Made by a program: the position numbers and the translations under genes
The notes under the pieces: model-generated
The model's database searches: none
What the model saw: only the letters and a program-made list of their open reading frames with translations
Told to the model about the DNA's origin: nothing
Assembly (NCBI GenBank): GCA_030606215.1
Contig: JAUWGW010000021.1
Coordinates: forward strand, 1 to 29,687
DNA length: 29,687 bases
Direction of reading: 5' to 3'
Origin: a bacterium
Lineage (GTDB): Bacteria; NPL-UPA2; JAUVJM01
Shown: one piece after another, positions 1 to 29,687 of the stretch
How positions within the stretch are numbered: the stretch's first letter is position 1
Layout of the letters: each line of letters begins with the position of its first letter

Positions 1-60
1 GCAGTTACCCACATTTCACACAAGGCCGACTACTACTGATTTAATATGTTAAAAAACTCA

Positions 61-125
61 AAAACAATTATTGAAAACAATTATCAAAATAGGACACTTT
101 GATTTTGCTAAAAATAGGACATTTT
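61..125. repeat. Short direct repeats upstream of panD
   Basis: Two kinds of direct repeat sit in the AT-rich leader. A 12-13 bp unit (aaaacaattatt / aaaacaattatc) occurs in tandem at 61-72 and 74-85. A 15-bp unit (aaaataggacacttt / aaaataggacatttt) occurs at 86-100 and 111-125 with one mismatch. Repeated ends of this sort occur at termini of some insertion sequences, so this may be an IS end remnant or protein-binding repeats. No transposase is visible in the window. Confidence 0.5.
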
Positions 126-156
126 TAAATTGTCTTGACACAGGGGAAAAGATACT

Positions 157-185
157 TTGCAAAAAGTTGTAAGGTGTTGTAGAAT
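157..185 (+). promoter_or_regulatory. Candidate sigma70 promoter for panD cluster
   Basis: A -35-like TTGCAA (157-162) and a -10 TAGAAT (180-185, five of six consensus bases) are separated by 17 bp. Transcription would start near 191-193, giving a very short leader that still contains the Shine-Dalgarno stretch aggaag before the panD ATG at 214. A better -35 hexamer, TTGACA, lies at 135-140 but has no good -10 at the right distance. Inferred from motif spacing only. Confidence 0.4.
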
Positions 186-213
186 CCATGCCTGAGAGGA
201 GATAGGAAGTAAA

Positions 214-576
214 ATGAGACTCAGACAGATTTTGAGAGCAAAAATCCACATGGGAAAAATTACGAAGACAGAGCTCTACTATGCGGGGAGCATTGGCATT
301 GATGGTAAATTGCTAACTGAGAGTGATATCCTTCCAAACGAAAGGGTTCAGGTCTTAAATCTCAACAATGGTCAGAGGTTTGAAACATATGTTATAGAGG
401 AAGAGGAAGGCTCAGGGATTATTGCTCTGTATGGTCCTGCGGCAAGGTGTGGTCAGGTTGGAGATAGAGTCTGTATCCTCTCCTATGCGCTGGTCGATGA
501 GAAAGAGCTTAAAGAGATAAAAGCGAAAATAATAGTTCTTGATGAAGACAATCGTATTATTTCAAAGAAAGTTTAG
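214..576 (+). CDS. panD: Aspartate 1-decarboxylase proenzyme
   Basis: Decarboxylates L-aspartate to beta-alanine, the amine half of pantothenate and hence of coenzyme A; cytoplasmic, pyruvoyl-dependent. The 120-residue protein is full length for the family. The self-cleavage Gly-Ser pair is visible at residues 25-26 in YYAGSIGID, so processing would give a small beta chain and an alpha chain starting with pyruvoyl-Ser26. The motifs NGQRFETY and GPAARCGQVGD match PanD closely. The ATG at 214 has aggaag 4 bp upstream. The stop TAG ends at base 576, only 11 bp before the next ATG, so panD and the glycerate kinase are probably cotranscribed. No panB or panC is in the window. The identification is secure. 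Confidence 0.96.
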   Translation: MRLRQILRAKIHMGKITKTELYYAGSIGIDGKLLTESDILPNERVQVLNLNNGQRFETYVIEEEEGSGIIALYGPAARCGQVGDRVCILSYALVDEKELKEIKAKIIVLDEDNRIISKKV

Positions 577-587
577 TGAGAAAGACT

Positions 588-1727
588 ATGAAAATAGCGA
601 TAGCTCCTGATTCGTTTAAAGGGACACTTACAGCTCTTGAGGTAGCAACGTGTATTGAGCGGGGACTGAAAAGTGTCCTGGATGATTGTGAGATACTGAA
701 AATACCTATGGCTGATGGCGGCGAAGGCACTGTTCAGGCTATGGTTGATGCAACCGGCGGGAAAATCATTTCTTCAGACGTTACAGACCCTCTGGGAAGA
801 AAAATTGAGGCTATTTTTGGAATGATGGGAGATGGCGTGACTGCTGTTATAGAGATGGCTGCTGCTTCAGGGCTGCCTCTCCTTTCCCAGGAAGAAAGGA
901 ATCCTTTGAAAACAACAACTTTTGGTACCGGAGAACTCATTCTGGATGCAGTTAAGAGAGGTGCTAAGAGAATAATAGTTGGTATAGGGGGGAGTGCCAC
1001 GGTTGACGGCGGGTCCGGTATGGCACAGGCATTAGGAGTAAAATTTCTGGATGAGAAAGGTAAAGAGTTAGACGGAACAGGGGGTAGATTAGAATATCTG
1101 AGAACCATTGATGTGTCCGGTATGGAGCCTGGAATCAAGGATGTAGAATTCCTCGTAGCATGCGATGTGGATAACCCTCTCTTAGGAAATAGGGGGGCAG
1201 CAAAAGTCTATGCTCCACAGAAAGGTGCCACGCCTGAGATGGTAGAGATACTTGAGAGAAATCTAACAAACCTCTCTCAAATTATCAAAAAAGACCTTGG
1301 AAAAGCTGCTGCGAATGAGCCCGGGGCAGGAGCTGCTGGAGGATTGGGCGCAGGCTTAATGGCTTTTCTGAATGCAGAGCTTAAACCCGGAATAGATATT
1401 GTTATTGATATTGTCGGGCTAAGAGAAAAGATTAAAGGGAGCGAGCTGGTAATCACAGGTGAGGGTCAATTAGATTATCAGACTGCGTTTGGCAAGACTC
1501 CTGCAGGAGTGGCAAGAACCGCTTCGGAGCTTGGCATACCTGTTATTGCTATCGGAGGACAAACAGGGAAAGATGTCTCTAATATACATTCCTGTGGCAT
1601 CACAGCTTATTTTACTACTATCACGAGGCCCATGAGCGAAGAGGATATTAAAGAAAAGGCAGGGGAAATGCTTGCTGAATGCAGTGAACAGGTTGGCCGT
1701 CTTATTAAGGTTTTGGACAGGGGGTGA
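588..1727 (+). CDS. Glycerate kinase (GK-I family)
   Basis: Phosphorylates D-glycerate with ATP to a phosphoglycerate (2-phosphoglycerate in characterised GK-I enzymes). The protein of 379 residues matches the GlxK/GarK family in length and in motifs: KIAIAPDSFKGT at the N-terminus, MADGGEGTVQAM near residue 45, DPLGR, a glycine-rich GIGGSATVDGGSGMAQALG loop, and a late GEGQLDYQTAFGKTPAGV segment. I chose the ATG at 588 because family members begin directly with MKI; an in-frame GTG at 576 overlapping the panD stop would add four residues. It lies 3 bp upstream of a glycerate-type glycosyltransferase gene, which suggests a link between glycerate handling and a glycosylglycerate compatible solute. 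Confidence 0.93.
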   Translation: MKIAIAPDSFKGTLTALEVATCIERGLKSVLDDCEILKIPMADGGEGTVQAMVDATGGKIISSDVTDPLGRKIEAIFGMMGDGVTAVIEMAAASGLPLLSQEERNPLKTTTFGTGELILDAVKRGAKRIIVGIGGSATVDGGSGMAQALGVKFLDEKGKELDGTGGRLEYLRTIDVSGMEPGIKDVEFLVACDVDNPLLGNRGAAKVYAPQKGATPEMVEILERNLTNLSQIIKKDLGKAAANEPGAGAAGGLGAGLMAFLNAELKPGIDIVIDIVGLREKIKGSELVITGEGQLDYQTAFGKTPAGVARTASELGIPVIAIGGQTGKDVSNIHSCGITAYFTTITRPMSEEDIKEKAGEMLAECSEQVGRLIKVLDRG

Positions 1728-1730
1728 GCT

Positions 1731-2927
1731 ATGTTTGAGAGGGAAGTAAATAAAGACGGAGTGAAACTTGCGAATATTGCTGTGGGCATCGCTTCGTACG
1801 AAGAAGCGGATGCTATTGCCTATCCAACTCAGCAGGCGAGTCTCGGGCTCGTCAAATATTTCCCGGAGAGAAAGGGCGTGATTATATGCGGTGATAATTG
1901 TTCGCCCGACGGCACGGAAGATGCTTTCCTGAACACCGAAACGGAAGTGCCGAAAATTTATATAACCACTCCACCGGATGTCCTGGGCAAAGGCTACAAT
2001 TTTGAAAACATGTTCAGAAAAGCGCTGGAGTTAGAGGTGGAAATTCTGATTTGCGTTGATGCTGACCTGGAAAGTATAACTCCCGAATGGATAAAATATT
2101 TTGGAGAATCCATACAGAACGGTTACGATTACGCCACCCCTATATATTCAAGGCATAAATATGATGGCACCATAACCAATAACATATGTTTTCCTCTGGT
2201 TTACGGCGTGCTCGGAAGAAATGTGCGGCAGCCCATAGGAGGGGATTTTGCATTGAGCGGAAATCTTGTGGAATATCTCATAAAGCAAATGTGGCATAGA
2301 ACAACCGACGAATACGGAATAGATATTTTCATGACGATGAACGCTGTGCTGGGAAACTTCAAGATATGCCAGACAGGGCTGGGAGCGAAAATCCATAAAC
2401 CGAGTGCACCAAAACTGGGTCCAATGTTTGTCCAGGTGGTAAGTACTGCGTTTATGATGATAAGTAAAAATGTGGACAAATGGAAAGAGGTGAAGGATGT
2501 GCAGGATTCTCCTCTCTTTGGATTAAAAGAATTAGGGAAACCTCAGGAGCTTACTGTAGATAGAAACTCTATAAAAAAACAGGCAGTAGCGGGATTTGAA
2601 AATTCTAAAGACTTACTGAAAAATTACCTGCATCCGGATACGTTCGGAAAGGTAGACACAATCTTTAAGTCGGATGATTTTGATGCACTTGATGCAGAAT
2701 TGTGGGTGAAAATTGTGTATGAAATGATAGCCGCTTTTCGGAAAGCCAAAGATACCAGCATTGTAGCTGAATCTCTCAAGGGACTGTATTTTGGAAGGGT
2801 TTTTTCCTTCATGAACAAAACCTGGGAGCAAAGCACACCTGAGGCTGAAGTGGAAATTCTTGCTCAGGCGGACTGTTTCCTTAAGCATAAAGATTATCTT
2901 TTGAAACTCCTCAAAATCCTGTCTTAA
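1731..2927 (+). CDS. Glycosyltransferase, mannosyl/glucosylglycerate synthase-like
   Basis: A GT-A fold glycosyltransferase of 398 residues. Visible family signs are an early nucleotide-binding region (ANIAVGIASYEEADAI), GKGYNFENMF near residue 88, the metal-binding DADLESITPEWI near residue 105, QPIGGDFALSGN near residue 165 and DEYGIDIFMTMN near residue 190. The order GKG, DAD, ITPEWI, QP-GG and GID is that of mannosylglycerate synthase (GT78) and the related glucosyl-3-phosphoglycerate synthases (GT81), which use a nucleotide sugar and glycerate or 3-phosphoglycerate. The exact sugar and acceptor cannot be read from sequence. No phosphatase partner is adjacent. The gene starts 3 bp after the glycerate kinase and is presumably translated together with it. 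Confidence 0.75.
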   Translation: MFEREVNKDGVKLANIAVGIASYEEADAIAYPTQQASLGLVKYFPERKGVIICGDNCSPDGTEDAFLNTETEVPKIYITTPPDVLGKGYNFENMFRKALELEVEILICVDADLESITPEWIKYFGESIQNGYDYATPIYSRHKYDGTITNNICFPLVYGVLGRNVRQPIGGDFALSGNLVEYLIKQMWHRTTDEYGIDIFMTMNAVLGNFKICQTGLGAKIHKPSAPKLGPMFVQVVSTAFMMISKNVDKWKEVKDVQDSPLFGLKELGKPQELTVDRNSIKKQAVAGFENSKDLLKNYLHPDTFGKVDTIFKSDDFDALDAELWVKIVYEMIAAFRKAKDTSIVAESLKGLYFGRVFSFMNKTWEQSTPEAEVEILAQADCFLKHKDYLLKLLKILS

Positions 2928-2963
2928 ATAGAGCCAGCCTGACTGTCAAACCAACCTTGCTCC

Positions 2964-3093
2964 GTAAGTACTTGGTGAAAGCCGTCATTCCTGCGGAAGC
3001 AGGAATCTAAAATCTAAACCCGTCCTCACGAAAGTGGGGATGGATTCCCGCTTGCGCGGGAATGACAGGAAACGGACTTTACTGAATATTTAC
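2964..3093. mobile_element. MITE-like element, copy 1 (130 bp)
   Basis: Non-coding palindromic insertion between the glycosyltransferase and fmt. The ends form imperfect terminal inverted repeats of about 22 bp (left gtaagtacttggtgaaa, right end reverse-complemented gtaaatattcagtaaag). Inside are a second pair of inverted arms beginning gtcattcc (2984-3007 and 3043-3066) and a central small hairpin (cctcacgaaagtgggg). The direct repeat cttgctcc flanks the element at 2956-2963 and 3094-3101, which reads as an 8-bp target site duplication. The element carries no ORF, so it would need a transposase in trans. The stacked hairpins could also end transcription of the upstream cluster. Confidence 0.8.
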
Positions 3094-3151
3094 CTTGCTC
3101 CTCTCTTCTAAATGGCTTGACCTCGTGCATAGTCGTGGTATTATTAGTGAA

Positions 3152-4084
3152 ATGGGTAAATTGAGATTGGTTTTTATGGGAACGCCGGTTTTTGCCGTGC
3201 CTTCGCTGGAGGCAGCAGTCAGGGATGGGGATGTAGTGGCGGTAATCACTCAGCCTGACCGCGCAAGTGGCAGGAAACGGCGGATAACTTCGCCTCCTGT
3301 GAAAACATTTGCGGTTGAAAGGGATGTAGAAATCTATCAGCCTAAGGACATCTCAGACTACCGGGTTATAAAGAAGATAAAAGAATTGAAGCCGGATTTG
3401 ATAGTGGTTGTTGCGTATGGAGCAATTTTAAAACGCCCATTACTTGAACTGCCCTCTCTTGGCTGCATCAACATTCATCCATCTTTACTTCCACATTATA
3501 GAGGTCCCTGCCCGATTGAATGGGCAATAATGAGGGGAGAGGCAGTGACGGGTGTTACCTGCATATATATGAATGAGGAGATGGATACCGGGGATATTAT
3601 TATTCAGCAAAAGCTCAGCATTTCCATTTCTGATACAAAAGCTGCACTGAGTGAGAAGTTATCAAGACTTGGTGCAGGACTTCTGTCGGAAGTCCTTGCC
3701 CGGTTTAAAGAAGGCAAGGTGAAAGCGTATCCACAAGAAGGTGAGGTGAGTTACGCTCCTTTCATCAAAAAAGATGATTGCAGGATAGATTGGGAAAAGT
3801 CAGCTCTTGACATTTACAATCTTGTGCGAGCGCTGAGTCCTCATCCTGGAGCTCGCACCTGTGTTGACGGAAGAAAACTCATTATATGGGAAACTGCACT
3901 TCCGCCGCAGGTAGAAGAAGTTTCTGAAGTGCCTGGGAAAATTCTTAGAGTTTCTTCGGAGGGGATAGTTGTGGCTGCGGGGAGCGGGGCTCTTCTTCTC
4001 GGGGTTGTTCAGCTTGAAGGTGGGAGAAGACAGACGGCTGCTGAGTATATCCGTGGACATCATGTACAAAAGTTTAGCCAATAA
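3152..4084 (+). CDS. fmt: Methionyl-tRNA formyltransferase
   Basis: Formylates initiator Met-tRNA using 10-formyl-tetrahydrofolate. From the ATG at 3152 the protein has 310 residues, like E. coli Fmt. Visible are the N-terminal LRLVFMGTPVFAVPSLEA, TQPDRASGRKRR near residue 40, and the formyl-THF catalytic segment with INIHPSLLPHYRGPCPIEWA and MDTGDII; the C-terminal domain begins about residue 205. An open frame runs upstream to a TTG at 3095, but that stretch sits directly against the MITE and adds 19 residues foreign to the family, so I prefer the ATG although its Shine-Dalgarno is weak. The usual partner def (peptide deformylase) is not in the window. Confidence 0.96.
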   Translation: MGKLRLVFMGTPVFAVPSLEAAVRDGDVVAVITQPDRASGRKRRITSPPVKTFAVERDVEIYQPKDISDYRVIKKIKELKPDLIVVVAYGAILKRPLLELPSLGCINIHPSLLPHYRGPCPIEWAIMRGEAVTGVTCIYMNEEMDTGDIIIQQKLSISISDTKAALSEKLSRLGAGLLSEVLARFKEGKVKAYPQEGEVSYAPFIKKDDCRIDWEKSALDIYNLVRALSPHPGARTCVDGRKLIIWETALPPQVEEVSEVPGKILRVSSEGIVVAAGSGALLLGVVQLEGGRRQTAAEYIRGHHVQKFSQ

Positions 4085-4091
4085 TTTGGAG

Positions 4092-4120
4092 TTGCATGTT
4101 TGAATTATTTATGGTATTTT
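4092..4120 (+). promoter_or_regulatory. Candidate promoter with extended -10
   Basis: TTGCAT (4092-4097) and TATTTT (4115-4120) lie 17 bp apart, and a TG dinucleotide at 4112-4113 gives an extended -10. The predicted start would fall at about 4127, immediately before the palindrome at 4130-4153. It would serve the coiled-coil genes and ftsA. Based on motif matching only. Confidence 0.35.
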
Positions 4121-4129
4121 TAGTATCGC

Positions 4130-4153
4130 CTAAGGGCTTACGTAAGCCCTAAG
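4130..4153. promoter_or_regulatory. Palindrome between promoter and coiled-coil gene
   Basis: A near-perfect inverted repeat whose 18-bp core agggcttacgtaagccct is fully symmetric, extended outward to 24 bp with one mismatched pair. It has no T-tract after it, so it is not a standard terminator, and it lies at the expected transcription start of the following gene. It could be an operator or a 5' mRNA hairpin. The Shine-Dalgarno aaggtggtga of the next gene follows within a few bases. Confidence 0.5.
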
Positions 4154-4172
4154 TGAAAGGTGGTGATGAAAA

Positions 4173-4769
4173 ATGCCGGAAGGTCGTAGGAAGCGTATAA
4201 TACGGGATTCACCTGAGTTGGACCCCGAGCAGGGTTTTGAAATTCGCCTGAAACGGGCAGGAGACCAATTGAGAATCCTCAGGGAGCAGGAAGAGCAGTT
4301 AGACCGGGAGAGAAGAGAACTGGAAGGATTGAAAGCGCAAACTGAGGAGCTTGAAGCAGATAAGAGGGAAATAAATGCAAAACTTGCCAGCGCTGTGGCG
4401 ATTCTAACAGAGGAAGAAGAGGAGACAAAGAAAAGACAGCAGGAGATTATAGATACCAGGAAAGAATTTGAGACACTTATTAAAGAGATGCGCTTTGCGG
4501 AGAAACAAGGTCAGAAAGCAGAAGATATACTCAGAAAAATAGTTATTGAGAGGGAGGTTGTGGGGAAGGCAAGAGAAGCGTTTCAGAGAGCGAGGAAAAA
4601 GCTTGATGTGTTTGGGGAAAGGGAAATAGGGGAGGAACAGGAGGAGTTAGAGTATACACGGGAAGCTTTTGGTCTGGTTGAAGGGTTTAAGGTCGGGCTT
4701 GGATTCTTTCTGGCTGGAGCTCTTCTGAGCACAATTGTGTACATACTGTTTCTGATATTCAGGCAGTGA
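4173..4769 (+). CDS. Tail-anchored coiled-coil protein, unknown function
   Basis: I do not recognise a family. The 198-residue protein is extremely rich in Glu, Arg, Lys and Gln with heptad-like spacing from about residue 20 to 150, which predicts a long coiled coil. Residues about 173-196 form one hydrophobic membrane segment (GLGFFLAGALLSTIVYILF) followed by only a few residues, so the protein is probably a C-tail-anchored membrane protein with its coiled coil in the cytoplasm. Translation starts at an ATG with the strong Shine-Dalgarno aaggtggtga. The next coiled-coil gene follows after 10 bp and then ftsA, so a structural or envelope/division role is possible, but this is inferred from neighbours only. 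Confidence 0.8.
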   Translation: MPEGRRKRIIRDSPELDPEQGFEIRLKRAGDQLRILREQEEQLDRERRELEGLKAQTEELEADKREINAKLASAVAILTEEEEETKKRQQEIIDTRKEFETLIKEMRFAEKQGQKAEDILRKIVIEREVVGKAREAFQRARKKLDVFGEREIGEEQEELEYTREAFGLVEGFKVGLGFFLAGALLSTIVYILFLIFRQ

Positions 4770-4779
4770 GGAACAAAAA

Positions 4780-5196
4780 ATGGTGGAAGAGAAGATAAAG
4801 AGGGAGTGGGGAGTGCGGTTAGAGGAACTTGATGTCAAACAGCATGAACTGAGGAATAGGGCAAACGAGCTTGAAGATGAAGTTGAAAGGTTGGAGGGAG
4901 AACTGGCTCAGCACAGAATAAAGAGGTATAGGACAGAGCTTGCAGACAAATTAAGGAGGTGTTTTTCTCGCACCTTTCGCGAAAGAGATGCTCTCATTGA
5001 ACCGAGGTTTGGTTCAATGCAAGAATGGAATGTCTGCAGCAGGAGATTGAAAGCTTATATTATCCTCCGTAACGGTCTTAATACTGAAGAAGCAGGTGCC
5101 TGCAGGGATGTTTCTGAACTTAGAGGCTGTCTTCGTGCTAAACTCAATTTAGAGTTAGAAGGTAATATTGAAGAAGAAATATTAGATCTGTTGTGA
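4780..5196 (+). CDS. Small coiled-coil protein, unknown function
   Basis: Not recognised. The 138-residue protein starts with a charged coiled coil (about residues 5-60, VKQHELRNRANELEDEVERL region) and continues with a compact, Cys-containing part (four Cys between about residues 63 and 116) that lacks a known metal-binding spacing. No signal peptide or membrane segment is visible. The ATG is preceded by gaggaa. It lies 10 bp after the tail-anchored coiled-coil gene and its stop is 11 bp before the ftsA ATG, so the three genes are very probably one transcript. A partner role with the upstream coiled-coil protein or FtsA is plausible but unproven. Confidence 0.75.
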   Translation: MVEEKIKREWGVRLEELDVKQHELRNRANELEDEVERLEGELAQHRIKRYRTELADKLRRCFSRTFRERDALIEPRFGSMQEWNVCSRRLKAYIILRNGLNTEEAGACRDVSELRGCLRAKLNLELEGNIEEEILDLL

Positions 5197-5207
5197 AGGA
5201 GAGAGAT

Positions 5208-6425
5208 ATGGCTGAGTCTGATATTATTGCATCTCTGGATATAGGAGCAGCAAAAATTTGCTCCGCTATTGGCAGAATAGATGAAAGAAAACGGATTAAT
5301 ATTATCGGTTTAGGTTGCAGCCCTCCTCTTGGGTTGGAAAATGGTATTGTTGCTGATGTAGAGCTTCTTACCGGGTCTATTGAAAAAGCTGTGATGGAAG
5401 CAGAGGAAATTGCAGGTGTTGAAGTAGAATCTGTTTTCACAGGTATAGCCCAGAGTAATCTGCGCGGTGTTAACAGCCGCGGGGTTGTTTCTATCCCCGG
5501 AGCGAATAGGGAAATCAACAGTAGAGACGTAAACCGTGTTATTGAAGTGGCAAAGGTTGTTGCAATGCGTTCCATGCAGGAATCTGTTCAGGAACTGGTT
5601 CAGGAATTTATTGTAGATGGGCAGCATGGTATCAAAAATCCGGTTGGTATGTATGGTTTCAAACTTGAAGCGGAGGTCTATATTGCAACCGGGAAACCCT
5701 CCACTTTTCTAAAGACGGTCATTGAATGCATAAAGAATGCGGGGTTCAGGGTAGAGGAGATGATTCTGGAACCATTAGCCGCAGGAGAAGCTGTTATCAC
5801 TCCGTCAGAAAAAAAGATTGGAGTGCTGTTAGTAGATTTGGGTAGTGAAACAACGTGTATTGCAATTTTTGAAAGGGGTAACCTGACCCGGGCAAGAGTA
5901 TTGGCAGTGGGAGTTGACAAGATTACAAGCGATATTATAGGAAGATTCCATCTGTCCGAACCTGCAGCCGAGAAAATAAAAAGAGATTATAGATGTGCTG
6001 CTTCGGCAGCTGCGGCGGATAAGAAAATAGATTTGCCTGGAGATGAGGAAACCGTAATTTCCCAGAGGGAACTCTCAGAAGTTGTCCAGCGCAGAATGGG
6101 GGAAATACTCAGTCTGGTCAAACGGGAAGCTGAATCTGCCAGGTTCCCAATGGGTATGGGTGAATCGGTAGTACTGACGGGAGGTGGAGCATTGTTAGAG
6201 GGTGTTACTGAACTCGCCGCTCGGAAGTTCAATCTACCTGTTAGAGTTGGTAAACCCGATGGGAGAGTTGACCAGTGGGGCAGGGTAATCAGTAATCCTG
6301 CTTACAGTACAGTAATTGGATTGCTCCACAGTGGTATGAAAACCCGCCAGCTGGCGGAGATGTCAAGCATAGGCTGGCAAAATCCCTTTATCAAGATTAA
6401 AAGCTGGTTCAGAGAGTTCTTTTGA
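5208..6425 (+). CDS. ftsA: Cell division protein FtsA
   Basis: Actin-like ATPase that tethers FtsZ to the inner face of the cytoplasmic membrane. From the ATG at 5208, which has the Shine-Dalgarno aaggag at 5197-5202, the protein has 405 residues. Seen are phosphate-1 (IASLDIGAAKICSAIG), phosphate-2 (VLLVDLGSETTCIAIF) and adenosine (VVLTGGGALLEGV) motifs, and a 1C/SHS2 region around residues 80-160. The last 15 residues, PFIKIKSWFREFF, form the amphipathic membrane-targeting helix expected at an FtsA C-terminus. An upstream in-frame GTG at 5193 is less likely. Unusually, ftsZ and ftsQ are not adjacent: coiled-coil genes precede it and topA follows with a 1-base TGATG overlap. Confidence 0.93.
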   Translation: MAESDIIASLDIGAAKICSAIGRIDERKRINIIGLGCSPPLGLENGIVADVELLTGSIEKAVMEAEEIAGVEVESVFTGIAQSNLRGVNSRGVVSIPGANREINSRDVNRVIEVAKVVAMRSMQESVQELVQEFIVDGQHGIKNPVGMYGFKLEAEVYIATGKPSTFLKTVIECIKNAGFRVEEMILEPLAAGEAVITPSEKKIGVLLVDLGSETTCIAIFERGNLTRARVLAVGVDKITSDIIGRFHLSEPAAEKIKRDYRCAASAAAADKKIDLPGDEETVISQRELSEVVQRRMGEILSLVKREAESARFPMGMGESVVLTGGGALLEGVTELAARKFNLPVRVGKPDGRVDQWGRVISNPAYSTVIGLLHSGMKTRQLAEMSSIGWQNPFIKIKSWFREFF

Positions 6426-8539
6426 TGGATTTGGTAATTGTAGAATCTCCTGCCAAGGCAAGAACAATAGGTAAATTCTTGGGGAAGAATTTTTGTGTTG
6501 AAGCGTGCATGGGGCATGTAAGGGACTTGCCTAAGAAAAGACTTGGCGTGGATAGAGCACATAATTTTAAACCTACATATGTTGCAGTTCCGGGGCGCGG
6601 CAAGGTAATCAAAATGTTGAAGCAGAAATCTGAGAAGATGGGAAAAGTCTATCTTGGAGCTGATCATGATAGGGAAGGAGAAGCAATTTGCTGGCATCTG
6701 AAAGAGATGCTTGGGAAAGAAAATGGTCTCTACAGGATAATTTTTAATGAAATAACACCCCGTTCGATTCAGGAGGCAGTTAAGAATCCCTCACCAATAG
6801 ATTTACGCAAAGTCAATGCGCAGCAGGCAAGGAGAATTCTTGACCGTCTGGTTGGATATATGGTGAGCCCTCTCCTCTGGAGGAAAGTCAGGAAAGGGTT
6901 GAGTGCAGGGAGAGTCCAGTCTGTTGCCCTTCGCCTCATTTGTGAGCGTGAGGACGAAATCAAATCTTTCACGCCTGAGGAATACTGGTCAATAACCGCT
7001 GAACTTGAAAAGCAAAATGGACAGAAGTTCAGCGCGAAACTTGAAAAGATTGGAAAAGTTAAAGCAAGAATTCCCGAGCTGGAAAAAGCGCAGTCAATTG
7101 TAGAGGCGTTAAGAGAAAAAAAGTTTATTGTAAAAAGTGTTAAAGATACGGAGGAACAAAAAAACCCACCACCTCCGTTTATCACAAGTTCTCTTCAGCA
7201 GGAAGCTTCTAACCTGCTTGGTTTCAGAGCCAGAAGAACAATGCGGGTTGCTCAACAACTCTATGAAGGATTGGACATAGGAGAGGAAGGTAGAACAGGG
7301 CTCATTACATATATGAGGACTGATTCTGTCCGGGTCTCAAAAGAAGCACAAAAGATGGGCTTAAAGTTTATACGCGAGAAGTTTGGGGCTGAGTTCGCTT
7401 TGCAGAGGCCACGAGATTACAGAAGTAGAAAGGGCGCTCAGGAAGCGCACGAAGCTATAAGGCCGACAGAGGCTGGGAGAGAACCGGATAAGCTTAAGAA
7501 TTTCCTGACTGCTGAGCAGCTTAAATTATATGAGCTTATCTGGCGTAGATTCTTAGCAAGTCAATGTAAGTCTGCATGTTTCAAAAGAACATCTGTGAGA
7601 ATAACTGCGGGTAAATTTGAGTTTTCCGCTAATGGTTCTAAGATTCTTTTCCGCGGGTTTATGGTTGTATATTCTAAAGGCCGCCTGTCAGGCAGGCAGG
7701 GGGCAGATGAGAAGCAGGTAGAATTACCCCATTTGGAAGAGAGAGAGGTTCTAAACCTGGTGAAGCTGCTCCCTGGACAGCATTGGACAAAACCTCCCCC
7801 GCGCTATTCTGAAGGGACTCTTGTGAAAGCACTTGAGGAAAAAGGAGTAGGCCGTCCCAGCACATATGCACCAATAATAAGCACAATTCAGGAAAGGGGC
7901 TATGTTGAAAGGAAAGATAGACGACTTTTCGCGGCAGAACTCGGGATGATGGTTAATGGGCTCCTTGTAAAAAATCTTGGAGACTACTTTGATGTCAAAT
8001 TCACAGCTGAGATGGAAAGTGATTTAGATAAGATTGAGGAAGGGGAGGTTGACTGGATTCAGGTAGTGGAGAATTTTTATCAGCCTTTTGAAAACTCTGT
8101 TGAGAAAGCAAAGCAGAATATGGAGAATTTGAAACAAAAGTTAGTGGAAGAGACTGACGAGATATGTAATAAATGCGGCGGGATGATGGTGATACGGTAT
8201 GGCAGATATGGCAGGTTTATTGCCTGTAGTAATTTCCCAAAATGCAGGAACACTCGCCACATTATTGTAGAAACAGGTGTGAATTGTTCTGTGCCTGGTT
8301 GCAATGGTAAGATTATTGAAAGGAGAACAAAGCGCGGGAGGGTCTTTTATGGGTGCAGTAAATATCCTGATTGTAAGTTTGTCAGCTGGTATAAACCTGT
8401 GCCTTTAAAGTGCGAGAAGTGCGGAGCAAGTTTCCTTGTTGAGAAAAGGACAAAATCGGGACAAATCCTGAAGTGTATTCAAGCTGAATGTGATTATGAA
8501 AGAATATATTCGGAAATTCATCACTTATCTGAAAGCTGA
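6425..8539 (+). CDS. topA: DNA topoisomerase I (type IA)
   Basis: Relaxes negatively supercoiled DNA by single-strand passage. The 704-residue protein has the TOPRIM domain (MDLVIVESPAKARTIGKFL; acidic motif GADHDREGEA), the NAQQARRILDRLVGY and GLSAGRVQSVAL segments, the active-site Tyr296 in GLITYMRTDS, EAHEAIRPT, and PPRYSEGTLVKALEEKGVGR. Three C-terminal zinc-ribbon units are visible (CNKCGG...CSNFPKC, CSVPGC...CSKYPDC, CEKCG...CIQAEC). The start ATG overlaps the ftsA stop by one base (TGATG). A palindromic GC-rich stretch at 7683-7693 encodes a low-similarity loop before QVELPHLEERE and may be a small inserted repeat. The topA-xerC-hslVU order matches topA-codV-clpQY in Bacillus. Confidence 0.97.
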   Translation: MDLVIVESPAKARTIGKFLGKNFCVEACMGHVRDLPKKRLGVDRAHNFKPTYVAVPGRGKVIKMLKQKSEKMGKVYLGADHDREGEAICWHLKEMLGKENGLYRIIFNEITPRSIQEAVKNPSPIDLRKVNAQQARRILDRLVGYMVSPLLWRKVRKGLSAGRVQSVALRLICEREDEIKSFTPEEYWSITAELEKQNGQKFSAKLEKIGKVKARIPELEKAQSIVEALREKKFIVKSVKDTEEQKNPPPPFITSSLQQEASNLLGFRARRTMRVAQQLYEGLDIGEEGRTGLITYMRTDSVRVSKEAQKMGLKFIREKFGAEFALQRPRDYRSRKGAQEAHEAIRPTEAGREPDKLKNFLTAEQLKLYELIWRRFLASQCKSACFKRTSVRITAGKFEFSANGSKILFRGFMVVYSKGRLSGRQGADEKQVELPHLEEREVLNLVKLLPGQHWTKPPPRYSEGTLVKALEEKGVGRPSTYAPIISTIQERGYVERKDRRLFAAELGMMVNGLLVKNLGDYFDVKFTAEMESDLDKIEEGEVDWIQVVENFYQPFENSVEKAKQNMENLKQKLVEETDEICNKCGGMMVIRYGRYGRFIACSNFPKCRNTRHIIVETGVNCSVPGCNGKIIERRTKRGRVFYGCSKYPDCKFVSWYKPVPLKCEKCGASFLVEKRTKSGQILKCIQAECDYERIYSEIHHLSES
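7683..7697. repeat. Short GC palindrome inside topA
   Basis: The stretch gcctgtcaggcaggc contains the symmetric 11-mer gcctgtcaggc followed by a further aggc. It is more GC-rich than its surroundings and falls in a loop of TopA that is variable among homologues (translated GRLSGRQGA), leaving the frame open. It could be a small dispersed palindromic repeat tolerated within the coding sequence. There is no second copy in this window, so repeat status is not shown. Confidence 0.3.
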
Positions 8540-9419
8540 GAGGAATTCTTCAGAACATACTATCAGGAATTATTCTTCTGACCTGAAACAGTTTGAGAAG
8601 TTTTTAAGCAGGGACAGAGCCCGTTTTTCTGATGGGAAAATGGGACCTATCCCTAATTTTTCCCGGCTTGACCTCAGACGTTTTCTGGTGCATCTTCAGA
8701 AGAAAGGGTGTGCCTCACGAACGATTGCGAGGAAAATTGCAACTATCCGCTCTTTCTTTAAGTTTCTGGTGGAGGAAGGCTACTTGAGCTCAAATCCAGC
8801 GGCGGGATTGCCAATCCCAAGACAGGAGAAAAAGCTTCCAAAATTTCTTGATGAAAAAGAAATGGTGAAATTGTTAGAGGCACCGGATGAAAGAAATGTT
8901 CTCGGGATAAGGGATAGAGCTATTCTTGAAACTCTTTACAGCACAGGTATGAGAGTAGGGGAACTTGTGAGTCTCAAATCAGGCAGTATAGATTTTATAG
9001 GAGGAGTTGTCAGAGTTTTGGGTAAAGGGAAGAAAGAAAGAATTGTTCCGATTGGTGAGAAAGCGCTGTCCGCTCTGGGGGAATATTTAGAAAAGCGGGG
9101 ACAGCTTTTAAGCAGTCCAAGGAAGGATATAAAACAGAATGGTACTGCCCTTTTCCTTGATAAGTGGGGCGGGAGACTTTCAGCGAGAAGTATTTGCCGG
9201 CTGGTGAATAAATATGTCAGAATAATTGGGGCAAAGATGGGAGTTAGCCCGCATGCTATCCGGCACAGTTTTGCAACTCATCTTTTGAATGCAGGTGCAG
9301 ATTTGAGAGCAGTTCAGGAATTGCTCGGTCATGCGAACCTTTCAACGACTCAGATTTATACGCACGTTACAACAGAAAGATTGAAATCCGTATACACAAA
9401 GGCTCATCCAAGAGCATGA
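8496..9419 (+). CDS. xerC: Tyrosine recombinase XerC/XerD-type
   Basis: Site-specific tyrosine recombinase, by context the chromosome-dimer-resolving XerC (CodV) type. The 307-residue protein has the N-terminal SAM-like core-binding domain ([19 protein letters not shown] onward) and a C-terminal catalytic domain with Arg in [14 protein letters not shown], Lys in [12 protein letters not shown], His-x-x-Arg in [14 protein letters not shown], a late His in [11 protein letters not shown], and the nucleophilic Tyr in [10 protein letters not shown]. The ATG at 8496 lies inside the end of topA, a 44-bp overlap; a GTG at 8490 is an alternative. Its position before hslVU is the classic arrangement of Firmicutes and many other phyla. 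XerC versus XerD cannot be told from sequence alone. Confidence 0.92.
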
Positions 9420-9940
9420 GGCATACTACAATTTTGTCAGTAAGGCGGGGAAGGGAAGTTTCTATTGCTGGAGATGGGCAGGTAACGCATGAGGAAACCA
9501 TTATGAAGCAAACTGCTGTCAAGGTGCGAAGGATGCACGATGGTAAAGTGCTGGCTGGTTTTTCGGGTGGTGCCTCAGATGCTCTTACCCTCTTTGAAAG
9601 GTTTGAACAGAAACTTTCTGAACATCATGGGAACCTCCCGCGAGCCGCTGTAGAACTGGCGAAAGAGTGGAGAGCAGATAAGGTTCTGAGGAGACTTCAG
9701 GCTTTGCTTGCGGTTGCCGATAAGAAACATTCGCTCCTGATATCCGGTAATGGGGATTGTATAGAGCCTGATGATGGGATAATTGCTATTGGTTCAGGTG
9801 GACCTTACGCGCTTGCTGCTGCAAGAGCTCTTTTAAAGTATTCCAACCTGAGTGTGGAGGAGATAGTCAGGGAAGCTCTGATAATCACATCAACAATATG
9901 TGTTTACACTAATGACAGAATAACAGTTGAGAAACTATAA
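9416..9940 (+). CDS. hslV: ATP-dependent protease subunit HslV (ClpQ)
   Basis: Proteolytic core of the HslVU protease, an N-terminal-nucleophile hydrolase related to proteasome beta subunits. The 174-residue protein begins [11 protein letters not shown], so removal of three residues would expose the catalytic Thr4. The motifs [52 protein letters not shown] and [17 protein letters not shown] are all typical. It starts in an ATGA overlap with the xerC stop and its own stop shares one base with the hslU start, so xerC, hslV and hslU are translationally coupled. Confidence 0.97.
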
Positions 9941-11262
9941 TGCTTACGCCTGTTGAGATTGTCAAGGAACTTGATAAGTATATTATTGGGCAGGATGAGG
10001 CGAAGAGAGCGGTTGCAATTGCTCTCAGAAACAGATACCGCCGCCAGAAACTCCCTCCCGAGCTGCGGGATGAGGTTGCTCCAAGAAATATAATCATGAT
10101 AGGTCCGACGGGTGTCGGAAAGACTGAAATCGCACGCAGGCTTGCAAGACTTGCGCAGGCTCCTTTTCTGAAAGTTGAGGCTTCAAAATTTACCGAGGTT
10201 GGATATGTAGGGAGAGATGTTGAATCAATGATTAGAGACCTTACTGACATATCTGTTAACATGTTAAAGGCAGAAAAGACTAAGGAGGTGGAGGAGAAAG
10301 GAAAAATCCTTGCTGAGGAAAGGCTCCTTGACCTTCTTCTTCCTCCCGGAGGCAAGAGTCCTGATGGGAATGAGAGGGAGCGGTTGAATGCAACGAGGGA
10401 GAAGTTGAGAAAGAAGTTACGTTCAGGAGAGATTGATAAGCGCATTGTCGAAATTGAGTTGAAGGACCGGATGTTTCCTACAGTGGAGATATTCTCAACT
10501 GCTGGGATTGAAGAGCTCGGTGTGAATTTTCAGGAGGTTTTTGGGAAAATGCTTCCTGAACGAATGAAGAGAAGAAAGGTCAGCGTAGATGAAGCACGCA
10601 GACTTTTAGCTCAGGAGGAAGTTCAGAAACTTGTTGACATGGATGAGGTTGTAAAAGAAGCAATAGAGAAGGTAGAGAATTCAGGTATAGTGTTTCTTGA
10701 TGAACTGGATAAAATTGCCGGAAGAGAAGGAGGCGCGGGTCCTGATGTATCAAGGGAGGGTGTGCAGAGGGATATTCTTCCGATAGTTGAAGGCACGCAA
10801 GTTCCCACGAGATACGGGATGGTAAGAACATACCATGTGCTTTTTATTGCCGCAGGAGCTTTCCATGTCTCAAAACCCTCAGATTTAATCCCGGAGTTGC
10901 AGGGGAGGTTTCCTATACGGGTTGAATTAAATAGTCTCTCCGCTAAAGATTTTGAGAAGATTCTACTTCAACCTCAGAATGCTCTTACAAAACAGTACGT
11001 GGCACTTCTCAGGACTGAAGGGATAAAAATTGAATTCAGGAAGGATGCAGTGAAGGAGATAGCATCTATGGCTTATGCTGTCAATCAGCAGATGGAGGAT
11101 ATTGGAGCAAGGAGATTACATACTATAATGGAGAAACTTCTTGAGGAGATTTCATTTAAAGCTCCTGATGTTCCGGAAAAAATTGTAATTGACGGGAAGT
11201 ATGTCATGAAAAAGCTGGATAAGGTGATTAAGGATGTGGATCTCAGCAGATACATTTTATAA
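9940..11262 (+). CDS. hslU: HslU ATPase (ClpY) unfoldase subunit
   Basis: AAA+ unfoldase that feeds proteins into HslV. The 440-residue protein carries the HslU N-terminus ([23 protein letters not shown] split over residues 2-24), Walker [10 protein letters not shown], the pore-region segment [14 protein letters not shown], an intermediate I-domain of about 120 charged residues (roughly 105-230), Walker [12 protein letters not shown], a sensor region [14 protein letters not shown] and sensor 2 [16 protein letters not shown]. The C-terminal DLSRYIL is the tail that docks into HslV. Start ATG overlaps the hslV stop by one base. Nothing resembling codY follows; rpsB comes 14 bp downstream. Confidence 0.97.
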
Positions 11263-11276
11263 AGGAGGAGGAACTG

Positions 11277-12044
11277 GTGAATGAGGCAACATTGAAGGAA
11301 CTGTTGGAGGCAGGTGTCCATTTCGGGCATCAGAAGAGGAAATGGAATCCCAAAATGCAGCGTTTCTTGTTTGGAGAGAGGGAAGGAATCTACATTATTG
11401 ACCTTGAGAAGACACTTGAGAAGTTGAAGGAGACATGCTCTTTCCTCAGCGAAGTTGCCGCAAACGGAGAGACTATATTGTTTGTAGGAACGAAGAGGCA
11501 GGCTCAGGAAGTGATTTCCTCAGAGGCAGAAAGGTGTGGAATGCTCTACGTAAACAGGCGGTGGCTCGGTGGAACACTCACGAATTTTAAAACTTTCCGC
11601 AAGAGCATCAAGAAGCTCAACGAGCTGATTAAGATTGAAGAGGATACGCCGAAACAACTGACCAAAAAGGAAATAACGGTATTGAGGAGGGAAAGGGAAA
11701 GACTTGAGAAAAATCTTGCGGGAGTTCGGAATATGGAAACTTTACCGGGAGCTTTGGTTGTGGTTGACTCGCACAGAGAAAAAATAGCAGTAGCTGAAGC
11801 AAATAAGATGGGGATTCCTCTTATAGCAATTGTGGATACAAATGGGGATCCTGATGTGGTGCAGTATTGTATACCTGGCAATGATGATGCAATCAGAGCG
11901 GTCAGGGTTCTGATTTCAAAACTAACAGATGCAGTTATTGAAGGGAAAAAGAAAGCAGTGCAGGTTTTTGAGGAGAAACAGGCTGCAAAAGAATCAATTG
12001 TAGAAGAGAAGGGAGAGAAAGAAGAAAATGAAAATCGCACCTGA
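11277..12044 (+). CDS. rpsB: 30S ribosomal protein S2
   Basis: Small-subunit ribosomal protein needed for S1 binding. The 255-residue protein has the S2 signature regions LLEAGVHFGHQKRKWNPKM, GIYIIDLEKTLEKL, FVGTKRQAQE, YVNRRWLGGTLTNF and IPLIAIVDTNGDPD. Translation starts at GTG 11277 after the very strong Shine-Dalgarno aaaggaggagga at 11261-11272; the ATG at 11281 is in another frame. The C-terminal 30 residues are Glu/Lys rich. Only 14 bp separate it from hslU, so there is no room for the long S2-binding autoregulatory leader known in some bacteria. The tsf start lies inside its end (17-bp overlap). Confidence 0.98.
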   Translation: MNEATLKELLEAGVHFGHQKRKWNPKMQRFLFGEREGIYIIDLEKTLEKLKETCSFLSEVAANGETILFVGTKRQAQEVISSEAERCGMLYVNRRWLGGTLTNFKTFRKSIKKLNELIKIEEDTPKQLTKKEITVLRRERERLEKNLAGVRNMETLPGALVVVDSHREKIAVAEANKMGIPLIAIVDTNGDPDVVQYCIPGNDDAIRAVRVLISKLTDAVIEGKKKAVQVFEEKQAAKESIVEEKGEKEENENRT

Positions 12045-12621
12045 CTTAGTTAAAGAATTGCGCCAGAAGACCGGAGCCGGGATTATGGATTGCAAAAAGG
12101 TTCTCCAGAACTCAGATGGTAATATGGATAAGGCTGTGAATCTTTTGCGCAAACAGGGATTTGTCAAGGCTGCAAAGAGAATTTCCAGGGAGACTTCTGA
12201 GGGGTTAGTTGCTTCTTACATTCATCCAGGGGGGAAGATTGGGGTGCTTGTTGAGATCAATTGTGAAACTGATTTTGTAGCACAAACTGCCGATTTCAAA
12301 CAGCTTGTGAAGGATATTACAATGCATGTCGCCGCAAGTGACCCGCAATGTATCCGTCGCGAGGAAATTTCACAGGAAGCAATTGAGCAGGAAAAAGAGA
12401 TTGTTAAATCAGAATTTGCTAATAAACCGGCTCAGGTGATTGAGAAGATAGCAAACGGGAGACTTGAAAAATTTTATGCCGAAAATTGTCTGTTAGAACA
12501 ACCTTTTGTGAAGGATGAGGATATAACCGTTCGCGAATATATTGCAGGCTGTGTAGCAAAACTTGGAGAGAATGTGCGAGTGAGAAGGTTTGTGCGTTTT
12601 CAGCTTGGAGAGGAAATTTGA
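12028..12621 (+). CDS. tsf: Translation elongation factor Ts, short form
   Basis: Guanine-nucleotide exchange factor for EF-Tu. The 197-residue protein is the short form, as in Thermus and several other phyla, rather than the ~280-residue E. coli form; only one core subdomain is present. Diagnostic segments are LVKELRQKTGAGIMDCKKVL, EGLVASYIHPGGKIGVLVE and NCETDFVAQ (the TDFV EF-Tu contact). It overlaps rpsB by 17 bp and its Shine-Dalgarno gggaga lies within rpsB. The stop TGA is partly supplied by the palindromic element inserted right behind it; without that element the gene would end at TAG with the same protein C-terminus, immediately followed by the pyrH ATG. Confidence 0.97.
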   Translation: MKIAPDLVKELRQKTGAGIMDCKKVLQNSDGNMDKAVNLLRKQGFVKAAKRISRETSEGLVASYIHPGGKIGVLVEINCETDFVAQTADFKQLVKDITMHVAASDPQCIRREEISQEAIEQEKEIVKSEFANKPAQVIEKIANGRLEKFYAENCLLEQPFVKDEDITVREYIAGCVAKLGENVRVRRFVRFQLGEEI

Positions 12622-12691
12622 GAAAGCCTATTTTCAAGTGTGCCTCCCCCTTGATGGGGGAGGATAGAAGGTGGGGGTGAAGAGGAAATTT
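12609..12691. repeat. Palindromic GC element at tsf/pyrH junction
   Basis: A 61-bp insertion (12620-12680) is bounded by the direct repeat agaggaaattt at 12609-12619 and 12681-12691, which looks like an 11-bp target duplication. Its core is the hairpin cctcccccttgatggggga gg (12643-12663) followed by a G-rich tail gtgggggtga. A similar core and tail are seen at 14048-14100. The right-hand copy of the direct repeat now provides the Shine-Dalgarno of pyrH. The strong hairpin may also affect transcription or mRNA stability between tsf and pyrH. Confidence 0.65.
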
Positions 12692-12693
12692 AG

Positions 12694-13413
12694 ATGAAAA
12701 AGAAGCCGGTTTTTAATCGTGTATTGCTCAAACTGGGCGGGGAATCCCTGCAAGGTAGGAGTGGCTATGGGATTGACCCGGCTAAGGCGAGACATGTAGC
12801 AGAGCAGGTTAAAGAGGTGTGGGAGCTTGGCGTAGAGATAGCAATTGTTATCGGGGGCGGGAATATTTTCCGTGGGGAGTCTTTGAGCAAGGAAGGGTTG
12901 GATAGGTCAACAGCCGATTACATGGGGATGCTCGCCACTGTTATCAACGGTCTGGCTCTTCAGAACGCTCTTGAGAAAGTGGGAGTTGTGACAAGAGTAC
13001 AGACTGCAATACATATGCCTGCATTGGCTGAACCTTATATTCGGCGGGTAGCGATGAGGCATCTTGAAAGGAAAAGGGTTGTTATCTTCGCCGCCGGCAC
13101 CGGCAATCCCTATTTCACCACGGATACTGCGGCCGCGCTAAGAGCGATTGAGGTTTCTGCAGAAGTTATTCTGAAGGCGACCAAGGTTGATGGAATTTAT
13201 AGCAGCGATCCAATAGTTGAGAAAAAAGCGAAAAAGTTTATCAGGCTTGAGCATATGGATGTTATAAAGAAAAAGTTGGGCGTCATGGATAGCACCGCTA
13301 TATCTCTATGTATGGATAATAATCTGCCAATAATAGTCTTTAATCTTGGGAGAAGAGGGAATATTCGCAGAGTGGTTCTCGGAGAAAAAATCGGGACACT
13401 TGTTAAAACTTAG
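12694..13413 (+). CDS. pyrH: Uridylate kinase (UMP kinase)
   Basis: Phosphorylates UMP to UDP in pyrimidine nucleotide synthesis; a hexameric amino-acid-kinase-fold enzyme. The 239-residue protein shows [78 protein letters not shown] and a C-terminal [14 protein letters not shown]. The ATG follows gaggaa, which belongs to the direct repeat at the right edge of the inserted palindromic element. Its place between tsf and frr is the standard bacterial order. Confidence 0.98.
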
Positions 13414-13415
13414 AA

Positions 13416-13431
13416 TGGACGCAAAAGTCCA
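13416..13431 (+). other. Small hairpin between pyrH and frr
   Basis: The sequence tggacgcaaaagtcca can fold into a 5-bp stem with a six-base loop just after the pyrH stop. There is no following T-run, so it is not a confident terminator; it may be an mRNA 3'-end or processing hairpin. frr follows 36 bp later with its own strong Shine-Dalgarno. Confidence 0.3.
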
Positions 13432-13467
13432 GCATAAATAGTTGCAGGCTAATAGGAGGGTAAGCAA

Positions 13468-14025
13468 GTGGATAAAGAAATTTTAGAGGAGATGGAAGAG
13501 AAGATGAAGAAGCGTTTTGAAGGTGGCAAGCGGGAAATGGCTCTGGTTCGTACCGGGCGGGCTTCGCCGGCGCTTGTTGAGAACATAAAGGTTGACTCCT
13601 ATGGCACGCTGACTCCTCTGAATCAACTGGCGAGCATTTCTGCCCCTGAACCACAGCTTGTTGTTATCCAGCCGTGGGATAAATCAATTATAGCCGATAT
13701 AGAAAAAGCTATCCTGAGATCAGAGCTTGATTTGAACCCTGTAGTGGCAGGTAATGTTATACGGATTCCATTCCCCAAGCTCAGTGAAGAGAGAAGGAAA
13801 GAACTTGTTAAGGTAATACACAAGATAGCAGAAGAATGCAGAGTTTCAATAAGAAGTTTGAGACGCGAAGCGAGGGAGGAATTGAAATCTCGTGAAAAAG
13901 ACGGGAAAATTTCCGAAGATGACAGCCGAAGAGCTCAGGAGAAAACGCAGGAGGTAACAGATCGGTATATTGAAGAAGTGGATAGAGCTCTTGCAGCCAA
14001 AGAAAAAGAAACGCTGGAAATATAA
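13468..14025 (+). CDS. frr: Ribosome recycling factor
   Basis: Releases 70S ribosomes from mRNA after termination together with EF-G. The 185-residue protein is full length. Visible segments are ALVRTGRASPALVENIKVDS, GTLTPLNQLASISAPEPQ, VIQPWDKSIIADIEKAI, RIPFPKLSEERRKEL and SIRSLRREAREELK, which make up the hinge and three-helix bundle. Translation starts at a GTG with the strong Shine-Dalgarno aggaggg at 13454-13460. Following uppS is separated from it by about 205 bp of inserted repeats. Confidence 0.98.
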   Translation: MDKEILEEMEEKMKKRFEGGKREMALVRTGRASPALVENIKVDSYGTLTPLNQLASISAPEPQLVVIQPWDKSIIADIEKAILRSELDLNPVVAGNVIRIPFPKLSEERRKELVKVIHKIAEECRVSIRSLRREAREELKSREKDGKISEDDSRRAQEKTQEVTDRYIEEVDRALAAKEKETLEI

Positions 14026-14047
14026 CCGTAATTAAGGATTAAGTATG

Positions 14048-14100
14048 CCCCCCTCCTTAATCCTCCCCCTCGAGGGGGGAGGAGTGGTGGGGGTGAAAAG
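14048..14100. repeat. Palindromic GC element, second copy
   Basis: The stretch contains tcctccccctcgagggggga and ends ggtgggggtgaaaag, closely matching the hairpin core and tail of the element at 12620-12680. It is cut at its right edge by the MITE copy that begins at 14101, whose target duplication gtgaaaag is made from this element's tail. An imperfect 12-bp direct repeat (ggattaagtatg at 14036-14047, gggttaggtatg at 14222-14233, 10 of 12 identical) may be the target duplication of the outer element. Confidence 0.6.
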
Positions 14101-14214
14101 GTAAAAGCTCAGTGAACTCCGTGTCATTCTGAGGAGCTCTGCGACGAAGAATCTATAGAGATTCTTCACTCCGTTCAGAATGACAGATTGGGACGCAGTT
14201 CGCTGAATATTTAC
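14101..14214. mobile_element. MITE-like element, copy 2 (114 bp)
   Basis: Terminal inverted repeats of 22 bp match at 17 positions (left gtaaaagctcagtgaact, right end reverse-complemented gtaaatattcagcgaact). A second inner pair, gtcattctga and tcagaatgac, is perfect, and at the centre gaagaatct / agattcttc forms a 9-bp stem. The direct repeat gtgaaaag stands at 14093-14100 and 14215-14222, a perfect 8-bp target duplication. The ends and the gtcattc inner arms are shared with the element at 2964-3093, although the centres differ. There is no coding capacity. Confidence 0.85.
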
Positions 14215-14230
14215 GTGAAAAGGGTTAGGT

Positions 14231-14965
14231 ATGACAACAGAAGAGCTGATGAAACAACTTGATAAGACGCGGTTGCCGGCCCACATAGCTATAATTATGG
14301 ATGGGAATGGAAGATGGGCTGATGAGAAGGGGCTTTCCAGAATTGAAGGGCATCTTGCAGGAGTGAATTGTGTCAGGAAGATAGTGAGGTTTTGTGGTGG
14401 ACTTGGGATTAGAGTTTTGACGCTGTATACGTTCTCTACAGAAAACTGGACACGTCCTGAGTTAGAGGTGAAGGCGTTGATGGGACTTTTGAAAAAATAT
14501 TTGAGAGAGGAAATTGAAGAGCTGAACAGGAATCATGTGAGACTTAAGGCAATCGGGAGGCTGGAAGAACTTCCACTTCCTGTGCGGAAGGAACTTGAGA
14601 ATTGCATGAGAATAACTTCTAAGAATGATGGTTTGATTCTGAATTTAGCTTTGAACTATGGTGGGCGGGCTGATATAGTTGATGGAGTGAGGAAATTGGT
14701 TTCTGATGTTGAAGATGGCAAATTGAAACTAAGAGATATAAATGAGAAAGTATTCAGTCAGTATCTATACACCTCAGGTCTGCCTGACCCTGAACTTCTT
14801 ATCAGGACCAGTGGAGAGATGCGCGTGAGTAATTTTCTATTATGGCAAATTTCATATGCAGAGATATGGGTCACTCCTGTTTACTGGCCTGATTTTGGCA
14901 GGGCGCATCTCCTTCAGGCGATTGTAGATTATCAGAAAAGAGAAAGAAAATTCGGCAGGGTATGA
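14231..14965 (+). CDS. uppS: Undecaprenyl diphosphate synthase (cis-prenyltransferase)
   Basis: Condenses isopentenyl diphosphate units onto farnesyl diphosphate to make the C55 lipid carrier for peptidoglycan and other envelope polymers. The 244-residue protein has the catalytic Asp24 in IIMDGNGRWA, a GHLAG segment, TLYTFSTENWTRP, ALNYGGRADIV, PELLIRTSGEMRVSNFLLW and YAEIWVTPVYWPDF, all diagnostic of Z-prenyltransferases. The ATG at 14231 lies 8 bp after the MITE target duplication with a usable aaggg. Normally cdsA follows; here the stop overlaps the dxr start (ATGA), so uppS and dxr are coupled directly. Confidence 0.97.
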   Translation: MTTEELMKQLDKTRLPAHIAIIMDGNGRWADEKGLSRIEGHLAGVNCVRKIVRFCGGLGIRVLTLYTFSTENWTRPELEVKALMGLLKKYLREEIEELNRNHVRLKAIGRLEELPLPVRKELENCMRITSKNDGLILNLALNYGGRADIVDGVRKLVSDVEDGKLKLRDINEKVFSQYLYTSGLPDPELLIRTSGEMRVSNFLLWQISYAEIWVTPVYWPDFGRAHLLQAIVDYQKRERKFGRV

Positions 14966-16116
14966 AAAAGCGTGTTGTTATTCTCGGCTCAACGGGTTCT
15001 GTCGGTTGTAATGGACTTGATTTGATCAGCCGGATGCCTGACATGTTTGAAGTTGTCGGTTTGACAACCAATGTAAACATATCCTTGCTCAAGGAACAGG
15101 TTGATATGTGGCGTCCACGTGTGATTGCCGTAATGGATAAAGAAAAGTGTTCTGAGTTAGCTTCTGTAATCAATTTGCGGGAGACAAAAGTTTTCTCAGG
15201 ACTTGATGGTCTCATTGAAATTGCGGCATTAAAGGAAGCGGATATTGTTCTCTCAGCCATTGTTGGTTCATCGGGATTGATACCGTTGATGTCCGCTATA
15301 AAAGCTAACAAGCAGGTTGCTGTGGCAAGTAAAGAACCGGTGGTAATGGCAGGTAAACTGCTTATGGATGAGGTTAAAAGAAAGGGGACAGTCTTCATCC
15401 CCGTGGACAGTGAACCAAACGCTATTTTTCAATGCCTTGAAGGGAAGAAGAAAGAATCTGTGAGGAGGCTTCTTATCACTGCCTCAGGCGGGCCTTTTCG
15501 TAACAGAACTCAGGAGGAAATGGCAAAAGTAACTCCTGAGTCTGCACTTGCTCATCCTGTGTGGAAGATGGGCAGGAAAATCTCAGTTGATTCAGCTACA
15601 ATGATTAATAAGGGACTTGAGGTGATTGAGGCGCATAACATATTCGGATTTCCCCTTTCCAGCATAGAAGTTGTCATCCATCCCGAGGCAAAGATTCATT
15701 CAATGGTAGAATTTATTGATGGGAGTGTTTTTGCGGTTATGGGTAGGACAGATATGCGGATTCCAATTCAGTACGCTCTTACCTATCCTGAAAGGGTTAC
15801 AACTCCTCTTAAGCCTATCAATTTTTTCCAGATAACCGCATTGACCTTTGAACCTCCCGATTTAGCTAAATTCCCCGGGCTCAGGTATGGCTATGAGGCA
15901 GGCAGGGCAGGAGGAACCATGCCCGCTGTTCTGAATGCGGCAAATGAAATTGCTGTGGAAGCTTTTCTCAAGAGAAAGATTGCTTTCCTGGACATAACAT
16001 CTCTCTGCCATCAGATTATGGAAAAACACGAAGTTAAACCTGACCCGGATTTGGAAAAAATACTGGAGGCTGACCGCTGGGCGAGGAACGAAGCCCGGCA
16101 GTTAATTGGCCAATGA
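14962..16116 (+). CDS. dxr: 1-deoxy-D-xylulose 5-phosphate reductoisomerase
   Basis: Second MEP-pathway enzyme, converting DXP to MEP with NADPH. The 384-residue protein has the Rossmann motif GSTGSVG, the metal-binding Asp149 and Glu151 in VDSEPNAIFQ, ITASGGPFRNRT, HPVWKMGRKISVDSAT, NKGLEVIEA and VVIHPEAKIHSMVEF. Two conserved segments are altered: NKES is SKEP (residues 123-126) and the SEHNA stretch is SEPNA, so Pro152 replaces the residue equivalent to E. coli His153. The other catalytic residues visible, including both later histidines and the Lys of NKGLE, are retained, so the enzyme is probably active. It is coupled at both ends through ATGA overlaps (uppS and rseP). Confidence 0.94.
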   Translation: MKKRVVILGSTGSVGCNGLDLISRMPDMFEVVGLTTNVNISLLKEQVDMWRPRVIAVMDKEKCSELASVINLRETKVFSGLDGLIEIAALKEADIVLSAIVGSSGLIPLMSAIKANKQVAVASKEPVVMAGKLLMDEVKRKGTVFIPVDSEPNAIFQCLEGKKKESVRRLLITASGGPFRNRTQEEMAKVTPESALAHPVWKMGRKISVDSATMINKGLEVIEAHNIFGFPLSSIEVVIHPEAKIHSMVEFIDGSVFAVMGRTDMRIPIQYALTYPERVTTPLKPINFFQITALTFEPPDLAKFPGLRYGYEAGRAGGTMPAVLNAANEIAVEAFLKRKIAFLDITSLCHQIMEKHEVKPDPDLEKILEADRWARNEARQLIGQ

Positions 16117-17222
16117 TTTCTGTTATTCATAAATTGTTTGGAGCTTGTATTGTTTTTGGACTTGCTATATTTGTCCACGAGTTGGGACATTTCTTCATTG
16201 CAAAGCGTAAGGGGGTGAGGGTGGAGAAGTTTTCCTTAGGGTTTGGTCCAAAACTTTTTGGTTTTAAACGAGGTGAAACCGAATACCTCCTATCTGCAAT
16301 TCCACTTGGCGGGTATCTTAAGATGGCTGGTGAGAATCCCGGTGAAGGAGAAGGTGCGCCTGATGAATTTTTTTCCAAGAGCCCGCTTGATAGGATAAAG
16401 ATTGTGCTTGCGGGACCTTTTATGAATCTTCTATTAGCGTATATATTGATGACCGCAATGTTTGCAATTGGCATCCGCCTGCCGGATTATTCAGACGCTC
16501 AATCCATACCTGCAGAGATTGGTGAGGTTATGATTGGTTTTCCGGCACACTCAGCTGGGATTAAAGTGGGTGATAAAATAATTTCTGTTGATGGGGAGTC
16601 TGTTGAGGACTGGGGTGAGTTAGCGGATATTATCCATGCAAGTCCTGACAGGGAAATAGAGCTTGTGCTAAATAGAGAGGAAGAAATTTTCAATCTCAGG
16701 ATTACGCCTGTAGAGCAGGATATGCTTGGGGAGAATTACGGTATTATTGGTATCAGCCCGCCTGTCAAGAGTTTCCATGTCGAACGCTTTGGTTGGAAAT
16801 CTCCTCTTCTCGCATTAAATGCAAATATTCGGCAGGTAGGAATGAGTTATAAAATGCTCTGGCTCATCGTTAGTCGGGCTAAGTTTAGAAAGTTTGTCGG
16901 AGGACCTATCCTGATTGTTCAGATGGCTGGTCAGGAGGTAAGGAAAGGATTGAGCGGTTTTCTCGGATTTATGGCTTATATTAATATAATGCTGGCAGTA
17001 ATTAATCTTTTGCCTTTCCCTGTTCTTGACGGCGGACATTGTGCTTTCTTTATCCTTGAAAAACTGAGGCGCAGACCACTCTCCTTGAAGACACAGGAAT
17101 TGGTCCAGCGGATGGGCATAGCGGTTCTTACTTTTCTTATGCTCTTCCTTTTGATAAACGATACTATGAGGCAGGTTGGCAGGGTGAAGGCAATACATCA
17201 GAGAGAGATGCAAGCGCAATGA
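16113..17222 (+). CDS. rseP: Site-2 intramembrane zinc metalloprotease RseP
   Basis: Polytopic membrane protease of the RseP/RasP/S2P family that cuts transmembrane anti-sigma factors or signal-peptide remnants. The 369-residue protein has the zinc-binding HELGH at residues 22-26 in the first membrane segment, IPLGGYLKMAGE, LAGPFMNLLLAYILM (second membrane segment), a single PDZ domain at about residues 125-205 (SAGIKVGDKIISVDGESV) and the second metal motif LLPFPVLDGGH near residue 300, followed by a last hydrophobic helix. E. coli RseP has two PDZ domains, this one a single domain as in RasP. No anti-sigma gene is adjacent. Starts and ends in ATGA overlaps. Confidence 0.95.
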   Translation: MISVIHKLFGACIVFGLAIFVHELGHFFIAKRKGVRVEKFSLGFGPKLFGFKRGETEYLLSAIPLGGYLKMAGENPGEGEGAPDEFFSKSPLDRIKIVLAGPFMNLLLAYILMTAMFAIGIRLPDYSDAQSIPAEIGEVMIGFPAHSAGIKVGDKIISVDGESVEDWGELADIIHASPDREIELVLNREEEIFNLRITPVEQDMLGENYGIIGISPPVKSFHVERFGWKSPLLALNANIRQVGMSYKMLWLIVSRAKFRKFVGGPILIVQMAGQEVRKGLSGFLGFMAYINIMLAVINLLPFPVLDGGHCAFFILEKLRRRPLSLKTQELVQRMGIAVLTFLMLFLLINDTMRQVGRVKAIHQREMQAQ

Positions 17223-18295
17223 GACGAAAGAGTAAATCAGTAAGAATAGGAAATGTCACTGTTGGGAGTAGGGCGCCAATTTCTGTCCAGTCAATGACAA
17301 AGACCGACACGAAGGATGTGCGGAAGACTGTTCGCCAGATTCGTGAGCTTACTGAAGCTGGTTGTGAGATTGTGCGTGCTGCAGTGCCGGATAGAGAAGC
17401 AGTTAAATCCCTTGGCAGAATAAAGGAGAAGGTAAATATCCCTGTTGTTGCAGATATTCACTTTAATTTTAAACTTGCGGTTGAAGCTATAAAAGAAGGG
17501 GTTGACTGTATACGATTAAATCCCGGTAATATATATAAGGTGCATGAGGTGCGAGAAATTACCAGAGAAGCTCTGAAGAAGAATGTACCGATAAGAGTTG
17601 GTATAAATTCAGGTTCGCTGAGGTGGAATGGAAAGGGAACCCTGTCACAGGCAATGGTTACCTCTGCCGTGAATTATACGAAGATGCTTGAGAGACTCGG
17701 ATTCGGGAATATAATCCTTTCGTTGAAGTCTTCCGACGTTCGGGAGACAGTTCGCGCATATGAGTTGATGGCAAAAAGGTGTGATTACCCTTTTCATCTT
17801 GGAATTACTGCCGCAGGTCCGGTTCAATCAGGTTCTATTAAATCTGCTGTTGGTATGGGCGTATTACTTTCTAAAGGAATTGGAGATACGATCCGTGTCT
17901 CTCTTACGGGGAATCCGGTAGAGGAGGTAAGGGCTGCGTATGAAATATTGGCTTCACTTGGACTTCGTGAGAGAGGACCTATAATCATATCATGCCCTAC
18001 CTGCGGTAGATGTCAGGTTAATCTTGTAAGAATTGTAAGGGATGTGGAAAAGCGGCTTAAAGAAGTTCGTCCCCGTGAGAAACTTACAGGATTTAAGATT
18101 GCTGTTATGGGTTGCCCTGTCAATGGACCCGGGGAGGCAAAGGAGGCAGATATAGGTGTTGCGTGCGGAAGGGGAGCAGGGATTTTGTTCAGAAAAGGTA
18201 AAATTATCAGAAAGGTAAGCGAAGGCAAAATAGTGCAATCGCTTATTGCTGAGGTAAAAAATGCGCTGGTCAAAGGCTTTTATCCCAACAATTAA
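17219..18295 (+). CDS. ispG: 4-hydroxy-3-methylbut-2-enyl diphosphate synthase
   Basis: Iron-sulfur enzyme of the MEP pathway, reducing MEcPP to HMBPP. The 358-residue protein is the short bacterial form: a TIM-barrel with VGSRAPISVQSMTKTDT, VPVVADIHFNFKLA (seen as IPVVADIHF), RLNPGNIY and a C-terminal [4Fe-4S] domain. The three cluster cysteines are Cys259 and Cys262 in SCPTCGRC and Cys299 in MGCPVNGPGE, with the Glu ligand in that last motif. It sits in the same coupled string as dxr and uppS, which groups three isoprenoid genes. Its end overlaps the proS start by 35 bp. Confidence 0.97.
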   Translation: MRRKSKSVRIGNVTVGSRAPISVQSMTKTDTKDVRKTVRQIRELTEAGCEIVRAAVPDREAVKSLGRIKEKVNIPVVADIHFNFKLAVEAIKEGVDCIRLNPGNIYKVHEVREITREALKKNVPIRVGINSGSLRWNGKGTLSQAMVTSAVNYTKMLERLGFGNIILSLKSSDVRETVRAYELMAKRCDYPFHLGITAAGPVQSGSIKSAVGMGVLLSKGIGDTIRVSLTGNPVEEVRAAYEILASLGLRERGPIIISCPTCGRCQVNLVRIVRDVEKRLKEVRPREKLTGFKIAVMGCPVNGPGEAKEADIGVACGRGAGILFRKGKIIRKVSEGKIVQSLIAEVKNALVKGFYPNN

Positions 18296-19433
18296 AGAAG
18301 CACCTGTTGAGGCTGAGATTACCAGTCATAAACTTATGCTGAGAGCTGGTCTTATTCGCAGGTTGAGTTCGGGGCTTTATACATACCTTCCCTTCTGCCT
18401 CAGAGTTATAAAGAAAGTTGGGGATATAATCAGGGATGAAATGAATAAGAAAGGGGCTGAGGAACTTCTTATGCCAATTCTTCAGCCAACAGAGCTCTGG
18501 GAGAAAAGCGGGCGTTTGAATTCTAAGGAACTCGCAATGTTAACTGCTAAGGATAGGACTGGCAGGGAATTTGTTCTCAGTCCAACACATGAAGAGGTGA
18601 TTACCGACCTTGTTGGAAGGGAAATCAAATCATACCGCGACCTGCCGAAGAATTTTTACCAGATTCAGACAAAGTTCAGGGATGAGTTGAGACCGCGTTC
18701 TGGTTTGATGCGGGCAAAAGAGTTTATTATGAAAGATAGTTATAGTTTTGATGTTGATGAGGAGTCTGCAGGGAAGACCTATGCCATGATGGAATCTGCA
18801 TATAGAAGTATTTTCTCCCGGTGCGGGTTGAATATACAGGTTGTGAAAGCTGACCCCGGCGCAATGGGTGGAGGCATGTCGCATGAGTTCATAGCTTTAG
18901 CTGATATAGGAGAAGAAGAGAACGGGATTGAGGTTGGACAGATATTTAGCCTTGGCACTAAATACAGTAAGTCAATCGGAGCCACTTTTCTTGATAAAAA
19001 TGGTGTGGAGAAGTTATGTGTTATGGGGTGTTTTGGAATTGGTGTGACAAGGACTATCTCTGCTATTATTGAGCAGAACCATGATGAGTATGGTATAATG
19101 TGGCCGCTCAGTGTTAGTCCCTATCAGGTTCTCATACTCCCTGTCAATATAAGCGATTCTGTTTCAAGGGGTTTGGCTGAAAAAGTATATAACCAGCTTC
19201 AGGAAAGGAAAGTTGAAGTTCTCCTTGATGACAGGGATGTGAGAGGCGGGGTTAAGTTCAAGGATGCTGACCTCATCGGGGTTCCTGTAAGGATTACTGT
19301 GGGGTCTGAGAAAGCGGCATCGGGTGCACTTGAGATAAGGGAGCGAAGGACTGGCAGAGAAGTAACAGTCCGCGCAGATGAGCTTATACCAAACCTGATG
19401 TCGACATTACAGGAGGAAAACCATGAATCTTGA
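18261..19433 (+). CDS. proS: Prolyl-tRNA synthetase lacking the INS editing domain
   Basis: Charges tRNA-Pro. The 390-residue protein has the class II core: motif 1 region LRAGLIRRLSSGLYTYLP, motif 2 KFRDELRPRSGLMRAKEFIMKD, motif 3 MGCFGIGVTRT, and the HGTP anticodon-binding domain from about residue 290 to the end (VEVLLDDRDVRGGVKFKDAD). Between motifs 2 and 3, at about residues 210-230, the chain goes straight from GGMSHEFIALADIGEEENG to IEVGQIFSLGTKYS, so the ~180-residue insertion domain that deacylates Ala-tRNA-Pro in most bacterial enzymes is absent, as in alphaproteobacterial and mitochondrial forms. The start has gaggt upstream and matches family N-termini; it lies within ispG. Confidence 0.95.
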   Translation: MRWSKAFIPTIKEAPVEAEITSHKLMLRAGLIRRLSSGLYTYLPFCLRVIKKVGDIIRDEMNKKGAEELLMPILQPTELWEKSGRLNSKELAMLTAKDRTGREFVLSPTHEEVITDLVGREIKSYRDLPKNFYQIQTKFRDELRPRSGLMRAKEFIMKDSYSFDVDEESAGKTYAMMESAYRSIFSRCGLNIQVVKADPGAMGGGMSHEFIALADIGEEENGIEVGQIFSLGTKYSKSIGATFLDKNGVEKLCVMGCFGIGVTRTISAIIEQNHDEYGIMWPLSVSPYQVLILPVNISDSVSRGLAEKVYNQLQERKVEVLLDDRDVRGGVKFKDADLIGVPVRITVGSEKAASGALEIRERRTGREVTVRADELIPNLMSTLQEENHES

Positions 19434-20100
19434 GCAGATAGAGAGGGCTCTGGTATTTGCGGCTCATCCTGATGATGAGATACTTGGTGCAGGGGGAACA
19501 ATTGCCAGGTTGAGCAAACAGGGAACGAAAGTTACAGGTGTCATTTTCTCTCTGGAAGACACATGTTACTCAACCGCACAGTTAGAGAAAAATGTTTTAG
19601 AAGTGCGAAAGAAGGAGGCAAGACAAGCCGCAGGTGTTCTTGGCGTGCATGAGCATATTTTCCTGGGAAAATCTCCGCAGGGGGATGTCCCTGTTTATCA
19701 GGAATGTATCCGCCTCATAAGAAAATATCGCCCACAGATAATTTTCACTCATTTCCGAAAGGATAAACACAGAGACCATCGCACTGTCTCGGAGATAACG
19801 GATGAAGCATGCTGGAAAGCAAGTGAGAATGCCTTGCCTGACCTTGGAAAACCATGGCATACTCCATGCGTGTACTATTACGAATTATCCAACCTTTTTA
19901 CAAACCCTTCTGATGTTGTTGATATTACTGCCACTGTTGAAAGCAAACTCAAAGCAGTGAAAACTCAAACTTCACAGTTTGCTCTTCTACCGGAAATAAT
20001 GGAATACTCGCGCTCATTAGCAAAAGTGCGTGGATATATGATTGGGGTGGAGTACGGAGAGGCATTTCTGCTCTCATCCCTAATCCCATGCAAACATTAA
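19423..20100 (+). CDS. PIG-L/LmbE family zinc deacetylase
   Basis: A metal-dependent N-deacetylase-fold protein of 225 residues. The zinc-binding AHPDDE motif is at residues 14-19 with His15 and Asp18, and a second part DKHRDHRTV is near residue 110. Family members deacetylate GlcNAc-containing substrates such as GlcNAc-PI, GlcNAc-inositol or GlcNAc-malate (bacillithiol BshB), or sugar oligomers; the substrate here is unknown. No signal peptide is seen. Translation begins at an ATG with aggagg at 19411-19416, inside the last 11 bp of proS, so it is the final gene of the housekeeping string and may have been acquired into it. Confidence 0.88.
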   Translation: MNLEQIERALVFAAHPDDEILGAGGTIARLSKQGTKVTGVIFSLEDTCYSTAQLEKNVLEVRKKEARQAAGVLGVHEHIFLGKSPQGDVPVYQECIRLIRKYRPQIIFTHFRKDKHRDHRTVSEITDEACWKASENALPDLGKPWHTPCVYYYELSNLFTNPSDVVDITATVESKLKAVKTQTSQFALLPEIMEYSRSLAKVRGYMIGVEYGEAFLLSSLIPCKH

Positions 20101-20368
20101 TTGAAAATGCAGAATTAAGCATTAAAAATCGTATAGATGCGTTACTGCCTGCCGCAAATGTCCCTAAGCGGCCTAAATTCCTTGCCTTTTCAGTAATCTC
20201 TAGAGGCTTCTTTTAAAATTTTGCCATCTCCCCTTAGTTCTCTCCCTTGAGAGAGAAGGAGATAGAGAGTAAATATTTTTTTGAGATTCTGTATGGTGTA
20301 TGTTAGTTTTTATACAGAGAAGTGCATTTTCCTTGACGGATAAGGGATATGTATGATATGTATTAATA
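20101..20368. other. Intergenic region with degenerate palindrome
   Basis: No gene is seen in this AT-rich stretch. It contains a degenerate palindrome around 20225-20275 (ctctcccttgagagagaag with C/T- and G/A-rich flanks) that recalls the GC elements at 12.6 and 14.0 kb in layout but is much diverged. A 12-mer tgtatgatatgt at 20350-20361 recurs in the leader of the GntR-type regulator at 27139-27150. A TTGACG at 20333-20338 could be a -35 element, but no convincing -10 was found. Confidence 0.4.
20350..20361 (+). promoter_or_regulatory. Candidate regulator site shared with 27.1 kb
   Basis: The 12-mer tgtatgatatgt is identical to positions 27139-27150 in the leader of the GntR-binding-protein regulator. 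In both places a TTGAC word lies a few bases upstream (20333, 27130). It stands about 190 bp before the sugar-binding lipoprotein gene, consistent with an operator or activator site. The inverted TTGACA/TGTCAA arrangement of the 27.1 kb site is not reproduced here. Confidence 0.35.
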
Positions 20369-20527
20369 ATGTTGATTGACAATGAGCAAGTGCTGGGGCA
20401 GACTCTTGATGGAGTAGAGAAGATTAAGGGACTTGCAGAAAAGAAGAATGCCTCTATTTCTTCCATTGCCTTAATACGAAAAGTTACGGAGAGTATTGGG
20501 AAGATAGGATTAGGATACCGAAAATGA
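20369..20527 (+). CDS. Small ORF, 52 residues, possible gene fragment
   Basis: An open frame from ATG 20369 to TGA 20527 encodes 52 residues, with internal segment TLDGVEKIKGLAEKKNASIS followed by SIALIRKV. The run resembles the late helices of aldo/keto reductases (LAEKKN-S-SSIAL), so it may be the tail of a decayed gene, but the match is weak. The Shine-Dalgarno is poor. It ends 24 bp before the lipoprotein ATG. It could equally be a chance ORF in a regulatory leader. Confidence 0.3.
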   Translation: MLIDNEQVLGQTLDGVEKIKGLAEKKNASISSIALIRKVTESIGKIGLGYRK

Positions 20528-20551
20528 GGGGGAAGGGGAGTGGCTAAGAAT

Positions 20552-21862
20552 ATGAATAAGAACCTATGTTCATGTATAGGGATAGTGTCTATTGCAACAA
20601 TTCTTTTAGCAGTCTCCGGCTGTACAACAAGAAAAAGAGAAAGTGGAAGAGGAATACAAATATCTATAGCCTGTACCTACAGTCCCACGGATACAGGAGT
20701 GCAGGCAATAGATAAATCCATAGACAAGTTTATGGTTGAACATCCTGACATATTTGTAAAGAAGATATGGTTCACGCGGGATTATCAGACCAAACTTATG
20801 ACAATGATAGCCGGGGGGACTGCTCCAGATATATTCAGAACTTCACCCGATATGGTTCCAACCTATATTTCAAGAAAAATACTTATGCCTCTTGATGATT
20901 TTATTAAGAAAAGTTCAGAACTGAAGCTGGAAGATTTCTTTCCACAAGTATTACATAAGTACAGGTTTGATGGAGAGACTATCGGTAAAGGTCCTGTTTA
21001 TGGATTTGGAACGGATTGGTCTCTTGACCAGACTCTTTTCTTTAATAAGGATATGTTTGATAAAGAAGGAATCCCTTATCCTACAAAAAGCCTTAGCTGG
21101 GAAGAATTCAGAGATATAGCAAAGAAACTGACTCATCGTGAAGATAGAAAGAAACAGTTTGGATGTCTAATAGGATATATCCCTTTATTAGTATATCAGA
21201 ATGGAGGTAGGGTATTTTCTGAGGATGGCAAGAGATGTCTATTAGATTCACCTGAAGCAATAGAGGCGTTCAAATTCCTGGTAGATTTAAGGATAAAAGA
21301 TGAAGTTATGCCATCTTATACTGAACTGCGGGATACTAACCAGCTTCAGTTATTCCAGACAGGGAGACTTGGGATGTTTTTGTCCGGAAGATACTATGTG
21401 CCTATAGTTAGTAGTGTAGTAAAACATTTCAAATGGGGTGTAGCGCCAGGATTACATAAGAAGAAAAGGGTGAATGTGTGTGTTGGTCCCTACGGTTGGG
21501 TGATGAGTAAGACTGTCAGGCATCCTGATGCAGCATGGAAACTGATGGAATGGCTCGTAGTTGGGGATTGCGAAAAGGAGTTGGCAAGGATGGGATACAA
21601 TATCCCTGTAATAAAGAAGATAGCTTATTCAGACTTATTTTTGACCAATCCGAATCATCCTGAAGGATTTAATAAGATATTCATGGATGAGGTGGAATAT
21701 ACTGTTCCGAGTCCATTAACTCCTTATGCTCCGACTGATAGATGGAAAAGAATCATAGGTGAAGAATTAGAGCTTGCATATTTAGAGGAACAAACTGCAG
21801 AAGAAGCTGCAGTGAAGGCATGTAAGAGGATAAATGAGTTGATTGCAGAAATTGAAAGATAA
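20552..21862 (+). CDS. ABC sugar-binding lipoprotein (family 1 SBP)
   Basis: Extracellular solute-binding protein of the maltose/multiple-sugar class. From the ATG at 20552 it has 436 residues with a lipoprotein signal peptide: basic start, hydrophobic stretch and lipobox AVSGC, giving a lipid-anchored Cys near residue 28. Typical SBP features follow: MIAGGTAPDIFRTSPDMVPTY near residue 90, YGFGTDWSLDQTLFFNKDMF near 150, NGGRVFSEDGKRCLLDSPEA, FQTGRLGMFLSGRY, and PDAAWKLMEWLV. An in-frame GTG at 20540 is an alternative start but sits almost on the ggaagggg Shine-Dalgarno. No permease or ATPase gene follows, which is unusual. It is paralogous to the truncated SBP at 24.6 kb and to the C-terminal part of the regulator at 27.2 kb. 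Confidence 0.92.
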   Translation: MNKNLCSCIGIVSIATILLAVSGCTTRKRESGRGIQISIACTYSPTDTGVQAIDKSIDKFMVEHPDIFVKKIWFTRDYQTKLMTMIAGGTAPDIFRTSPDMVPTYISRKILMPLDDFIKKSSELKLEDFFPQVLHKYRFDGETIGKGPVYGFGTDWSLDQTLFFNKDMFDKEGIPYPTKSLSWEEFRDIAKKLTHREDRKKQFGCLIGYIPLLVYQNGGRVFSEDGKRCLLDSPEAIEAFKFLVDLRIKDEVMPSYTELRDTNQLQLFQTGRLGMFLSGRYYVPIVSSVVKHFKWGVAPGLHKKKRVNVCVGPYGWVMSKTVRHPDAAWKLMEWLVVGDCEKELARMGYNIPVIKKIAYSDLFLTNPNHPEGFNKIFMDEVEYTVPSPLTPYAPTDRWKRIIGEELELAYLEEQTAEEAAVKACKRINELIAEIER

Positions 21863-21883
21863 TTATGAGCAAGAACCACTCAG

Positions 21884-22081
21884 ATGCTTCTTAAAGATAT
21901 GGCGTTGTATTTCAGAGAGACGCAATTTTGCCAATTGCAGGCTGATTTTGACCTTCCCGAAACAGCATTACCGACGATTATTAGTTACTATCCCATGGCA
22001 GTTAAGGGAGTCAAAACTCCCCATTGGCTTCTTACTGATTATAAAAAAGTTGTCGTCAACCAATATAAGGAAAAGACCTGA
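21884..22081 (+). CDS. Small hypothetical ORF, 65 residues
   Basis: Not recognised. The frame runs from ATG 21884 to TGA 22081 and encodes 65 residues with no signal peptide or membrane segment (LYFRETQFCQLQADFDLPE at the start, HWLLTDYKKVVVNQYKEK at the end). The Shine-Dalgarno is weak. A perfect 6-bp stem with 4-base loop, gggagtcaaaactccc, lies inside it at 22006-22021. It occupies the place where permease genes would be expected after an SBP and may be a gene remnant. An overlapping frame 21843-22088 looks less protein-like. Confidence 0.35.
   Translation: MLLKDMALYFRETQFCQLQADFDLPETALPTIISYYPMAVKGVKTPHWLLTDYKKVVVNQYKEKT
22006..22021 (+). other. Perfect short hairpin downstream of SBP
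   Basis: gggagt and actccc form a 6-bp stem around the loop caaa. Only a weak T-rich tract (cttctt) follows after six bases, so terminator function for the lipoprotein gene is possible but not convincing. It lies inside the 65-residue ORF. Confidence 0.3.
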
Positions 22082-22122
22082 GAGGTGAAGAATAAAAGGA
22101 AAAAAGGTGAAGGGGGTTAAAA

Positions 22123-23301
22123 GTGGCAGAATTAGCCATAAAGGGTGGTAAGCCAGTGAGGAGCGAATCTTTTCCTTCCTGGCCAGTTTGGGATAGCAGA
22201 GAAGAAAAGGCACTTTTGGGTGTTTTAAAAAGTAGTAAATGGTGGTATGGAGAGAAGGTAGCTGAATTTGAGAAAAAGTTTGCTTCCTTCCAGAATGCTA
22301 AATATGGAGTAACCTGTATGAATGGGAGTGTTGGGTTAGAAGTTTCTCTTCTTTCTCTTGGGATTGGAGCTGGTGATGAGGTCATTGTTCCACCATATAC
22401 CTTTATTGCTACTGTTTCCTCTGTCTTAAAAGTTAATGCTATTCCTGGTTTTGCTGATATAGATTTGGAGACAGGAAATATTTCTACAGAAGAGGTAGAA
22501 ATGAGAATAACCGATAGAACAAAAGCAATAATTCCTGTTCATTTTGCTGGACTTCCATGCGATATGGATTCTTTAGATAATATTGCCAAGAAACACAGTC
22601 TGAGAATAGTTGAAGATGCATGTCATTCCTGGGGAAGCCAGTGGAAAGGAAAGGGAACAGGAGCCATTGGAGATTGTGGAGTTTTTAGTTTTCAAATGAG
22701 TAAAAATATCACATCTGGTGAAGGAGGAATTATTTTAACCGATAATAAAGGTTTGGCAGAATTAGCCAGAAGTTATGTGAACTGTGGGAGAAAAAAGAAT
22801 AAGCCATGGTATGAACATCATGTCTTGGGTGGGAACTATCGTATGACTGAGTTTCAGGCAGCTATTCTTCTGGCCCAACTGACAAGACTGGGGGCTCAGG
22901 TAGAAAAGAGGGAGGGAAATGGTATTTATCTTGACGAAAAATTGAAGGATATCCCTGGCATAAGAATAGTGAAGAGAGATGGACGCATAACGAGACGTTC
23001 TTACCATATGTATGTGTTTCGTTATATTAAGGAGGAATTTGGAAACTTGCCAAGGGGGAAATTTATTGAAGCATTAAATGCAGAGGGGATTCCTTCTACT
23101 ATTGGCTACCCTTACCCCCTCTACAAAAATCCTTTAATGCTGGATATGGGTTATTCCAAAGTGAGTTGTCCGAATGCAGAGAAGATGTGTCAGAAAGCAG
23201 TTTGGTTATCTCATGCTATGCTTTTGGCTGAAAGGAAAGATATGGATAATATTGTTGAGGCAATTAAGAAAGTGAGCGAGAATGTAAGAGAACTTTTATG
23301 A
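22123..23301 (+). CDS. DegT/DnrJ/EryC1 aminotransferase
   Basis: PLP-dependent sugar or cyclitol aminotransferase of 392 residues. Seen are AELAIKGGKPVRSESFPSWP at the start, GSVGLEVSLLSLGIGAGDEV, VPPYTFIATVSSVL, VEDACHSWGSQWKG, and FQMSKNITSGEGG carrying the Schiff-base Lys194. All key residues are present, so it should act as an aminotransferase rather than a dehydratase. The N-terminal pattern is that of the scyllo-inosose aminotransferase/AHBA-synthase subgroup often found in sugar-utilisation loci; the substrate (keto-sugar or keto-inositol) is inferred. It starts with GTG after agggggt and ends in an ATGA overlap with the next gene, so the pair is translationally coupled. Confidence 0.9.
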   Translation: MAELAIKGGKPVRSESFPSWPVWDSREEKALLGVLKSSKWWYGEKVAEFEKKFASFQNAKYGVTCMNGSVGLEVSLLSLGIGAGDEVIVPPYTFIATVSSVLKVNAIPGFADIDLETGNISTEEVEMRITDRTKAIIPVHFAGLPCDMDSLDNIAKKHSLRIVEDACHSWGSQWKGKGTGAIGDCGVFSFQMSKNITSGEGGIILTDNKGLAELARSYVNCGRKKNKPWYEHHVLGGNYRMTEFQAAILLAQLTRLGAQVEKREGNGIYLDEKLKDIPGIRIVKRDGRITRRSYHMYVFRYIKEEFGNLPRGKFIEALNAEGIPSTIGYPYPLYKNPLMLDMGYSKVSCPNAEKMCQKAVWLSHAMLLAERKDMDNIVEAIKKVSENVRELL

Positions 23302-24611
23302 AAATAGGTGCATCGAAAGTTGACATAACCCCGCCGGTGGGAGTGGATTTGGCTGGCTATGCGGCAAGGGAGAAAGGGTCTTCAGGTATCGCAGATAATC
23401 TCTATTCAAAGACCTTGGTCTTGGATGATGGGAAAGAAAAAATAGCCATAGTTACTAATGACCTTATTGGTTTGGGAGAGAAAACAGTAAATAGAATTCG
23501 TAAGATTGCAGAAGAAAAAACAGGGATAAGAAGAGATAAGATAATGGTTTCCTGTTCTCATACTCATTCTGGTCCAGCCACTATCCCCTTGAAGGGATGC
23601 GGGAAGATAGATGTTGATTACTTTTCTACCTTAGAGAATACTGTTGCTGATGGAATATACTTGGCATTCCAGAAGATGGAAGAAGCATCTATTGGTGTAG
23701 GAAAGGGGAAAGTTAGAATAAATGTTAATCGTAGTGGAAAAATCCGGGAAGAGGATCTTACAATTCTTCCCAATCCAGAAGGAATAGTTGATGATGAAGT
23801 CGGAGTAGCAATCATGAAGGATAAGAATGGATTTCCAATAGCTACATGGATAAATTATGCTTGTCACCCTGTAGTATTAGGCCCTGAAAACTTGCTTATC
23901 TCTGCTGATTATCCGGGAGCAACTCAAAGGTTTATTGAGAAGAAGATGGGAGGGATGGTCTTGTTCAGTAATGGATGCTGTGGGAATTTAAACCCGATTA
24001 TTTATCCAGGTACCTTTGAAGATGTAGAAAATTTAGGAATTTCTATTGGAGAAAGAGCTTTAAGATTGGCAGGAACTATTTCCACCTCTTCAAAGGTTAA
24101 ATTCAAGATTGTTTCAAAAAGGATATCTCTCCCTGTGCAGAAACCTCCTTCCCTGGAAAGGATGGAGAGAATGGTGGAAGAGAAGAGAAAGGAATTGGAA
24201 AAGATTAGGAAGATGGAACATGATTTCTTGGAATTTAATGTTTCCCGTATTATGTTTGAATGGGCTAGGGCTAGTTTGGAAGTTCTTAAAGAAGGAAAGT
24301 TTTCAGAAAAAATAGAGATTGAAGTTTTCCTCTTGGCTTTTAATAATGCAATTCTCATAGGTATTCCAGGAGAAGTATTTGCAGAGATAGGTGTAAAAAT
24401 AAAGGAAAGCTCAGTATTCAAATATACTTTTATTCTTGGTTATACAAATGGGCTTATAGGATATATCCCCACTAAAGGGGCATTTTTAAAGGGAGGGTAC
24501 GAAGTGGAAGTAGCTCACAAATACTATGGAGCAATTTCACCTTTAAGCCCGGAAGCAGAAAGAGTTTTGATAGATGAAGTGTTAAGGTTGATGAAGGAAG
24601 TGAAGTCATGA
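23298..24611 (+). CDS. Neutral/alkaline ceramidase-like hydrolase
   Basis: A 437-residue protein with the N-terminal domain of neutral/alkaline non-lysosomal ceramidases. The zinc-site motif SHTHSGP is at residues 87-93, followed by NYACHPVVLGPENLLISADYPG near residue 190 and NGCCGNLNP, all typical. The C-terminal immunoglobulin-like domain of true ceramidases is missing and no signal peptide is seen, so it is a cytoplasmic single-domain relative; such proteins are common in carbohydrate loci of Planctomycetes and Lentisphaerae and their substrates are mostly unknown. Residues about 270-320 form a charged helical insertion. It overlaps the aminotransferase upstream and the truncated SBP downstream, each by ATGA, so the three formed one operon. 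Confidence 0.85.
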   Translation: MKIGASKVDITPPVGVDLAGYAAREKGSSGIADNLYSKTLVLDDGKEKIAIVTNDLIGLGEKTVNRIRKIAEEKTGIRRDKIMVSCSHTHSGPATIPLKGCGKIDVDYFSTLENTVADGIYLAFQKMEEASIGVGKGKVRINVNRSGKIREEDLTILPNPEGIVDDEVGVAIMKDKNGFPIATWINYACHPVVLGPENLLISADYPGATQRFIEKKMGGMVLFSNGCCGNLNPIIYPGTFEDVENLGISIGERALRLAGTISTSSKVKFKIVSKRISLPVQKPPSLERMERMVEEKRKELEKIRKMEHDFLEFNVSRIMFEWARASLEVLKEGKFSEKIEIEVFLLAFNNAILIGIPGEVFAEIGVKIKESSVFKYTFILGYTNGLIGYIPTKGAFLKGGYEVEVAHKYYGAISPLSPEAERVLIDEVLRLMKEVKS

Positions 24612-25105
24612 GAAGGTTTGTTCCTTTTTTTGTTCTGATTAGTCTAGTATTCATCCATGGATGTCAGAGGAGAGCAAGTGAAGAGGCAGGTAAGGTTGTT
24701 GTATCTATTGCATGCTACTATTCTCCAACGAATGTGTTATGCCAGATTCTTGATAAATCCCTTGATAATTTTATGAGGAAGAATCCAGAGATTGTTGTGA
24801 AGAAAATCTGGCTTTCCAGGGATTATACGAATAAAATCCTGACTATGATTGCTGGGGGGACCCCTCCAGATATATTCAGGACAAGCCCTGATATGGTTAT
24901 AACCTATATCCTGAAGGGGACTTTAATGCCTTTGGATGAATTTATCGAAAAGAGTAGGGTTCTGAAAATGGAAGATTTCTTCCCGGCAGTGCTCTACAAA
25001 TACAGGTTTGATGGCAAGAATATTGGTAAAGGTCCCCTATATGGTTTTGGTACAGATTGGTCTCCTGATCAGACTCTTTTCTTGGTTCTTCTCCAAAAAG
25101 TGTAG
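24608..25105 (+). pseudogene. Truncated sugar-binding lipoprotein (5' part only)
   Basis: The first ~155 residues match the SBP at 20552-21862 well: lipoprotein signal with lipobox IHGC, then VSIACYYSPTN, MIAGGTPPDIFRTSPDMV, MEDFFPAVLYKYRFDG and YGFGTDWSPDQTLF. After this the similarity stops abruptly at about 25080 and a stop follows ten residues later, giving 165 residues instead of about 436. The two C-terminal-lobe segments needed for ligand binding are gone, so it is very likely non-functional. It starts in an ATGA overlap with the ceramidase-like gene. The missing part, and any permeases after it, were apparently removed in the event that left the dehydrogenase fragment downstream. Confidence 0.85.
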
Positions 25106-25202
25106 TGGTCCACAGGGATCACTCGCTAAAAATTTGATATTGGTATGTCAGCTGGGAAAGGTTGTTTTCTGGAAGCATAGGAAACTATAGAGGCATTGAT
25201 TT

Positions 25203-25246
25203 GGGCAAGCAAGCTTGCCCCTACGTGTAGGGGTTGGCTGCCAACC
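25203..25246. repeat. Twin-hairpin GC repeat at a gene scar
   Basis: Two adjacent hairpins: gggcaagc aa gcttgccc (25203-25220, 8-bp stem) and ggttgg ctg ccaacc (25232-25246, 6-bp stem), joined by ctacgtgtagg. It is more GC-rich than the surroundings and lies between the broken SBP and the dehydrogenase tail. It looks like a small dispersed palindromic repeat; no second copy is in the window. Confidence 0.5.
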
Positions 25247-25372
25247 TCTCTCTTGGAAAGAATGGCAGGAGGCGACGATATAAAATGGATTGCTGTTTTT
25301 CTTGCGTCTGATGCATCATCATATATTACTGGATCAAATATTCTAGTGGGTGGAGGCTATACCGCAAAATGA
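25241..25372 (+). pseudogene. C-terminal remnant of a short-chain dehydrogenase
   Basis: The frame ending at TGA 25372 encodes [20 protein letters not shown] and then [20 protein letters not shown], the unmistakable last ~45 residues of a classical SDR oxidoreductase (the S-YITG-x-x-x-VGGGYTA tail). The Rossmann fold and the catalytic Tyr-x-x-x-Lys are absent, and a stop lies in frame upstream at 25178-25180, so this is a fragment. The stop codon overlaps the start of the lyase gene (ATGA), showing that the intact dehydrogenase was once coupled to that gene. An SDR next to an aminotransferase and an aldolase fits sugar or cyclitol catabolism. Confidence 0.85.
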
Positions 25373-26292
25373 AGAAATTGTTGCTGAACAAGAATAATTT
25401 TTACGGTGTCTACGCTGCGCTGCTAACCCCTTTTGATGAAAAGGGAGAGATTGATGGAAAAAGATTGAGAGGTCTTATCGATTTTCTTATTGCAAAAGGG
25501 ATAAACGGCTTTTATATATGTGGAGGAACGGGAGAAGGGCTTTCCATGGATCTGCAGGAGAGGAAAAAGGTTGCGGAAGTAGCCATGGATGAGATAAAAG
25601 GTAGGGCAAAGTTAATTATTCATGTTGGAAGTTACAGCACAAAGAATGCAGTAGAGCTTGCTAGGAATGCGGAGAAAATTGGTGTAGATGCAATTTCCTC
25701 TCTTCCTCCGCTTTATTATCGGTATTCTGAGGAAGAAGTATTTAACTATTACAGAGAAATTGCAGAGAGTACAAACCTTCCATTTTTCATGTACTATATA
25801 CCTGCAACCACAGGGATTTTTCTCGCTAATGACAAGATAGTCCAACTGGGAAAGATAAAGAATATTGTGGGTTTGAAGTATACACATCCTGATTTACATT
25901 TACTGCAGGACCTACTTTTGAAAATGCAGGGAAAGTGGATTGCTTTCTATGGTATCGATGAAATGTTCTTACCCGGTCTCACCATGGGAGTGGTGGGGTG
26001 CATCGGCTCCACACAAAACGTATTACCGGAACTTCATGTTGATATCTATAAGAGTTTTGAAGGAGGCAAAATCAATGAAGCAATGAAACTTCAGGCTAGA
26101 ATAACTACCGCAGTTTATCTTCTTAAATACAAATATGGAGGATTAGTTTCTTGGAAGACAGCTTTGAGATTTAGAGGAATAGATGTAGGCTATTGCCGTC
26201 CTCCCTTGAAAAGAAAACTTTCTCGAGAAGAAGAAAAAAAATTCTTGAAAGAATGGAAACATTATTTTCCTGAATTTACAGAAGCCCGTTAG
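25369..26292 (+). CDS. N-acetylneuraminate lyase / DapA-family aldolase
   Basis: Class I pyruvate aldolase of the DHDPS/NAL family, 307 residues. The pyruvate-binding GGTGEGL is near residue 50, the Schiff-base lysine is Lys170 in IVGLKYT and the catalytic tyrosine is Tyr142 in [11 protein letters not shown]. The stretch [20 protein letters not shown] is much closer to N-acetylneuraminate lyase than to dihydrodipicolinate synthase, so cleavage of sialic acid or a related 2-keto-3-deoxy sugar acid to pyruvate is the likely reaction. No nanE, nanK or epimerase is in the window, so the true substrate remains open. Its start overlaps the stop of the dehydrogenase remnant, and its own Shine-Dalgarno is weak, which suggests it depended on coupling. 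Confidence 0.85.
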
Positions 26293-26361
26293 TACAATTG
26301 CAAGAAGTTAATCTATTCTCAGAATTCGAAGACCGGAAGTTAGTTAGAAAGACGACTCTCT

Positions 26362-26789
26362 ATGGAAAAAATTCATAAAGACTTTCATGGTGCCTTGAGC
26401 TGTGTGTTCCAATTTCTAGATGAAAAGTATGGCAAAAAGGCTCTGGAGGAATACCTGCATCAGGTGGGAGAAAATCTTTACAGAGACCTTATGAAAGAAA
26501 TAAAAATGAAAGGTCTAGTTGCTCTAGAGGAACACTGGCGGCACATTTTTACTATAGAAGGAGGAGAATTTGAAATAGACAGAAGGGATGATAAGGAAAT
26601 AACTTTAATAGTGAAAAAATGCCCTGCATTGGCGCATATAAAAAAAGGGAATATTCTGTTTACAAAAATTTCTGCCTCCAGTGTAAGATAATAAATGAGA
26701 TAATTGCTCGAAGAACTGACCTCAAGACGGGATTCACTTCAGGCCAAAGTGGAAATTCTTGTACTCAGAAGCTATGGAGGAAGAAGTGA
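26362..26789 (+). pseudogene. Small Cys-rich domain gene with -1 frameshift
   Basis: The frame from ATG 26362 gives 109 residues to a stop at 26691, but the expected C-terminus continues in the -1 frame. At 26640-26646 there is a run of seven A followed by ggg. Shifting back one base there yields CPALAHIKKREYSVYKNF followed by CLQCKIINEIIARR and ends at TGA 26789, about 142 residues in all. The CP...C-x-x-C pattern and the neighbouring paralog support this reading. It resembles small L-2-amino-thiazoline-4-carboxylate-hydrolase-like proteins, with low certainty. It may be a decayed gene, a sequencing error in a homopolymer, or a product of ribosomal or transcriptional slippage. Confidence 0.65.
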
Positions 26790-27108
26790 TTTCCTGTCTA
26801 GAATTCATTCTTGCCTACAATAAACTCTTCAAATTTCTAGATAGGAGGTATGGAAAGAAAGCGCCGAGTATGAGATGAACGTAGGGACAAACAACTTTGA
26901 GATCTATATGACGAAGTGCCCATCCTTAGGAATTCTGAACGCGAGAAAGGTGGATAAGTATCCCTGGTACTGTGAACACTGCAATGCATTATATAAAAGG
27001 GTTATTGAGAAGTATGACTATAGATGCGAAATAGAGCATATCGACATCCAAAAAGGGATATGCAGGATCTCAAAAACATTTGCTTTTTATTTCCTCTTAA
27101 AATTGTAA
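26774..27108 (+). pseudogene. Decayed second copy of the Cys-rich domain gene
   Basis: From ATG 26774 the frame encodes a start like that of the preceding gene (KFLDRRYGKKA against QFLDEKYGKKA) but stops at 26875 or so. In another frame the end of the same domain continues: NNFEIYMTKCPSLGILNARK, then YPWYCEHCNALYKRVIEKY and CEIEHIDIQKGICRISKTF. About 30-40 residues in the middle are missing and the frame is changed, so this is an internal-deletion pseudogene. Part of it, 26875-27108, reads as a 77-residue ORF. The CP...C-x-x-C...C spacing agrees with that deduced for the upstream copy, showing a tandem duplication. Confidence 0.65.
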
Positions 27109-27114
27109 TATAAT
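27086..27114 (+). promoter_or_regulatory. Candidate promoter of the GntR-type regulator
   Basis: A perfect TATAAT (27109-27114) is preceded at 17 bp by TTTATT (27086-27091, a poor -35). The start would fall near 27121, about 60 bp before the regulator ATG and just before an inverted repeat. The weak -35 fits a promoter needing an activator. Confidence 0.45.
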
Positions 27115-27129
27115 AGACCTCTAAATTTC

Positions 27130-27154
27130 TTGACATTTTGTATGATATGTGTCA
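27130..27154. promoter_or_regulatory. Inverted repeat, probable autoregulatory operator
   Basis: The arms TTGACA (27130-27135) and TGTCAA (27149-27154) are a perfect inverted repeat spaced by 13 bp, located a few bases after the predicted transcription start. The spacer holds the 12-mer tgtatgatatgt (27139-27150) that is repeated at 20350-20361. Position and symmetry fit binding by the GntR-type dimer encoded immediately downstream. Confidence 0.45.
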
Positions 27155-27180
27155 ATATTAATACAGAAGGGAAATTAGCT

Positions 27181-28632
27181 ATGCAAAAGATATCAAAAAT
27201 AGTATCCACACCGATGTTCAGGCAGCTTGAAGAAATTATAGGGGGGGACATTCGCTCAGGTAAATATAAGCGTGGTTCAGCCATTCCTACTGCTGAAGAG
27301 CTCTGTCGTATTTATGGAATAAGCGAGATTACAGTTCGTAGTGCTTTAAAGAACTTAGTGAAGGAGGGACTTCTAATCAGAGTTCCGGGGAAGGGCACTT
27401 TTGTAACTGATAGAAAACCTTCACAAAAAAACAAAGTTAAAACTATTAAAGTAACTACTATCCTGGACTGGGAAATTAATGACTGTCTGAAAAATATCAT
27501 GAATGAATATAAGCGGGTGAAGGTAGTCCTTGAAAAAATCCCACTTGTTAACTACCTTGAAAAACTCAGGGAAAATAAGTTACCTGATATATTTCTTCTA
27601 AATACCTGGCAACTCAGAGAGTGGCTGTCGGATGAAGCTTGTCTTAAGAGAATACTTTGTCTGGACAAGTTAACAAAAAAGAATATTCGTTTTCCTATGA
27701 AGGATATTTTCAAGGAGACTATTTCTCCAGACTATGTTGGAAAGCATTTATACTCTCTGCCTATTGCATTTTCTACAGTTGCACTTGTTTATAACAAGAG
27801 CTTATTTGATAAGCACAAGCTTCCCTATCCGGATAGCAGTTGGAGATGGAATAAATTACTTGAGGTAGCCATAAAGTTAACAAGGAAAAATAACAAATCA
27901 GCACAATATGGTTTCCTGGTTAACCCGGCTATTAATCGCTGGCCTATTTTAGTGAGGCAGAATGGTGGTAGAATAATAAGTGAAAATGGGAAGAAATGTC
28001 TTATAAATGAAAAGGAATCTATTCAGGCTATAAAGTTTTATGCTGATTTCATACATAAGTATAGATGTTCTCCTGGAGTTGGCTCTCTGGAAGATAAAAC
28101 ATCAGGAAACCTTTTTGCTACAGGGAAAATAGGAATGGCTTTTGAAAGCACTATGGCGCTTCTTGGGATAAAGCCAGATAAAGAATTGCTATGGGATGTT
28201 GCACCCCTTCCGAGTAAAAAGAGAAGATTTTCACACTTAATGACCTGTAATCTATTAATTTCTAAGAATGTAGGGAATATTGATACTACTTGGGATTTTG
28301 CCTCTTACCTTTTTTCAGATAAGGTTCAGGAGAAACTTGGACTTCATAGTGGCTGGTTTCCCGTAATTAGTCATGTAGTAGGAGATCTACTCAAGAAATA
28401 TCCCGAAAAATTCCCGGAGCATTATAAATGTTATCTGGAAGCCCTTGAATATACCGAACCAGCTGTTAAATTCCCCACCAGTGAAATAATTAGTATGATT
28501 GAGGACCGTTTAAGAGTCGTTTGGCTAAATATGGCTCCAGTTAAAGAAACCTGTGATAGTATAGCTATGGAGGTAAATAAAGTTTTATCCAGGAGGAAGA
28601 TAGTTTATGAGAAGTGTGGTAGTAGGCAATAA
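27181..28632 (+). CDS. GntR-type HTH fused to sugar-binding-protein domain
   Basis: A 483-residue predicted transcription factor. Residues about 10-78 are a GntR-family winged helix ([20 protein letters not shown], then [20 protein letters not shown] and [18 protein letters not shown]). After a short linker, residues about 95-475 are homologous to the binding proteins at 20.5 and 24.6 kb ([57 protein letters not shown]). There is no signal peptide, so the binding domain is cytoplasmic and probably acts as the effector-binding part. I chose ATG 27181, which has agaaggga 8 bp upstream; the open frame extends back to TTG 27130, but that part overlaps the inverted-repeat operator. It probably controls the SBP and aminotransferase genes and itself. 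Confidence 0.88.
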
Positions 28633-28732
28633 TTGTCGGAGTCAGTCTGGACAGATTGGAGGTGAAAACTTGGTAGAGTCTAATGGTTCTGTTAATGGGA
28701 ATATAGAAAGGTTTAAAGGGGGTGTAAAAGAG

Positions 28733-29488
28733 ATGACTGAAAAGATGTTAAAAAAATTAAGGAGTTTGACTTACTTCTTTAACCTTCAAAATCGGCGAAA
28801 TGTCTGTCCCCAACACACGGTTGCCTTTACCCTAATCGAACTGCTGGTTGTAGTGGCTATCATTGCTATTCTGGCGGCGATGTTATTACCAGCTTTGTCT
28901 CAAGCAAGGGAAAAAGCAAGGCAGGTAGTATGTATGAATAACTTGAGGCAGATAGGTCTCGCGCTGAATATGTACGCACAGAGTTATGACGATCATCTGC
29001 CAGGTTTTCAAGAATCAACTGTTCCCAATGACTGTGTTTACAACTTTTTGCAGTACGGCTCTGGCCGGTGGATTGGACTCGGGAAGCTGTACAATGGTGG
29101 ATATATAACTCAACCTAAAGTATTCTTTTGTCCCAGCCGCAATGGTAGAAGTTACAGTTATAATGGGGGTAACTGGCCTTGGGTAGGAGATACAATGACT
29201 GGTTACAATCACAGCAGTTACCCTTACCGGAATGTGTATTCGACAGTGTATGGTATTTCCAACCTTACCAAGGGTGGCAAACTAACTGATAGTACATCTT
29301 CCAGGTTAACCGCTAGTTCTGATTTTATGTACCGACTTATGGTCAACGGGATGTCGCATACACAAGGGTTCAATGTTTTATACTTTGATTGCCATGTGAT
29401 ATTTCATCCAGACGATACTCTATCAACTACCGATTACACCCGAAATCAAGTTGGTAGTTATTGGCTAGACAATCTGGATGGAAGATAA
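28733..29488 (+). CDS. Type II/IV pseudopilin-like secreted protein
   Basis: Prepilin-type protein of 251 residues starting at ATG 28733 after aaagggggtg; a longer frame opens at 28607 but its first 42 residues overlap the regulator gene. The leader ends with the class III signal [20 protein letters not shown] (residues about 31-50) with Glu at +5; the residue before Phe is Ala rather than the usual Gly. Then follow [20 protein letters not shown] and [20 protein letters not shown], typical of the very expanded Lentisphaerae/Planctomycetes family (DUF1559-like). The C-terminal H-X9-DG signature is present as [14 protein letters not shown], that is with DC instead of DG. It is probably exported by a type II secretion-like or pilus machinery and linked to surface or polysaccharide contact. 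Confidence 0.85.
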
Positions 29489-29506
29489 AAAGAGGGGAGT
29501 GTTGTT

Positions 29507-29687
29507 ATGCGAAGAATAGTACTTTTGGCAATGGTTGCTTTTATTAGTAGTGTTTTTCTTCATGTTTCATCAGCGGAAGAAAAAATAGGCAGGGACAATA
29601 TCGCTAGGGGCTTGCAGGCAAAATCTTCTTACACTGCCTCAAGCTGTTTTAGCCCTAATTACCAGGCGGAATATGCCTTTGATGGGC
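29507..29687 (+). CDS. Secreted protein with discoidin-like domain (partial)
   Basis: Only the first 60 residues are inside the window; the gene runs off the right edge. Translation starts at ATG 29507 after agagggga. The N-terminus is a Sec signal peptide (MRRIVLLAMVAFISSVFLHV, cleavage after SSA near residue 23). The following stretch NIARGLQAKSSYTASSCFSP then AEYAFDG has the beginning of an F5/8 type C (discoidin) carbohydrate-binding fold (N-A-G---ASS--------AFDG). The complete protein may be a glycoside hydrolase or other carbohydrate-active enzyme. It follows the pseudopilin gene by 18 bp, so they are likely cotranscribed. Confidence 0.7.
   Translation, partial: MRRIVLLAMVAFISSVFLHVSSAEEKIGRDNIARGLQAKSSYTASSCFSPNYQAEYAFDG

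Follow-up and report, generated by a model that had tools for sequence, protein, structure and literature searches.

MITEs with IS66-type ends and palindromic cores in a bacterium of the NPL-UPA2 lineage

For the CGTC-tagged REPs, which include dRS3 of Neisseria, a 2013 paper found no associated transposase and did not settle their mode of movement (PMC3733652). In Coxiella burnetii, QMITE2 is a MITE of 150–190 bp with inverted repeats, 7–11-bp duplications, and a GTAG-type REP inside, and its shorter copies are bare REPs (PMC5896051). Because QMITE2 is already a MITE with a REP, this arrangement has a precedent. Among the IS66 elements, ISDge4 (ISBst12 group) has the end GTAACTGCTCAGCA and generated an 8-bp repeat upon observed transposition (PMC12898284), and those of Paracoccus also generate 8-bp repeats (PMC3281130). 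The literature searched, which omits most subscription papers and thus makes any novelty provisional, contained no case in which the parent family is named and REP-type cores are interchangeable from one phylum to another, and that on IS66-derived MITEs contained none of the ends described here.

The window (the whole stretch of 29,687 nucleotides that was analyzed) contains two elements with inverted GTAA…TTAC ends, copy 1 (2964–3093, 130 bp) and copy 2 (14101–14214, 114 bp). The sequence was re-read and the direct and inverted repeats were computed. The elements and coordinates given in a first-pass annotation were found to be correct to the base, as were the perfect 8-bp repeats carried on each side, CTTGCTCC for copy 1 and GTGAAAAG for copy 2 (Table 1). 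The mechanically detected direct repeats are longer, with 10 bp in copy 1 (ACCTTGCTCC, 2954–2963 and 3092–3101) and 9 bp in copy 2 (GTGAAAAGG, 14093–14101 and 14215–14223), because the terminal AC and G of the elements themselves match the flank and add two and one bases, respectively. The GTAA/TTAC ends of the family fix the boundaries, and the duplication is therefore 8 bp in both copies. Copy 1 has on one side a gene that ends at 2927 and on the other the methionyl-tRNA formyltransferase gene, and copy 2 is located between frr and uppS (gene names read from translations). Both copies fold much more stably than shuffled sequences (z = −6.5 and −5.8 for copies 1 and 2, respectively; 0 of 200 shuffles as good), and an Rfam/RNA family search of the window gave no match. 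The window contains no transposase, as the annotation had stated, and its expectation of mobilization in trans is supported by the data described below. Elsewhere in the window, a 165-aa frame (24608–25105) resembles the start of a 440-aa substrate-binding-type protein (20540–21862), as read from translations, and looks like a truncated copy of it.

Table 1. Features of the two elements and their flanks in the window
Feature	Position	Strand	Description
Left target duplication, copy 1	2956..2963		CTTGCTCC
Left terminal inverted repeat, copy 1	2964..2983	+	GTAAGTACTTGGTGAAAGCC, 3 mismatches versus family end
CGTC-type REP, copy 1	2983..3009	+	CGTC, 8-bp stem ATTCCTGC/GCAGGAAT, loop GGAA, tail CTA; definition from PMC3733652
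Second REP, inverted, copy 1	3041..3066	-	Stem ATTCCCGC/GCGGGAAT, loop GCAA, tail CCA
Right terminal inverted repeat, copy 1	3067..3093	-	GTAAATATTCAGTAAAGTCC... when reversed
Right target duplication, copy 1	3094..3101		CTTGCTCC
Left target duplication, copy 2	14093..14100		GTGAAAAG
Left terminal inverted repeat, copy 2	14101..14122	+	GTAAAAGCTCAGTGAACTCCGT
Palindromic core, copy 2	14123..14184		GTCATTCTGA...GAAGAATCT/AGATTCTTC...TCAGAATGAC
Right terminal inverted repeat, copy 2	14185..14214	-	GTAAATATTCAGCGAACTGC... when reversed
Right target duplication, copy 2	14215..14222		GTGAAAAG

The annotation had described a family of two copies, which holds for the window; the genome (G000) has many more. 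Within one mismatch of the end pattern, 26 ends were found in its assembly, and the reversed-pattern control gave 0. Within three mismatches, the numbers were 96 versus 24, indicating that some of the ends at this threshold are due to chance. Seven listed copies lie between exact 8-bp repeats (the window pair, L084, L012, L080, L029, and L091), so that the identification as MITEs with 8-bp target duplications, and the predicted recurrence of the ends with such flanks, are borne out across the genome. L084 on contig C15 is identical to copy 2 except at 1 of 114 bases, yet it lies between a different duplication (ACGCACTT), which means that the whole unit, ends and core together, has moved. When other genomes are included, an exact 8-bp flanking repeat was present in 30 of 116 end pairs, where ~0.002 would be expected; 116 is an overcount, as some pairs share an end, and overlapping and some spurious short pairs are included. 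The flank mismatches of the other pairs center on 6, as in random 8-mers, and the distribution is bimodal. In the own genome, the elements are dispersed in multiple copies without a transposase gene, and several are truncated or have one end only.

The centers of the two copies differ, as was noted in the annotation, and they are palindromic repeats of known kinds (REP dimers). The core of copy 1 has the features that define a CGTC-tagged REP dimer: a CGTC/TGTC/CCTC tag, an 8–9-bp stem beginning with AT, a loop of 4–5 bases, a CCA-like tail, and an inverted dimeric arrangement. The core of copy 2 falls outside this definition, as it begins with TGTCATTCTGA and has an imperfect stem with an inner hairpin (GAAGAATCT/AGATTCTTC); it is a different palindrome that has the GTCATTC start in common with copy 1. 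GTAG-type repeats are found between these ends in G003 and in Aerophobetes MAGs, and in one relative they form REP dimers; some of the ends enclose CTCGACAAGCTCGA palindromes in G001, and other palindromes are enclosed in a Planctomycetota MAG. The elements are modular: the same ends surround different palindromic repeats in different genomes, and what lies between the ends can be exchanged and is in many cases a REP dimer. In the own genome, an outward GTAA end was found at 20–38 bp on at least one side in 15 of the 25 listed core pairs, and ends in the wrong orientation were not found (0; 100 of 133 arms listed).

The cores occur elsewhere too, since the other 10 of the 25 listed pairs lack a GTAA end and many G001 cores have other surroundings. 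This would suit a reading in which it is the palindromic REP-dimer cores that move, with the GTAA ends being sequence that by chance surrounds favored landing sites. A partial Y1 transposase gene between GTAG-type repeats in G003 (L135, contig C1, 1280–1838), an arrangement as in published REPtrons, points the same way. However, it is the GTAA/TTAC ends, not the cores, that the 8-bp duplications adjoin; the 114-bp unit of ends and core is present at two sites with one difference; and across many phyla the ends are found around unrelated cores. Moreover, a Y1 (RAYT) transposase, which would move a REPIN, is present in G003, but none was detected in the own genome. We therefore regard self-moving cores as very unlikely.

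Several other surroundings of the GTCATTC cores were observed. A second type of flank, CCYGSATTATTCA..., is found at L169 and L170 (own C11) and at L187, L190, and L191 (G001), and in some of these copies the flanking bases resemble a 4-bp CTAT/CTAG-like duplication. Two further recurrent flanks (CTGGTAATTTCC... and a third type) are found at L188, L193, L195, and L197 (G001), and at L182 (own C15) and L186 (G001). L194 (G001, contig C36, about 280–400) appears to be a chimera, with a CCTGCATTATTCA flank on the left of the core and a GTAA-type end on the right, and its mixed flanks suggest recombination between cores.

A transposase gene lying between the same ends, for which the annotation had proposed a search, exists outside the own assembly. 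In a Lentisphaerae MAG, L325 is a complete IS66-family element of 2313 bp with the ends GTACGTATTCAGTGAAG/GTAAATATTCAGTAAAC and the 8-bp duplication GTGAATCT, and it encodes a 579-aa transposase (PF03050, E = 3e-49) and a DUF6788 protein. In Desulfallas (L316), an end that matches at 22 of 22 positions adjoins a broken IS66 transposase gene and a DruA-domain gene; a second transposon, IS630-like, looks to have been inserted there. The L316 transposase has its nearest counterpart in L325, and both are further from either IS66 gene of the own genome. In another genome (G055), independent IS66 elements carry GTAACYATTCAGGG at their ends and lie between exact 8-bp duplications. On the basis of the L325 and L316 ends, the G055 ends and duplications, and the published features of IS66, the MITEs, with their GTAA-starting terminal inverted repeats and 8-bp target duplications, are assigned to this family.

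Here, we propose that copies 1 and 2 are in all probability IS66-family MITEs moved in trans, with the cores as passive cargo. Their terminal inverted repeats (GTAARTATTCRGYGAACYVYRT) are those of an IS66-family subgroup. An IS66 transposase supplied in trans would recognize the paired ends and insert the unit, duplicating 8 bp of the target. What lies between the ends, namely the CGTC-type REP dimer of copy 1 and the GTCATTCTGA palindrome of copy 2, would be carried passively. Cores were most likely gained or exchanged through recombination among the numerous palindromes or template switching from one to another.

The source of the transposase is probably now lost or unassembled. The own assembly (93% complete, 34 contigs) has two IS66 genes, a copy on C8 with GTAACCCCTCAGTTAC ends and a remnant on C22, and neither is close to L325 or of its subgroup. 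Downstream of the C22 remnant (L032, 1648–2546), at a distance of 131 bp, is a perfect 16-base MITE end; the remnant was rejected as the source, since this end is oriented opposite to that expected and no partner was found. G001, G003, G007, and G008 have the ends and gave no IS66 match. Ten long reading frames beside ends in other genomes that were compared with Pfam included no transposases (one had no match). L325 is the only complete element with matching ends that was found among these assemblies, which are drafts often broken at such repeats. A cognate transposase in the same genome is helpful and not required, as MITEs can outlive their source. The absence of a matching IS66 from the own and nearest genomes would also be expected if a non-IS66 transposase that likewise makes 8-bp duplications moved the MITEs. 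This alternative seems highly improbable to us, because these ends accompany IS66 transposase genes in two distant lineages (L325 and L316), and because a GTAA end together with an 8-bp repeat is a feature of IS66, both in the elements measured here and in those described (PMC3281130, PMC12898284).

The ends are widespread. Relatives in the phylum have 33 (G001), 11 (G003), 4 (G008), and 2 (G007), with 0 in the control. An exact scan of named genomes gave at least 116 stretches with the ends. As many as 208 ends were counted in a single genome (control, 0). The matches listed include Planctomycetota, Omnitrophota, Aerophobetes, Cloacimonadota, Lentisphaerae, Verrucomicrobia, Desulfobacterales, Bacillota, and others; these names were taken from record titles and are indicative only, as MAG titles can mislabel contigs. 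Five end matches were found in viral contigs, with no partner end. At L364, one element lies within another (2340–2593 and 2399–2528), each with an exact 8-bp repeat (GTCTTTGT and CTCTTTTT). The annotation could not have shown the assignment to IS66, which is new here, nor the many copies, the spread over many phyla, or the nature of the centers.

Comparison with orthologous sites, also proposed in the annotation, was made at the frr–uppS gap. UppS was found in 14 genomes, with frr adjacent in seven and an frr fragment in an eighth. The copy 2 element is absent from the stretches upstream of uppS that could be read in the relatives. In G001, the closest relative (73% amino acid identity), the gap is filled with unrelated sequence; a different inverted-repeat sequence, ACTTTTGGAATTTTT...AAAAAATCCAAAAGT (L368), is observed where the window has copy 2. 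Since a base-by-base alignment of the gap in the relatives is not possible, the comparison establishes the absence of the element rather than a precise empty site. The annotation had named two findings that would speak against a MITE, the same sequence in relatives without any empty-site allele and ends that do not recur in the genome; the ends do recur, and the gap lacks the element wherever it is readable. The idea that selection keeps the ends for regulation, protein binding, or hairpins in transcripts, which the solo ends near gene starts in several places (L007, L011, and L030) and the strong folding might suggest, is hardly credible, because it is already refuted by the duplication statistic and also conflicts with the absence from the orthologous gap, the occurrence in both orientations, the lack of an Rfam match, and the same ends on a complete IS66 element.

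The assignment to IS66 identifies which transposon family underlies a MITE family found across phyla, and the ends can be used as a probe to find such elements in draft genomes. The data suggest, but do not prove, that IS66 ends disperse REPs without their own transposase. It is conceivable, though rather doubtful, that IS66-type ends are a general means of carriage, with IS66 transposase dispersing several unrelated REP families that the same ends enclose in different genomes. If true, such carriage would be a route by which REPs lacking their own transposase, such as the CGTC REPs, spread. For the movement of CGTC REPs, a question open since the 2013 report (PMC3733652), it offers a concrete and testable route in at least one bacterial group.

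The elements in the window share GTAA-type ends with a TCAG motif and an 8-bp target duplication with the ISBst12 group of IS66 (ISDge4, PMC12898284), whereas they are only 114–130 bp long, contain no gene, and have palindromic cores. Copy 1 resembles the CGTC-tagged REPs (PMC3733652) in its CGTC/TGTC-type tag, 8-bp stem starting with AT, 4-base loop, CTA/CCA tail, and inverted dimer, but its dimer sits inside transposon ends with target duplications. As in QMITE2, a MITE encloses a REP; in contrast to QMITE2, for which a named parent transposon was not seen (PMC5896051), the parent family is identified here, and the same ends carry different families of palindromes from genome to genome.
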